Position numbers and translations under genes: made by a program. Positions 1-64,000 of a DNA stretch of 64,000 nt are shown here, one piece after another; the first letter of the stretch is position 1; every line of letters begins with the position of its first letter. The notes beneath the pieces are model-generated. The model saw only the letters and a list, made by a program, of their open reading frames with translations. It did not search any database and was not told the origin of the DNA. The stretch is from an uncultured Caulobacteraceae bacterium (lineage in GTDB: Bacteria > Pseudomonadota > Alphaproteobacteria > Caulobacterales > TH1-2), in NCBI GenBank assembly GCA_937967425.1, contig CALBST010000301.1, positions 1 to 64,000 on the forward strand. The letters run 5' to 3'.

Positions 1-2
1 AC

Positions 3-128
3 GACCAGCTGATGCGTCTGGGCTGGAAGATCTTCCTGCCGACCTCGCTCGTCGCCGTTATTGTCCTCGGCTACTACGTCGCGTTCCTCGCGCCGCCGGC
101 GGCTGCAACTGCTGTGGCGGGTGGCTGA
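3..128 (+). CDS. nuoH: NADH-quinone oxidoreductase subunit H, C-terminal end (partial)
   Basis: Only the last 41 codons lie in the window. They read DQLMRLGWKIFLP followed by a hydrophobic segment, which is the usual end of NuoH, the membrane subunit that forms the quinone-binding chamber of respiratory complex I. Identity rests on this motif and on the position directly before nuoI to nuoN. The TGA stop overlaps the ATG of the next gene, so the genes are translationally coupled. The 5' part of the gene and of the nuo operon is outside the window. Confidence 0.88.
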   Translation, partial: DQLMRLGWKIFLPTSLVAVIVLGYYVAFLAPPAAATAVAGG

Positions 129-340
129 TGCGCATCGCACTCATCTTCGCTTTCACGCTTGTCGCCTGCACGCCAACGCAGGAAGCGGCGACGTCCGCCG
201 GACCCCAGACCGTGTCCGTTGAGGTCAGCTCCACGAGCGATGCCGAAGCCCAGCGTCTGTGCGGCGGCGCGGCGCAGCCGGAAACGGTGCATCACGAAAG
301 CAACGTCGTCACCTATCGCTGCCTCGGAGGGGCAAACTAA
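128..340 (+). CDS. small lipoprotein inside the nuo operon
   Basis: A 70-residue protein with a short signal peptide and the lipobox LVAC (Cys14), so it is probably a lipid-anchored periplasmic protein. The mature part is short and polar, with two further cysteines (Cys45, Cys65) that could form a disulfide. It is locked into the operon: its ATG overlaps the nuoH stop and its TAA overlaps the nuoI ATG. I recognise no family. The position between subunits of complex I suggests a link with complex I assembly or its periplasmic face, but that is inference from context alone. The tight overlaps and lipobox argue that it is a real gene. Confidence 0.7.
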
Positions 341-828
341 TGTCTCGTCTGCTGCAAGCCGCGAAGGGCGCTTTGATGCTCGACATGATCGGGGGCTTCG
401 CCCTCGGCATGAAGTATTTCTTCACCCGCAAGGCGACGGTGAACTATCCGTTTGAGAAGGGTCCGCTTTCGCCCCGTTTTCGCGGCGAGCATGCGCTCCG
501 TCGCTACGCCAACGGCGAAGAGCGCTGCATCGCCTGCAAGCTCTGCGAAGCGATCTGCCCGGCGCAAGCCATCACCATCGAAGCAGAACCGCGCGAGGAC
601 GGCTCACGCCGCACCACGCGCTACGACATCGACATGGTGAAGTGCATTTACTGCGGCTACTGCCAGGAAGCGTGCCCGGTCGACGCCATTGTCGAAGGTC
701 CGAACTTCGAGTTCGCGACCGAGACACGCGAAGAACTTTACTACGACAAAGAGCGTCTGCTCGCGAACGGCGATCGCTGGGAGCGGGAGATCGCGAAGAA
801 TTTGGAGCTGGACGCGCCTTACCGGTAG
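340..828 (+). CDS. nuoI: NADH-quinone oxidoreductase subunit I (2x[4Fe-4S] ferredoxin-like)
   Basis: 162 residues. It carries two classic CxxCxxCxxxCP clusters (Cys63/66/69/73 and Cys102/105/108/112) that bind the two [4Fe-4S] centres N6a and N6b, which pass electrons from the peripheral arm toward quinone. I chose the ATG at 340, which overlaps the preceding stop and has a GGAGG at 327-331; a longer frame from 259 runs through the lipoprotein gene and is not needed. The length fits the alphaproteobacterial NuoI (about 160 residues). It is followed by a 166-base gap holding a palindromic repeat before nuoJ. Confidence 0.97.
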
Positions 829-848
829 GGCGGGTCCGAAACATCAAT

Positions 849-981
849 GCTCCCCCGCTCGCGGGGGAGCTGTCCGCGAAGCGGACTGAGGGGGCGCAAG
901 AAGCGCGAAGTCGGTGCGAGACGCACCCCCTCTGTCGTTCGCTTCGCTCACTGACATCTCCTCCGCGTGCGGGGGAGAAGG
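849..981. repeat. imperfect long palindromic repeat between nuoI and nuoJ
   Basis: The left arm (about 849-897) and the right arm (about 921-981) are inverted copies of each other: CTCCCCCGC...GCGGGGGAG, a GCGAAGCG core, then GGGGGCGC, mirrored by GCACCCCC, TTCGCTTCGC and GCGGGGGAGAAG. Each arm also holds its own small hairpin. The whole could fold into one long stem. It looks like a non-autonomous intergenic palindrome (REP/MITE type). No poly-T follows, so it is not an obvious terminator. It lies inside the nuo operon, so the operon mRNA would carry the structure. Confidence 0.7.
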
Positions 982-994
982 GAGAGCGTAACGG

Positions 995-1603
995 ATGTTG
1001 GCGTCGATCGCCTTCTATGTGCTGAGCGTGATCGCGGTGATTTCCGCGTTCGCGGTCATCTCCGCGCGCAACCCGGTTCACTCCGTCTTGTTCCTGATCC
1101 TGACGTTCTTCACCTCAGCTGGCCTCTTTGTGCTTTTGGGCGCGGAGTTTCTGGCCATGCTTCTGGTCGTCGTCTATGTCGGCGCCGTCGCTGTGCTCTT
1201 CCTGTTCGTCGTCATGATGCTCGACGTCGACTTCGCCGAGCTGAAGAAAGGCTTCCTCTCCTACATGCCGCTCGGCGCGCTGATTGCGCTCGCACTCATG
1301 GGCGAACTCGCGCTCGTCGCCAGCGCCTCGATGGCGGCCCAAGGCGCGCCGATCGCGCTGGGCCCGGTCGAAACCGGCGGCGTCACCAACGCCGAAGCGA
1401 TCGGTCAGGTGCTCTACACCGAGTATCTGCTCGTCTTCCAAATGGCGGGCTTGGTGCTCTTCGTCGCCATGATCGGCGCTATTGTGTTGACGCTGCGCCA
1501 TCGGCCAGGCGTCAAGAAGCAGGACATCGCCGCGCAAGTCGGCCGCAAGCGCTCCGAGGGCGTCGAACTCAAGGACATCCGTCCGGGGCAGGGGCTGGGC
1601 TAA
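995..1603 (+). CDS. nuoJ: NADH-quinone oxidoreductase subunit J
   Basis: 202 residues, about five transmembrane segments, starting with a hydrophobic helix and containing the conserved block around [19 protein letters not shown] (third helix, known for the pi-bulge region in complex I). NuoJ is an antiporter-arm subunit of complex I that links the quinone site to the proton channels. The TAA overlaps the ATG of nuoK. The ATG at 995 follows directly after the palindromic repeat, with a purine-rich GGGAGAG sequence upstream. Confidence 0.96.
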
Positions 1604-1911
1604 TGGAAATCGGTCTCGTCCACTACCTGTTCGTCGCCGGTGCGTTGTTCACCATCGGCTGCTTCGGCATTTTCGCGAACGCCAAGAACGTCATCATCAT
1701 CCTGATGTCGATCGAGCTCATTTTGCTGGCGGTGAACATTAACTTGGTCGCGTTCTCCGCCTTCTTGCAGAATCTCGAAGGCCAGATTTTCGCGATGATG
1801 GTGCTCACCGTCGCCGCCGCGGAAGCCGCCGTCGGCCTCGCAATTTTGGTCACTTACTTCCGCAACCGCGGCAACATCGCGGTTGAAGACATCAATCAGA
1901 TGAGGGGCTGA
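1603..1911 (+). CDS. nuoK: NADH-quinone oxidoreductase subunit K
   Basis: 102 residues, three transmembrane helices, the standard NuoK length. The two buried glutamates needed for proton transfer are present (Glu38 in SIELILL and Glu74 in AAAEAAVG). It forms the fourth proton path of complex I next to NuoJ. A longer reading frame starts at 967, but the ATG at 1603 overlaps the nuoJ stop (TAATG) and gives the family-length protein, so I use it. Confidence 0.97.
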
Positions 1912-1915
1912 GACG

Positions 1916-3946
1916 GTGCAATTCTCCCCCGAAGTCCTGATCGTTCTCGGGCCGCTGATCGCGGCCGCGTTCGCGGGCCTGTTGCAGCGCTACATCGGCG
2001 ACCGCGTCGCCATGATCCTCACGACTGCCTCGGTCGGTCTCTCGCTGGCGCTGTCTTGGCCGATCTTCGTCGACTTTGTTTGGGGCGAGGGCCACGAGCG
2101 CATCATCGAGCTGATGCCGTTTATCCATGTCGGCGACTTCCAGTCGACCTGGTCGGTTCGCATCGACACGCTTTCAGCCATCATGCTGGTGGTGGTGAAC
2201 ACGGTCTCGTTCCTGGTTCACCTCTATTCATGGGGCTACATGAGCGAAGATCCGCACAAGGCGCGGTTCTTCTCCTACCTCTCGTTCTTCACCTTCTCGA
2301 TGCTGGCGCTGGTGACGGCGAATGACTTCCTTCAGCTCTTTTTCGGCTGGGAAGGTGTGGGCGTCGCGTCCTACCTGTTGATCGGTTTCTGGTTCCAAAA
2401 GCGCAGCGCCAACGACGCCGCCATCAAAGCCTTCGTCACCAATCGCGTGGGGGATTTCGGCTTTGCGCTCGGCATCATGGCGGCGTTCTTCTGCTACGGC
2501 TCGATCCAGTTCGACGCCGTGTTCGAAGCCGCGCACGCCAATCCGGGGCTGCTGCTCGGCGTCGGCGAGGTGCAGTTCAACGCTATCGAGGTGATCTGCT
2601 TCCTCTTGTTCATCGGCGCGATGGGCAAGTCGGCGCAGTTCTTCCTGCACGTCTGGTTGCCGGACGCGATGGAAGGCCCGACGCCGGTCTCGGCGCTCAT
2701 CCACGCCGCCACCATGGTCACCGCCGGCGTGTTCATGGTCTGCCGCGCGGGCGAGCTTTACGAGATGGCGCCGCTGGCGAGTGGGTTCGTCACCATCATC
2801 GGCGCCACTACCGCGCTTTTCGCGGCCACCGTGGGCCTCGCGCAGAACGACATCAAACGCGTCGTCGCGTACTCAACCTGTAGCCAGCTGGGCTACATGT
2901 TCTTCGCCGCCGGCGTTGGCGCCTACAACGCGGCGATGTTCCACCTGTTCACGCACGCCTTCTTCAAAGCGCTGCTCTTCCTTGGCGCCGGCTCAGTGAT
3001 CCACGGCCTGCATCACGAGCAGGACATGCGTTACATGGGCGGCGTCCGCAAACCGATGCCGATCACCTGGGCGATGATGACGATCGGCACGCTGGCGCTG
3101 ATCGGTTTCGGCATTCCCGGCCTCGGCGGCTTCGCCGGCTTCTACTCGAAGGACGCCATCATCGAAGCCGCCTACGGCAGTCATGGCATCGGCGCGCAGT
3201 TCGCGTTCTGGTGCGGCATCACGGCGGCGCTGCTGACCAGCTTCTACTCTTGGCGCCTGGCGTTCATGACCTTCGAAGGCAAGTTCCGCCCGAACCCCGA
3301 CGCGCATCATCATGACGATCACGGCCACGCCGATGATCACGGCCATGCCGCGCACGACGATCACGGTCACGCGAAGCCCGCTGACGGTTCAGCGCCCGCG
3401 CATGAATCGCCCTGGGTGATGCTCATCCCGCTTTTCGTGCTGGCATTTGGCGCGATCTTCGCGGGCTTCATTTTCTACCCGTACTTCCTCGGCCATCACG
3501 CCGGCGAGTTCTGGGATCACGCCATTCCGTTCCACGAAGGCCACCACGATTTCCCGACCTGGGTTCTGTGGGCGCCGCTTATCGTCACCGTCACTGGTTT
3601 CATCCTCGCCGTGCTCTTCTATCTCTGGAAGCCCGGCGCCGCGAAAGCGATGGCGAAGGGGCCGGTCTGGTCGTTCCTCTACAACAAGTGGTTCTTCGAC
3701 GAGCTTTACGACTTCATCTTCGTGAAGGGCGCGCGCGCTGTCGGCGATCTCTTCTGGAAAGTGGGCGATAAGCGCCTCATCGATGGGCTCGGCCCCGATG
3801 GCGTCGCTGCCGCCTCGAACTTCTTCTCGCGCCAAGTGCGCCGCCTGCAGACGGGCTTTGTGTACCACTACAGCTTCATCATGCTGATCGCGGCGGTGGC
3901 CTTCGGCGCCTATGCGATCCTCGCGGGCATCGGAGGCGGCCGATGA
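1916..3946 (+). CDS. nuoL: NADH-quinone oxidoreductase subunit L (antiporter-like), with His-rich loop
   Basis: 676 residues starting at GTG, with GAGGGG a few bases upstream. NuoL is the most distal proton-pumping subunit of complex I, related to Mrp antiporters. Key residues are visible: Glu146 in [11 protein letters not shown], the [21 protein letters not shown] helix and a lysine-bearing KRVVAYST segment. A hydrophilic loop at residues 464-485 carries ten histidines mixed with Asp and Gly, unlike the rest of the protein. The C-terminal part ([16 protein letters not shown]) is the usual NuoL lateral-helix region. The stop overlaps the nuoM ATG. Confidence 0.97.
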
Positions 3947-5454
3947 GCGAGCTCGTGGCCGGCTGGCCGATCCTTTCCATCGTCACGTTCCTGCCTGCGG
4001 CGGGAGCGTTGCTCATCCTGTTGGCGCGCGTCTCAGCCCGCGGCGAAAACGTCGGCTACGACAACGGCGTCAAGCTGCTGACGCTGCTGATCACGATCGC
4101 GACCTTTATCGCGTCGCTCTTCGCGTTCGCGGCCTTCGATCCCAACAACCCCGAATACCAGCTCCAAGAGAGCATCCCGTGGGCGTTCGGCATGTCCTAC
4201 GCCATGGGCGTAGATACGCTGGCGATGTCGCTCGTCATGCTGACGACATTCCTAATGCCGATCTGCATTCTCGCGAGCTGGGTGATCGAGAAACAGGTCA
4301 GCTCCTACATGGTTCTGTTCCTGATCCTCGAGACGCTGATGATCGGCGTCTTCTGCGCGCAGGACATCGTACTCTTCTACATATTCTTCGAAGGCGGCCT
4401 CATTCCGATGTTCATTCTCATCGGGGTGTGGGGCGGCGAACGGCGTGTCTACGCGGCGTTCAAGTTCTTCCTCTACACACTGCTTGGTTCGTTGCTGATG
4501 CTGGTGGCGATCATCTACATGATCGCCGTCACCGGCACGTCGAACATCCCGGAGTTGACCGCCTACGCGCAGGGCAGCGGTTTCGATCAGAACGTGCAGA
4601 TCTGGCTCTGGCTTGCTTTCTTCGCCTCGTTTGCGGTGAAGATGCCGATGTGGCCGGTCCACACCTGGCTGCCGGACGCCCACGTCGAAGCGCCGACAGC
4701 CGCTTCAGTGGTGCTGGCGGCGATCCTCTTGAAGATGGGCGGCTACGGCTTCCTGCGTTTCTCGCTGCCGATGTTCCCGGACGCCTCGCACTATTTCACG
4801 CCGCTCGTGTTCGCGCTCTCGGTTGTCGCCATCGTCTACGCTTCGCTCGTCGCGTTCCGTCAGCTCGATATGAAAAAGCTGATCGCCTACTCGTCCGTCG
4901 CGCACATGGGCTTCGTCACCATGGGCATCTTCGCCGGTAACGAGCAGGGCATCCAGGGCGCCATCTTCCAGATGCTGTCGCACGGGGTTATCTCCGGGGC
5001 GCTCTTCCTTTGCGTCGGTGTCGTCTACGATCGCGCCCACACGCGCGAGATCGCCTTCTATGGCGGCCTCGTGAACCGCATGCCGGTCTATGCCGCCGTG
5101 TTCATGCTCTTCACCATGGGCAATGTCGGCTTGCCTGGTACGTCCGGTTTCCCCGGTGAAATCCTCACCATGGTCGGTGCGTTCCAGGTGAATGCATGGA
5201 TCGCGGCCGGCGCTGCACTCGGCGTTATCTTCTCCGCCGCATACGCGCTGACGCTCTACCGCAAGGTCGCGTTCGGCGTGATCGAGAACCCGAAGCTCGA
5301 CAAAATGGCCGATCTCGACGCGCGCGAGTGGGTGCAGTTCATCCCGCTCATCATCGCCACGCTGATCATGGGCCTCGCACCGACTTATGTGCTCGACTTT
5401 ACGCAGAACGCGGCGCTGACGATCATGAACCAGTTCGCCGGAGCCACGCCATGA
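3943..5454 (+). CDS. nuoM: NADH-quinone oxidoreductase subunit M (antiporter-like)
   Basis: 503 residues, about 14 transmembrane helices, a proton-pumping antiporter-like subunit of complex I. The conserved Glu150 ([10 protein letters not shown]), the [20 protein letters not shown] helix and the [13 protein letters not shown] segment are all present. The ATG overlaps the nuoL stop by four bases (ATGA) and its own TGA overlaps the nuoN ATG, so the three large subunits are translationally coupled. Confidence 0.97.
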
Positions 5455-6902
5455 ACCCGGCGATTGATCTCAACAATAGCTTGCCGCTGGCGCGCCCCGA
5501 GCTTTTGCTCGCGGCATACGCGCTGATCGGCGCGGTGCTCGGCGCCTGGTTCAAGGACCGCATCTTCGGCGCGCTCTCGACGCTCGGCGTGATCGCCATC
5601 CTGGGCGCGGGGCTTCTCGCGATCGCCTGGAGTCCGGGCGCCGCCGTTGAAATTTTCCAAGGCGCGATGGTCGTCGACGGCGTCGGCGGCTTCGCCAAAG
5701 TCCTGATCGCGCTCGCCGCCGCCGCCACGCTCGCGCTCGGCGCCGACTACTTCACCACGACCAAGGAACAACGCTTCGAATTCCCGGTGCTGATCGCGCT
5801 GGCGACGCTCGGCATGTTCGTCATGGTCTCGGCGCAAGACCTGATCAGCCTTTACGTTGGCGTCGAACTGCAATCGCTCGCGGCATACGTTCTCGCCGCC
5901 TGGCGACGCGACGATGCGCAATCTTCGGAAGCGGGCCTCAAGTACTTCATCCTCAGCGCCATCTCGTCCGGCTTGCTGCTGTTCGGGTCATCGTTCGTCT
6001 ACGGCTTCACCGGCTCGATCCGCTTCGATCAGATCGCCGCCGCTGTGGGTGAGGGCGCTGGCGGCATCGGCCTTATCTTTGGCTTGGTGCTCATGCTTTG
6101 CGCGCTCGGCTTCAAGATGTCCGCGGCGCCATTCCACATGTGGACGCCTGACGTCTACGAAGGCGCGCCGACACCGATCACCGCCTTCTTCGCCGCGGCG
6201 CCGAAAGTCGCCGCCGTCGCGCTGATGGCGCGGCTGCTCTACGAACCCTTCGCTGAGATGACGATGCAGTGGCAGCAAGTTGTCGCCGCACTGGCCGCCA
6301 TCTCCATGGTGTGGGGCTCCGTCGCCGCGCTGATCCAGACAAACTTGAAACGCCTGATGGCGTATTCATCCATCGGCAATATGGGCTTCGCGCTCATGGG
6401 CCTTGCCGCCGGTACGGAGCAGGGGCCGTCGTCGGCGTTGATCTATCTCGCGCTCTATTTGCCGACGACCATCGGCATGTTCGCGTTGATCCTCGCCATG
6501 CGCCGCGATGGCCAATCGGCCGAAACCGTCGCCGATCTCGCCGGCATGGCGCAGAAGCGGCCGTGGATGGCGGCTCTCTTTACGATGCTGCTCTTCTCGG
6601 TCGCCGGCATTCCGCCGTTCGCGGGTTTCATCGGCAAGCTGGCCGTGTTCACCGCTACCATCGATGGCGGCCTGATCTGGCTCGCTATCGTCGGCGGCAT
6701 CGCAGCTGTCGTGGCGGCCGCTTACTATCTGCGCCTCATCGCCTCGATCTGGTTTGCGCCGCCAGCTGCACAGTTGCAGTCGCCCAGCGGCACGATCATG
6801 GTGACGGCGCTGGCTTCAGCGGCCTTGAGCTTCCCCGTCCTGGTGTTGCTGCTTGGCGCGCTGCAGACTGCCGCCGAGAACGCGGTGCGGATGAGTTTTT
6901 GA
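5451..6902 (+). CDS. nuoN: NADH-quinone oxidoreductase subunit N
   Basis: 483 residues, the third antiporter-like proton-pumping subunit of complex I. Family features are the [12 protein letters not shown] helix, [22 protein letters not shown] and [19 protein letters not shown] use the ATG at 5451, which overlaps the nuoM stop; the open frame reaches back to 5196 only as a shadow of nuoM. This is the last nuo gene. birA follows after 13 bases without a visible terminator, so read-through into the cofactor genes is likely. Confidence 0.97.
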
Positions 6903-6915
6903 GAAAGCAGGCGCG

Positions 6916-7665
6916 ATGATCGACGGCCAAGCGCCGGTCGAAGTCTTCGACGAGATCGACTCCACCATCCTGGAGGCGCGCCGCCGCGCCGAACGTAACG
7001 AAGTTTCGCCCGTTTGGCTCATCGCCAAGAGCCAAACCGCTGGCCGCGGCCGCCGCGGCCGCGCCTGGACCTCGCACAGCGGCAACCTGATGGCGACATT
7101 GCTGTTCTCGACGGACCAGCCGCCACAGCAGATCGCGCTCCTCGGTTTCGCCACCGGCGTCGCCATCGCTGAGACGATCGACGCCATCGCAGGCGCCGGA
7201 ACGGCGCAGCTCAAATGGCCAAATGACGTGTTCATCAACGGCGCCAAAGTCGCCGGCATCATGCTGGATTCCGGCTCTATCGCTTCCGGCCAAACCTGGG
7301 TCGCGCTCGCCTTCGGCGTGAATCTCGCCGACGCGCCCGCCAACATCGACCAAAAGACAATTTGTTTGCGTGATTTGCTGCCGCCCGACGCGCCGGCGCC
7401 TGAACCGCTCGCATTTCTCGCCGCCCTTCGCCCGAAGCTTGAAGCTTGGTCCGCGCGTATCGTCAGTGACGGCTTCGAACCGCTGCGCGCCGCTTGGCTC
7501 CAACGCGCCTACGGCCTCGGCCAAGAAGCGCGCGTCGTGCAAGGCGAGCAAATGCTCGAGGGCCGCATCGCGGGCTTGTCATCACGCGGCGAACTCGAAC
7601 TCGACACTGAAACCGGCCGCCGCCTGATCGCGGCTGGCGACGTATTCTTGCCAAAGGCGGCCTGA
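6916..7665 (+). CDS. birA: biotin--[acetyl-CoA-carboxylase] ligase
   Basis: 249 residues. The catalytic core is clear: the nucleotide-binding loop GRGRRGR (43-49), KWPNDV (99-104) and KVAGIM (110-115), followed by a small C-terminal beta domain. It joins biotin through biotinyl-AMP to the carrier protein of acetyl-CoA and related carboxylases. There is no N-terminal helix-turn-helix, so unlike E. coli BirA it should not act as a repressor; the monofunctional form is usual in Alphaproteobacteria. It sits between nuoN and coaX, three bases before the latter. Confidence 0.95.
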   Translation: MIDGQAPVEVFDEIDSTILEARRRAERNEVSPVWLIAKSQTAGRGRRGRAWTSHSGNLMATLLFSTDQPPQQIALLGFATGVAIAETIDAIAGAGTAQLKWPNDVFINGAKVAGIMLDSGSIASGQTWVALAFGVNLADAPANIDQKTICLRDLLPPDAPAPEPLAFLAALRPKLEAWSARIVSDGFEPLRAAWLQRAYGLGQEARVVQGEQMLEGRIAGLSSRGELELDTETGRRLIAAGDVFLPKAA

Positions 7666-7668
7666 CCC

Positions 7669-8445
7669 ATGCTTCTCGCCATCGACGTCGGCAACACCAA
7701 CACCAAGTTCGCCATCTGGGACGGCCAGTCCTGGCGCGCGCAATGGCGAGCCTCAACCGACACCACGCGCACCGCCGACGAATACGCGCCGTGGCTCCAA
7801 CAAGTCATGTCGCTCAGCGCGCTCAGCTTTGCCGACATCACCGATTGCATCATCTCCACCGTTGTCCCGCAGGCGCTGTTCAATCTGCGCAACCTCTCGC
7901 GCCGCTACATAAGCAAGGAGCCGATGGTCATTGGCGAAGACGGCCTGAAGCTCGGCATTGAAGTCCGGATCGATAAGCCGAACGAAGCGGGCGCCGATCG
8001 TCTCGTGAACGCCGTCGGCGCCTACATCCAGTACGGCGGCCCGGCCATCGTCATCGATAGCGGCACCGCCACGACCTTTGATATCGTCGCCGCCGACGGC
8101 GCATTCGAGGGCGGCATCATCTTGCCGGGGATCAACCTCTCGCTCCAAGCGTTGCACGAAGCGGCCGCGCGTCTGCCTCGCGTCGAGATCCGCGATCCGG
8201 GTCGCGTCATCGGCAAGGATACGGTCAGCGCCATGCAGTCTGGCATCTATTGGGGATCGATAGAGATGATCGAAGGCCTATGCCGGCGCATCCGTGAGGA
8301 GTACGGCAAGCCGATGAAAACCGTAGCCACCGGCGGCGTCGCCTCGTTGTTCGAAGGTGCATTCCCGACCATTGATCATTTCGACCAGGATCTCACCTCG
8401 CGCGGCCTGCTCGAAATCTTCCGCAGGAACGGCGGCAAGCTTTGA
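7669..8445 (+). CDS. coaX: type III pantothenate kinase
   Basis: 258 residues of the ASKHA fold. DVGNTNTKF (6-14) is the phosphate-1 motif, GADR (108-111) and DSGTATTFD (130-138) are the other signature motifs of type III enzymes. It phosphorylates pantothenate as the first step of coenzyme A synthesis. The start lies three bases after birA. Its TGA overlaps the TTG start of the RNase J gene. The arrangement birA-coaX-RNase J is common in Alphaproteobacteria. Confidence 0.96.
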
Positions 8446-10127
8446 AGACGCCTAAGCCCGACGACGAACTGGTCTTCCTGCCGCTTGGCGGCTCGGGCGA
8501 GATCGGGATGAATCTGAACGCGTACGGCTACGGCCCGCCCGACGCGCGCAAATGGATCATCGTCGACATCGGCGTCACCTTCGGGCGCGAAGACACCACG
8601 CCCGGCGTCGATCTCATCCTGCCTGATCCGAGTTATCTCGAAGAGCACAAGGACGACATCATCGCGATCGTGCTCACGCACGCGCATGAAGATCACATCG
8701 GCGCCCTTGGCTGGCTCTGGCCGCGCCTGCCGGCGCCGGTTTATGCCACGCCGTTCACTGCGGCTCTGGTGCGCGAGAAACTTCGCGAGCGCGGTCTTCT
8801 CGAGAAAGTTCCGCTCACTGAAATTCCACTCAAGGGGCAACTCACGCTCGGACCCTTCGAGATCGATTTTGTCACGCTCACGCACTCGATTCCGGAACCC
8901 AATGGGCTCGCCATCCGCACGCCGCTTGGCCTCGTCTGGCACACCGGCGACTGGAAAATCGATCCCGATCCGCTGATCGGCGAAACGACAGACGAAGCCA
9001 AGCTGCGCGCCATGGCCGAAGAGGGCGTGCTCGCCATGGTGTGCGATAGCACCAACGTGCTTGTCGAAGGCACGGCGGGTTCCGAAGCCGAGGTGCGCGA
9101 AAAGCTGACCGAGGTAATCAAGAACTGCACCGGAAAGGTGGCCGTTACCGCCTTCGCCTCAAACGTCGCCCGCGTCGAAACCGCGCTTAAAGCCGCGCGC
9201 GCCGCCGGCCGCACGCCGTGCCTCGTCGGCCGCTCCATGCACCGCATCTTCAACGCCGCCCAAAGCGTCGGCCTGTTGCAAGACGTGCCGCAAGTGATCG
9301 ACGAGGACGAGGTCGGTACGCTGCCAGATGAGAACGTCCTGTTCCTTTGCACCGGCAGCCAGGGCGAATCCCGCGCCGCGCTCTCACGTATTGCCCGCGG
9401 CGAACATCGCAATGTCGTGCTCCGGCACGGGGACACGGTGATCTTCTCGTCCAGGGTCATCCCCGGCAACGAGATGGCGATCCATCAGCTCTACGATCAG
9501 TTCCTCGCACGCGGCGTCGAACTCATCACTGCCGACAACGAGCATCTGATCCATGTCTCGGGCCACCCAGCGCGCGATGAGCTGAAGCAAATGTACGCGT
9601 GGGCGCGGCCCAAAATAGCGATCCCGGTCCACGGCGAAATCCGCCATATCCGCGAGCATGTGAAGCTCGCCCAGTCGCTGCAAATCCCGGAAACCATCGC
9701 GCCCAATAATGGCGACCTCATCCGCCTCGCGCCTGGTCCCGCCGCCGTCATCGATGAAGTGCCGTCAGGGCGTCTTTATGTGGATGGCAATGTCATTATC
9801 GAGACCGAAGATGACGCGATCCGCGACCGCAAGCGGCTCGCTGCCGAAGGCGCGGTCAATATCGCCTTCGCCCTCAACACGAAAAATCAAATTGTGGCAG
9901 GCCCCACGGTCTCTGTCCGTGGTCTCACCATGCCGGACGAAGAAGATCTCGAACTTGCACTGGAAGATCTGGAAGACACGGCTAAAGCCGCCCTTACCAA
10001 GCTGAACCATGCCGAACGCGACGACGATGACGCCATCGAGGCATCTGTTGTACGCGCGGTACGCAAGGCGGCAGAACGGCTCTGGAAGAAGCGTCCGCTT
10101 GTCGACGTTTCGGTTCTGCGCCTCTAA
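8442..10127 (+). CDS. rnj: ribonuclease J
   Basis: 561 residues, metallo-beta-lactamase / beta-CASP family. The zinc motif HAHEDH is at residues 80-85, and further ligand regions ([33 protein letters not shown]) are in family order. It is a 5'-to-3' exonuclease and endonuclease for rRNA maturation and mRNA decay. The start is TTG at 8442, which overlaps the coaX stop and gives a protein beginning about ten residues before the conserved [12 protein letters not shown]; no ATG fits better. The length matches the family (about 555). Confidence 0.95.
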
Positions 10128-10155
10128 AACCGCGTGGGGATGTCGGGAGTAGGCC

Positions 10156-10581
10156 ATGATTGGCAGGTTGAACCATGTGGGCGTTGCTGTGCCCTCCATC
10201 GAGGCGGCGAAAGCTACCTATCGCGACCTCTACGGCGTGCCGGAAAGCGCGATCACCGAAACGCGCGAAATGCCATCGCAAGGCGTGAAGTTCGCATTCG
10301 TCAACGTCGCCAACAGCCAGATTGAGCTGATCGAGCCTCTGGGTGAAAACAGCCCCATCACAAAGTTCATCGAGAAGAACCCGCGCGGCGGCCAGCATCA
10401 CATCTGCTTCGAGGTGGAGAACATCTACGAGGCGCGTGACGAGATGGTTGTCCGCGGCGCCCGGGTCTTGAACGAGCCGCGCATCGGCGCGCACGGCACG
10501 CCGATCATCTTCATCGATCCCAAAAATTCGGACGGCGTCCTGATTGAACTCATGGAAACGCCAAAGGCGGGGCACGGATGA
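10156..10581 (+). CDS. mce: methylmalonyl-CoA epimerase
   Basis: 141 residues of the vicinal-oxygen-chelate fold: two beta-alpha-beta-beta-beta modules with metal ligands His7, His81/His82 (GGQHHICFEV) and Glu131. It interconverts the (S) and (R) forms of methylmalonyl-CoA in propionate and odd-chain fatty acid breakdown. An upstream frame from 10134 is a shadow. Its TGA overlaps the ATG of the next gene. Mce directly before a DUF1467 gene and proS is the usual alphaproteobacterial order, which supports the call. Confidence 0.93.
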   Translation: MIGRLNHVGVAVPSIEAAKATYRDLYGVPESAITETREMPSQGVKFAFVNVANSQIELIEPLGENSPITKFIEKNPRGGQHHICFEVENIYEARDEMVVRGARVLNEPRIGAHGTPIIFIDPKNSDGVLIELMETPKAGHG

Positions 10582-10826
10582 GCCCGCTGCTCGGCATCGC
10601 CATTTATGTCATCTGCTGGTGGCTGGCATTCTTCGTGATGTTGCCGATGGGCGCCCAGAGCCACTACGAGGCCGGCGAGGAGACCGTTCCGGGCGCTGAG
10701 CGGGGCGCTCCCAAGGTCCACAACCTCCGCAAAAAGGCCATCTATGCCGCCGGGATCGCCGCGGTTGTTTGGGTGGGCATTTTCTGGGCGGTTTCCGTCG
10801 ATCTTTGGAATATGCGGCCACATTAG
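10578..10826 (+). CDS. DUF1467-type small membrane protein
   Basis: 82 residues with two hydrophobic helices (about 5-25 and 54-75) around a short polar loop (GAQSHYEAGEETVPG). The sequence and the slot between methylmalonyl-CoA epimerase and proS match the uncharacterised alphaproteobacterial DUF1467 family. Its function is unknown. It overlaps mce by four bases. About 60 bases separate it from the proS start, so proS may have its own initiation signals. Confidence 0.8.
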   Translation: MSPLLGIAIYVICWWLAFFVMLPMGAQSHYEAGEETVPGAERGAPKVHNLRKKAIYAAGIAAVVWVGIFWAVSVDLWNMRPH

Positions 10827-10886
10827 GCCGCGTTGCGGAGGGCTCCGGCGCAGTCTATCCAGGCGGCGCGAAAGGAACTCCCCGAT

Positions 10887-12419
10887 ATGCATGCGCTTAA
10901 GGTCACGCGCGCCGAAGATTTTCCCGAATGGTACCAGGCCGTCGTCCGTGAAGCGGACCTGGCGGAGCTGTCGCCGACGCGCGGGTGCATGATCATCAAG
11001 CCGTGGGGCTACGGGATCTGGGAGCGCATTCAGGGCGAGCTCGACCGCCGCATCAAAGAAAGCGGCCACGACAATTACTATTTCCCGCTCCTGATCCCGC
11101 TCGGCTTCATCGCCAAGGAGGCCGACCACGTCGAAGGCTTCGCCAAGGAGATGGCTGTCGTCACGCACCATCGCCTGAAGAAGATCGACGGCACGCTGAA
11201 GGCCGATCCGGAAGCGGAGCTCACCGAACCCTTCATCATCCGGCCGACGTCGGAGACGATCATCGGCGATGCGTTTAGCCGCTGGGTGAAATCGTATCGC
11301 GATCTGCCGCTGAAGCTGAACCAGTGGGCCAACGTCATGCGCTGGGAAATGCGGACGCGCATGTTCCTGCGCACGGCCGAATTCCTCTGGCAGGAGGGTC
11401 ACACCGCCCATGTCGATGAAGCCGACGCGATGGCCGAGACGATGCTCGCCCTCGAAATCTACAGGAGCTTCGCCGAAGATTTCCTCGCGCTGCCAGTTGT
11501 CGCTGGCGAGAAGCCCGAGAACGAACGCTTTCCCGGCGCCGAGCGGACATACTCTATCGAAGCGATGATGCAGGACGGCAAAGCGCTGCAAGCCGGCACC
11601 TCGCACTATTTGGGCACGCACTTCGCCGAAGCGCAGAACATCCGCTACCAGGATAGGGATGGCGGCCAGACCCTCGCGCACACGACCTCTTGGGGCGTCT
11701 CCACGCGTCTCATCGGCGGCGTGATCATGACCCATGGCGATGACGACGGCCTGCGTACGCCGCCCGCTATCGCGCCGCGCCAGATCGTGGTTGTGCCGAT
11801 GCTGCGCGGCAAACCCGAGGACGAAGAGCTGAAGGCCTATTGCGCCTCGCTCGTTGCGGAGCTCAACACGCTCACCGCCTTTGGCTTTCCCGTCCGCGCC
11901 TTCGTCGACACCAAGGACGCCAAACCCGCCGACAAGCGGTGGGATTGGGTCCGCCGTGGCGCGCCGCTGATTTGCGAGATCGGCCCACGCGACGCCGCCG
12001 GCGGCAATGTGACCTTCATCAAGCGCAACGCGTTGCGCGAGGGCGAAAAAATCAAATCGCACACGCTGCCTCGCGCCGATTTCGTTGCGCAGGCGGCAGG
12101 GCTCTTGGAAGCCACGCAGAAAGAGCTGTTCGACGAAGCCAAGGCCCGTCTCGACGGCAATATCCGTGGCGATTTCGCGACCTTCGCCGACATAGAAAAG
12201 TACTACGGAACCGAGGACAAAGAGGGCGAGTTCAAGGGTTGGGCGCGGGTTCAGTGGTCACGCCCGACCGGCGCTGCGTTGGAAGAAGTGGGGAGCCGCC
12301 TGAAAGCCTTGAAGCTGACCATCCGCAACGCGCCGATGGCCCAACCTTCCTCCTTCGGCAAGTGCATCTTCTCCGGCCAGCCAGCTGTTGAAGAAATTCT
12401 GATCGCGCGGGCGTATTGA
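10887..12419 (+). CDS. proS: prolyl-tRNA synthetase, archaeal/eukaryotic-like type
   Basis: 510 residues. It charges tRNA-Pro with proline. The N-terminus (DFPEWYQAVV...LSPTRGCMIIKPWGYGIWERIQ), the class II motifs RPTSETIIGDAF, RWEMRTRMFLRTAEFLWQEGHTAH and THGDDDG, the anticodon domain and a C-terminal extension ending in tyrosine (IARAY) are those of the archaeal/eukaryotic ProRS type. The bacterial type usual in Alphaproteobacteria starts near MRLSRYFLP and lacks this tail. I use the ATG at 10887 with AAAGGAA upstream; the open frame reaches 10833. The stop overlaps the lolC ATG. Confidence 0.93.
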   Translation: MHALKVTRAEDFPEWYQAVVREADLAELSPTRGCMIIKPWGYGIWERIQGELDRRIKESGHDNYYFPLLIPLGFIAKEADHVEGFAKEMAVVTHHRLKKIDGTLKADPEAELTEPFIIRPTSETIIGDAFSRWVKSYRDLPLKLNQWANVMRWEMRTRMFLRTAEFLWQEGHTAHVDEADAMAETMLALEIYRSFAEDFLALPVVAGEKPENERFPGAERTYSIEAMMQDGKALQAGTSHYLGTHFAEAQNIRYQDRDGGQTLAHTTSWGVSTRLIGGVIMTHGDDDGLRTPPAIAPRQIVVVPMLRGKPEDEELKAYCASLVAELNTLTAFGFPVRAFVDTKDAKPADKRWDWVRRGAPLICEIGPRDAAGGNVTFIKRNALREGEKIKSHTLPRADFVAQAAGLLEATQKELFDEAKARLDGNIRGDFATFADIEKYYGTEDKEGEFKGWARVQWSRPTGAALEEVGSRLKALKLTIRNAPMAQPSSFGKCIFSGQPAVEEILIARAY

Positions 12420-13688
12420 TGAGCAACGGAAGAAGTGCGCCATTCGGCCTGTTCGAGCGCATGCTCGCGGGCCGCTATCTCCGCGCCAAGCGCCAGCACG
12501 GCGGCGTGGCGCTGATCTCGGTGATTTCCGTCATCGCGATCACACTGGCCGTGATGGCGCTCATCATCACCATGTCGGTGATGAACGGCTTTCGCGAAAC
12601 GCTGCTCTCACGCATCCTCGGCGTGAACGGCCACGTCTATGTCGACGTGCGCAATTTGCCCGGCAGTGAGATCGATCGGCTGGCGGCGCTGGCGCGCGAA
12701 ACGCCGGACGTTCTTCATGTCGCGCCCACCATCAACGCCCAGGCGCTCGCGACCTCGCCGGACGGCTTGGCCGCCGGCGTCGTCGTCCGCGGCATGACCC
12801 GCGCCGATCTCGAAGGCTTGCCGATCGTCGCCAACAGCATCCGCAGCGGCGGCGGGTTTGAGAATTTTGAGGGCATCGAGTCGCCCAGTATTTTGGTGGG
12901 CGATCGCCTGGCGGCGTCTCTTGGCGTTGCCGAGGGCATGGCTATCTCGATCCTCTCGCCCCAGGGTGCGGCGACCCCCTTTGGCCTCACGCCGCGGCGC
13001 AAATCTTTCCTCATTGGCGGCGTGTTCAGCGTCGGCATGGCCGAGTTTGATTCCGCGCTGGTCTATATGCCGATCGAGCAGGCGCAGATCCTGTTCAGCC
13101 GCGGCGACGGCGCCGATGAACTGGAAATTCGCATCCGTGACCCCGACAGAACGGTCGCCGTGATGATGGAGTTGCGAAGCCGCTTGGGCCCCGACGTCAC
13201 CATCTACGATTGGCGCGCCAAGAGCCAAGGCCTTGCCGATGCGCTGGTGGTCGAGCGCAACGTCATGCGCCTAATCCTGATGATCCTTGTGGCGATCGCT
13301 GCGCTCAACATCGTCACCGGCCTCATCATGCTCGTGAAGAACAAGAGCCGCGACATCGCCATTCTGCGCACCATGGGGGCCACCAAAGGCGCCATCCAAC
13401 GCGTCTTCTTCATGGCGAGCGCTAGCCTCGGCATGATCGGTCTGAGCTTGGGTTTGTTGCTCGGCATCGGCTTCTGCCTCAACATAGAAACGATCCAGAA
13501 CACGATCCAGGCCGTCACCGGGTTCGATGTCTTCCCAGGCACCGTTTACTCGCTTGAAACGCTCCCGGCTCGCGTCGAATGGGGTGAAGTGCTCGGCATT
13601 TCCATCTTCACAATCCTGGTGACCTTCTCCGCTACGCTGCTGACCTCTTGGTGGGCGTCGCGCTTCGATCCGGTGGAGGCGCTGCGCT

Positions 13689-13696
<8 letters not shown>
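12419..13696 (+). CDS. lolC: lipoprotein-releasing ABC transporter permease (LolC/LolE family)
   Basis: 425 residues: an N-terminal transmembrane helix (about 28-50), a large periplasmic domain, and three C-terminal helices in the MacB/FtsX-like pattern. With LolD it extracts mature lipoproteins from the inner membrane and hands them to LolA. Alphaproteobacteria usually have one LolC/E-like permease acting as a homodimer. The ATG at 12419 overlaps the proS stop; a TTG one codon earlier is an alternative. The end overlaps the lolD start by eight bases, so the two are coupled. Confidence 0.93.
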
Positions 13697-14390
<694 letters not shown>

Positions 14391-14441
14391 CAGGGGTTCG
14401 GGACGGGCGCGCGAGCGCCTATCTTTGGGGCAGAGAATCAC

Positions 14442-17400
14442 ATGCCCCAGCCCTTTATCCACCTCCGCGCGCGTTCGGCGTATTCGCTGCTGCAGAGCGC
14501 CATCCAGGTAAAGTCGCTGGCCAAGCTCGCCGCCAAGCACGACATGCCGGCGCTCGGGCTGACCGACTCCAACAACATGTTCGGGGCGCTCGAATTTTCC
14601 GAAGCCGCCGCGGAACTTGGACTCCAGCCGATCATCGGCCTCACGCTCGATGTGCGCGGCGAGCATGGTCTGGCGGGCACGCTGGCGCTGATCGCCCAGA
14701 ACAATGCCGGCTATTCAAACCTGATGCAGCTTTCCAGCGCTGCCTACCTCGAATCTGAATCACACGAGGACCCCAACGTCCCGTTCGCGCGTGTCCTGCG
14801 GCACGCCGAAGGACTGATCGCGCTCACCGGCGGCGGCGACGGCGCGCTCGCGCCGCTGATCGCCGATGGCAAGGGCGATGTCGCGTTGGATGCGTTGAAG
14901 CGACTCGGCGCTGCCTTTCCGAACCGTCTCTATGTCGAGCTCCAGCGGCACAGCGAACTGATTGAAGTCGAGACCGAGGGCGCGCTGCTGCAGATGGCCT
15001 ACGATCTCGGTCTGCCGATCGTCGCCACCAACGATATTCGCTTCCAGAAGCGGTCGGATCATGGCGCCCACGACGCGCTCATGTGTATCGCGGCGTCCTC
15101 CTATCTCGGTGAGGAGGATCGCCCGCGCATCACCCACCAGCACTATTTCCGCTCTGCTCAGGAAATGAGCGAACTCTTCTCGGATTTGCCGGAGGCGATT
15201 GAGAACACGGTAGAGATCGCCAAACGCACCGCCTTCAAGGTCGAGAAGCGCAAGCCGATCCTGCCGCGCTTCGACACCAAACGCGGTCGCGACGAAGCCG
15301 CGGAATTGAAGGCTCAAGCTGAAGCGGGCCTCAAGGAACGCATCAAAGCACTGGGCGACAAGCTCGCAGCGCCAGTTGAGGACTACGAAAAACGGCTCGC
15401 TTTCGAACTGCAAGTCATCACTCAGATGCAGTTCCCGGGCTACTTTCTGATCGTCTCGGACTTCATCAAATGGGCGAAGTCAAACCACATTCCGGTCGGC
15501 CCCGGCCGTGGCTCCGGGGCGGGCTCCGTCGTCGCCTGGGCGCTCACGATCACCGATCTTGATCCGCTGCGTTGGGGCTTGCTGTTCGAGCGTTTTCTTA
15601 ATCCCGAACGCGTCTCGATGCCGGACTTTGATATCGACTTCTGCCAGGAGCGCCGCGGGGAAGTCATAGAATACGTCAAAGAGAAATACGGCGAGGATCG
15701 CGTCGCCCACATCATTACCTTCGGCACATTGCAGGCGCGCGCCGTGCTGCGCGACGTCGGCCGGGTGATGCAATTGCCGTTCGGCCAAGTCGATAAGCTG
15801 GCCAAGCTCGTTCCGGCCAACCCGGCGAACCCGGTAACGCTGGCGCAGGCCGTTGAGATCGAGCCAAAGCTGGAGGAGGCTGCGCGTCAGGAGGCGGAAG
15901 TTCGCAACCTGATCGACACCGCACTTCAGCTTGAAGGCCTGTACCGCAACGCCTCCACCCACGCCGCCGGCATTGTTATCGGCGACCGCCCGCTGATCGA
16001 ACTTGTCCCACTCTATCGCGATCCGCGCGCGCATCTGCCGGCGACGCAGTTCAACATGAAGTGGGTCGAAGCCGCTGGTCTCGTGAAGTTCGACTTCCTA
16101 GGCCTAAAGACGCTCACCGTCATTGACCGCGCCCTGAAGTTCATCCGTGCGCGCGGTGAGAACGTTGATCTCAACACCGGCGACTATAGCGATGAGAAGA
16201 CCTACGAACTTCTGAGGTCTGGTCTGACCTTCGGCGTGTTCCAGCTCGAAGGGCAGGGCATGCGCGATACGCTGCGCAAGGTGAAACCGACGACGCTGGA
16301 AGATGTCATCGCGCTGATCTCGCTCTACCGGCCAGGCCCGATGCAAAACATCGATCGCTTCGCCAACGTCAAGCACGGCCGCGAGAAGCCTGACTACCTG
16401 CACGAGACGCTAAAGCCGATCCTTGAGGAAACCTACGGCGTCATTGTCTACCAAGAGCAGGTCATGCAGATCGCGCAGGTGCTCTCGGGTTACAGCCTCG
16501 GCGAAGCCGATCTCCTGCGCCGCGCTATGGGCAAGAAGCAGCCGGCCGAAATGGCGAAGCAGAAATCGCGCTTCATTGAAGGCGCCAAGGAGCGCGGCGT
16601 CAGTGAAGGCAAGGCCGCCCACATCTTCGATCTCGTTGAAGAATTCGCCGGCTACGGCTTCAACAAGTCGCACGCGGCGGCGTACGCCGTCGTCGCGTAT
16701 CAGACCGCGTATCTGAAGGCGCACTATCCGGTGGACTTCATGGCGGCCTCGATGAGCCTCGATCTCTCCAATTCCGATAAGCTCGCGAGCTTCGTTCAGG
16801 ATTCAAAGCGTATCGGCGTCAGGATGCTGCCGCCGGATATCAACCATTCGGAAGCGGACTTTAGCGTTGAACAAACCGAAGACGGTCTCGCGGTGCGCTA
16901 CGCGCTGGGCGCGGTCCGCAATGTTGGCTTGGCGGCGATGGAAAGCGTCGTCGCCGAACGCAAACGTGGCGGCAAGTTCAAGGCGCTCTACGATTTCGCT
17001 GAGCGCATCGACTCCAAATCCATCAATCGGCGCCAGCTTGAAAACCTGGCCAAGGCCGGCGCGCTCGACACGATGGAGCCGGACCGCGCCCGTGCGCTCG
17101 CGGCGTGCGAGATGATCGCTTCGTACGCACAACGCGTCGCCGAGGAGCGCGCCAGCGCCCAAGCGAGCCTGTTTGGCGCAGAAGAACCCAGCGCGCGGCC
17201 GGTTTTCCCGAACGCACCCGCATGGTCCGCGCAAGACCGCCTGGATGCCGAGCGCGAAAGCGTGGGGTTCTATCTCTCAGGCCATCCGCTCTCGGAATTC
17301 TTCGTCGATGCGGGCGATCGCTATTCAAGCTACGCCGACATTCTCGAAGAAGGCGAAACCGAACCGCGCGCCTACATGATGGCCGGCGTCGTGCGCCGTG

Positions 17401-17855
17401 TTCAGTATCGCCCCGCCATGTCCGGCGGCACGCTGGCGTTCGTGTCGATGTCTGATCCGACTGGCGATTTCGAGGCCATGATCATGCCCGAGAACGTTCA
17501 GGCCGCGCGCGATGTCATCGAAGTCGGCAAGGCGTTTGGCTTCCGAGGCCGCGTACGCTGGCGCGACGGCGATCTGAAGCTTGCGGCGGATTCATTCGAG
17601 CCCGTGGAAGCCGCCGAGGCCCGCATCGGCGAAGATCTGCGTATTGTCCTGAAGGAAGGCGCGCCGCTCGAATTGCTGGCGCAAACGCTGGCTGCGCTTC
17701 CCAAGCCGCAGCCCGGCGAAGCCCGTCCGCTGCATCTCGTGCTGCGACTGAGGGATGGGCGCGAAATCGAACTCAATACCAAGCGTCTTGCGTCGGGAAC
17801 CCCTTCGGCGCGTGCGGCTTTAAAGGCCGCGCGCGGCGTGGAACGCGTCATCTGA
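14442..17855 (+). CDS. dnaE: DNA polymerase III subunit alpha
   Basis: 1137 residues: PHP domain (N-terminus), polymerase palm with the acidic motif PDFDIDF (about 394-400), PGRGSGAGSVVAWAL, fingers, tandem helix-hairpin-helix region, and OB-fold near the C-terminus. It is the replicative polymerase. In the PHP domain the metal-binding start is HLRARS (residues 7-12) where metal-active PHP domains have HxHxH, so proofreading by this domain is not expected. The length fits alphaproteobacterial DnaE1. The lolC-lolD-dnaE order is conserved in the class. Confidence 0.97.
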   Translation: MPQPFIHLRARSAYSLLQSAIQVKSLAKLAAKHDMPALGLTDSNNMFGALEFSEAAAELGLQPIIGLTLDVRGEHGLAGTLALIAQNNAGYSNLMQLSSAAYLESESHEDPNVPFARVLRHAEGLIALTGGGDGALAPLIADGKGDVALDALKRLGAAFPNRLYVELQRHSELIEVETEGALLQMAYDLGLPIVATNDIRFQKRSDHGAHDALMCIAASSYLGEEDRPRITHQHYFRSAQEMSELFSDLPEAIENTVEIAKRTAFKVEKRKPILPRFDTKRGRDEAAELKAQAEAGLKERIKALGDKLAAPVEDYEKRLAFELQVITQMQFPGYFLIVSDFIKWAKSNHIPVGPGRGSGAGSVVAWALTITDLDPLRWGLLFERFLNPERVSMPDFDIDFCQERRGEVIEYVKEKYGEDRVAHIITFGTLQARAVLRDVGRVMQLPFGQVDKLAKLVPANPANPVTLAQAVEIEPKLEEAARQEAEVRNLIDTALQLEGLYRNASTHAAGIVIGDRPLIELVPLYRDPRAHLPATQFNMKWVEAAGLVKFDFLGLKTLTVIDRALKFIRARGENVDLNTGDYSDEKTYELLRSGLTFGVFQLEGQGMRDTLRKVKPTTLEDVIALISLYRPGPMQNIDRFANVKHGREKPDYLHETLKPILEETYGVIVYQEQVMQIAQVLSGYSLGEADLLRRAMGKKQPAEMAKQKSRFIEGAKERGVSEGKAAHIFDLVEEFAGYGFNKSHAAAYAVVAYQTAYLKAHYPVDFMAASMSLDLSNSDKLASFVQDSKRIGVRMLPPDINHSEADFSVEQTEDGLAVRYALGAVRNVGLAAMESVVAERKRGGKFKALYDFAERIDSKSINRRQLENLAKAGALDTMEPDRARALAACEMIASYAQRVAEERASAQASLFGAEEPSARPVFPNAPAWSAQDRLDAERESVGFYLSGHPLSEFFVDAGDRYSSYADILEEGETEPRAYMMAGVVRRVQYRPAMSGGTLAFVSMSDPTGDFEAMIMPENVQAARDVIEVGKAFGFRGRVRWRDGDLKLAADSFEPVEAAEARIGEDLRIVLKEGAPLELLAQTLAALPKPQPGEARPLHLVLRLRDGREIELNTKRLASGTPSARAALKAARGVERVI

Positions 17856-17961
17856 GGCGCCAGCTGCGCCTCGTCGAAGAATTCTCCCGAAACGCGCGCA
17901 AAGTCTTGTCCTGAGCGCCCCAACCCTTTCAGATGCCGCCCGCTCCAGAGGGGGAGGGCAC

Positions 17962-19347
17962 ATGCGCCTGAATTTACGTCCCGCGATTGCGCTCGTTGCG
18001 ATGCTGAGCCTCGCGGCCTGCGCGACCACCGGCGCGGACACCAATACCGAAGCGGATAGCCCGGCGCCATTTGCTTCCACCTACACGCCGCGTCCGTCGG
18101 TTCCGACACTGATCCGCAACGCCACCGTGTTCGACGGCAATGGCGCCGAACTCGCAAACGCCGATGTTCTGATGCGCGATGGCCGCATCGTCTCGGTCGG
18201 CGCCAACCTGAGCGCCGATGGCGCAACGGTGATCGACGCGACCGGCCGCTTCGTCACCCCCGGCATCATCGACGCGCACTCGCACTTGGGCGTGTATCCT
18301 TCGCCGTCGATCAATGCGACCTCTGACGGCAACGAAATTACCCAACCCAACACCGCCGAAGTCTGGGCTGAACACTCCGTGTGGCCGCAAGATCCCGGCT
18401 TCCTGCGCGCTGTCGCTGGCGGGATCACCACGCTGCACATCCTGCCCGGCTCCGCCAATTTGTTCGGCGGCCGCGGCGTGACGCTGCGCCCCGTGCTCGG
18501 CGCCACCACCGTACAAGAAATGAAGTTCCCGGGCGCGCCGCAAAGCCTGAAAATGGCCTGCGGCGAGAACCCCGCGCGCGTCTATGGCAGTCGGAACACT
18601 TCGCCCGCCACCGGCATGGGCAACGTCGCCGGCTATCGCCAAGCCTGGGCCAACGCCGCGCGCTACGCGCGCCGTCTCCGCAATGCCGAAGAAGGCAACG
18701 GCGAACCGCCGGATCGCGATCTCGAGATGGAAACCCTCGCCGGCGTCATCAACGGCGACATCATCCTGCAATGGCACTGCTACCGCGCCGACGAAATGGC
18801 CAACGCCATCCAAGTCGCGCACGAGTTCGATTTCGAGATCGCCGCGTTCCACCACGCGGTCGAGTCCTACAAGATCGCCGACATGCTCCGTGAAGAAGGA
18901 ATCTGCTCGGCCATGTGGGCCGATTGGTGGGGCTTCAAGATCGAAGCCTATGACGGCATCCGCGAGAACGTCGCCTTCGTCGACGCCGCTGGCGCCTGCG
19001 CCATTGTCCACTCCGATAGCGAAGTGGGCATTCAGCGCCTGAACCAGGAAGCCGCGAAAGCGATGGCCGATGGCCGCCGCGCCGGCCTCGAAATCACGCG
19101 CGCGCAAGCCTGGACGTGGCTATCCCGCAACCCGGCGCGTGCGCTGCACATCGACGACGAAACCGGCACGCTCGAAGCCGGCCGCCGCGCTGATGTCGTG
19201 ATCTGGTCGGACGATCCGCTTTCCAGTTATGCCGTCGCCGAGCGCGTCTTTATCGATGGCGCGGAAATCTACACGCGCGGCGCCGAACGCGATCCGCCTT
19301 CGGACTTCGAACTCGGCCAGACCTACACTCGGGAGCGCGCCCAATGA
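17962..19347 (+). CDS. exported lipoprotein amidohydrolase (metal-dependent)
   Basis: 461 residues. A signal peptide ends in the lipobox LAAC (Cys20), so the enzyme is probably membrane-anchored in the periplasm. The amidohydrolase barrel has a full set of candidate metal and catalytic residues: HSH (106-108), Lys197 in SLKMACGENP, His272, His297/298 and the HSD motif (350-352). The family includes imidazolonepropionase-like and dipeptidase-like enzymes; the substrate cannot be read from sequence. A strong purine-rich site (GGGGGAGGG) precedes the ATG. It overlaps by four bases a second, degenerate amidohydrolase. Confidence 0.85.
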   Translation: MRLNLRPAIALVAMLSLAACATTGADTNTEADSPAPFASTYTPRPSVPTLIRNATVFDGNGAELANADVLMRDGRIVSVGANLSADGATVIDATGRFVTPGIIDAHSHLGVYPSPSINATSDGNEITQPNTAEVWAEHSVWPQDPGFLRAVAGGITTLHILPGSANLFGGRGVTLRPVLGATTVQEMKFPGAPQSLKMACGENPARVYGSRNTSPATGMGNVAGYRQAWANAARYARRLRNAEEGNGEPPDRDLEMETLAGVINGDIILQWHCYRADEMANAIQVAHEFDFEIAAFHHAVESYKIADMLREEGICSAMWADWWGFKIEAYDGIRENVAFVDAAGACAIVHSDSEVGIQRLNQEAAKAMADGRRAGLEITRAQAWTWLSRNPARALHIDDETGTLEAGRRADVVIWSDDPLSSYAVAERVFIDGAEIYTRGAERDPPSDFELGQTYTRERAQ

Positions 19348-20597
19348 GAACGACGCTAGCTGCTCTTGTTCTCGCCGCGGCGCTTGTAACGCCCGCCGCC
19401 GCCGAGACCGTCCTTATCAATAACGGCCGTATCGTCACCAATGGCGCCGGCGGCATCATTGAGAACGGCGATGTTCTGATCGTCGATGGGCGCATCAGCG
19501 CTGTCGGCGCCAACATCAACGCCCCGCGCGGCGCACGGGTGATCGAAGCCAACGGCGCGTTTGTCACGCCCGGCGCCTTTGCCGCCATGAGCGAGGTGGG
19601 CCTCTCGGAAATCTCCGGCTCCGGCGCGCCCAACGACGCCAATGTCAGCGGCGACCTCATTTCTGCGGCCGCTGACGCGGGCCGCGCCTTCAACCCGAAT
19701 GTCACCGCCATTCCAGTGACCCGGATTGAAGGCGTCACCCGCGCCGCGATCGCGCCATCCGCCAATGGAAGCATTTTCGATGGCCGCGGCGCGCTGGTCT
19801 CCATGAGTGGCGAGCCCGATAGCGTGTTTCGCGAACGCGCCTTCATGGTGGTCGAACTCGGTGAAACCGGCGCAGGCCGCACTGGCGGCTCGCGCGCAGC
19901 ACTTTGGCCTGCGTTCGAAGCAGCGCTCCGGGACGCACGCGAATACCCGACGCGCTATCGCAGCGGCCAAGGCGGCGCCGTGCTCAACGAAATCGACGCC
20001 CAAGCGCTGCAGCCGTACGCGCGCGGCCAGGGCTTATTCCTCGTCAACGTCGAGAGCGCCGCCGACATTCGCCGCCTGATCCGCTTCAAACGCGCCAACC
20101 CAAGCCTGCGCTTCGTCATCCATGGCGGCGCCGAGGCCTGGCAGGTGGCCGACGAACTCGCGCGCTCCGGTATCCCGGTGATCCTCGATCCGCTGGCCAA
20201 TCTGCCGGATCGCTTCGAGCGTCTTTCGGCGCGCCTCGACAATGCAGTGCTGCTGAATCAAGCGGGCGTCCGCTTCGCCATCGCGCCGGGCCCAGGCTCC
20301 GTCGATGCGCATCAGGCGCGGCTTGTGCTGCAGCTCGCCGGCAACGCGGTCGCCAACGGACTGCCGTGGGACGTGGCTTTCGCCGCTGTGTCGCGCACGC
20401 CGGCGGAAATTTTCGGCGCCAGCAATCTCGGCCGCCTCGAACGCAATTACATCGCGGACGTGGTGATCTGGGACGGCGACCCACTGCAAGTGACCTCGGC
20501 GCCGACGGCTGTGTTCATCGAGGGCGTGCAGCAATCGCTCACGTCACGCCAAACCCAGCTCCGCGACCGCTACAACCCGCGCAATCGCCAGCGCTAG
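19344..20597 (+). CDS. secreted amidohydrolase-like protein lacking metal ligands
   Basis: 417 residues with a Sec signal peptide (cleavage near AAA-ET, residue 20). It has the small beta-sandwich plus barrel pattern of the amidohydrolase family and ends with the usual ADVVIWDGDPL block. At the position of the HxH motif, however, it reads TPGAFAAMSEVG, with no histidine, and no HSD motif appears late in the barrel. It is therefore probably a non-catalytic partner of the preceding gene, whose TGA its ATG overlaps. Amidohydrolase pairs of this kind, one complete and one degenerate, suggest a heteromeric complex; that is inference. Confidence 0.8.
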   Translation: MRTTLAALVLAAALVTPAAAETVLINNGRIVTNGAGGIIENGDVLIVDGRISAVGANINAPRGARVIEANGAFVTPGAFAAMSEVGLSEISGSGAPNDANVSGDLISAAADAGRAFNPNVTAIPVTRIEGVTRAAIAPSANGSIFDGRGALVSMSGEPDSVFRERAFMVVELGETGAGRTGGSRAALWPAFEAALRDAREYPTRYRSGQGGAVLNEIDAQALQPYARGQGLFLVNVESAADIRRLIRFKRANPSLRFVIHGGAEAWQVADELARSGIPVILDPLANLPDRFERLSARLDNAVLLNQAGVRFAIAPGPGSVDAHQARLVLQLAGNAVANGLPWDVAFAAVSRTPAEIFGASNLGRLERNYIADVVIWDGDPLQVTSAPTAVFIEGVQQSLTSRQTQLRDRYNPRNRQR

Positions 20598-20609
20598 AGA
20601 TAGAAGCAA

Positions 20610-20630
20610 CCCCGGCGCGCATCGCCGGGG
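20610..20630. terminator. hairpin between converging genes
   Basis: CCCCGGCG-CGCAT-CGCCGGGG forms a perfect 8 bp stem with a 5-base loop, extended weakly by flanking AGC/GCT. It lies 12 bases after the second amidohydrolase stop and before the end of the gene on the opposite strand. There is no long T run on either side, so it is a plausible but not textbook terminator. Confidence 0.6.
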
Positions 20631-20648
20631 CTGCTTCCTCCCGGCCGC

Positions 20649-21700
20649 TTACCCCCCGCGCGCGGCGCGTATTTGCGCGACAATCGCTGCGTTGAAGCCA
20701 CGCGCTGCCCGCAGCGCCAGCTCTTCATACTTGTCCGGATCGGCGCTCACAGTGTGTGCGCTGCGCCGCGCCGATTGCATCGGGGCGCCGAGAATGCCGG
20801 AGATTGCAGCAATGGCGTTATTGTTGCTCGCACCGGTCTGGACCATGGAGGCGAACTCGTCGTCGACGGCGGAGGCTGATGGCACTTGTAGCGTCGCCCA
20901 ACCATCGAAGAAACCACGCCCGCTGCGTGAGAAGAACACTTCGACTTTCGACATCGGATCGACCGAAAAGCGCGCGCCGCCCTCGACGTTGGCGCGATTG
21001 CCGAAGGAGCGATTTCCGCTCCCGGAGGTCTCAACGAAATCCAGCGCAAGGTTCGGAAACAGTAGAATGGCGTTCAACTCGTGGGAGATAGCCCCCATGC
21101 CGCTGCCGCCGCCGACCGCGAGCCTTCCGACACCCTGGTAGCCAACGGCGCCGACGCCCTCGGGACCGACAACAGCGAGTTCGCTTTGCGTCCCCGGCTC
21201 TTCGCCTTCGAACGCGCCGCCATTGGCGAGAAAGTTCGCGCCGCGTCCGTTTGCAAACACCTCCGGCGCAGTGCTGACTTCATAACCGGCCGCGCGCAGC
21301 TGTGAGACCAAGTCATCGTGCGCGAGTGTGGCGATCCGTTCTAGACGCGCACGGTCGATGCCTTCGAGGACAAAGTCCATACGCGCCGTGCGCCCATACT
21401 ATTGCCGAACAGGCTGCCGCCGCTGGAGGCCGTAACGCGCGCGTAGGTGAATGCGCCGATATTGTAGCCCATCAGCGCAATGCGCGGCATGGCGCTCAAC
21501 ACGTTGGCGTTGCCGCGTGTGCGCCGCATCTCGACCGCAAACGGCGGCCCGGCCGGGGGAGCGGAAGCTTCGATAGCGGCTGGGGCCTCAACCGCTGCCG
21601 CCGCCTCCTGAACCGCAGGCGCTTCCATATCCTGGGCATAGCTCGGCGAACCCGCCGCGAACGCGAGAATAGCCAAGGCTCCAAAAAGAATGCTTCTCAT
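20649..21700 (-). pseudogene. secreted protein of unknown function, interrupted by a frameshift
   Basis: Two overlapping - strand reading frames join into one protein. The first (21341-21700) has a signal peptide (MRSILFGALAILAFA...SYAQ), an Ala/Pro-rich linker and the block IALMGYNIGAFTYARVTASS. It then loses sense after GGSLFGNSMGAR. The second frame (20649-21380) continues with MDFVLEGIDRARLERIATLAH and runs 243 residues without its own signal peptide or ribosome-binding site. The shift of one base lies near 21375-21400. The combined product would be about 345 residues, exported, with a Gly-rich middle. I recognise no named family. Either the gene is broken or the base is a sequencing error. 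Confidence 0.7.
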
Positions 21701-21765
21701 CTTCGCACCTCCTGGCGCGACGCTAGGAAGCTGGCCGGCGGGTGGGCGCCCCTGAATGGTGGGGG

Positions 21766-23610
21766 TCAGCGTGCCAGAGCCGAAACGATCTCCGTCGGGT
21801 GCGAGAGAAAAAGAAACCGTCCGCCGTCATTCAACCGTCGAAAGCGTGCGTCCGGCATCAGACGCCGCCAGTGCTTTTCGGCATGGTCGGATGCGTGAAG
21901 CGGGTCATGGGCGCCAAACAACATGCGCCAGTTATCCGAACGAACGCCCCGAGCATTAACGGTGGGTTTGGCAAGCGCCTTTTGCTCCGCGATGAAGCCC
22001 TCAACACGGCCGGCAGCGAAATGGCGGACCGCGCGCTGGTAGTCGTGGACGGCGGCTTCGTCTTCGAACGCCGTGAGATCGGGCGGACTTGATTTCAGTG
22101 CCTGCCGGAGCAGCCGCGCCACGCGGGCGGAGGTCGCTTCGCCCATGATGATGCGCGCGAGAAACGTTGCGCGGTCAGGATGCAGAACGATCGCGTCGGT
22201 GATTGCAGTCAACATCCCGGGCCGCGTTTGCGCACCCTCGACCGGCGTGTCTGGATTGAGCGCGACGACGACGCCTACCCGATCCGCGTGCTCTCGCGCG
22301 AAGACAAGCGCCGTGTATACACCGCCGCGCGCTACGATATCGATCCGCTCGAGATTGAGGTTTTCGCACACCGTCGCCATGTCGCGGGCTGCCGCCTCGA
22401 ATGGATCTTCGCTGCCATGCATGAGGTCGCTCACGCCGAAGCCGGGCCGATCAATCGAGAGCGGGCGAAAACCCGCGCGCTGCAGCGCCCACACAAACGA
22501 GCGCGACACGTGCCGTGTCGTCGAACTCGAATGCAGCACGCAGACCGGGCGACCGTCCGCCGGCCCATAATCGCTCACCGCGATCATGCCGCCCGTTGGC
22601 CGTGGGATCAGCCGCAGCGGTTCTGCTTCTTCTGAAGCTGGGGCCAACTCGCCGTTTGAAACTTGTGTGAGAATCCCCAGCGCCATCGTCTCGGTGACGA
22701 GCCGGCTTAGCATCTGCGCCGATGACACGCCGGTGATCTGATAGATGCGGTCGATCTCATCCTTCGTGACGGAGTCACTGGCGCCGGCGAGGCGGCCGGC
22801 GTCGCGACGCGGTAAACCGCGCGCAATTGCTAAGGCGATGCGAGCCTGACGATCGGACAAGCCGAACGCGTCGATCAACAATGCGGGGTTGCTGGCGCTC
22901 GTCGGCCAATAGCCCAGCGCCGTTGTCGCCACCCGTGACACCAGCGCCGCTTGTTTTCGAACGCCGACTTTCCGCATGGCGTCCGCCAAGGTGCGGCGCG
23001 CTGTCGAGTCGCGCACGCCCACGGCGCGCGCCGCGGCGGTGAGCCCGCCCGCGGGCACGAGCGCCGCCACCAGCCGCGCCTCGGCCGGCGTGAGCCCATA
23101 GGCGGCGGCGGCGCGCGCCAGCACCGGCCCTGCGCGCGACGGGCAGACCGCCACGACCGCAACGCTTGCGGCGCCATTTTGAACTGCGGCTTTTACCTCA
23201 GGCGGCAACGCCCAGTTCAGCGCCCGCGAACTGGCGGCGTAGGCGATTGAAGTCGGCGCACCGTCCGCTGCGATCGTTCGCTCGAGGCTCACACTACGGC
23301 GGGTGGCGACGCTCGCCGCGAGTGCGGGGTCGACAGCGTCTTGCCCGAACCAGGCGTCAAATCGCGTGTCGCTCGCGACAACAGCGCCGCGAGCATCCAA
23401 TGCGGCGGCGGCAATGAGTTCGGGAAGTGCAATCGGGCTTGGCGGCGGCATCGCGTGCGCGATGCTCTCAAGTGTTCGGTCGAAAAGGGGACCGGCCTTC
23501 CGCGCCAGCCGCAACACCGCTTCCGGGTCTTCGACCCAGGCGTCGAGCGGGGCGCCGCGCCGGGCGGCTTCCTCAAGCAGCTCGACGGTTTCCTCAAAGT
23601 CTTTGCTCAC
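21766..23610 (-). CDS. HTH regulator fused to a degenerate alpha/beta-hydrolase domain
   Basis: 614 residues. Residues about 1-165 resemble a sensor-like N-terminal region. Two LuxR-type helix-turn-helix regions follow (about 170-228, YGLTPAEARLVAAL, and 249-305, FGLSDRQARIALAIARGL). From about 338 to the end it has an alpha/beta-hydrolase fold (VCVLHSSS, DRPGFGVSD, IDIVARGG, LFGAHDPLH, LSHP). The nucleophile elbow reads ARGGV (427-431), with Gly429 where serine is expected, and the late GH motif reads GGR (596-598). Only the acid Asp569 remains. The hydrolase part is probably a ligand-binding sensor rather than an enzyme. It is transcribed toward the frameshifted gene and divergently from rpsB. 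Confidence 0.75.
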   Translation of the reverse strand: MSKDFEETVELLEEAARRGAPLDAWVEDPEAVLRLARKAGPLFDRTLESIAHAMPPPSPIALPELIAAAALDARGAVVASDTRFDAWFGQDAVDPALAASVATRRSVSLERTIAADGAPTSIAYAASSRALNWALPPEVKAAVQNGAASVAVVAVCPSRAGPVLARAAAAYGLTPAEARLVAALVPAGGLTAAARAVGVRDSTARRTLADAMRKVGVRKQAALVSRVATTALGYWPTSASNPALLIDAFGLSDRQARIALAIARGLPRRDAGRLAGASDSVTKDEIDRIYQITGVSSAQMLSRLVTETMALGILTQVSNGELAPASEEAEPLRLIPRPTGGMIAVSDYGPADGRPVCVLHSSSTTRHVSRSFVWALQRAGFRPLSIDRPGFGVSDLMHGSEDPFEAAARDMATVCENLNLERIDIVARGGVYTALVFAREHADRVGVVVALNPDTPVEGAQTRPGMLTAITDAIVLHPDRATFLARIIMGEATSARVARLLRQALKSSPPDLTAFEDEAAVHDYQRAVRHFAAGRVEGFIAEQKALAKPTVNARGVRSDNWRMLFGAHDPLHASDHAEKHWRRLMPDARFRRLNDGGRFLFLSHPTEIVSALAR

Positions 23611-23747
23611 GGCCGCTTCTTGCCCAGCGAACGTGACGGATTCCAGCTATGCGCTTGTCTTTGTGTGAGGTTCCGCCTACATGCCGCTCTCACTTCGCAC
23701 GCGGGAGCGGCGGGGCGGTCTGAAAGCGGCCGTTTCCTCCATCCGGT

Positions 23748-23782
23748 CCTAGGACGAAATTCCTACGGGGATTTGGCCTAGG
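23748..23782 (+). ncRNA. structured rpsB 5' leader hairpin (candidate autoregulatory element)
   Basis: An outer stem CCTAGG (23748-23753) pairs with CCTAGG (23777-23782). After a small internal loop an inner 7 bp stem AAATTCC / GGGATTT (23757-23763 with 23768-23774) closes a UACG tetraloop in the very stable C(UACG)G form. The element ends 37 bases before the rpsB start and has no following T run, so it is not a terminator. Ribosomal protein leaders of this kind often bind the encoded protein; here the binding to S2 is inferred, and it is not a match to a family I can name. Confidence 0.5.
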
Positions 23783-23819
23783 TCTCTTCCGCGGCGGCAA
23801 ACCGGAAAAGGAACGATAC

Positions 23820-24635
23820 ATGGCGCTGCCTGAATTCAGCATGCGTCAGCTTTTGGAAGCTGGCGCGCACTTTGGTCACCAGACCCACCGTTGGAATCCG
23901 AAGATGGACCGATACATCTTCGGCGAAAAAGCCAACATCCATATTCTTGATCTGTCGCAGACGGTGCCGCTGCTGCACCAGGCGCTGTTGAAGGTTCGCG
24001 AAGTCGCCGCTGGCGGCGGCCGCGTGCTTTTCGTCGGCACCAAACGTCAGGCTGCAGAACACATCAAAGCTGCCGCGCAGCGTTCGGCCCAATACTACAT
24101 CAACCAACGTTGGCTCGGCGGCACGCTGACCAACTGGCAAACGGTCTCGAAGTCGATTGCGCGCCTGCGTGAAGTCGAAGCCATCATCCAAGGCGGCGGC
24201 GTCGGTCTCACCAAGCGCGAAGTGCTGAACCTTCAGCGTGAACGCGACAAGCTCGACCGTTCGCTCGGCGGCATCGCCTCGATGGGCGGCGTTCCGGACC
24301 TGATGTTCGTGATCGATACCAACAAGGAAGCGATTGCGATTCAGGAAGCCAAGAAGCTCGGCATCCCGGTTGTCGCGATCGTCGACTCGAACTGCGATCC
24401 GGACGCGGTCACGTACCCGATCCCGGGCAACGATGACGCCGCGCGCGCGATCCAGCTCTATTGCGACCTGATCGCTGACGCGGTGCTCGATGGTCTCACT
24501 GAAGGCCAAATCCGCGGCGGCCGCGACATCGGCGCCTCGGAGAGTCCGCCCGTTGAGGCGGCTGTGGCTCGCGAACGTCCGCCGTCCGGCCCGGTCGAAA
24601 GCCCGATCGATGGCCCAACGGGCGCGAACTACTAA
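23820..24635 (+). CDS. rpsB: 30S ribosomal protein S2
   Basis: 271 residues. The start [22 protein letters not shown] and the blocks [31 protein letters not shown] and [15 protein letters not shown] are those of S2, a small-subunit protein added late in assembly and needed to bring S1 to the ribosome. A clear AAAAGGAA precedes the ATG. The C-terminal 35 residues are a Pro/Glu-rich tail, as in other Alphaproteobacteria. tsf follows 32 bases later in the classic rpsB-tsf operon. Confidence 0.98.
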
Positions 24636-24667
24636 ATAACTGACGAGAGAAGTCTCAGGAGTAAGAC

Positions 24668-25609
24668 ATGGCGGAAATCACCGCTGCGCTGGTCAAGGAC
24701 CTGCGCGAAAAAACCGGCGTCGGCATGATGGATTGCAAGAAGGCGCTCGCCGAGAACAATGGCGACCTGGAAGCGTCCATCGACTGGCTGCGGGCGAAGG
24801 GCCTCTCGAAGGCCGCCAAGAAGGCTGACCGCGCCGCCGCCGAAGGCATCGTCGCGATCGCTGTCGACGGCGGCCAAGCGGCGGTCATCGAACTCAACTC
24901 GGAAACCGACTTTGTCGCCCGCAACGCCGACTTCCAAAAGGCGGCCGGCGAGTTCGCCGCGCTTGCGCTCAAGGCCGGCGATCACGACGCGCTGCTGAAC
25001 GCCGCGCACGGCGGCGGCAAGGTTTCGGACTCGGTTACGAACCTCATCGCCACCATCGGCGAGAACATCACGCTGCGCCGTTCGCAGAAGCTGAGCGTCG
25101 GTAACGGGGTCGTGGCGTCCTACGTCCACGCCAAAGTCGATGGCTCGGACAATCTCGGCCGCATCGCGGTTCTGGTTGCGCTCGAGTCGAGCGGCGACAA
25201 GGCGAAGCTCGAAGCGATCGGCAAGAAGGTCGCCATGCACATCGCCTCGGCGAACCCGCTGGCGCTGACCGAAGCTGAGATCCCGGCCGATCGCGTCGAG
25301 CGCGAAAAAGCCGTGATCGCCGACACGATCAAGGAAGATCCGAAGGCCGCCGGCAAGCCGCAGCAAGTTCTCGACAAGATGCTCGAGGGCAAGATGCGCA
25401 AGTTCTTCGAAGAATCCGTGCTCACCAAGCAGGCCTTCGTCATGAACCCCGACCAAACCGTCGAAGCGGCCGTGAAGGAAGCGGAGAAGGAAGTCGGCGC
25501 TCCGATCGCAATCAAGGGCTTCGTCCGCTTCGGCGTCGGCGAAGGCGTCGAGAAGCGCGCCGATGATTTCGCCGCCGAAGTGGCGGCGATGTCGGGCAAC
25601 AAGAGCTAG
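24668..25609 (+). CDS. tsf: translation elongation factor Ts
   Basis: 313 residues. The UBA-like N-terminus with [12 protein letters not shown] and the DFVARN motif (in ETDFVARN) are diagnostic of EF-Ts, which recycles EF-Tu by exchanging GDP for GTP. The length is standard for Alphaproteobacteria. The start has AGGAGT a few bases upstream. A rho-independent terminator follows, separating the rpsB-tsf operon from the next genes. Confidence 0.98.
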
Positions 25610-25640
25610 TCCGGTTCCTGCGGGTAGCCGCAAGTCACTG

Positions 25641-25668
25641 CGCCTCCCTGGAAACAGGGGGGCGTTTT
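25641..25668 (+). terminator. rho-independent terminator after tsf
   Basis: The sequence CGCCTCCCTG, loop GAAA, CAGGGGGGCG, then TTTT forms a 10 bp stem with one T-G pair, a stable GNRA loop and a T run. It lies 32 bases after the tsf stop and would end the rpsB-tsf transcript. Confidence 0.85.
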
Positions 25669-25706
25669 GCGTTGACCCGCGCCGATCACTCGGGTGATCA
25701 CAAGTT

Positions 25707-26024
25707 GTGAGTTCGCTGAAGCCGGAAGATTATGCCGAGGATGTCTCGGTCTGTGTTCAATGCGCAGGCGGAGAAGTTTGGCTGTCGGAACGGCTGTGTC
25801 GTCGCCTGGTATGGATCGGCCAAGCCTACGAACTTCATCTGCTGCCCCTGCTCGGCGAAGACAGGACCGTGAACGCCGTCCAGGCGCAGGCGCTTGCCGC
25901 CGAACTGGCCTTTGTGGACGCAATCGTCACCGACGAGGCGCTTCAGTCCGTGCTGACCCGGCTGACGCCGGTTGTGCAGTCCAGCATTCAAACGGGCGCA
26001 GAAATCAGGTTTGAGTGGCCCTAA
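25707..26024 (+). CDS. small hypothetical protein between tsf and pyrH
   Basis: 105 residues from a GTG start. The codon use, with GC-rich third positions throughout, matches the surrounding genes. The product is soluble and mildly acidic, with a CxxC-like pair early (CVQC, residues 16-19) and several short helices rich in Leu and Val. I recognise no family. It follows the tsf terminator, so it must have its own promoter or read-through. A perfect GATCAC/GTGATC inverted repeat (25684-25699) lies just before the start. No strong ribosome-binding site is visible, so the exact start is uncertain. Confidence 0.55.
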
Positions 26025-26067
26025 CGCGGCTGCCGTTGATTTAAGGGCTGTTCCCTGGAACTGCGGG

Positions 26068-26097
26068 CTGACTCCGGCGGCTCCGGTAGTCTATAGA
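26068..26097 (+). promoter_or_regulatory. candidate sigma-70-like promoter for pyrH
   Basis: CTGACT (26068-26073), an 18-base spacer and TATAGA (26092-26097) just upstream of the pyrH start. The -10 is good and the -35 moderate. The leader would be very short (a few bases), which weakens the call. Confidence 0.3.
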
Positions 26098-26106
26098 TTC
26101 TGCCTC

Positions 26107-26850
26107 ATGAGCCTCGCCGAAACCCGACCCAGCCCAAGCGGGCTGCGCTACAAGCGCGTCCTCCTCAAAATCTCCGGCGAAGCCCTGATGGGCGAGGGGC
26201 AATACGGCATCGACACCGCCGTTTGCGAACACATCGCCCAAGCCGTTCTCGATGCCGCCGCATCGGGCGCAGAGATTTGCCTCGTCATCGGCGGGGGCAA
26301 CATCTTCCGCGGCGTCCAGGGTGCGGCCAAGGGCATGGAGCGGGCGAGCGCTGATTACATGGGCATGCTCGCCACCGTGATGAACGCGCTCGCTATGCAG
26401 AACGCGATCGAGGGCTTAGGCGGACAGGCGCGCGTGCTCTCGGCCATCCCAATGGTGACAGTCTGCGAACCCTACATCCGGCGCCGCGCGATGCGTCATA
26501 TGGAGAAGGGGCGTATCGTCATCTTCGCCGCCGGCACCGGCAATCCGTTCTTCACGACAGATACCGGCGCTGCACTCCGCGCCGCTGAGATGGGCTGTGA
26601 CGCGCTGCTGAAGGGTACGCAGGTCGATGGCGTCTACACGGCTGATCCGAAGAAGGACAAAACCGCGACCCGTTACGACAAGCTCAGCTACCACGAAGTG
26701 CTCGCGCGCGATCTCAGGGTCATGGACGCCTCCGCCGTCAGTCTGATGCGCGACAGCGGCATTCCAATCGTCGTCTTTTCCATCGGCGCGCGCGGCAGCC
26801 TCGCAGACGTGCTGCACGGCCGCGGCGTCTGTACAACAATCTCAGACTAG
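26107..26850 (+). CDS. pyrH: uridylate kinase (UMP kinase)
   Basis: 247 residues of the amino acid kinase fold: KISGEAL (21-27), GGGNIFRG (62-69), [14 protein letters not shown] and [13 protein letters not shown]. It phosphorylates UMP to UDP for RNA, DNA and sugar-nucleotide synthesis. The open frame reaches back to 25972, overlapping the preceding gene; the ATG at 26107 gives the family length. frr follows after 11 bases in the usual order. Confidence 0.97.
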
Positions 26851-26861
26851 GAACGATCGTC

Positions 26862-27428
26862 ATGGCAGCCTCGCCGCCTTTCAAACTCGATGACTACAAG
26901 AAGCGCATGGATGGCGCGATTACCGCGCTCCAGCACGAGTTCTCGGGCCTGCGCACGGGCCGCGCCTCGCCGTCCTTGCTCGACCCGATCAAGGTCGAAG
27001 CCTATGGCGCGGAATCGCCGCTTACCTCAGTCGCTAGCGTCAGCGTGCCCGAGCCGCGCATGATCTCGGTCAACGTCTGGGACAAAGCCGTCGTCTCCGC
27101 CGTCGACAAGGCGATCCGCTCCGCCAATCTCGGCCTCAATCCGATTGTAGACGGCCAGACTTTGCGCATCCCGATTCCGCCGCTCACCGGCGAGCGCCGC
27201 ACCGAGCTTGCGAAAATCGCCGGCAAGTACGCCGAGCAGCAGCGCATCGCCGTCCGCAATATTCGCCGCGACGCGATGGAGCACCTGAAGAAGCTCGAGA
27301 AAGAGCACGCCATCAGCGAAGACGAGCACAAGAAGCACGGCGCCGAAGTCCAAAAAGCGACGGACGATCACATCAAGAAGATCGACTCGGCGCTTCACGC
27401 GAAAGAGCAGGAGATCATGCAGGTGTAG
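26862..27428 (+). CDS. frr: ribosome recycling factor
   Basis: 188 residues, the standard RRF length. Family blocks are [40 protein letters not shown] and [11 protein letters not shown], in an L-shaped three-helix bundle plus beta/alpha/beta domain. With EF-G it splits the post-termination ribosome. It directly follows pyrH. The gap of about 70 bases to uppS holds an imperfect palindrome. Confidence 0.98.
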
Positions 27429-27499
27429 GCATCGGGCGGCAGGCGGTGGGCAGTTCTGCCTGCGCCTCTGCTGCCGTTTGCCTACCGCCTACTGCCCAT
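27425..27499. repeat. imperfect inverted repeat between frr and uppS
   Basis: GTAGGC (27425-27430) can pair with GCCTAC (27480-27485), and separately TGGGCAGT (27447-27454) with ACTGCCCA (27491-27498), the two pairings being alternatives. The sequence is a run of related GGCAGG / GGCGG / GGGCAG words and their complements, as in degraded palindromic intergenic elements. The second stem ends one base before the uppS ATG and could affect its translation. Confidence 0.4.
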
Positions 27500-28243
27500 A
27501 TGGCCCAGCCATCTCCCACCCAAGCGCCAGCGGACGTTCCCCGCCATGTCGCTATCATCATGGACGGGAACGGCCGCTGGGCGAAGCAACGGTCGCGCCC
27601 GCGCACATTCGGTCACGCTGAGGGGGTCGAAGCGCTGCGCCGAACGGTGGAAGCTGCCGGCGATCTCGGCGTCGAGTACCTTACGGTTTTCGGCTTCTCG
27701 ACCGAAAACTGGCGCCGTCCCGCCGAGGAGGTGAATGCGCTCTTCGATCTGCTGCGTCTCTACGTCGATCGTGATCTCGATAAGCTCGTGCGTGAAGGCG
27801 TCCGCGTGCGCATCATCGGCGGCCGCGAAGGCCTTCAGCACGATATCGCCCAGATTATCGAAAGCGCCGAAGTTCGGACCAAGCACAACGACAAGCTCAA
27901 CCTCACCATCGCCTTCAACTATGGCGGCCAAGATGAGATCGTGCGCGCCGCGCGCCGGTTTGCGGAGGATGTCGCCGCCGGAAAACTCAGAGCCGGCGAT
28001 CTCGATCGCAAGATATTCGAATCCTATCTCGACACCGAAGATCTTCCCGCCACCGATCTGTTGATCCGCACGTCGGGCGAATTCCGGCTGTCCAATTTCA
28101 TGCTCTGGCAATCGGCCTACGCGGAACTCGTCTTTCTCGATGTGCTCTGGCCCGATTTCGGCAAGGACGCGCTGAGCCAGGCGATCGACATCTTCCGGCG
28201 CCGCGAACGCCGTTACGGGGGGGCGGCGCCTGAGTCCGCCTGA
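27500..28243 (+). CDS. uppS: isoprenyl transferase (undecaprenyl diphosphate synthase)
   Basis: 247 residues of the cis-prenyltransferase family: MDGNGRWAKQR from residue 21 with catalytic Asp22, His39 (FGHAEG), FSTENW (66-71) and the late RTSGEFRLSNF block. It makes the C55 lipid carrier for peptidoglycan and O-antigen. A GTG at 27446 lengthens the frame, but the extra residues are Cys/Ala-rich and encoded by the palindrome, so I take the ATG at 27500. cdsA follows, overlapping or nearly so. Confidence 0.95.
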   Translation: MAQPSPTQAPADVPRHVAIIMDGNGRWAKQRSRPRTFGHAEGVEALRRTVEAAGDLGVEYLTVFGFSTENWRRPAEEVNALFDLLRLYVDRDLDKLVREGVRVRIIGGREGLQHDIAQIIESAEVRTKHNDKLNLTIAFNYGGQDEIVRAARRFAEDVAAGKLRAGDLDRKIFESYLDTEDLPATDLLIRTSGEFRLSNFMLWQSAYAELVFLDVLWPDFGKDALSQAIDIFRRRERRYGGAAPESA

Positions 28244-28298
28244 CGCCGTCGAAGCGGCGCGCACGCGCGGCGAGTGGTCCGACCTTGGCGCGCGCATC

Positions 28299-29090
28299 GT
28301 GTCAAGTTTGGTGCTCGCGTCGGCTGGTGTGGCGGCGGCCCTGGCGGGCGGCCCGTGGCTCGCAGCCATGTGCGGCGGCGCTGTCGTCGCGATGAGCTAC
28401 GAATGGGCGCGCATGAGCGAGCCCGAGAGTTTCGCGCCCGCCTTCATGTTCACGCTCGCCGGCTCTCTGGGCGCGGTGATGTTTTCGAGTTGGGGCTATC
28501 TGACTTTCGCATTCTTCTGGATGGTCGGTTGCGCCTTCGCCTCTGCCACACGCCGCCGCTCCTTGACCGGGATTATCGAGACCGCCGGGGGTGCGATCTA
28601 TATCGGCCTGCCGTGCGCGATCTTTCTGTGGCTGCGCGATCGCGCGCCGGAGGGCCTAGAGACAATCCTGGCGCTGTTCGCCATTATCTGGGCGTCTGAT
28701 ATTTTCGCCTATTTCGGCGGCAAGCTGCTTGGTGGGCCTAAGATCGCGCGGGGCCTTTCACCGAACAAAACCTATTCCGGGATTGTCACTGGAACGCTGG
28801 CCGGAGCCGTCGCCGGCTATGGCTGCGGCCATCTGTTCCAAGCGGAGCCCGATCTGCATGTGTCATGGTTGCTCATCGGCGCACTCGTGGCATTCACTGG
28901 GCTCATGGGCGACCTCTTCGAATCCTTTCTGAAACGCCGCTTCGGCGTGAAAGACGCCAGCAAGCTGATCCCGGGCCATGGCGGCGTGTTGGATCGTATC
29001 GATAGCCTGATGGCGGCGACGCTCCTGGTCGGCGCGGCGCTCGCCTTCGGACCTGGCGCAACTGCGCTTCTGTTCGGACGCGGCCTGTGA
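28299..29090 (+). CDS. cdsA: phosphatidate cytidylyltransferase
   Basis: 263 residues from the GTG at 28299, polytopic membrane protein with about seven or eight helices. The C-terminal signature SFLKRRFGVKDASKLIPGHG followed by GVLDRID matches the CdsA pattern exactly. It makes CDP-diacylglycerol for phospholipid synthesis. The true start may be earlier: the frame is open to 28230 and encodes EWSDLGARIVSS, which looks like the normal N-terminus, but only a CTG (28230) is available there, preceded by a run of G. The stop overlaps the dxr GTG. Confidence 0.92.
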   Translation: MSSLVLASAGVAAALAGGPWLAAMCGGAVVAMSYEWARMSEPESFAPAFMFTLAGSLGAVMFSSWGYLTFAFFWMVGCAFASATRRRSLTGIIETAGGAIYIGLPCAIFLWLRDRAPEGLETILALFAIIWASDIFAYFGGKLLGGPKIARGLSPNKTYSGIVTGTLAGAVAGYGCGHLFQAEPDLHVSWLLIGALVAFTGLMGDLFESFLKRRFGVKDASKLIPGHGGVLDRIDSLMAATLLVGAALAFGPGATALLFGRGL

Positions 29091-30274
29091 CGCGCAGCGT
29101 TTCCATTCTGGGTGTCACCGGTTCAGTCGGCCAGTCGACGATCCAGGTCATCGAGGAGTTGCGCGGGCAGGGGCACGAACTCCCCGTGGAGGCCGTCACC
29201 GCCGCAAGCCGTCTTGGCGACCTCGCCGAAGCCTGCCGCCGCCTCAAGCCGAGGTTTGCGGCGATCGCCGATCCCGCATTGCTAAACGAAGCCAAGAGCG
29301 CGCTCGCGGGACTGAACGTTGAAGTTGGCGCCGGGCCCTCTGCACTTGAGGAGGCCGGCGCCCGCCCCGCCGAATGGGTTATGTCCGCGATCGTAGGGGC
29401 CGCTGGACTCGCGCCGACGATGGCCGCCGTGCGCCGCGGGGCTCATGTTGCACTGGCGAACAAGGAATGCCTCGTCTGCGCCGGTCCGCTGTTCATCGAG
29501 GCCGCGAAGGCTCACGGCGCGACGCTGCTGCCGGTGGATTCCGAGCACAACGCCATCTTCCAAGTCTTGACCCACCCTGATCGTGTCGAGCGGCTAACGC
29601 TCACAGCCTCGGGCGGCCCGTTCCGCACCTGGACGCGCGAGCAAATGGCGGCCGCCACGCCCGCGCAGGCCTGTGCTCACCCGATGTGGAGCATGGGCCG
29701 CAAAATTTCCGTCGATAGCGCCACCCTTATGAACAAGGGTCTGGAGCTGATCGAGGCGTCCTATCTGTTTGGTTTTCCATCCAAATCGATCGACGTTATC
29801 GTCCACCCCCAAAGCACCATCCACAGTCTGGTGCATTATGTGGACGGTTCGGTCCTCGCCCAGCTCGGCACGCCGGACATGCGTATCCCAATAGCCTACG
29901 CGCTCACCTGGCCAGATCGTGCTGCGGTATCCACTGCACGCTTGGACCTGGCCGCACTTGCTCAGCTTACTTTCGAGGCGCCCGATCCAATCCGTTTCCC
30001 GGCGCTTCACCTCGCTCGAAGCGCCCTTGATCGGGGTGCGGCTGCGACGACGGCGCTTTCCGCAGCGAATGAAATCGCTGTCGAAGCGTTCTTGGAGGGC
30101 CGAATTCGCTTCCTCGACATTTCCAACACGGTCGAACAAGCTCTGTCACAATTGGAAGGGGCCGAGGCTGGGCTTCTCGCAAAAATGCCTTCATCCTTCG
30201 ATGAGGTGAGGGCGGTGGATCAGGCCGCGCGGCGCGCGGCCCGTCTTATTGCGGGAAACCCGGCGGCAGCTTAA
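29087..30274 (+). CDS. dxr: 1-deoxy-D-xylulose 5-phosphate reductoisomerase
   Basis: 395 residues. The NADPH-binding start GVTGSVGQST (9-18), ANKECLVCAG, VDSEHNAIFQ with metal ligands Asp151 and Glu153, and the WSMGRKISVDSATLMNKGLE block are typical. It converts DXP to MEP in the non-mevalonate isoprenoid pathway, which also feeds UppS in this operon. The GTG start overlaps the cdsA stop. rseP follows after 48 bases. Confidence 0.97.
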   Translation: MTRSVSILGVTGSVGQSTIQVIEELRGQGHELPVEAVTAASRLGDLAEACRRLKPRFAAIADPALLNEAKSALAGLNVEVGAGPSALEEAGARPAEWVMSAIVGAAGLAPTMAAVRRGAHVALANKECLVCAGPLFIEAAKAHGATLLPVDSEHNAIFQVLTHPDRVERLTLTASGGPFRTWTREQMAAATPAQACAHPMWSMGRKISVDSATLMNKGLELIEASYLFGFPSKSIDVIVHPQSTIHSLVHYVDGSVLAQLGTPDMRIPIAYALTWPDRAAVSTARLDLAALAQLTFEAPDPIRFPALHLARSALDRGAAATTALSAANEIAVEAFLEGRIRFLDISNTVEQALSQLEGAEAGLLAKMPSSFDEVRAVDQAARRAARLIAGNPAAA

Positions 30275-30322
30275 AGGGCTGACAACGCCTCATAAAATTG
30301 CCGGCGGGAGGAAACGGGCCGA

Positions 30323-31471
30323 ATGGACGTACTGCAGAACATTCTGATCTACGCCGGCTCGTTCGTGCTGGTGCTCAGCGTCGTGGTGTTCGTGCACGAG
30401 TTCGGTCACTTTCAGGTCGCCCGCTGGCGCGGCGTCGCGATCGACACCTTCTCCATCGGTTTCGGCAAGACGTTGCTCGGCTGGCGCGACAAGCAAGGCG
30501 TGCAGTGGAAAGTCGGCGCGCTGCCGCTCGGCGGCTACGTAAAGTTCGCCGATGACGCCGACGCCATGTCGACGGCGCCGCGCGAGAAGATCGACGATCC
30601 CGCCGCACTTGCCGAAGCGCGCGCCAAAGGTCTCTTCCACGCCCAGCCGCTTTCGACGCGTGCCATGGTCGTCGCTGCTGGGCCAGTCACGAATTTCATT
30701 TTCTCGATCATCGCCTTCGGCCTTCTTGTTTTCATCCTCGGCCGCGATGTCGCCAGCGTTGCAGCCGTGCAGCCTGAATCACCGGCTGCCGCCGCAGGCT
30801 TGCAGCAAGGTGATCTCATTCGCTCCATCGACGGAAAGCGCATTGGCGATTTCCAGGATTTGCAGCGCGTTATCTCGCAAGCGCCGAACCAAACCTTGAG
30901 CCTGCTTGTTCTGCGAGAGGGTACTGAAGTCTCGATCCAAATCACGCCGCGCCCGCGGCCGGACAATCCGCAAATCGGTTCGATAGGCATCGCTGGGGAA
31001 CGCGAGCGTGTGGGCCCGCTGACCGCGCTGGCCGTCGGCGCGTCCGACACTTGGGGTATCATCGCTCAAACCGGCGCATATATTGGCGGCATCTTCACCG
31101 GCCGGGAGTCGGGCAACCAGATCGCGGGCCCACTCGGCATCATCAACGTATCTGGCCAGGTGGCGACGTCGGCGCTGACTGGCGGCGGCGACAACATCAC
31201 CTGGATTGATCGCCTTGGCTTCTTGGCGCTCTCCTTGCTCAATTTGGCCGCAGTGCTGTCGGTAGCTGTCGGAATCGTGAATCTGCTGCCGATTCCGATT
31301 TTGGACGGGGGGCATCTGCTGTTCTACGGGATCGAAGCCGTGCGCGGGGGCAAGCCGTTGCCGCCGTCGGCGCAGGAATGGGCCTATCGGGCCGGATTCG
31401 CCGTCATGGCGAGTTTGTTCTTATTCGCAACCTGGAATGACATTACGAGGCTCTTTCCGGGTGCGCAGTAA
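30323..31471 (+). CDS. rseP: site-2 membrane metalloprotease (RseP family)
   Basis: 382 residues. The zinc motif HEFGH (25-29) lies in the first transmembrane helix, a PDZ domain follows the second (around PESPAAAAGLQQGDLIRSI), and the second zinc-ligand motif PIPILDGGH lies near the C-terminal helices. Such proteases cut anti-sigma factors and signal peptides inside the membrane. The start has GGGAGGAAAC upstream. Its place between dxr and bamA is the standard order. The exact substrate in this organism is unknown. Confidence 0.95.
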   Translation: MDVLQNILIYAGSFVLVLSVVVFVHEFGHFQVARWRGVAIDTFSIGFGKTLLGWRDKQGVQWKVGALPLGGYVKFADDADAMSTAPREKIDDPAALAEARAKGLFHAQPLSTRAMVVAAGPVTNFIFSIIAFGLLVFILGRDVASVAAVQPESPAAAAGLQQGDLIRSIDGKRIGDFQDLQRVISQAPNQTLSLLVLREGTEVSIQITPRPRPDNPQIGSIGIAGERERVGPLTALAVGASDTWGIIAQTGAYIGGIFTGRESGNQIAGPLGIINVSGQVATSALTGGGDNITWIDRLGFLALSLLNLAAVLSVAVGIVNLLPIPILDGGHLLFYGIEAVRGGKPLPPSAQEWAYRAGFAVMASLFLFATWNDITRLFPGAQ

Positions 31472-31552
31472 CAGCGGCTCGTCCTTGTCTTTCGAGGCGG
31501 GATGGGCTCTTAAAAACCAAGACGCTGGGGAGCGTCGGACGTCGAGGGCTTG

Positions 31553-34018
31553 ATGAAGCGGGTACTGCGGGATGTAGCGCTCGGCGCACTTGGTTGCGTC
31601 GCCACCGTTGGCGCGGGGACTGGCGCGCTGTTGGCGGCCAGCACGGACGCCTACGCACAACAAAATCAGGCGGTGACGCCGCCACAGGCGCAGCCTTCGG
31701 GCGTCGCCATTCGGCGTGTGCTCGTTGAAGGCAACCAGCGGATCGAGCCGGCGACGATTTCGTCGTACCTGCAAGTCGGTCCAGGCGATGTGTTCGATCC
31801 GGAACGCATCGACATGTCGATCAAGACGCTATTCGCCACGGGCCTTTTCTCTGACGTCCAGATCGAGCAGCGCGGCACCGACCTCGTCGTCATCGTCAGC
31901 GAAAACCCGATCATTAACCGCGTGATCTTCGAAGGCATGAGCACGCTCGACGAGGAAGATCTCGAAGGCGAAGTCCAGGCGCGTCCCCGTTCTGTTTTCA
32001 CGCCGGCGCGCGCGCAGGCCGACGTGCAGCGCATCCTCGACGTTTACCGCCGCAACGGCCGCTTCGCCGCGCAGGTCACACCGCAGGTGCGCGAACTCGA
32101 TCAGAACCGCGTCGATCTCATCTTTGAAGTCGATGAAGGTCCGGTCACCGGCGTCCGCGACATCAACTTCATCGGCAACGAGGAATTCTCCGATCGCCGC
32201 CTGCGCGACGCGATCGTGACGACGCGTTCGAGCTGGTGGAATTTCTTCTCGAGCAACGACAATTACGATCCTGATCGTCTCGAGTACGACCGCGAGCAGC
32301 TGCGCCAGTTCTACAATAACCGCGGCTACGCGGATTTCCGCGTCGTCTCGGCCGTCGCCGAACTGACGCCTGACCAGCGCGATTTCTACATCACCTTTAC
32401 GGTGGAAGAGGGCGTTCGCTACGAGTTCGGCGAAATCCAAATCCAGACGGAACTGAACCGTCTTCCGGAAGACCTTCTCCGCGCGGTCAATCCGATCCGC
32501 TCCGGAACGGAATTCCGCGGTGAGCAAATCGAAGACGCCATCGACGCGATGACCTACGTGGCCGGTTCGGTCGGCTACGCCAACGTTCAGATTACGCCGA
32601 TCGTCGAGCGCGACCGCGAGAACCGCAAGGTCAACATCACGTTCGAAGTCGATGAGGGCCCGCGTACATTCATCGAGCGCATCGACATTGTCGGCAACAC
32701 CCGCACCATCGACCCGGTCATCCGGCGGTCAATGCTGGTCGCCGAGGGCGACGCGTTCAACCGCGTGCTGCTGGATCGCTCACGTGACCAGGTGCGCGCG
32801 CTGGGCTTTTTCAACGAGGTCACTGTCGAAGACGCGGATGGCTCACAGCCCGACCGCTCCGTCGTCACCGTCACTGTTGAAGAGCAGTCGACCGGCGAAT
32901 TCGCCTTCGCCGCAGGCTATTCTTCCACTGAGAGCTTCCTGTTCGACATCTCCGTCACCGAGCGCAACCTGCGGGGCCGCGGTCAATTCCTGCGTCTGCG
33001 CGCCTCGTCGAGTTCTCAACGGCAGCAACTCGACTTGCGCTTCACCGAGCCGCGCTTTATGGGCCGCGAAATCGCCGCCGGCTTCGACATCTACTCACTG
33101 CGCACCGACTTTCTCAGCCAATCGTCGTTCGAGAACCAATCGACCGGTATCGGTTTGCGAACGGGTTTCCGCATCGGTGAGCGCACCAACTTGGGCCTCA
33201 CCTACTCATTGGTGCAGGATGACACCGAGATCGCCGACATCTTCATCGATCACGATTCGAACATTCTCACACCGGATGTGAATCAGTGCGACCCGGTGAA
33301 CCTAACGCGCCCATTGCTTTGCGATCAGGAGGGCACGTTCCTCACGTCCGTGCTGGGCTTCCAGGTGAACTGGGACCGGCGCAATTCGCCCATCAACGCC
33401 ACGCGTGGTTTCAACCTCGATATAAGCCAAGATGTTGCGGGCCTTGGCGGCGAGGTGAACTATCTGCGCACTGAGATCGAAGGCGGCGTCTATTACGGGC
33501 TCCCTTACGGCTTCCGCGCCACTTTCCGTGGTAGCGCCGGTCTCATCACGGGCTGGAACGGCGACACCGTGCGCATCAATGACCGCTTCTTTAAGGGCGG
33601 CTCATCATTCCGCGGCTTTGACGTCGCCGGCATTGGCCCGCGTCAGCTGTTGGTTGAGGACGCGACTGGAAATGTGGTCGAGCGCGGCGACGCCGTTGGC
33701 GGCAACGCCTATGCGATTGGCACGCTGCAGCTGGATGTTCCGCTGCCACTGCCTGAGACGTTCTCGCTCGGCAGTGCGCTGTTCGTCGATTTCGGCACGC
33801 TTGGCTATTTGGACTCAGCGAACCGGCAAACCGTCGATCTAACGGGTCCGAACCGCCTTATTGTTGACGATACCGCCAGCTTAAGAGTGGCGGCAGGGGT
33901 GTCGATTTTCTGGGACTCCCCGTTTGGACCGGTGCAGTTCGATTTCGCGCAGCCGCTCCAATACGAGGATTACGATCGACGCGAACAGTTCCGGTTCTCA
34001 ACCCGGACGAATTTCTGA
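31553..34018 (+). CDS. bamA: outer membrane protein assembly factor BamA
   Basis: 821 residues: signal peptide (cleavage near AYA-QQ, about residue 36), five POTRA domains (beginning at IRRVLVEGNQRIEP and repeating as VIFEGMSTLDEED, INFIGNEEFSDRRL, EIQIQTELNRL and IDIVGNTRTIDPV), then the 16-strand barrel with the loop-6 motif SSFRGFDVAG and a terminal phenylalanine (RTNF). It inserts beta-barrel proteins in the outer membrane. I use ATG 31553; a TTG one codon earlier is possible. The skp-like gene follows within 13 bases. Confidence 0.97.
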   Translation: MKRVLRDVALGALGCVATVGAGTGALLAASTDAYAQQNQAVTPPQAQPSGVAIRRVLVEGNQRIEPATISSYLQVGPGDVFDPERIDMSIKTLFATGLFSDVQIEQRGTDLVVIVSENPIINRVIFEGMSTLDEEDLEGEVQARPRSVFTPARAQADVQRILDVYRRNGRFAAQVTPQVRELDQNRVDLIFEVDEGPVTGVRDINFIGNEEFSDRRLRDAIVTTRSSWWNFFSSNDNYDPDRLEYDREQLRQFYNNRGYADFRVVSAVAELTPDQRDFYITFTVEEGVRYEFGEIQIQTELNRLPEDLLRAVNPIRSGTEFRGEQIEDAIDAMTYVAGSVGYANVQITPIVERDRENRKVNITFEVDEGPRTFIERIDIVGNTRTIDPVIRRSMLVAEGDAFNRVLLDRSRDQVRALGFFNEVTVEDADGSQPDRSVVTVTVEEQSTGEFAFAAGYSSTESFLFDISVTERNLRGRGQFLRLRASSSSQRQQLDLRFTEPRFMGREIAAGFDIYSLRTDFLSQSSFENQSTGIGLRTGFRIGERTNLGLTYSLVQDDTEIADIFIDHDSNILTPDVNQCDPVNLTRPLLCDQEGTFLTSVLGFQVNWDRRNSPINATRGFNLDISQDVAGLGGEVNYLRTEIEGGVYYGLPYGFRATFRGSAGLITGWNGDTVRINDRFFKGGSSFRGFDVAGIGPRQLLVEDATGNVVERGDAVGGNAYAIGTLQLDVPLPLPETFSLGSALFVDFGTLGYLDSANRQTVDLTGPNRLIVDDTASLRVAAGVSIFWDSPFGPVQFDFAQPLQYEDYDRREQFRFSTRTNF

Positions 34019-34031
34019 GGAGAAACGCGGT

Positions 34032-34667
34032 ATGCGTGTGGTGAGTTTATTTTCGGCGGCCGCGTTTGCGGTGGCCGCGGTTTCCGTGTCGTCCGATGCG
34101 CTTGCTCAGCGCAATCGCGGCAATTCTCAAGCGACGCAGGCGGTCGTGATCAACTACGCGCGGGTAGCTGCAGAGTCCGTGCTCGGTCGGGATCTGCAAG
34201 CTAAGCTTGCGGCGTTGCGCCAGCAATTCCAGACCGAAGCCCAAGCGCTCGCGCCGGAGACGCAGTCGCTGGAGCAGGAGGCCGCGCGCCTCGCTCAAAC
34301 GACGCGCAACCTGTCGCAGGAGCAGATCCGCAACAACTCTGCCGTCCAACAATTCACGCAGCGCCGCCAGCAGCTTGAACAACGCGCCGCCGGCATCCGT
34401 GGCGACATGGATTGCTCGCAACTGATCGCGCTCCGTGACTTCGACCGGCAGGTCGCCCCGGTCGTGACCCAGGTAATGACCTCGCGCGGCGCCGGCATCG
34501 TTATTGACGCCAGCAACACGACGACGTTCGACCCGAGCTTCGACATCACGGCGACGGTGATCCAGCAGCTCGATCAGAACCAGAATACGCGCGTTGCCAA
34601 CGTCGCCCGCCATGCGGCGAGCGAGTGCCAGGCGGCTCAGCAGCCAGCGGCGCCTCCGGCCCAATAA
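34032..34667 (+). CDS. skp: OmpH/Skp-family periplasmic chaperone
   Basis: 211 residues with a Sec signal peptide (cleavage near ALA-QR, residue 26), then a long charged Gln/Arg/Glu-rich helical hairpin (about 55-125) typical of the tentacles of Skp, which hold unfolded outer-membrane proteins. The middle is longer than in E. coli and the C-terminus has a Gln/Ala/Pro tail, as often seen in Alphaproteobacteria. GAGGAG precedes the ATG. The neighbours bamA and lpxD support the call. A longer frame from 33924 overlaps bamA and is rejected. Confidence 0.88.
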   Translation: MRVVSLFSAAAFAVAAVSVSSDALAQRNRGNSQATQAVVINYARVAAESVLGRDLQAKLAALRQQFQTEAQALAPETQSLEQEAARLAQTTRNLSQEQIRNNSAVQQFTQRRQQLEQRAAGIRGDMDCSQLIALRDFDRQVAPVVTQVMTSRGAGIVIDASNTTTFDPSFDITATVIQQLDQNQNTRVANVARHAASECQAAQQPAAPPAQ

Positions 34668-34717
34668 GGCCTACGGGACAGTGACATCGGGCAGCGGCTG
34701 CGTCACATAGTCGGCGC

Positions 34718-35725
34718 ATGATCGATCCCCGCTTCTACGAGGCGCTCGGACCGGTGACGGTCCGGGCGCTTGCGCCTTCTAGCGATATCGGCGGCGACGC
34801 CGAGCGTGAGGTCACGGGCGCCGCGCCAGCCGATCGCGCCGGTCCGGGCGACCTTTGTTACTACGAAGGCAAGAAGGGCGCGGCCTTAGAGACCGCGCCT
34901 GGCGCCTGCATCATCCCGCCGGCACTCGCTCACCTGGCGCCCAAGGCCGCCGCGCTCATCCTCACCGATCGGCCGCGTTCTTTCTTTGCGCGCATCGTCC
35001 CATCGCTCATCCGTCCGCGCAGTTTCGCAACGGATGCCCCCGCCATTGACCCAAGCGCCAAGCTCGAAGAGGGCGTGCGCTTGGGCGCCGGCGTGGTCAT
35101 TGGTCCCAACGTGGAAATCGGCGCCGGCACGGAGATCGGACCGAACAGCGTCATCGGCGCAGGCGTCGCCATCGGCCGCCGCTGCAAGATCGGCGCACGT
35201 GTCTCGATCTCCTTTGCGCTCATCGGTGACGAAGCAAGCATTCTTGCCGGCGCTGTCATCGGCGAGCAGGGCTTCGGCGTCGCCGGCGACGCCTCCGGCC
35301 CGGTCGATGTGCCTCACCTTGGTCGCGTCGTTATCCAGGATAGGGTCACTATCGGCGCTAATTCCTGCATCGATCGCGGCGTGTTCGATGACACGGTGAT
35401 CGGCGAGGGCGCAAAGATCGATAATCTTTGCCACGTCGCCCACAACTGCACGATCGGCCGCGGCGTACTGATCGCGGCCTTTGGCGGCATTTCCGGCTCC
35501 ACCAAAATTGGCGACGGCGTCACCTTGGGCGGGCGTGTGGGCGTGGCCGATCACCGCAATATCGGGGCGGGCGCTACCCTTGCGGGCGGCGCCGCCGTGT
35601 TCCAAGACGTGCCGCCAGGGGAGGTCTGGAGTGGATATCCGGCCAAACCGCTACGAAAATGGCTTCGTGAAGCCGCCTGGCTGAGCCGCCGGGCCGCCGC
35701 AGGGACGCGCGATGAAAGCAAATGA
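34718..35725 (+). CDS. lpxD: UDP-3-O-acylglucosamine N-acyltransferase
   Basis: 335 residues: an N-terminal uridine-binding domain, then a left-handed beta-helix with hexapeptide repeats (about 115-310), with the catalytic histidine region [12 protein letters not shown]. It adds the N-linked acyl chain in lipid A synthesis. The length matches LpxD (about 340). It overlaps fabZ by 14 bases. Confidence 0.97.
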
Positions 35726-36206
35726 TCTGACCGAACAGCAGAAGACCACGGACGACGTGATCGAGATCGGCGAAATCCTTCGCCGTCTGCCGCATCGCTA
35801 CCCGTTCCTGCTCATCGACCGCGCCGTCGATTACATCCCGAACAAGTCCATTCGCGGCATCAAGAACGTCACCATCAACGAGCCATTTTTCCCGGGCCAC
35901 TTTCCGGGCGCGCCGGTCATGCCGGGCGTGTTGCAGATCGAGGCGTTGGCGCAGACGGGCGCCGTGCTGATGTCAAAGACGCTCGATGCCGATATCACCA
36001 AGCACCTCATTCTCTTCATGTCCGTCGAAAGCGCGCGCTTCAAGAAGCCCGTCATGCCCGGCGACACGATGGAGATGTTTGTCGAGGTGCTCTTCCAGCG
36101 CCGCAACATCTTTAAGTTCCGCGGCCGTGTCGAAGTGCGCGGCGAGCTCGCCACGGATTGCGAATTCGCCGCGATGAAGGCCGACCGCCCACAGGATTCG
36201 ATATGA
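35712..36206 (+). CDS. fabZ: 3-hydroxyacyl-[acyl-carrier-protein] dehydratase FabZ
   Basis: 164 residues, hotdog fold. The family blocks [35 protein letters not shown] (with the catalytic His and Glu) and KKPVMPGD are present. It removes water in fatty acid elongation and thereby competes with LpxA for the 3-hydroxyacyl-ACP. It overlaps lpxD and lpxA, giving tight coupling of the lipid A genes. Confidence 0.97.
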
Positions 36207-36994
36207 GCGCGAAGGTCCACAAAACCGCCGTCGTCGACGATAGCGCCGAACTCGGCGCTAACGTGGAGATCGGCCCAGGCTGTGTGATTGGCCCCAACGT
36301 GAAGATCGGCGAGGGCACCAAGCTCATCGCGCACGTCTTCATCGAGAGCCACACCGAACTCGGCAAGGGCAACACCGTCTGGCCGTTCGTAGGCCTCGGC
36401 GGCGCGCCGCAGGATCTGTCGTACCGGGGCGAACCGACGAAGCTCATCATCGGCGACAACAACGTCATCCGCGAACACGCCACCATTCACCGCGGCACCG
36501 TGCGCGGGCGCGGCGTCACGACGGTCGGCAATGATTGTCTGATCATGGGCAATTGCCACGTCGCCCACGATTGCATCGTCAACAACAACGTCATCATGGC
36601 TCAAACCGCGACTATCGGCGGCCACGTTCAAGTCGGCGACTACGCCTTCCTTGGCGGCCTTTCCGGCGTCCACCAACACGGCCGTGTCGGCCGCTACTCG
36701 TTCGTCGGCGCGAGCGCCTTGATGACGACCGATCTCATCCCGTTCGGTTCGGCGATCGGCAACCACGCCCACCTCGGCGGCCTCAATGTCGTGGGCCTGA
36801 AGCGCCGCGGTTTCTCGCGCGAACAGATCCACGATCTCCGCGCCGCATATCGTTTGCTGTTCGCAGAAGAAGGCACGTTCCAAGAGCGTGTCGAAGATTG
36901 CGTCGAAGCCTATTCCGGCAATCCGCACGTTATGGAAATCGTCGATTTCATTCGCGCCGACTCCGCGCGCAATCTCTGCATGCCGCGCGACTGA
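36203..36994 (+). CDS. lpxA: UDP-N-acetylglucosamine O-acyltransferase
   Basis: 263 residues: beta-helix of hexapeptide repeats followed by a C-terminal helical domain. The catalytic histidine block NCHVAHDCIVNNNV and the GGLSGVHQHGRVG and GLNVVGLKRRGFS segments are typical. It performs the first step of lipid A synthesis. The ATG at 36203 overlaps the fabZ stop; an earlier start at 36158 would lie inside fabZ. Its TGA overlaps the lpxI ATG. Confidence 0.97.
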   Translation: MSAKVHKTAVVDDSAELGANVEIGPGCVIGPNVKIGEGTKLIAHVFIESHTELGKGNTVWPFVGLGGAPQDLSYRGEPTKLIIGDNNVIREHATIHRGTVRGRGVTTVGNDCLIMGNCHVAHDCIVNNNVIMAQTATIGGHVQVGDYAFLGGLSGVHQHGRVGRYSFVGASALMTTDLIPFGSAIGNHAHLGGLNVVGLKRRGFSREQIHDLRAAYRLLFAEEGTFQERVEDCVEAYSGNPHVMEIVDFIRADSARNLCMPRD

Positions 36995-37851
36995 TGAGCG
37001 GCTGGCGCAAGCTTGGCGTAATCGCGGGCGGCGGCGAGCTACCTGTCGTGCTGGCCGAACACCTGGCCGCGACCCAGCGCCCATATTTCATCGCACGCAT
37101 CACGCCGATGGCGGACTCCGCGCTTGAGGCCCACCCAGGCGCTGGCCATGGCCTCGGCCAGATGGGCGCCCGCATGGACGCGATCCGCGAAGCCGGCTGC
37201 GATGCGGTTGTGCTGATCGGCAAAGTCGAGCGCCCCGATCTCAAGACTTTGCAGCTCGACGATGTCGCGATGTCGATGTTGCCGGCCATTCTCGCCGCCA
37301 TGCCGCAAGGCGATGACGCGCTGCTTCGCGCCGTGCTGAATGAGCATGAGAAGGCCGGCTTCCGCGTCGTGGGGGCCGAGTCTGTCATGCAAGATTTGCT
37401 GGCGACGCCCGGTGCGTGGGGTGCGGTGCAGCCCAACGACCAGCACACGCGCGATATCGGCAAGGCAGCCAAAGTCGCCGCCGCCAGCGGCGCCTTCGAC
37501 ATCGGCCAAGGTGTTGTCGTTTGTGATGGGCTCGTGCTTGCGGTCGAAGCGCAAGAGGGCACCGACGCCATGCTGCGCCGCGTCGCCGAATTGCCGACAA
37601 CCATTCGTGGCACGCCGCAAGCGCGCCGTGGCGTGCTGGTGAAGCGGCCGAAACCAATCCAAGAACGCCGCATCGATTTGCCCGTTATCGGCGTCCGCAC
37701 CATTGAGGGCGCAGCCGCGGCCGGCCTCGCGGGCATCGCCGTTGAAGCGCAAGGCGCGCTCGCTGTCCGCCGCGCCGACCTCGTCGCCGCCGCCAACCGC
37801 ACCGGACTCTTCGTTTACGGTTTCACCGCCGACGAAACGGACAAGGCGTGA
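36994..37851 (+). CDS. lpxI: UDP-2,3-diacylglucosamine pyrophosphatase LpxI
   Basis: 285 residues, formerly DUF1009. The N-terminus LGVIAGGGELPVVLAE and the C-terminal block DLPVIGVRTIEGAAAAGLAGI are diagnostic. It hydrolyses UDP-diacylglucosamine to lipid X, replacing LpxH in most Alphaproteobacteria. It lies between lpxA and lpxB, with start and stop codon overlaps on both sides. A longer frame from 36535 runs through lpxA and is a shadow. Confidence 0.95.
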   Translation: MSGWRKLGVIAGGGELPVVLAEHLAATQRPYFIARITPMADSALEAHPGAGHGLGQMGARMDAIREAGCDAVVLIGKVERPDLKTLQLDDVAMSMLPAILAAMPQGDDALLRAVLNEHEKAGFRVVGAESVMQDLLATPGAWGAVQPNDQHTRDIGKAAKVAAASGAFDIGQGVVVCDGLVLAVEAQEGTDAMLRRVAELPTTIRGTPQARRGVLVKRPKPIQERRIDLPVIGVRTIEGAAAAGLAGIAVEAQGALAVRRADLVAAANRTGLFVYGFTADETDKA

Positions 37852-38984
37852 GCAAACGTATTTTCCTCGTAGCTGCGGAATCTTCCGGCGACGCGCTCGG
37901 GGCCGATCTCGCCCGCGCGCTCCGTGAACGAGACGCTTCACTCGATCTGCAGGGCGTCGGTGGCCCGCTGATGGCCGGGCAGGGCATCGCCAGCCAAGCC
38001 GACATCAAGGGTCTTGCTGTGCTTGGCTTCATTGACGGCCTGCTCGCCTATTCGCGCGTCAAAGCCGCTGTCAGTTCGACGGTGGCGGCTATTCTCAAAG
38101 CCAAGCCGGACGTGGTCGTCCTGATCGATTCATGGGGTTTCACGCTCCGTGTGGCGCAAGGCGTTCGCGCTGCCGCGCCCGAGATCAAGCTGGTGAAGTA
38201 TATCGGCCCGCAAGTGTGGGCGACGCGCCCAGGCCGCGCCAAGACGCTCGCCGCCGCCGTCGATCACCTGATCTGCATCCACGATTTCGAAGTCCCGTTC
38301 TACGAGCCATTTGGCCTCGCCTGCACCGTCTGCGGCCATCCCGCACTCGGCCGCTACATACCCGGCGACGGGGCCGCGCTCCGCGCTCGCCAGGGTTTCG
38401 CGGCAACGGAGAAGATCATCCTCGTTCTGCCGGGCAGCCGCAGCGCCGAGATCCGCCGCATTGGTCCAACGCTGTGGGCCGCCGCCGAACTGCTCGATCG
38501 TGACCGCGACGTCCGCATCATCACCGTCGCCGCCAACAGCGTGCGCGACCAGGTAACGGCGCAAGTGCCCGCCGCAGTCCGCATCCTCGACGAGAGCGAA
38601 AAGGAAGACGCCTTCGCCGCCGCCACCGTAGCGCTCGCGGCGTCGGGCACGGTGACAACCGAAGTCGCGCTGCAAGGCACGCCTGTCGTCGTCGGCTACA
38701 AGCTCGGCTGGATCACCTGGGCCATCGCCCGCGCGTTCTTGTTCAAGGCGAAGTACGCATCGCTGATGAACACCGCCGCCGACGCCGAAGTTGCGCCCGA
38801 GTTCATCCAAACCCGCTGCACGCCCGAGAACATCGCAGCCGCTGCAGCCCCGTTACTCGACAGCGAAGACGCCCGCGAAGCACAAGTCCGCGCCCAGGAT
38901 GAAGCGCTCGCAAAGATGGGACGCGGCGGCACGCCCGCAAGCGACATCGCCGCGGACGCGGTGCTGAAGACTTTGGCGAAATAG
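37848..38984 (+). CDS. lpxB: lipid-A-disaccharide synthase
   Basis: 378 residues from a GTG start that overlaps the lpxI stop. GT-B-like fold with AAESSGDALGADL near the start, KYIGPQVWATRPGRAKTL and LPGSRSAEIRRI in the middle, and ASGTVTTEVALQGTPVVVGYK near the nucleotide-binding site. It joins lipid X and UDP-diacylglucosamine into the lipid A disaccharide. It is the last gene of the long + strand cluster and is followed by a strong terminator hairpin. Confidence 0.97.
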   Translation: MSKRIFLVAAESSGDALGADLARALRERDASLDLQGVGGPLMAGQGIASQADIKGLAVLGFIDGLLAYSRVKAAVSSTVAAILKAKPDVVVLIDSWGFTLRVAQGVRAAAPEIKLVKYIGPQVWATRPGRAKTLAAAVDHLICIHDFEVPFYEPFGLACTVCGHPALGRYIPGDGAALRARQGFAATEKIILVLPGSRSAEIRRIGPTLWAAAELLDRDRDVRIITVAANSVRDQVTAQVPAAVRILDESEKEDAFAAATVALAASGTVTTEVALQGTPVVVGYKLGWITWAIARAFLFKAKYASLMNTAADAEVAPEFIQTRCTPENIAAAAAPLLDSEDAREAQVRAQDEALAKMGRGGTPASDIAADAVLKTLAK

Positions 38985-38993
38985 TTCTTTGTC

Positions 38994-39041
38994 TCTCATT
39001 CCGGCCGGAGGCGCGGCACGCGCCATAGAGCCGGAATGAGA
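38994..39041. terminator. bidirectional terminator between lpxB and gltA
   Basis: TCTCATTCCGGC (38994-39005) and GCCGGAATGAGA (39030-39041) form a perfect 12 bp stem; a smaller GGCGCG/CGCGCC hairpin lies inside. It sits between two converging genes. T-rich sequence (TTCTTTGTC) on the lpxB side serves the - strand gene poorly, so it may act mainly as a stable 3' end for both transcripts. Confidence 0.65.
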
Positions 39042-39052
39042 AATGGAAGGTA

Positions 39053-40360
39053 TTAACCGCGCTTGCCGCGCTCGACGTAGTCGCGCTTTGGCGCGCCGGT
39101 ATAGACCTGACGTGGACGGCCGATCTTCTGGCTCTCGTCCTCCATCATCTCGGTCCATTGCGCGATCCAGCCCACCGTGCGCGCCACCGCGAACAGCACC
39201 GTAAACATCGAAGTCGGGAAGCCCATCGCGCGCAGCGTGATGCCCGAATAGAAATCGATATTGGGATAGAGCTTGCGGCTGATGAAATACTCGTCGCTCA
39301 GCGCAATCCGCTCGAGTTCCATGGCGACCTTCAGCGTCGGATTGTCGAGGCCGCCGGTTTCCTTCAGCACGGCGTGGCAGAGCTTCTGCATCGCCTTCGC
39401 GCGCGGATCGTAGTTTTTATAGACGCGGTGCCCGAAGCCCATCAGGCGCACGTCGTCGTTCGGATCTTTCACGCGTTTGATGAACTCGGGGATCTTATCG
39501 ACCGTCCCGATCTCTTCGAGCATGTTGAGCGCTGCCTCATTGGCGCCGCCATGCGCCGGGCCCCAAAGGCAGGCGATGCCCGAGGAGATGCACGCAAACG
39601 GATTGGCGCCCGAAGAGCCGGCGAGACGCACGGTCGACGTCGAAGCATTTTGCTCGTGATCGGCGTGCAGAATGAAGAACACGTCCATCGCGCGCGCCAG
39701 CACCGGATTGACCTTGTAGTCTTCGGCCGGCACCGCAAAGCACTGGCGCAGGAAGTTCGACGCATAGTCGAGCTCGTTGCGCGGCGAAACGAATGGCTGG
39801 CCGATCGAGTATTTGAATGCGCGGGCCGCGATCGTCGGCATCTTCGCAATCAGGCGATGGCTGGCGATGGTGCGTTGCTGCGGATCGTTGATGTCGGTGC
39901 TGTCGTGATAGAAGGCAGCCAGCGCGCCGACCGTGCCGACCATGATCGCCATCGGGTGCGCATCACGGCGGAAGCCTTCGAAGAAGCGATCGAACTGCGA
40001 GTGCAGCATCGTGTGATAGGTGATGTTCTTCTCGAAGCGCTGATACTCCGCTTCGCTCGGCAATTCGCCGTTCGCGAGCAGGTAGCAAACCTCCAGGAAG
40101 TTCGAGTGCTCAGCGAGCTGATCGATCGGGTAGCCGCGATAGAGCAGCACGCCCTCATCGCCATCGATGTAGGTGATCTGGCTTTCGCAGGAGGCGGTCG
40201 AGGTAAAGCCAGGGTCGAAGGTGAAAACGCCCGTTTGCGAATAGAGCTTGCGGATATCGACGACGTCCGGCCCGACCGTGCCGCCATACACCGGCAGCTC
40301 CAGCTGCTTGTTGTTCACGGTGATCGTGGCCGAAGGCTTCTTAATGATTTTGCTTTCCAT
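39053..40360 (-). CDS. gltA: citrate synthase
   Basis: 435 residues, type II (hexameric) citrate synthase length. Active-site blocks are [14 protein letters not shown] and [15 protein letters not shown] (two catalytic histidines), with the acidic residue in the DFYSGI region. It condenses acetyl-CoA and oxaloacetate at the entry of the TCA cycle. It lies 12 bases downstream of gltX in the same direction with GAGGAAG before the ATG, so the two are probably one transcript. A long + strand frame over this gene is a shadow. Confidence 0.98.
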
Positions 40361-40372
40361 CGCCGAACTTCC

Positions 40373-41761
40373 TCAAACTTGATCCGCGATCCGCGCCAAC
40401 GCTTCCTCACGGCCTAACAATTCCAGCGTCTGGCCCAGGTCCGGAGAAGGTGTGCCGCCCGTGAGCGCCGCCCTCAAACCTGGGCCGATTTGTCCTAAGC
40501 CAACGCCCTCGCTGGTAGCGAAAGCCTTAAGCGCGCTGCCAAGTGATACATGGTCCCACGATGGCTCTTTTTCGAGCGCGACACGCAGGCGCGAAAGACG
40601 TGGCTTGAAGTCGTCGTTGAGCAGCTTTTTCGCTGCGTCGTCAAGCGTTAGCGGTCGTTTCGCCAAAACGAAGCGCGCCTGTTCTGCAAGCTCCGGAATG
40701 GTCTTTGCCCGCTTTTTCAGCACGGGGATGGCGCGCGCCAAAGCAGCGGCCGAGTCGTCGCTCAAAGGCGCATCACCGCGCGCCTTCATGTGCTCTTCGA
40801 CGAGGCGTGTCACACGCGCGTCATCCGCCAAAGCAAGGAAGTGCGCGTTGACGGAATCGAGCTTCTTGAAATCGAGACGAGAGGGCGCTTTGCCGATCTG
40901 GCCGATCTCGAACTGTGGCGCCGCTTCTTCTTTGGTGAGAATCTCATCGTGCCCCGGGCTCCAGCCCAGCCGCATGAGGTACGCGTTCATCGCTTCTGGC
41001 AAATAGCCCATGTCGCGCCACTCGTGCACGGCCTGGGCGCCATGGCGCTTCGAGAGCTTCTTGCCGTCCTCACCGTGGATGAGCGGGACGTGCGCAAACA
41101 GCGGCGGCGTCCAATCCATCGCACGATAAATCACGATCTGACGCGCGGCATTGGTGAGGTGGTCATCGCCGCGGATCACATGCGTGACGCCCATGTCGTA
41201 ATCGTCGACCACGACTGAAAGCATGTACGTCGGATTCCCGTCCGCCCGCAGCATCACCAGGTCATCGATATCGCGCGCCTTGATGCGCACGTCGCCTTGT
41301 ATGAGGTCTGCGTTGACGACCTCGCCGTCATCGGGCGCTCGCAGGCGGACTGTGAACGGCGCGTCCGGCGAAGGCGGCGCCTTGCCATCACGATAGGGCG
41401 ATCGAATAGCGCGGCCTTCGGCGTGCGCCAGATTACGCTGCTCTTCCTGTTCCTCGGCCGTCATGTAGCAGCGGAACGCCGTGCCGCGCGCGATCATCTC
41501 CTCGGCCGCTTCGCGGTGCCGCGGCGCGCGCGCGAACTGATAAATGGTCTGGCCGTCGTGCTTGAGACCGAGCCATTCCATGCCGTCGAGGATGGCCGCG
41601 ATCGCCTCTGGCGTGGAGCGGGCGCGGTCCGTGTCCTCGATCCGCAGCAGGAAGGTGCCGCCCATCTTCTTGGCGAACAGCCAGTTGAAAAGGGCCGTGC
41701 GCGCGCCTCCGATATGGAGGTAGCCTGTGGGAGAAGGGGCGAAGCGTGTGACGACGCTCAT
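40373..41761 (-). CDS. gltX: glutamyl-tRNA synthetase
   Basis: 462 residues, class I synthetase with the HIGH motif in RFAPSPTGYLHIGGART (near residue 15) and a KMSKS-like KKLSKRHG. It charges tRNA-Glu. The open frame extends upstream to 41806, but the ATG at 41761 gives the normal N-terminus. The 5' end overlaps the start of comEC on the other strand. The order lpxB-gltA-gltX-comEC-lexA is the common alphaproteobacterial one. Confidence 0.97.
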   Translation of the reverse strand: MSVVTRFAPSPTGYLHIGGARTALFNWLFAKKMGGTFLLRIEDTDRARSTPEAIAAILDGMEWLGLKHDGQTIYQFARAPRHREAAEEMIARGTAFRCYMTAEEQEEQRNLAHAEGRAIRSPYRDGKAPPSPDAPFTVRLRAPDDGEVVNADLIQGDVRIKARDIDDLVMLRADGNPTYMLSVVVDDYDMGVTHVIRGDDHLTNAARQIVIYRAMDWTPPLFAHVPLIHGEDGKKLSKRHGAQAVHEWRDMGYLPEAMNAYLMRLGWSPGHDEILTKEEAAPQFEIGQIGKAPSRLDFKKLDSVNAHFLALADDARVTRLVEEHMKARGDAPLSDDSAAALARAIPVLKKRAKTIPELAEQARFVLAKRPLTLDDAAKKLLNDDFKPRLSRLRVALEKEPSWDHVSLGSALKAFATSEGVGLGQIGPGLRAALTGGTPSPDLGQTLELLGREEALARIADQV

Positions 41762-43952
41762 CGGGGGGAATTCGGCAGGGTGGTCAAAGCGCGCGCGTGG
41801 TAGCACGCGTCTGGCGCTTTCTCCTAGCCGCGCCCTGGAAGCCGTCTGGGCGCTTCAGCGCGACCGCTGGATCCTCTGGCTGGCGCCCGCCATGATGGCC
41901 GGCTGCGCGACTTGGCTGTTGGCGCCAGCCGACCCGCCCATCTGGCTTGGCGCCGCCGCGTTCGTTCTTGGGATCGCCGCCAGCTTTGGGCTCGCGGCGC
42001 TGCCGCATGCGCGTCCAACCGGCTGGCAAATCACGCTGCGTCGATGTCTGGGTGGGCTCTGCGCGCTCATCGCCGCCGCCGGTCTCGGCGCCATCGCGGC
42101 GCAAGTCCGGACCGCCGTGGTCGCCCAGCCGGCGATCCCGGTGAGCGAGGAACCACGCGCCGTCGAAGGCTGGGTCGTCGCCAACGAGATCAACGACAAC
42201 GGTCCGCGCCTTCGCTTGCTCGTGCGCAGCATCGAAGGCGTCGCCGATCCGCCCCGTTACGTCCGCATGTCGGTCGCGGAAGCGGGACTGCTCACGCCTG
42301 GCCGCGCCGCACGCTGCTTCGGCGTGCTGGGGCCACCCGCAGGTCCGATGGCGCCTGGCGCCTACGACTTCGCACGCCGCGCCTATTTCGAACGGCTCGG
42401 CGCCACAGGCTTCGCCTTCGGCCGTTGCCGCCCGGAGAACTTCGAACCACCGAATGCATGGCTCGACCGCCAACGCCTGCAGCTCGCCGCGATGCGCAGC
42501 GATCTCTCCGCATCAATCCAGGACGCCGCGCCGGGAAGAGGCGGCGCCATCGCCGCCGCCCTGATCTCCGGCGACCGCAGCGCCATCGACCGCGACACCA
42601 ACGAAATCCTGTTCAACGCCGGCCTCGGGCATTTGCTCTCCGTCTCCGGCATTCACATGAGCATCGTCGGCGGCCTGGTGTTTGCGCTGCTGCTCTGGGG
42701 CCTCTCGCTGATTTCGCCGCTTGCGTTGCGCTTTCCAGTCAAGAAGCTCGCCGCGATCGGCGCGCTGTTTGCGGTGCTCGCTTATCTCATCGTCTCCGGC
42801 ATCAACGTGCCGGCGCTGCGTTCTTTCATCATGGCTGCCGTCGCCTTCGGCGCGATCCTCCTGGATCGTCCAGCGATCTCGATGCGGGGCCTCGGGCTTG
42901 CTGCTTTCATCGTCGTGCTGCTGTTTCCGGAATCGGTTCTCGAACCCGGCTTCCAGATGTCGTTTGCCGCGACCATGGCGCTCGTCGCGCTCTTCGAAAT
43001 GCTGAAGCGCGCCCCGCACGAACCGGCCTTGCCCACGCCCGGGCCGCTCATCGGCGCCATGCAATGGGCCGTGAAGGGCGTGGGCGGCGTCATTCTCATC
43101 GCCTTTGTCGCCGGCCTCGCGACCGACCCGTTCGCGATCTACCACTTCCAACGTTTCGCGCTCTATTCGCTGCCCGCGAATCTTCTCGCCGAACCCATTT
43201 TGTCCTTCATTGTCGCGCCCGCCGCGATCCTCGCCGCCGTGCTCACGCCGTTCGGTCTGGGAGACCCCGCGCTACAAGCCATGGCCAGCGGCCTCGATCT
43301 CATCGCCGCCATCGGCCAGACCTTCGGCGAGCGGCCTGAGGCGATCCGGGCTGTGCCAAAGCCATCGGAAGTTTCGTTTCTCGTCTGCGTATTGGCGCTC
43401 ACTTGGGCTTGCCTGTGGCGTGGCGCATTGCGTTGGTTCAGCGTGCCGATCTTTCTAGTGAGCGTCGCGCTCTATGTCGCGACGCCTCGACCGGTGGCCG
43501 CGTTCGACGCCGATCTGCGCGCCATCTTTGTGCGCGAGCCTGATCGCTGGACGCTGCTTGCGGGCAGTGGGCGCTCCGCTTACGCACGCGAGCGGCTCGG
43601 CGCCATGCTCGGCCTCACACCCGCAGAAACCGAACGCCTCGCGCCACCCGAAGCCTGCGGCGAAGCGCTCTGCCAATGGCAGACGAGCCAACGTGCAATC
43701 TTCTTCGTTCGCGACGCAGCCGCCTTTGAACGCGCCTGCGCGCCGCGCGCTATCGTCATCGCCGAAACGGAAACGCCCGCGGACTATGCCATACGCTGCC
43801 AACTGGCCGCGCTCATCACCCGAGAGAGCATTGCGCGACTCGGCGGCGCCACGATCACCGAAACCCCGGTCGGCCCACGCATCGCCCGCGCTTGGCCGCA
43901 AGAGATAGAGCGCCCCTGGACGCCGCGAGTTCGAACAGCAGAGCGCGAGTAA
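41727..43952 (+). CDS. comEC: ComEC/Rec2-family DNA uptake channel protein
   Basis: 741 residues: N-terminal helices, a DUF4131-like OB region (about 140-260), then the competence domain with LLSVSGIHMSIVGG and GINVPALRSFIMA, many transmembrane helices, and a C-terminal domain. There is no clear metallo-beta-lactamase HxHxDH motif at the C-terminus, so that domain is reduced. ComEC passes single-stranded DNA across the inner membrane in natural transformation. I take the GTG at 41727 (GGAGG six bases upstream); GTG 41748 is an alternative. Either start lies inside the 5' end of gltX on the opposite strand. Confidence 0.88.
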   Translation: MGEGAKRVTTLIGGNSAGWSKRARGSTRLALSPSRALEAVWALQRDRWILWLAPAMMAGCATWLLAPADPPIWLGAAAFVLGIAASFGLAALPHARPTGWQITLRRCLGGLCALIAAAGLGAIAAQVRTAVVAQPAIPVSEEPRAVEGWVVANEINDNGPRLRLLVRSIEGVADPPRYVRMSVAEAGLLTPGRAARCFGVLGPPAGPMAPGAYDFARRAYFERLGATGFAFGRCRPENFEPPNAWLDRQRLQLAAMRSDLSASIQDAAPGRGGAIAAALISGDRSAIDRDTNEILFNAGLGHLLSVSGIHMSIVGGLVFALLLWGLSLISPLALRFPVKKLAAIGALFAVLAYLIVSGINVPALRSFIMAAVAFGAILLDRPAISMRGLGLAAFIVVLLFPESVLEPGFQMSFAATMALVALFEMLKRAPHEPALPTPGPLIGAMQWAVKGVGGVILIAFVAGLATDPFAIYHFQRFALYSLPANLLAEPILSFIVAPAAILAAVLTPFGLGDPALQAMASGLDLIAAIGQTFGERPEAIRAVPKPSEVSFLVCVLALTWACLWRGALRWFSVPIFLVSVALYVATPRPVAAFDADLRAIFVREPDRWTLLAGSGRSAYARERLGAMLGLTPAETERLAPPEACGEALCQWQTSQRAIFFVRDAAAFERACAPRAIVIAETETPADYAIRCQLAALITRESIARLGGATITETPVGPRIARAWPQEIERPWTPRVRTAERE

Positions 43953-43955
43953 CGC

Positions 43956-44639
43956 CTACGAGTAGCGGCGGATCATCGCCACCAACTTGCCCTGCACGCG
44001 CACGCGATCGGGACCAAAGATCCGCGTCTCGTACGCCGGGTTCGCCGCTTCCAGCGCAATCGAATTGCCGCGCTTGCGCAGCCGCTTCAGCGTCGCTTCC
44101 TCGTTGTCGACCAGTGCGACGACAATATCGCCGCTGTCGGCCGTCTCGGAGCGCTTAATGATCACGACATCGCCGTCCAGGATGCCGGCCTGGATCATCG
44201 AGTCGCCTTTGACTTCGAGCGCGAAGTGATCGCCTGAGCCCAGCAAATCTTCCGGCGGCGTGATGCGCCCGACTTCGGATTGGATCGCCTCGATCGGCAC
44301 ACCGGCGGCGATTTGACCAAGAATGGGGATGCCCGCGCCATTGCCGCCGCCGTTCGAGCGGCCTTCACCGACAACCGACGGCCTAAATGATTGCCGCCCC
44401 TTTGGCGGCGCCGCGGGCGCTGCGCTATCGGGCAGTTTCAACACTTCGAGCGCCCGCGCCCGGTGGGGCAGGCGGCGCAGGAAACCGCGCTCCTCGAGCG
44501 CTGTAATCAACCGGTGGATGCCCGACTTGGACGCCAGGTCGAGCGCCTCCTTCATCTCGTCGAAGGAGGGCGAAACGCCCGTCTCTTTGATCCGCTCGTG
44601 GATGTAGAGCAGCAGTTCTTTTTGTTTCGCTGTCAGCAT
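43956..44639 (-). CDS. lexA: SOS response repressor LexA
   Basis: 227 residues: winged helix at the N-terminus ([20 protein letters not shown]...[11 protein letters not shown]), a linker, and the S24 peptidase domain with cleavage bond Ala112-Gly113 (IAAGVP), nucleophile Ser147 (GDSM) and Lys185. It represses DNA repair genes and cleaves itself when RecA is active. An SOS box lies in its promoter. It converges on comEC with three bases between the stops. Confidence 0.97.
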
Positions 44640-44669
44640 GACCTGGGACCAAATGGTGAACGATATCGC

Positions 44670-44684
44670 GTTCTATATCCGTTC
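44670..44684. promoter_or_regulatory. LexA (SOS) box, direct-repeat type
   Basis: GTTC-TATATCC-GTTC matches the alphaproteobacterial LexA operator GTTC-N7-GTTC exactly on the + strand. It begins 30 bases upstream of the lexA start and overlaps the -10 of its candidate promoter, as expected for self-repression. Confidence 0.85.
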
Positions 44685-44699
44685 CAAGGGTCGGGTCAA
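44672..44699 (-). promoter_or_regulatory. candidate lexA promoter
   Basis: On the - strand TTGACC (44694-44699), a 16-base spacer and TATAGA (44672-44677). The SOS box covers the -10 and part of the spacer, so bound LexA would block the polymerase. Confidence 0.6.
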
Positions 44700-44710
44700 G
44701 TCCAGTTTAG

Positions 44711-45490
44711 TTAACGGCCAAGTAGTGCTTTCGTCGCTGCTTCAACATCATCTTGGCGCATCAAACTCTCACCCACGAGAAACGCGCGCGCCCCCGCCGC
44801 AGACAAACGCACGATATCTTCGTGCGTGAAAATGCCGGACTCTGAGACAAGCAAAACGTCTGCAGGCGCCATCGCCGCTAAACGCTCGGTGACGCCGAGA
44901 TCGGTCTCGAAGGTCGCAAGCGATCGGTTGTTTACGCCGATGAGCTTGAACCCCATGCGCAACGCCCGCGCCATTTCGCGCTCGTCGTGGACTTCAACGA
45001 GCGCATCCATCTCGAACGCCTCAGCTGCATCGTTGAGATCCGACGCTAAAGCGTCATCCACCGCCGCCATGATGATCAAAATCGCATCGGCGCCGATCGC
45101 GCGGCTCTCCGCGATTTGCCATTCGTCGATCATGAAGTCCTTGCGCAGCACCGGCAAAGCACATGCCTTGCGCGCGGCGATCAGGAAGTCCTCATGCCCT
45201 TGAAAGCTGGGCGCATCCGTCAGCACTGAAAGGCAGGCGGCGCCGCCGTCGGCATAGTCCAGCGCCAATTCCGGCGGATCGAAATCCGCCCGGATAAGTC
45301 CTTTCGACGGGCTTGCCTTCTTGATTTCAGCGATGAGGGCAGGGCCGTCACTCTCTCGAAGAGCGCGTACAAAGCCGCGTGGCCGCGTCTGCTTGCGGAT
45401 CGCGGCATCGAGCGCCTCCTGCGCCAACGCCTTTTTCCGCGCCGCCACCTCGTCGCGCTTGTAGGCGATGATCTTCTCCAGCACGCTCAT
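44711..45490 (-). CDS. trpC: indole-3-glycerol phosphate synthase
   Basis: 259 residues, TIM barrel. [29 protein letters not shown] and [15 protein letters not shown] carry the catalytic lysines and glutamates. It closes the indole ring in tryptophan synthesis. The ATG overlaps the trpD stop. In many Alphaproteobacteria moaC and moeA follow; here lexA comes next, 71 bases away. Confidence 0.97.
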
Positions 45491-46497
45491 GCCGCGCTCC
45501 GCGTCACATCTACGAGCTTCTCCAGCGCCGCACGCGCCGCACCGCTATCCAGCGAGTGCTCGGCGATCGGCCGGGCTTCGAGGATATCCACGGCCCTCCC
45601 TGCCACAACCAGCGCCGCCGCCGCGTTCAGCGTCACCGCCGCGCGGTGTCCCGGACGCCCGCGTCCCGCCAAGAGGTCGCGCATTTCCGCGGCGTTCTCC
45701 TCCGCGGCGCCGCCGCGAATATCCGGATTGATCTCGGCATCGACGCTTGCGCGCACCATCGTCACCGCGCCGCGATCGAGCACAGCCACGTTGTTCGCCT
45801 CACGATGCTGCGCACTCAATTCATCCAGCCCGCCGGCTCCATGCACGACCCAAGCCTTCTCGCAGCCAAGCTCGTTGAGCGCGCCCGCGACCGGCTCCAG
45901 AAAATCTGAACTGAACACACCCATGAGCTGCCGCTTTACCCCGGCCGGGTTTGAAAGCGGTCCGAGCAAATTGAAGATTGTGCGCTTTCCCAGCTCGCGG
46001 CGCGCCAAAGCTACATGCCGCATCGCCGGGTGATGGTTCTGCGCAAACAGAAACGCCACGCCAGCTTCACGCAGCGCACGCTCCAGCGCCGGCAGATCCG
46101 CCGTCAGCTTCACGCCGAGCGCTTCCAGCACATCCGCCGCGCCAGACTTCGAACTCATCGCCCGGTTGCCATGCTTGGCCACCGGCACGCCGCAGCCGGC
46201 GACCACAAATGCAACCGCCGTCGAGATATTGAGCGTATGCGCGCCATCGCCGCCGGTGCCGCACACATCGATGGCGCCCGCCGGCGCCTCAACTCGCACC
46301 ATCCGCGAACGCAACGCCCGCGCACCCGCCGCAATCAGCGGCGCGTGCCCCATCAGCGGCGTCGTCAGCGTCAGGAATTGCTTGATCTCCTCATGCTGGG
46401 CGAGCCCATCCATGATCTCGCTGAAAGCGCCATCGATGTCGGAGGCCTGCACCGCCGCGCCATCGCGCAGCGAAGCGAGCGTTGCGGACAAGCTCAT
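45487..46497 (-). CDS. trpD: anthranilate phosphoribosyltransferase
   Basis: 336 residues. The PRPP-binding motif CGTGGDG (79-85), KHGNR (108-112) and the helical N-terminal dimer domain are typical. It transfers phosphoribose to anthranilate. A longer frame to 46911 is the trpG region read in another frame; the ATG at 46497 overlaps the trpG stop and gives the family length. Confidence 0.97.
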
Positions 46498-47069
46498 CGC
46501 AGCCCCGCCGCGCTCAGAAAATTCCCGACAATCGCGTGCCCATGCTCCGACGCGATCGATTCCGGATGAAACTGCACGCCAAACACTGGCCGCGCCTTGT
46601 GCGAGAGCCCCATCACTTCGCCATCCGCCGTCTCCGCGTCGATGACCAGTTCCGCCGGAAATGTCGCCCGCTTCACCGCCAGCGAGTGATAGCGCGTCGC
46701 CCGAAACGGGGAGGGCAGGCCGCGAAACACCCCCCCGCCACGATGCGTCACCTCGGACACTTTGCCGTGCATGATCTCCTGTGCGCGCACCACATCGCCG
46801 CCGAACGCTTGTCCCATCGCCTGGTGACCCAAGCACACGCCGAACATGGGCAGATCGTCCGGCGCCTTCGCCAACAGCTCCAAGCAAATGCCGGCTTCGT
46901 TCGGCGTACACGGCCCTGGCGATAAGATCACCGCCTTCGGCTTCTTCTTCAGCACGTCGGTGACCGTCAGCGCATCGTTGCGCACCACCTCGGCTCGCAC
47001 GCCAAAGTCCTCGACGTAATGGACGAGGTTATAAACAAAGCTGTCGTAATTATCGATGACGAGGATCAT
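46494..47069 (-). CDS. trpG: anthranilate synthase glutamine amidotransferase component
   Basis: 191 residues, class I amidotransferase. Catalytic Cys79 in FGVCLGHQ, and His168/Glu170 in QFHPES complete the triad; LSPGPCTPNEAG is the oxyanion region. It supplies ammonia to TrpE (and often to 4-amino-4-deoxychorismate synthase). It is separated from trpE by a secreted-protein gene and a terminator, so trpGDC form their own transcription unit. Confidence 0.97.
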   Translation of the reverse strand: MILVIDNYDSFVYNLVHYVEDFGVRAEVVRNDALTVTDVLKKKPKAVILSPGPCTPNEAGICLELLAKAPDDLPMFGVCLGHQAMGQAFGGDVVRAQEIMHGKVSEVTHRGGGVFRGLPSPFRATRYHSLAVKRATFPAELVIDAETADGEVMGLSHKARPVFGVQFHPESIASEHGHAIVGNFLSAAGLR

Positions 47070-47119
47070 GGGGCAGGCGGCCTCAAGGCAAGCGGAAGAC
47101 GAGCAGGTTCAAACAGTCG

Positions 47120-47158
47120 TCAAACGCGCCATCGTGCGGAGGCCAGCCAGAGCATCAT
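47120..47158 (-). promoter_or_regulatory. candidate trp leader peptide upstream of trpG
   Basis: A 12-codon frame, MMLWLASARWRV, with two tryptophan codons ends 50 bases before the trpG start. Tryptophan-rich leader peptides upstream of trp genes control attenuation in other bacteria. No good ribosome-binding site and no terminator with a T run is visible between this frame and trpG, so chance is a real alternative. Confidence 0.25.
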
Positions 47159-47193
47159 CCGGTGCAACCTAGCCCAGCGCCGGCGCAAAAGAA

Positions 47194-47219
47194 ATGGCGA
47201 GACCTCGCGGTCTCGCCAT
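47194..47219. terminator. bidirectional rho-independent terminator
   Basis: ATGGCGAGACC (47194-47204), loop TCGC, GGTCTCGCCAT (47209-47219): a perfect 11 bp stem. CCTTTT follows on the + strand, and TTCTTTT on the - strand. It ends the secreted-protein transcript coming from the - strand and insulates trpG. Confidence 0.85.
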
Positions 47220-47243
47220 CCTTTTCAGGCGAATCTCGGGCCG

Positions 47244-47681
47244 TTAGCGGCCTGGCCCCAACTGCAGCGCCGCCAGTTGCGCGCGGTTCAGGTCGTCGGT
47301 CGTGTAGCGTCCGTCAGCGACAGCCGTTTGCACGGGCTCCGGCAATTCCGCTGAGACTTCGGCGGCTGACTCAGCCGTGCCGGTAGCGCCAGTTTGGGAC
47401 GCGGCGACTTGCGGCGAGGCTTCAGCTTCCGCGCTGATCGTCGCGCCGGCGCCTTCGGTTGTTTCAATGGCAGCTTCGGCCGTCTCAGACGCCTGTGTGG
47501 TTGCTTCCTCTGCTGCTTCGGTCGTCGGATCAGTCACCGTTGCGGTGTTCGTCTGCGCCTGGGATTGAACTTGAGGCGAGATCGTCCCTTGCGCTGTGGC
47601 GTCGACTTGCGCGAACGCCGGCGCGGCAAAAGCGAGCGCGGCGGTTGCCGTTGAGGCGATGAGCAGTTTCTTCATGTTCAT
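47244..47681 (-). CDS. secreted Ala/Glu/Thr-rich protein between trpE and trpG
   Basis: 145 residues: signal peptide MNMKKLLIASTATAALAFAA with cleavage near AFA-QV (residue 25), then a low-complexity stretch rich in Ala, Thr, Glu and Gln, and a short conserved-looking C-terminus (TAVADGRYTTDDLNRAQLAAL). I use the ATG at 47681 with GGAG just upstream; another Met two residues later is possible. The frame open to 47816 upstream has no signal peptide. No family recognised. Its 3' end has a strong terminator, so it is probably a single-gene unit. Confidence 0.75.
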   Translation of the reverse strand: MNMKKLLIASTATAALAFAAPAFAQVDATAQGTISPQVQSQAQTNTATVTDPTTEAAEEATTQASETAEAAIETTEGAGATISAEAEASPQVAASQTGATGTAESAAEVSAELPEPVQTAVADGRYTTDDLNRAQLAALQLGPGR

Positions 47682-47800
47682 TGTCTCCGAGCATGCTGGA
47701 GGGAGGTTCCAGCTTTGAAAGGACGGGGACAAACGCGCGATCCCTCGGTTCGGGGCCACGGAACTTCGCTTAAATGACTGTAAGCGCGGAACCTGCGCCG

Positions 47801-49348
47801 CTAAGCGTAACGCCAAGCTTCAGCCGCCGCGCGAAACAACGCGCGCGACTTGTGCAGTGTTTCCTGCAATTCAAGTTCCGCATCGCTGTCCAGCACGACG
47901 CCGCCGCCGGCTTGCACATAAAGCGCGCCGTCTTTCACGATCGCCGTGCGCAGTGCGATGCAGGTGTCCATATCGCCGCCCGCGCCGAAATAGCCCACCC
48001 CGCCGGCATAGATGCCGCGCTTGTGCGGCTCGACTTCGTTGATGATCTCCATGGCGCGGATCTTCGGGGCCCCAGTTACGGTCCCGTGCGGAAAACCTGC
48101 AAGAAGCGCATCGAGCGCTGTCAGGCCATCGGCCAATTCGCCTTCGACGTTGGAGACGATGTGCATCACGTGGCTATAGCGTTCGATAGTGAACGCCTCG
48201 GTCACGCGCACGTGCTGAGAGCCGGCGCTCGCCGTCGCCGCGTTTGATCCGGCTTTTGCGCCACGCACCGCGACCCGCCCAAGATCGTTGCGCGCCAGGT
48301 CAACCAGCATCAAATGCTCGGCGCGCTCCTTCGGATCGGCCAGCAATTCTTCCTCAAGCGCATGATCCTCCGCCGGCGTTGCCCCACGCGGACGCGTTCC
48401 GGCGATGGGCCGGATGGTGATCGTATCGCCGCGCTTGCGGACAAGGATCTCAGGACTGGATCCCACCACCGCGAAATCGGCGAAGTTCAGATAGTAGAGA
48501 AAAGGCGAGGGGTTCAGCCGCCGCAGCGAACGATAAAGCGCGAACGGCGGCGCTTTGAGCGGCGCAGAGAAACGCTGGCTCGGCACCACCTGAAAAATAT
48601 CGCCTGCCCGGCAATAGTCTTTGCATTTGGCCACAAGCGCTCGATACGCCTCTGGCGTTGTGTTGGAGCGCGGCTCCACCACCTCGGGCGTTGCCTCAAC
48701 AACGCGCTTCTTCGCCAACGGCCGATCCAACGCGCGCCAAACGCGATTGAGCCGCTCCCGCGCCGCCTCGTACGCCGCTTCTGCGCTTTGTCCCGCCCGC
48801 TTACGCGCTGGCGTAATGAGCGTGATCTCGCCGGTGACGTTGTCGAACACCGCCACGATGGTCGGCCGCACGAGCAGAGCCTCCGGCGTTCCAATCGGGT
48901 CGGCTGCTTTTTCGGGCAGGCGTTCGACCAGGCGCACCATGTCATAGCCCAGATACCCAAACAGCCCCGCCGCCATCGGCGGCAGATGCGCCGGCAGATC
49001 AAGCGCCGAGCGCGTGAGCAGTTTGCGCAAACTCTTCAATGGCGCATCACGTTGCGGCCGGAACGCGCTCTCGCCAAACCCGCCTCGGCTGATCTCGGCG
49101 CGCCCGTCACGCACGCGCCACACGAGATCGGGTTTCAGCCCAATGATGGAATAGCGGCCACGAAAATCGCCGCCTTGCACGCTTTCAAGCAAAAACGAGC
49201 CGGGTTTGTCGGCGCCCAGCTTCAGCATTGCCGCCACCGGCGTCTCCAGATCGGAGACGCGCCTCATCCAGACGACGCCCCCGCCCAGCGCGTGCGCTTT
49301 GGTGTAAGCGGCCAGCGCCGGTTCCAGCGCGGGCTCGCTTAAGCTCAT
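47801..49348 (-). CDS. trpE: anthranilate synthase component I
   Basis: 515 residues, chorismate-utilising enzyme. IRPIAGTRPRG, LVDLARNDLGRV and HGTVTGAPKIRAMEIINE are the active-site blocks. It makes anthranilate from chorismate with ammonia from TrpG. The ATG overlaps the stop of the preceding ppiD-like gene (ATGA), so translation of trpE is coupled to it. A frame open to 49519 is a shadow of that gene. Confidence 0.97.
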   Translation of the reverse strand: MSLSEPALEPALAAYTKAHALGGGVVWMRRVSDLETPVAAMLKLGADKPGSFLLESVQGGDFRGRYSIIGLKPDLVWRVRDGRAEISRGGFGESAFRPQRDAPLKSLRKLLTRSALDLPAHLPPMAAGLFGYLGYDMVRLVERLPEKAADPIGTPEALLVRPTIVAVFDNVTGEITLITPARKRAGQSAEAAYEAARERLNRVWRALDRPLAKKRVVEATPEVVEPRSNTTPEAYRALVAKCKDYCRAGDIFQVVPSQRFSAPLKAPPFALYRSLRRLNPSPFLYYLNFADFAVVGSSPEILVRKRGDTITIRPIAGTRPRGATPAEDHALEEELLADPKERAEHLMLVDLARNDLGRVAVRGAKAGSNAATASAGSQHVRVTEAFTIERYSHVMHIVSNVEGELADGLTALDALLAGFPHGTVTGAPKIRAMEIINEVEPHKRGIYAGGVGYFGAGGDMDTCIALRTAIVKDGALYVQAGGGVVLDSDAELELQETLHKSRALFRAAAEAWRYA

Positions 49349-51303
49349 TGTTGCGCGTCTTCGCCGGTCGCGTTCGAGGCGCGATAGACGTTGCTGATCA
49401 CGCGTTCGTTGCGGCGCGGATTCATCGACGTAACGATCTGGGCCTGAATAGACTCCGCTAAGCTGGACGTGACGCCGCAATAGGGCGGCGCGCCAACTTG
49501 CAGCGCCTCCTGGAGGCATGGGCGCTCGGCGTAAAGCCGGGTCGCTTCAAGCACCTGGGGATCAGCGGCGGCGATGTCGGCGCGATTGATGCGCTCTACG
49601 ACGGCGACGGCGACGCCCGAACCGCCCACATCGCTGAATGCGGTTCCCTCAGCCACCGCAAACATCTGCCCGGCCAATCCTCGCGGCAGGGCCTGGGCCG
49701 CGCTGCGGCGATCGATGGTGCGGGACGAGATCACAACGCGGGCGCGGTTGGCCGCCGCCGCTTGCGCCAGTGTTTGCCCGCCATTGACGGCGGCGACGAT
49801 CGTCTCGCCTAATTCACGCAGGCGGCGCACGCGCTCACGCTGCATCCACGCTTGAACGAGATCGGCGCGCACTTCCTCAAGCGGACGCACGCTTGCCGGA
49901 ATGATGCGATCGACCCCGGCGATCACGTCAGCTTCACCGGCGGGCACGAAATCGGTGGCCTCACCCTCGGGCGTTTGGAACGCCGCGGCGATGACCTCGT
50001 CGTGGCCCTGAAGCGCTTCGATCGGCTGACCTTGTTGATTGCGTCCGCCAGCCTCGACGGCGTCGATGGTCACAACCGTCAGCCCGCTTTGGCGCGCGGC
50101 GTCCGCTAGCGAAGCGCCGCCCGCGCGAGCGTCCTCGAACGCGCCGATCGCGGCGTTCAGCAGATCGTGCGCCTCGTCTGCGGCGATTGCGTCGCGAATG
50201 TCGCCACGCAGTTCTGCGAAGTTCGGCGCCACGGCGGGGGTGGAGTCCTCGACGCGAACGACGACGAACGGGGAAAGTTCGCCGCGCGCGACAATGGCCG
50301 GGCCGCGCACCTGCGCGCGGAACACCGCCTCGCCAACCGAGCGGTCCGGCACTTCAGCCTGCGATTGGCCTTCGCCGCGTGTCACCTGCAGGCCCATAGC
50401 CTGAGCCACCGCAGCCGCGCTTTCACCGCGATTGAGCCGCGCCGCGGCGTCGTTGGCTTGTTGCTCAGTGGACGCGGCGATGCGGACGTAAGTTCGCCGT
50501 TCCGGGCGCGTCAGTTGCGCGGCGCGGGCGTCGAACTCTTCGCGAATGCGCGCTTCCGGCACTTGCACGCGCGCTGCGAAATCCGACGGGCGCGCATAGA
50601 CCAGCGTGAGCGCCCGGAACTCCGGCAGCCGCAGCGCTTCCTGGCTGTCTTCATAGAACGCTTGAATTTGGGCTTCGTTCGGTTGCGGTATCGTCCCAAC
50701 CAGCGAAGCCGGCGCCTCTGCAACGGAGACGACACGCGTTTCGGCATCGAACGCATAAGTCAGTGCGCCGAAGCTTGTCGGCGCGCGAACGCCCGCCATC
50801 AGCGATTGGATTAGCATCTGCGTCGTGAGGTCGCCGCGCACGTCGCGCTCGAACTCTTGCTCGGTGTAGCGCATCTGTTGAAGGAACGCATTGTAGGCGG
50901 CGGGGTCGAAGCTGCCGGTCACGGCGTTGTTCACGGCTGGGATTTCGGCAATGCGCGCTGCGACTTGTTCGTCGCTTGCGCTCACGCCGATCTTGTCGGC
51001 GTACACATACATGGCGACGCGGCTAATCATGCCTTCGAGCAGCCGCAGGTGCAGGCCGGCGTCGATCGCTTCCTGTTGGCTAATATTGTTGCCGTTGGCG
51101 CGCTCGCCGCGCAGCGTCAAGTCGATCTCACGAGTGAGCTCAGGTGGCGTGATGTTGCGTCCGCCGACGGTCGCCACCGCGTTGCCGGCCGTGAGATTGA
51201 GCCCGTCCTGCGGAACGAGGAACATCACCATCGCCAAGCCCACCAGCAGCACGATGATGGTCGCGATCCAGCCGCGGGTCATATTCCGAAATTGCAGAAG
51301 CAT
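49345..51303 (-). CDS. ppiD: PpiD-like membrane-anchored periplasmic chaperone/peptidyl-prolyl isomerase
   Basis: 652 residues. One N-terminal transmembrane helix (about 11-30) anchors a long periplasmic part of the SurA_N / PpiC type (residues about 40-200 chaperone, then a degenerate parvulin region around ARIREEFDARAAQLTRPERRTYVRI). PpiD helps fold newly exported proteins at the Sec translocon. I use the ATG at 51303; an in-frame ATG at 51336 is an alternative. The gene diverges from tpiA and overlaps trpE downstream, an order common in Alphaproteobacteria. Confidence 0.88.
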   Translation of the reverse strand: MLLQFRNMTRGWIATIIVLLVGLAMVMFLVPQDGLNLTAGNAVATVGGRNITPPELTREIDLTLRGERANGNNISQQEAIDAGLHLRLLEGMISRVAMYVYADKIGVSASDEQVAARIAEIPAVNNAVTGSFDPAAYNAFLQQMRYTEQEFERDVRGDLTTQMLIQSLMAGVRAPTSFGALTYAFDAETRVVSVAEAPASLVGTIPQPNEAQIQAFYEDSQEALRLPEFRALTLVYARPSDFAARVQVPEARIREEFDARAAQLTRPERRTYVRIAASTEQQANDAAARLNRGESAAAVAQAMGLQVTRGEGQSQAEVPDRSVGEAVFRAQVRGPAIVARGELSPFVVVRVEDSTPAVAPNFAELRGDIRDAIAADEAHDLLNAAIGAFEDARAGGASLADAARQSGLTVVTIDAVEAGGRNQQGQPIEALQGHDEVIAAAFQTPEGEATDFVPAGEADVIAGVDRIIPASVRPLEEVRADLVQAWMQRERVRRLRELGETIVAAVNGGQTLAQAAAANRARVVISSRTIDRRSAAQALPRGLAGQMFAVAEGTAFSDVGGSGVAVAVVERINRADIAAADPQVLEATRLYAERPCLQEALQVGAPPYCGVTSSLAESIQAQIVTSMNPRRNERVISNVYRASNATGEDAQQ

Positions 51304-51401
51304 GTGACGTTCCGTATGCGTGAGGCGGCGGACCATAGAGAGCCCCCCCGGACGGGGCAATTGCCGCACGCCGCCGCAGCGGCTCTGACGAGGGGAGAGG
51401 T

Positions 51402-52157
51402 ATGGGCGCTCGTAAGCCGTTGATCGCTGGGAACTGGAAAATGTTCGGCCGCATGGGTGATTTGGCCGAACTCGGCGCCCTTGCCGAAACGATCGGCCCC
51501 GCCGCCGCCAAGATCGACGTGCTGATCTGCCCGCCGGCCGTCTACATCCCACCCGCCGCCTGGCAGACCCGCGACAAACCCATCCTGATTGGGGCGCAGG
51601 ATTGCAGCCCCAACGCCGCTGACGCCGCCCGCACGGGCGAAATCAGCGCCGCCATGTTGGCCGATGCGGGCGCCAAGTACGTCATCGTCGGCCATTCCGA
51701 GCGCCGCCAGTATCACAAAGAGAGCGATGAACTCGTGCGCCAGAAGGCCGAGGCCGCCATCGCCGCGGGCCTCACGCCAATCGTCTGTGTTGGCGAAACC
51801 CAGGCTGAGCGCGCCGCCGGCAAAGTGGCGGAAGTTGTTGGCGCGCAAGTAAAACGCAGCGCGCCAGGGCAGGGCGCTTTCGTCGTCGCGTACGAGCCGG
51901 TCTGGGCAATCGGGGGAAACTCCACCCCTACGCTCGTCGAGATCGGCGAGGTCCACACACTCATCCGGGAAACGCTCGGCGGGCTTTTCGGCGCTCGGGC
52001 GAACGAGACCCGTATTCTCTACGGCGGTTCGGTTGGGCCAAAGAATGCGGGCGAGATATTCACCGTAGACGGTGTGGACGGCGCCCTCGTGGGGCGTGCA
52101 AGCCTGAAAGCGGCTGACTTTTCGGCCATTATTCTGGGTCACCCGGCTGCAGCATAG
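51402..52157 (+). CDS. tpiA: triosephosphate isomerase
   Basis: 251 residues, TIM barrel. Catalytic residues Lys13 (GNWKMF), His98 (VGHSERR) and Glu165 (YEPVWAIG) are in place. It interconverts dihydroxyacetone phosphate and glyceraldehyde 3-phosphate. GAGGGGAGAGG precedes the ATG. It diverges from the ppiD-like gene with about 100 bases between the starts. Confidence 0.98.
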   Translation: MGARKPLIAGNWKMFGRMGDLAELGALAETIGPAAAKIDVLICPPAVYIPPAAWQTRDKPILIGAQDCSPNAADAARTGEISAAMLADAGAKYVIVGHSERRQYHKESDELVRQKAEAAIAAGLTPIVCVGETQAERAAGKVAEVVGAQVKRSAPGQGAFVVAYEPVWAIGGNSTPTLVEIGEVHTLIRETLGGLFGARANETRILYGGSVGPKNAGEIFTVDGVDGALVGRASLKAADFSAIILGHPAAA

Positions 52158-52269
52158 GGATGCGCTGCGACGGGCTGGCGTTTAGGATCGGCCTCAGCTA
52201 TTGAGCGCCCTTTCGCGCGCGCCCATGTTAGGGCGCGAGCCAAGCGGTGCGTGGGAGACGGGCAGTCAG

Positions 52270-53004
52270 ATGGAATTGATCGTTCTCAGCATCCATTTGC
52301 TCGTGTGCATGTGCCTCATCGGGCTCGTGCTTCTGCAGCGCTCCGAAGGTGGGGCGCTCGGCATGGGCGGTGGCGGCGGCGGTTCGCTGATGACAGGCCG
52401 CGGCGCAGCCGACGCGCTTGCCAAGATGACCTCCGTCGCTGGCGGCTTCTTCATCGTGACATCTCTTAGTCTCACTTTGATTTCCGGCGCCGCGAGCACC
52501 AGCAACGGGCGTTCGGTCATGGATCTGTTGCCGGCCCAAACCGCGCCCGCGACCACGACTGCGCCAACGGCCACGGAAGAGCCCGCGGCGGCGCCCGAAA
52601 CCACGCCGGACCCGACTGAGGGCCGCGCGCCCTCGACCAACCAATTCGCCCTCGGCCCCAGCAGCGCAGCCGCGAGCACTCCAGCTCCGCCGCCGGCGTC
52701 CGCCGCGACGACGCGCGCCGGCCCGATCGAGAACCGCCCGACGCAAACCGCCGCCACGACGCCGCAGCGTCAGCCGGCAAGCACAGGCGCCACGCCGACG
52801 ACGCAACGTACCGCTCCCGCAACGACCCCGGCGTCGACGCAGCCCGCAACGACACAGCGCCAAACTCCGCCGGCGACCACGCCGGCCAATGGCGCGGTGA
52901 CGGGCATCGACCTCACAACTGATAACCAGCTCGCTACCGAATCGAGCGACTCTGCTAACGGAGTTGCCGTAGTACGGCGCGAACGCGCCGGTCCCGACCA
53001 ATAA
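52270..53004 (+). CDS. secG: protein translocase subunit SecG with long C-terminal extension
   Basis: 244 residues. The first 75 are a normal SecG: two transmembrane helices around a Gly-rich loop (LLQRSEGGALGMGGGGGGSL...TGRG). The remaining 170 are almost only Pro, Ala, Thr and Gln, with no fold signal. SecG helps SecYE translocate proteins. The tail is far longer than in E. coli (110 residues in total); Alphaproteobacteria often have a shorter tail. The tpiA-secG-pyrG order is conserved. I use the ATG at 52270; the frame is open to 52201. Confidence 0.93.
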   Translation: MELIVLSIHLLVCMCLIGLVLLQRSEGGALGMGGGGGGSLMTGRGAADALAKMTSVAGGFFIVTSLSLTLISGAASTSNGRSVMDLLPAQTAPATTTAPTATEEPAAAPETTPDPTEGRAPSTNQFALGPSSAAASTPAPPPASAATTRAGPIENRPTQTAATTPQRQPASTGATPTTQRTAPATTPASTQPATTQRQTPPATTPANGAVTGIDLTTDNQLATESSDSANGVAVVRRERAGPDQ

Positions 53005-53053
53005 GCGCGTAAAGCTCGGGTCTCGGGGCGCGCAGAACGCAAACCGGGGCTGA

Positions 53054-54700
<1,647 letters not shown>

Positions 54701-54746
54701 GACGTTTTTCGTCGACAGCTCGGACCTGCCACTTTAGGCGAACTAC

Positions 54747-55301
54747 ATGATCTTCGTACTCACGCAGGCCGCCGCTGACGTCGCGCCACAAGACTCCTCA
54801 AACGGCGGCGCTGTCGTCGCGCTGTTCCTCATTATCGCCGCCGTCGCGCTTTGGATCGCGTTCCGTGCGTTCATCCGCGGCCTGCAAGCCAAGAAAACCG
54901 AAGCCGCCACCGGCGGCGATTTTACCGGCTATGCGCTGCAAGCTCTCGTCAACGCAGCCAAGCTCGATGGCCGCGTCAACGATGAAGAAAAGCGCGCCAT
55001 CACCATCGCCATGCGCGAAATCGGCGGCGAAGCCTTCGAAGCGGTTAAGGTGGAGGAGGCGTTCGCGCGTCCTGGCCTCAATAAGGACGAGCTGATTTCA
55101 TTCCTCGCCGCCCGCTCGCGCGCCTTCACCCGCGATCAGAAGGTCGCTCTGCTGAAAGCGCTGATGGCTGTCTTCGTCTCGGACGGGAAATTCGAAGAGA
55201 CCGAACACAGCGCGCTGATCGATTACACCGCCGCGATCGGTTTCGACCGTCAGGGCGTCCCCGAAATGCTGCGCGGCTTCGCGCGCGGCAGCATCACCTA
55301 A
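54747..55301 (+). CDS. TerB-like domain protein with one membrane helix
   Basis: 184 residues. A hydrophobic helix near the N-terminus (about 23-44) is followed by a helical domain with two acidic pairs (NAAKLDGRVNDEEKRAI and MAVFVSDGKFEETEHSAL) in the tellurite-resistance TerB / DjlA-like pattern, which in known proteins binds metal. The function is unknown. It lies 46 bases after pyrG and converges with the esterase gene, the two ends overlapping by four bases. Confidence 0.7.
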   Translation: MIFVLTQAAADVAPQDSSNGGAVVALFLIIAAVALWIAFRAFIRGLQAKKTEAATGGDFTGYALQALVNAAKLDGRVNDEEKRAITIAMREIGGEAFEAVKVEEAFARPGLNKDELISFLAARSRAFTRDQKVALLKALMAVFVSDGKFEETEHSALIDYTAAIGFDRQGVPEMLRGFARGSIT

Positions 55302-56155
55302 GCCGTCACCCGCTCAGCGAACGCCGTCACATCGTCCAATGTCGGCGCGCGCCCGCGCAACGGCCGCGACAGCGCCAGCATGATGTCGACGTGATTGACG
55401 CCGGGATAAATCTTCGTCTCTACCGGCGCGCCAGCCGCGCGCAGCGCTGCTTCCAACCCGCGTATATTGCGCGGTCCAACCGTCGTATCGGCGTCACCCC
55501 ATAGCAGCAGGGCAGGCGGCGCGTCGCCGCGCGCAAAATGCACTGGCTGCGTCAGCGCCGCATCCGGCGCCTGCCCGAAGGCGTTGCGCGTCGCATCGAC
55601 GTCGAAGGGCAAGAAATCATACGGCCCAGCCAGGCCCGCCACCCCGCGCACGCGCGCCGCATCAACACCGGCGTCGCGCAGATAGCGGGCATCAAGCGCC
55701 AGCATCATCGCGTTGTACGCGCCGGCGGAGTGCCCAACCAAAACGATCCGCGAAGCATCACCGCCGAACTCGGCAACGTGATCGGCAGCCCACCGCACCG
55801 CCGCCGCGCAATCTTCGATGAACGCCGGAAAGCGCACGCCCGGCACAAGCCGATAGTCCGGAATCACCGTGACGAACCCGCGCGACGCCAGCGCCGCACC
55901 CGCAAACGCGTAGTCGTCCTTGTTTCCGCTCGCCCATGAGCCGCCATAGATGAACACGATCACCGGCTTCGGGCCTGCGCCCTCCGGCGCATAAACGTCC
56001 AGGCGCTGCCGCGCCTCTGGCCCGAACGCGATATCGCGCGCCACCCGCCGCCCCTCCCGATCCCGAGGCGCCAGCGCGTTGAACGCCCCTAGGGAAGGGG
56101 TGCAGGCAGCCGTGAGGGCGGAAAGGGCGGAGGAGAGGAGGGCGCGGCGCTTCAT
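55298..56155 (-). CDS. lipoprotein alpha/beta-hydrolase (esterase-like)
   Basis: 285 residues. The start MKRRALLSSALSALTAAC gives a lipobox (Cys18). The oxyanion region YGGSW (70-74), nucleophile motif GHSAG (Ser143), acid region WGDADTTVG and late histidine in NHVDIM complete the triad, so it should be active. It resembles the carboxylesterase / kynurenine formamidase-like group of exported esterases. The substrate is unknown. The frame open to 56245 is not needed. Confidence 0.85.
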   Translation of the reverse strand: MKRRALLSSALSALTAACTPSLGAFNALAPRDREGRRVARDIAFGPEARQRLDVYAPEGAGPKPVIVFIYGGSWASGNKDDYAFAGAALASRGFVTVIPDYRLVPGVRFPAFIEDCAAAVRWAADHVAEFGGDASRIVLVGHSAGAYNAMMLALDARYLRDAGVDAARVRGVAGLAGPYDFLPFDVDATRNAFGQAPDAALTQPVHFARGDAPPALLLWGDADTTVGPRNIRGLEAALRAAGAPVETKIYPGVNHVDIMLALSRPLRGRAPTLDDVTAFAERVTA

Positions 56156-56278
56156 TGCTCCGTAATACGCCGGATCGCCCGGCCCGGATGCCCCCATGCA
56201 TCCAAACCGCCCCTGCCGCGCATCCTCAACACAACAGACGGGCAAGGTGCGCCCGGCTCACGGTAGGGGAGTTCCTTT

Positions 56279-56890
56279 ATGAGACTGATTTTGGCGGCTT
56301 CCGCCCTGGTATTGGCAAGCGCCGGCGTTGCTCACGCCGAGGTCCGCAACCTTTCCGGCTTCACCCAGGTTTCAGCCAGCGCCGGCACTGATGTCGAAGT
56401 CACCGTCGGCGGCCCTTTTCACGTTGAAGTCACTGGCCGCGATGCCGACCGCATCATCACCCGCGTCTCCGGCGACACGCTAATCGTCGAGCCAGTGCGC
56501 GGTTTCTCTTGGCGCGGACGTCAGGCCAACGTTCGCGTGAGCATGCCGCGCGCTGAGGGCTTCTCCGCCTCTAGCGGTGCAGATCTGATCGCCACCGGCG
56601 TCAACGGCGGCGACATTTCGCTCGACTCATCCTCCGGCGCCGATCTTCGCGTCAGCGGCACATGCGCCACTTTCACCGCTGATGCGTCGAGTGGCGCTGA
56701 CATCGACGCCCGGAATCTGCGCTGCGAGAACGGCAGCGTCGACGTTTCCTCCGGCGCCGACGCGCGTGTCTACGCAACGGGCCGTCTGAACGTTGACGCC
56801 TCGAGCGGCGGCGGTGTCGTCGCCTACGGCAACCCGGGCATTGGCAACATCGATCTTTCCTCCGGCGGTTCGCTCCGCCGCGCCGACTAA
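56279..56890 (+). CDS. secreted DUF2807-like beta-helix protein, SSGA type
   Basis: 203 residues with signal peptide (cleavage AHA-EV, residue 20). The body is a chain of short beta strands with a turn motif SSGA(D) or SSGG at regular spacing of about 20 residues, six times. This matches the putative auto-transporter adhesin head GIN domain (DUF2807) type of right-handed beta-helix. Two cysteines (in GTC and LRC) may pair. It is directly followed by a paralog 12 bases later. Confidence 0.8.
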   Translation: MRLILAASALVLASAGVAHAEVRNLSGFTQVSASAGTDVEVTVGGPFHVEVTGRDADRIITRVSGDTLIVEPVRGFSWRGRQANVRVSMPRAEGFSASSGADLIATGVNGGDISLDSSSGADLRVSGTCATFTADASSGADIDARNLRCENGSVDVSSGADARVYATGRLNVDASSGGGVVAYGNPGIGNIDLSSGGSLRRAD

Positions 56891-56902
56891 GGAGCGCCAG
56901 AC

Positions 56903-57520
56903 ATGCGTATTGCTTTGTTCACCGCGGCCGCGCTCGTCGCGCTCGCCGGCGCCGCCAGCGCCGAAATCCGCAACGTCAGCAACTTTACCGGCGTCTCCGC
57001 CGCCGACCGCATTCGCGTCGAAGTCACCACCGGCGACTCCTATCGCGTTGAGGTCACCGGTTCGGAAGCCGATAAGGTTTCAACCCGCGTCAATGATGGT
57101 CAGCTCATCATCCGCCGCGCCAATCGACCGTTCTGGGGCGGCACGCCGGCGATCGACGCCACCGTGCGCGTGACCATGCCCGCAATCGCGAGCCTTGCAT
57201 CTTCAAGAGGGGCCGAACTCATCGCCGCAAACGTCAACACCGAAGATATGTCCATCGCCGCATCGATGGGCGGCGAACTTGTTGTGAGCGGCGCCTGCAC
57301 GACGCTCAACGCCGCTGTCTCGATGGGCGGCATGATCCGCGCCGAAGAGCTGCAGTGCCAGAACGCCAACGTCGCCGCATCGATGGGTGGCGATGCCCGT
57401 GTTTTCGCCTCCAACAGTTTCGATGCCGCCGCCTCCATGGGCGGTGCGGTCAACGTCGCCGGCGGCGGCCGCGGCGACGATATCTCCACATCGATGGGCG
57501 GCTCGGTCGACCGCCGCTAA
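56903..57520 (+). CDS. secreted DUF2807-like beta-helix protein, SMGG type
   Basis: 205 residues with signal peptide (cleavage ASA-EI, residue 20). It is a paralog of the preceding gene with the same start (IRNVSNFTGVSA against VRNLSGFTQVSA) and the same coil length, but its repeated turn reads SMGG instead of SSGA, five times. The cysteines (GAC, LQC) are in matching places. The pair probably arose by duplication and then each changed its turn motif throughout. The function is unknown. Confidence 0.8.
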   Translation: MRIALFTAAALVALAGAASAEIRNVSNFTGVSAADRIRVEVTTGDSYRVEVTGSEADKVSTRVNDGQLIIRRANRPFWGGTPAIDATVRVTMPAIASLASSRGAELIAANVNTEDMSIAASMGGELVVSGACTTLNAAVSMGGMIRAEELQCQNANVAASMGGDARVFASNSFDAAASMGGAVNVAGGGRGDDISTSMGGSVDRR

Positions 57521-57556
57521 GGGAACTTCGGCGGCGGAACCGCGTTGGTTCCCGCC

Positions 57557-58453
57557 ATGCAACCCGCCGCCGACACCTCCCCCGCGCCAGAGCCGCCGCG
57601 CCCAGCACGCGTGCGTAAGGCGCTCATTCTTCTGAATGAAAAAGCAGGAAGCGTCGGTCCCAAGGCCGGCGCTGAGCTTGTTGAGTTGTTGACTGCTTCG
57701 GGCGTTGAACAATTCACCATCGTCGATGCGACGCGTATGGCGCGCAGGCATTTTCGGCGCGCCTCTCAGTTTGACGCGATCATCGTTCTCGGCGGTGATG
57801 GCACAGCGCGCGCGGCCGCGGAGCTCGCTCCGCGCGACGGTCCGCCGCTCATTCTCTTGCCCGGCGGCACGCTGAACATTCTGCCGAAAGCGCTCTACGG
57901 CGATCTCACATGGCCGGAAGCGATCACGGCGGCGCTTGAACGCGGGTTCGAACGGCGCTTGCCGGTGGGGCGCGCCAATGGCGAAGCCTTCTACGTCGCA
58001 GGTCTCTTCGGGCCGACCACGCTGCTCGCGCTCGCGCGGGAATCTGTCCGCGAAGGTAAGCCGCTCAAAGCGCTACAACGCTTACGTCACGCGCTGAACC
58101 GCTCTTTCACGCGCTCCATCCGGGCGCGCGCGGGAAAGGGTAAGATGCGCAAGGCGGAAGGCATTGGCGTGCTCTGCCCCAGTTTCTCGGGCGGCATCGA
58201 ATCCGATCACCTCGAATGGGTGCGTCTCGATGCGAAGGATATTGTGGATCTGGCGCGCGTTAGCCTGCGGGCGGTGACCGCCGATTGGCGCAATGACAGC
58301 ACGATCGAGATCACGAACACCGACACCGGCGACATCTATGCCTCCGGCATCATTCCCGCCACACTGGATGGCGAGCCGCGCACGTTCCTTTCCTATGTGC
58401 GCATTACCTTCGACAAGCGTGGCCCCAAAGTGCTGGCGCTTGATGGGGAGTAG
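57557..58453 (+). CDS. diacylglycerol/lipid kinase-family protein
   Basis: 298 residues. GGDGTAR (79-85) and PGGTLN (102-107) are the signature motifs of the DAGK catalytic domain family, which phosphorylates diacylglycerol, sphingosine or similar lipids. The C-terminal domain shows the usual beta-rich sheet (DIYASGIIPATLDGEP). The substrate cannot be told. I use the ATG at 57557; TTG at 57545 is an alternative. It precedes the phosphoesterase gene by five bases. Confidence 0.85.
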   Translation: MQPAADTSPAPEPPRPARVRKALILLNEKAGSVGPKAGAELVELLTASGVEQFTIVDATRMARRHFRRASQFDAIIVLGGDGTARAAAELAPRDGPPLILLPGGTLNILPKALYGDLTWPEAITAALERGFERRLPVGRANGEAFYVAGLFGPTTLLALARESVREGKPLKALQRLRHALNRSFTRSIRARAGKGKMRKAEGIGVLCPSFSGGIESDHLEWVRLDAKDIVDLARVSLRAVTADWRNDSTIEITNTDTGDIYASGIIPATLDGEPRTFLSYVRITFDKRGPKVLALDGE

Positions 58454-58458
58454 AGCGG

Positions 58459-59307
58459 TTGCAGCTTGTCCATTTCACGGATCTCCACTTCGGCTGTGAA
58501 GATACACACGCACTCACCGCCGCAACGAAATACGTTCGCGACCTAAAGCCGGACGCCGTCATCGTCACCGGCGACATCAGCAAAGACGGCCTGCAAAGCG
58601 AACTGAGCGACGCCTGCGATTGGATTCGCAGTCTGGAAGCGCCGGCGATGCTGACGCCCGGCAATCATGATGTTCCATACTACGAAATGTGGGGCAGGCT
58701 GTTTTACCCATGGGATCGCATTCGCCGCGCTCAGAAAGGCATCCGGCACGAAGCTTGGCACACCGATGAGTGGAGCATTGTGCCGGTCAACACAGCGCGC
58801 GCTTGGCAATTTCGCCTGAACTGGGCGCAAGGCGAAATCTCGCGCGGCCAAACCGCCATCGCCGCCGCCGAATTGCAGCGCGCAAAACCCGGCGCGCTGC
58901 GCATCATCATCAGCCACCATCCACTCGATTGGCCCAATGATGCGCCGATCAAAGGCGTCACGCGCGGCGGCCTCCGTGGCCTTCGCAAGCTGGCGGACGC
59001 CGGCGCCGAACTCTTCCTCAGCGGGCACTTGCATTTCGCTTCCGCGCGCCTGTTTGAAACCCGCGCGCTTGCAGTCACCAGCGGCACGCTCTCGCAACGC
59101 GTGCGCCACGAACCGTGCGCGTTCACGGTGATCCGGCGCCCGGCGCCGAAAACCATTGAGACAGAGGTGGTTCACATAAATCAGGGCGTCTGCGAAACGG
59201 CTAGTGTCCGACGGTTTCAGCTGGACGCGCCGCAGGAGCCGGGGGAACCAGCCGAGGTTCACGCAGAGACAAGTTCAGCGACCATGCATGCGCGCGACGA
59301 CAATTGA
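58459..59307 (+). CDS. metallophosphoesterase
   Basis: 282 residues from a TTG start with GGGGAG at 58445-58450. The five calcineurin-type motifs are intact: DLH (8-10), GDIS (38-41), GNHD (68-71), HH (153-154) and GHLH (189-192). The family includes cyclic-nucleotide and phospholipid diesterases (3',5'-cAMP diesterase-like, and DAG pathway related). The direct link with the lipid kinase gene upstream suggests a common lipid or nucleotide theme, but the substrate is unknown. A 30-residue Glu/Ser-rich tail has no obvious fold. Confidence 0.85.
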   Translation: MQLVHFTDLHFGCEDTHALTAATKYVRDLKPDAVIVTGDISKDGLQSELSDACDWIRSLEAPAMLTPGNHDVPYYEMWGRLFYPWDRIRRAQKGIRHEAWHTDEWSIVPVNTARAWQFRLNWAQGEISRGQTAIAAAELQRAKPGALRIIISHHPLDWPNDAPIKGVTRGGLRGLRKLADAGAELFLSGHLHFASARLFETRALAVTSGTLSQRVRHEPCAFTVIRRPAPKTIETEVVHINQGVCETASVRRFQLDAPQEPGEPAEVHAETSSATMHARDDN

Positions 59308-59321
59308 TGGCGTGACCGCGC

Positions 59322-59765
59322 CTAAGCGCGCCCTTCGATCGATTGGCTTCGCGCTCCGCCGGGCCGTGTGATGCCTTCGAGCGCTTCGCCGGCTTCATCA
59401 GCGCGCGCGTCTGCGATGTCGGCCAAAGAAATAATGCCCACGAGGCGCTTATCGACGTCTACCACCGGCAACCGCCGCACTTGGTTCTCCGCCAGGTTCA
59501 GCGCGATGTGGCCGATGTCTTCGTCTTCGTGGCAATAGAGCACATCGTGGGTCATTACTTCGCCGACCGTTGTGTCTGGCCCTTTGCCGATGGCGATAGC
59601 CCGCACCACAATGTCGCGATCCGTCACCATGCCTGCGAGTTGGTCTCCAGCCGCAACAGGAAGCGCGCCGACATCGGCGTCCGCCATGATGCGCGCGGCT
59701 TCTCTGACGGTGGTTTCCGGCGCGACCGTTTTCACGTCACGGCTCATCGCTTCTCGTACCAGCAT
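59322..59765 (-). CDS. tandem CBS-domain protein
   Basis: 147 residues: two CBS domains (VREAMSRDVKTVAPETTVREAARIM..., and VGEVMTHDVLYCHEDEDIGHIALNL...), a module that binds adenine nucleotides. Stand-alone CBS pairs of this type act as energy or redox sensors or regulators of other proteins. The ATG at 59765 has GAGGAG upstream; the frame is open to 60203, which is not coding. It diverges from a 38-residue membrane protein gene across a palindrome of CRP/FNR type. Confidence 0.85.
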   Translation of the reverse strand: MLVREAMSRDVKTVAPETTVREAARIMADADVGALPVAAGDQLAGMVTDRDIVVRAIAIGKGPDTTVGEVMTHDVLYCHEDEDIGHIALNLAENQVRRLPVVDVDKRLVGIISLADIADARADEAGEALEGITRPGGARSQSIEGRA

Positions 59766-59840
59766 GAAGTGCTCCTCGCAGCCCCCGCACGCCCCATCGG
59801 CCAACGGCGCTCCGGTCCGTGTGGTTCCCGTTACTGGGCG

Positions 59841-59854
59841 GTGATCCAGGTCAC
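59841..59854. promoter_or_regulatory. candidate CRP/FNR-family operator
   Basis: GTGATCCAGGTCAC is a palindrome (arms GTGA and TCAC) with the TGAT-N4-GTCA core of FNR/FixK-type boxes (TTGAT-N4-ATCAA). It lies 76 bases before the CBS gene and 48 before the microprotein gene, so it could control either or both. One base in each outer position differs from the FNR consensus. Confidence 0.4.
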
Positions 59855-59901
59855 GTGCGTTGGCGTAGCCCCGGCCCAACATCTCCCTTCCGAGGAGAGC
59901 C

Positions 59902-60018
59902 ATGAGCGAAGGAACCAACCCGCGACGCACGCGAGGACCGGTCCTGGGCCTGATCGCCGCCCTGGCGTTTGCTGTCGCGATCTTTTGCCTGGTCTCCTTT
60001 GTGGTTTTTGGCGCCTGA
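59902..60018 (+). CDS. 38-residue single-helix membrane microprotein
   Basis: The frame reads MSEGTNPRRTRGPVLGLIAA and then a hydrophobic helix to VVFGA, so a short basic N-terminus precedes one transmembrane segment (about 13-36). CGAGGAGAG sits seven bases before the ATG, a near-perfect ribosome-binding site, and the codons are typical of the genome. It is divergent from the CBS-domain gene. No family is recognised. Small single-helix proteins like this often serve as accessory subunits of oxidases or transporters, but there is no direct evidence here. Confidence 0.6.
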   Translation: MSEGTNPRRTRGPVLGLIAALAFAVAIFCLVSFVVFGA

Positions 60019-60126
60019 TACCCGCCGGGGAGGGGGCTTGGACCTTGCCCCAAGCCCGCCTTTGGCCTATCAGCCCCGCTTTCCCGCGTGGGCCGACCCA
60101 CGCCGGGACCCAGGAGTTTTCCGGCC

Positions 60127-60309
60127 ATGGCCGTTCCGAAGCGAAAAACCACCCCGTCCCGCCGCGGTATGCGTCGCGCCCACGATAAGCTGGGCAAGAA
60201 CACCTACGTCGCCGACGCTGAGTCCGGCGAACTGCGCCGCCCGCACCACATCGACCTGAAGACCGGCCGCTATCGCGGCAAGCAAATCCGAAAGCCCAAG
60301 GAAGATTGA
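60127..60309 (+). CDS. rpmF: 50S ribosomal protein L32
   Basis: 60 residues: [20 protein letters not shown] is the diagnostic start, followed by the short basic body. It lacks the zinc-binding cysteines found in some L32 proteins, as usual in Alphaproteobacteria. The ATG at 60127 gives the family length; upstream sequence in frame to 60088 is not coding. Confidence 0.95.
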
Positions 60310-60422
60310 GCGTGCGCGCTAGCGCTCGCTGCGGGCGCGCCCTCGTTGACACTCTAAAGGCTCGGCGCAAAACTCCGTTGTTCCGCGAGTGATGTGAGCT
60401 TGCGGCGGGGGAGAACTTTTAC

Positions 60423-61664
60423 ATGCGTAGTCTAGTCGTCGCGGCCCTTGTGGCCGCGCTGGGTGCGTGCGCGACCGCCACACCCAATCCATCCATGCGC
60501 CCGCTGACCCAAGCGCACATCGACACGATGGGGCCAACCAGCGTTGTCGTTGCCGAGAATAACTCCGGCATTGAGAAGAGCTGGTTTTACACCTCGACGG
60601 CTTCCGCTGGCGCGGCCTACGGCCTCGTCGGCGTACTCGTCTCCGCCGCCATGGACGCCATCATCAACGCCGGGCCCTCGCGCCGCGCACAGAAGGCCGC
60701 CAACGAAATGGCGGAAGAAATTTCGGTCGAACATCTCAACGCGTCGCTCGCCGCGCACCTGAGCCGTAATATTCCCGGCAATGAGCCGGTGGTTGTCGCC
60801 ACCGTCACGGAGACGGCTCTCGTGGCAGAACCGGCGCCGGACGGGTCGGCGCCCGCACCAACGGAAGCCGCGGTCATTCCGGTTGCGGCGCCGCCGCCAC
60901 CGCCGAGCGGGGTCTACTACAGCGACGTCCGCACCGAGCAGCGTATGATGGCGCGCGACCACATCGAGGACGCGATCACGGTTTCCGCGCGCTACACCCT
61001 TTCGGAAGATTCCAGCACGCTGCGTGTCGTCGCTGTCGCCAGCTATCAGAGCGCACAGACACCCTACGCGACGCCCTATACATTCCGCGGTTCAGTGCCG
61101 CGCGCCGAACGCGAGGGCCCGGCCTATCGCAACACGTTCACCTATTACTCGCAGCAACTGCCAGTGCCGACGCTAACGCCGGAACTGCGTGAGCGCCTCA
61201 TTGCGTCCGTCCAAGACAGCGCCCGCAACGATGCCGGCGAACTGCCCGCTGAAGGCACTGACGAATATCGCGCCATGGAGCGCGAACTCGATAATGCCCG
61301 CGATGATCGCCTTACCAAGGACGAAATCGCGATCTTCCTCACCCGTGAGTGGCTGCGTGACGACGGCGCGTTGCTGCGCCAGGAAATCGAGCAAGCACAC
61401 GCATTCATAGCCCGCCAGATCGCCCTAGACATGAACCGCACCAGCGTGCCGAGCATGACGGGTCAAGATGAACTGCTCGAAACCGCCGCAAATGACCGCA
61501 CCGTCCGACGCATCGGCGCAGGCCTGGAGGCCGGTTCTTATGTGTCTTCGGCTGGCAACGTCACCTCGTTCTCGACTTACGGCAATACGATCAGCATTTC
61601 GCGCAGCAACAGCGAACGTGCTGAAGCGATCCGCGAAGCGGCGCGTCCGGCGCGTCGCCGTTGA
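60423..61664 (+). CDS. lipoprotein of unknown function
   Basis: 413 residues with lipobox LGAC (Cys16). After the anchor a hydrophobic Gly/Ala-rich stretch (about 59-77, SASAGAAYGLVGVLVSAAMD) is followed by a Pro/Ala-rich linker (around 135-160) and a mixed domain with an acidic helical section (ELDNARDDRLTKDEIAIFL). A TTGACA lies upstream (60346-60351) without a good -10. No family recognised. Its stop overlaps the start of a second lipoprotein gene. Confidence 0.7.
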   Translation: MRSLVVAALVAALGACATATPNPSMRPLTQAHIDTMGPTSVVVAENNSGIEKSWFYTSTASAGAAYGLVGVLVSAAMDAIINAGPSRRAQKAANEMAEEISVEHLNASLAAHLSRNIPGNEPVVVATVTETALVAEPAPDGSAPAPTEAAVIPVAAPPPPPSGVYYSDVRTEQRMMARDHIEDAITVSARYTLSEDSSTLRVVAVASYQSAQTPYATPYTFRGSVPRAEREGPAYRNTFTYYSQQLPVPTLTPELRERLIASVQDSARNDAGELPAEGTDEYRAMERELDNARDDRLTKDEIAIFLTREWLRDDGALLRQEIEQAHAFIARQIALDMNRTSVPSMTGQDELLETAANDRTVRRIGAGLEAGSYVSSAGNVTSFSTYGNTISISRSNSERAEAIREAARPARRR

Positions 61665-62104
61665 TGGAGGTCTGGAACTCGCACACGGCGGCGCGCGTTT
61701 GCGCGGCCGCCGTGCTGCTGGCCCTGGTCGGCTGCGTGACGCCGCCGACCTATGGCCCGATCGGTCACGTTGAGAACCAATACGGCTACCGCGACAGCCA
61801 AAACGCCGACGGCAGCCACACTATTCTCGTCGTCGCCGCCAGCCCGGCGATGGCGCACGAGTTCTGGGATCGCCGCGCCGCCGAGATTTGCGGCAGCACG
61901 ACCTTCGACAAGAACATCTTCCGCGCCCAACGCCCGATCGTTCAAGTGAGCGGCTACGTCTCAAACGGCTACGGCGGCGGCGGCAGCTACACTCAGGATG
62001 CGTACGGCGACTTCATCATGGAAGGCTATCTGCGCTGCGAAGCGCCGGCGCCAACCGCTGACGCTGCGCCTGCCGAGGAACTCACACCAACACCCACGCC
62101 GTAG
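61664..62104 (+). CDS. small lipoprotein, partner of the preceding gene
   Basis: 146 residues. The start MEVWNSHTAARVCAAAVLL leads to the lipobox LVGC (Cys24). The mature part has a short conserved-looking section (TILVVAASPAMAHEFWDRRAAEICG) with a cysteine that could pair with another (RCEAP), then a Pro/Ala/Thr tail. It resembles small periplasmic proteins with a CC0125/CC1285-like pattern in Caulobacterales only in a general way, so I give no name. The ATG overlaps the TGA of the larger lipoprotein gene. Confidence 0.65.
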   Translation: MEVWNSHTAARVCAAAVLLALVGCVTPPTYGPIGHVENQYGYRDSQNADGSHTILVVAASPAMAHEFWDRRAAEICGSTTFDKNIFRAQRPIVQVSGYVSNGYGGGGSYTQDAYGDFIMEGYLRCEAPAPTADAAPAEELTPTPTP

Positions 62105-62298
62105 CCCGGCCCACCCATTTCCGTTGAGCGCCAATGCAGCGCTGGATGCCGGTGCTCACCCTGTGAGCGAAGCGCGCACGCTGGCGCCAGAAATGACGGC
62201 GCAGTTGGCCGAATGATGCGCGCGTGGGCGGACGATCGCCGCGTTTCCGTGCGCGGCGCCCATCGCTTAGCAGCCGTGCACGGCGGCGCCTCCCTTGA

Positions 62299-63642
<1,344 letters not shown>

Positions 63643-63674
63643 ACGCCGTCATTCCGGGGCAAATATCGACTCGG

Positions 63675-63719
63675 TGCGCGGCAGGGGCACAACCGTCACA
63701 ATCACATTGCCCCGCGCAT
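63675..63719. repeat. imperfect inverted repeat
   Basis: TGCGCGGCAGGGGCA and TTGCCCCGCGCAT are inverted copies with a 3-base bulge (CAG in the left arm). The loop holds ACCGTCACAATCACA. No T run follows, so it is an intergenic palindrome rather than a clear eno terminator. Confidence 0.5.
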
Positions 63720-63761
63720 AGCGCCCGATCTATCCGGCGGATACGCACCGGCCCCTACAGG

Positions 63762-63843
63762 TTGGAGCGCGGGCCTCCGGCCCGCATTTCCCTTGATGTT
63801 TCAGCATCAAGCACCGATGCGGGCCAGGAGGCCCGCGCTCCAA
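63762..63843. repeat. compound palindromic repeat
   Basis: The left arm TTGGAGCGCGGGCCTCCGG continues to CCCGCAT (63762-63787) and is matched by the right arm ATGCGGGCCAGGAGGCCCGC ending CTCCAA (63817-63843), with one extra A. Between them an inner stem CTTGATG / CATCAAG (63792-63798, 63805-63811) closes a 6-base loop. Both stems form one cruciform-like structure of about 80 bases. Such GGAGCGCGGGCC palindromes are typical of mobile intergenic repeats. Confidence 0.7.
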
Positions 63844-64000
63844 ATTTGTGGGATACGCGCCAATCAATCCGGTGGGCTTCAAACCGTGAGATACTTTCCC
63901 CGTTCCGCATCACGGAGGGGCTCAACGGAATTCCAGCCCGGGTTTGCGAAGCGGAATGCGATCGAAGCGAGGTTTGCTGGCGGGGAATTGAAACCGTCAG

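Follow-up and report, generated by a model that had tools for sequence, protein, structure and literature searches.

A 64,000-nucleotide stretch of DNA (the window) carries on its minus strand a gene whose product joins DNA-binding domains to a hydrolase fold without the usual catalytic residues. The question raised by this locus is what role such a fold could retain when it is carried at the end of a putative transcription regulator, and whether its relatives share the same loss.

Architecture of the fusion protein

The gene and the features of its product are as follows, with residue numbers referring to the protein:

21766..23610, minus strand: fusion regulator gene, 614 aa, GTG start at 23610, TGA stop
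23140..23433, minus strand: PAS-like domain, residues ~60-157, with a helical stretch (residues 3-53) in front of it
22915..23115, minus strand: LuxR-type helix-turn-helix (HTH) 1, residues ~166-232
22681..22887, minus strand: LuxR-type HTH 2, residues ~242-310
21769..22620, minus strand: pseudo alpha/beta-hydrolase domain, residues 331-614
22513..22515, minus strand: Arg366, after the HSSS (oxyanion-region) motif
22321..22329, minus strand: Arg428-Gly429-Gly430, shortened nucleophile elbow without Ser, by alignment
21904..21906, minus strand: Asp569, acid position, kept
21817..21819, minus strand: Arg598, at the catalytic-His position
23611..23819: intergenic region common to the fusion gene and the divergent rpsB (23820+), a possible promoter region judging by gene positions

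The first-pass annotation described two LuxR-like HTH regions followed by a hydrolase fold to residue 614, and both sequence and fold prediction bear this out. It missed the N-terminal PAS-like domain, a second candidate sensor, in which the order of strands and helices fits PAS and the structural match is weak (Foldseek E 0.017 at best, none below 0.001). The LuxR-type (GerE) assignment of the HTH domains is supported by GerE matches in 10 of 32 family members and by matches to EL222, NarL, DosR and GerE, with EL222 the best sequence match of HTH 2 (E 7.8e-9); in the window sequence itself the GerE match falls below the Pfam cut-off. HTH 1 is well conserved, with Thr203 in 119, Ala204 in 117 and Arg205 in 124 of 134 rows. 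The alpha/beta-hydrolase fold is well predicted for the window protein by Pfam, AlphaFold and comparison with the PDB. By sequence, the protein is not an acyl-homoserine-lactone receptor of the LuxR type, as the autoinducer-binding domain (which we take to be Pfam PF03472) is absent from the four Pfam families at E values up to 1.

Nine full-length relatives share 58-80% identity with the window protein, and the HTH-hydrolase layout is already visible in annotation, since the database names of some proteins of the family combine both parts ('pimeloyl-ACP methyl ester carboxylesterase/DNA-binding CsgD family transcriptional regulator'). Searches of the open-licence literature found no description of a bacterial protein with this layout, in agreement with the first-pass annotation, which knew of none. 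The word 'hydrolase' is absent from the text of a survey of actinobacterial LuxR proteins (PMC3466318), and neither the excerpt of PMC2447327 nor PMC8770471 bears on an HTH-hydrolase fusion architecture.

Loss of catalytic residues across most of the family

In a first alignment of 32 sequences, from which the window's own protein (P0002) was excluded, Arg428, Gly429, Asp569 and Arg598 were invariant. The family was then widened by a genome contig search, in which 80 loci were kept from 128 relatives (L001-L060 were examined, L061-L080 not as members), and further by 299 genomes of the family holding a Caulobacter genome plus 40 more stretches. Removal of 26 rows with identical ends left 137 aligned rows, and 135 were scored after two partial rows were dropped; P0002 was again excluded, as were L047 and L055, which have stops within the match.

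Ser does not occur in the nucleophile column, as aligned, in any of the 135 scored relatives. The short elbow is found in 107 of them, with Arg428 in 99, and all 99 of these rows carry Asp569 and Arg598; Asp511 is also in 99, His360 in 98 and Arg366 in 89. In the remaining eight short-elbow rows, position 428 is H, L, K or I, with Arg598 in five and His598 in three. Outside the short-elbow group, the nucleophile column holds Asp (ARDGG) in 19 of the 135 rows: in 13 of them the acid position is a gap and residue 598 is F, L, Y, M or V, and six carry Asp569 with Arg598. In nine further rows the column shows A, V, C, H or L, with Asp569 and His598. Each of 26 added proteins, 25 being new, shows Arg428 and the short elbow together with Asp569 and Arg598; in five whole rows from kin genomes (L201-L205, duplicates possible), the elbow is again without Ser and Arg598 is retained. 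The protein search proposed in the first-pass annotation finds the domain order kept, and its placing of Arg598 at the His position, with Asp569 retained, is upheld by the alignment.

Its account of the elbow needs amending. The nucleophile is indeed absent, but the alignment favours a one-residue deletion over the proposed replacement of Ser by Gly429, and a deletion is most likely how the nucleophile was lost. The position of this gap was set by MAFFT; if the missing residue instead lay elsewhere in the turn and 429 were the nucleophile site, Ser would be present in 6 of the 107 short-elbow rows, with Arg598 in four (L049, L118, L119, L127) and His598 in two (L115, L124). Judged by its residues, the window protein lacks catalytic competence: the elbow offers none of Ser, Cys and Asp, Arg598 stands in place of His, and Asp569 is retained. 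We infer that the hydrolase domain is catalytically inactive. As an alternative to a role in ligand binding, Arg598 may pair with Asp569 and so hold the fold. A normal active site built from another Ser and His is unlikely in the window protein: Ser361 is not invariant (Ser in 77 of 99), and His360 and His604 lie at what we take to be usually non-catalytic positions.

Homologues that could hold a triad are few. Within the short-elbow group, L115 (4971-6824) and L124 (320-2311) could form one, possibly regained, because Ser429, Asp569 and His598 are all present; their sister L114 has Gly429 with His598. Further out, three distant HTH-hydrolase relatives from Gammaproteobacteria MAGs (L056, L057, L060) have Ala, Val or Cys at the nucleophile and keep Asp and His, and L060, with Cys-Asp-His, might be active.

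A tree of 134 rows was built with FastTree, omitting the elbow, acid and late-motif columns, and rooted at the midpoint. A branch with support 100 has all 106 of the tree's short-elbow rows on the same side, and calling them a clade assumes a root outside them, because the rooting is by midpoint. L114, L115 and L124 form one group within the short-elbow side, where some of the surrounding forks have support below 95%.

Spread and genomic neighbourhood

Among 299 genomes of the family that contains Caulobacter (the family of G002), 75 have one to four matches each at E up to 1e-40, as expected for an expanded regulator family; at most four candidates were scored per genome, and in several of the 75 the matches are partial, confined to HTH2 plus the hydrolase. 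A class-level sample gave at least 2 matching genomes in 385 (at most three candidates scored per genome), one of them G002 itself, and 7 of 60 genomes match in the family of G687. Named hosts among L001-L055 are mainly Caulobacter, Phenylobacterium, Sphingomonas and Sphingopyxis, and a Hyphomonadaceae MAG protein (P0011) is 59% identical to the window protein over 98%. Two copies of the fusion gene lie near each other at L101 (1444-4710) and L142 (4998-10513), which suggests local duplication.

In the first 60 loci, where genes were called by a GC3 script of our own that missed some family genes, the gene of a large exported protein often adjoins the fusion gene. Pfam confirmed autotransporter beta-domains beside the fusion gene at L013, L015 and L025, RTX repeats at L003, L008, L028, L032 and L138, RsaA_NTD at L003 and L008, and passenger repeats above the cut-off at L024 and below it at L005; the surface calls at L033, L101, L152, L172 and L175 were made by our own profiles or by pattern alone. 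A gene of the autotransporter, RsaA-NTD or RTX type lies within 400 bp of 13 of 101 distinct family genes, compared with 1 of 529 control genes, in categories that were picked after looking at the first 60 loci and then counted. Among genes outside those 60 loci the proportion is 5 of 45 (Fisher p 1.4e-5), and among the rest 8 of 56. The controls were 529 non-surface genes from 32 regions of 20 kb in carrier genomes, all from the Caulobacter-containing family and at hand-set positions; neighbours of related genes are non-independent, and on one side the flank is shorter than 400 bp for 9 of the 101 family genes. For 88 of the 101, the detectors used picked up no such surface gene within this distance of 400 bp. 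L005 and L024 are outside the 13 because their beta-domain lies beyond the fetched stretch; compared by eye, their genomes carry it at a fitting place. On the tree, the surface-adjacent marks on 16 rows of 15 loci require 12 changes, so this adjacency was not simply inherited once. PEP-CTERM neighbours, Pfam-confirmed in three of the four neighbour proteins scanned, were left out of the count because the pattern also fired 15 times in the 32 control regions, and genome-wide listings of autotransporter and RTX genes, incomplete at 70 and 52 of the 75 genomes respectively, were not used in the counts. In three kin genomes, at L201 (5712-9077), L206 (7186-10616) and L207 (7126-10518), the gene immediately before the fusion gene, in the same orientation, encodes a HAMP-HisKA-HATPase histidine kinase.

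No surface-protein gene was found beside the fusion gene at the window's own locus, where the neighbours, named by eye from their translations, are dnaE, two amidohydrolases, the divergent rpsB, tsf, pyrH and frr. The next gene on the same strand (20649-21700, minus) has an exported-looking product. It seems frame-broken, through error or a real break, with a start in 21341-21700 and the remainder in another frame (20649-21380), and the latter piece, when scanned, had no Pfam match. In a synteny comparison over the retrieved stretches of 207 loci, controls included, nothing matched dnaE, the second amidohydrolase, rpsB, tsf, pyrH or frr of the window, or either piece of the exported-looking gene; the first amidohydrolase had two short matches, one of 59 residues in the control region L179 and one of 69 residues in L145. 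The comparison draws on loci with genomic sequence; the closest orthologues (P0003-P0010) are represented by their protein sequences alone. An Rfam scan of 20500-26000 gave nothing at the gathering score, and the region 23611-23819 holds only short or imperfect repeats, which may be due to chance.

A putative sensor derived from an enzyme

Several known proteins resemble parts of this layout. EL222 carries a light-sensing LOV domain at its N-terminus in front of a LuxR-type HTH, and it differs from the window protein in having no hydrolase domain. The alpha/beta-fold hydrolase 9wlv from Microlunatus sagamiharensis consists of a hydrolase chain of 290 residues whose elbow reads GWSGGG. VqmA, a PAS-LuxR HTH quorum-sensing receptor, has neither a second HTH nor a hydrolase domain, and it compares with the window protein at a high rmsd (7.6-9.2 Å) and a Foldseek E of only 0.017-0.13.

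The first-pass annotation drew a parallel with the plant gibberellin receptor GID1. This holds in so far as GID1 uses an alpha/beta-hydrolase fold as a receptor without reported enzyme activity, and RsbQ and D14 are likewise alpha/beta-hydrolases in signalling. To our knowledge, GID1 itself is not a DNA-binding protein, nor are RsbQ and D14 fused to DNA-binding domains. At the level of residues the parallel is loose: as described in the excerpt of PMC3436726, GID1A keeps Ser116 and Asp289 and has only its His replaced (Val319), whereas the window protein has no elbow Ser, and it also lacks the full Ser-Asp-His triad given there for RsbQ and D14. GID1 is further described in that excerpt as working with DELLA proteins (PMC3436726). 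In a structure comparison against the whole PDB, GID1, D14 and RsbQ were not named among the 50 matches listed and may be present further down. The likeness to GID1 is an analogy of use and not kinship.

The fusion noted in the first-pass annotation is real and more than chance, and the interpretation placed on it is plausible. The domain order, the conserved catalytic loss, the distribution of the family and the enrichment of part of it beside surface or secreted genes are direct observations. The dead hydrolase domain is best read as a sensory or partner-binding module of a one-component regulator. With a probability of roughly 0.58, we consider the protein to be a one-component transcription regulator in which the nucleophile-less pseudo-hydrolase domain is most likely sensory, binding a small, possibly anionic molecule and changing the arrangement of the HTH domains. 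One chain would then both sense and bind DNA. HTH proteins are typically dimers, and two HTH domains in one chain, expected from their family to bind DNA, could reach a longer or asymmetric DNA site. The PAS-like domain would probably serve in dimerisation and/or sensing, given its weak structural resemblance to VqmA. The hydrolase domain would no longer hydrolyse, with conserved charged residues kept at the old active-site motifs. On the simplest reading these motifs line a binding pocket, in which Arg428, Arg598 and Arg366 would favour an anionic ligand; no support was found for the lactone or ester signal suggested by the first-pass annotation. Its proposal of a one-protein switch is borne out as far as DNA-binding domains and a triad-less hydrolase-derived domain share one chain, with the loss conserved. 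The strong conservation of a site incapable of its usual chemistry argues for a retained non-catalytic role, and the same loss, kept across most of a large family, suggests that the dead enzyme is probably a gene-switching sensor.

It is rather unlikely that the dead hydrolase domain is instead a structural, dimerisation or protein-protein module without a small ligand, leaving any sensing to the PAS-like domain. Such a domain is present in the window protein, and the excerpt of PMC8284805 describes the PAS domain of VqmA as needed for dimerisation and ligand sensing; however, several of the most conserved residues of the family (His360, Arg366, Arg428, Asp569, Arg598) sit at the old active-site motifs, which would place them in the pocket and not on the outer surface. 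We regard it as improbable that the domain is still an enzyme of unusual chemistry, active in parts of the family. The Asp-elbow rows, the Ser429, Asp569 and His598 of L115 and L124 and the Cys, Asp and His of L060 would suit such an enzyme, but 13 of the 19 Asp rows combine the acid-position gap with the lack of His598 and the other six pair Asp569 with Arg598, and among the 99 short-elbow rows that carry Arg428, His598 is absent and Ser429 occurs in four. An artefact, in the form of two genes joined by error or a decaying pseudogene, is very improbable indeed. One 47% relative (L206, at G687:C1:950191-951865) is split over several frames, with one break near elbow residue 430 and a possible sequencing error, but the same domain order occurs in full-length relatives from many separate genomes (27-80% identity in the first alignment), and a conserved full-length family already speaks against this explanation.

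Returning to the sensory reading, some family members may regulate the surface- or secreted-protein genes that adjoin them. A broader proposal, which we put forward only tentatively, is that Caulobacterales and Sphingomonadales share a class of one-component receptor that is widespread and undescribed. In this class a hydrolase pocket may have been disabled once by deletion of the nucleophile, taken over for the recognition of an anionic small molecule, joined to a PAS and double LuxR unit and multiplied into paralogues, some of which would control autotransporters, large adhesins and S-layer-like proteins. The size of the family makes it open to testing, with many natural versions of the dead site to compare: a short elbow, Asp in place of the nucleophile, and either Arg or His at 598. 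The surface-protein neighbours of some members could serve as a readout. If the dead hydrolase domain does bind a ligand, bacteria would have a parallel to the way in which plants made a hormone receptor out of a hydrolase, with DNA binding in the same protein.
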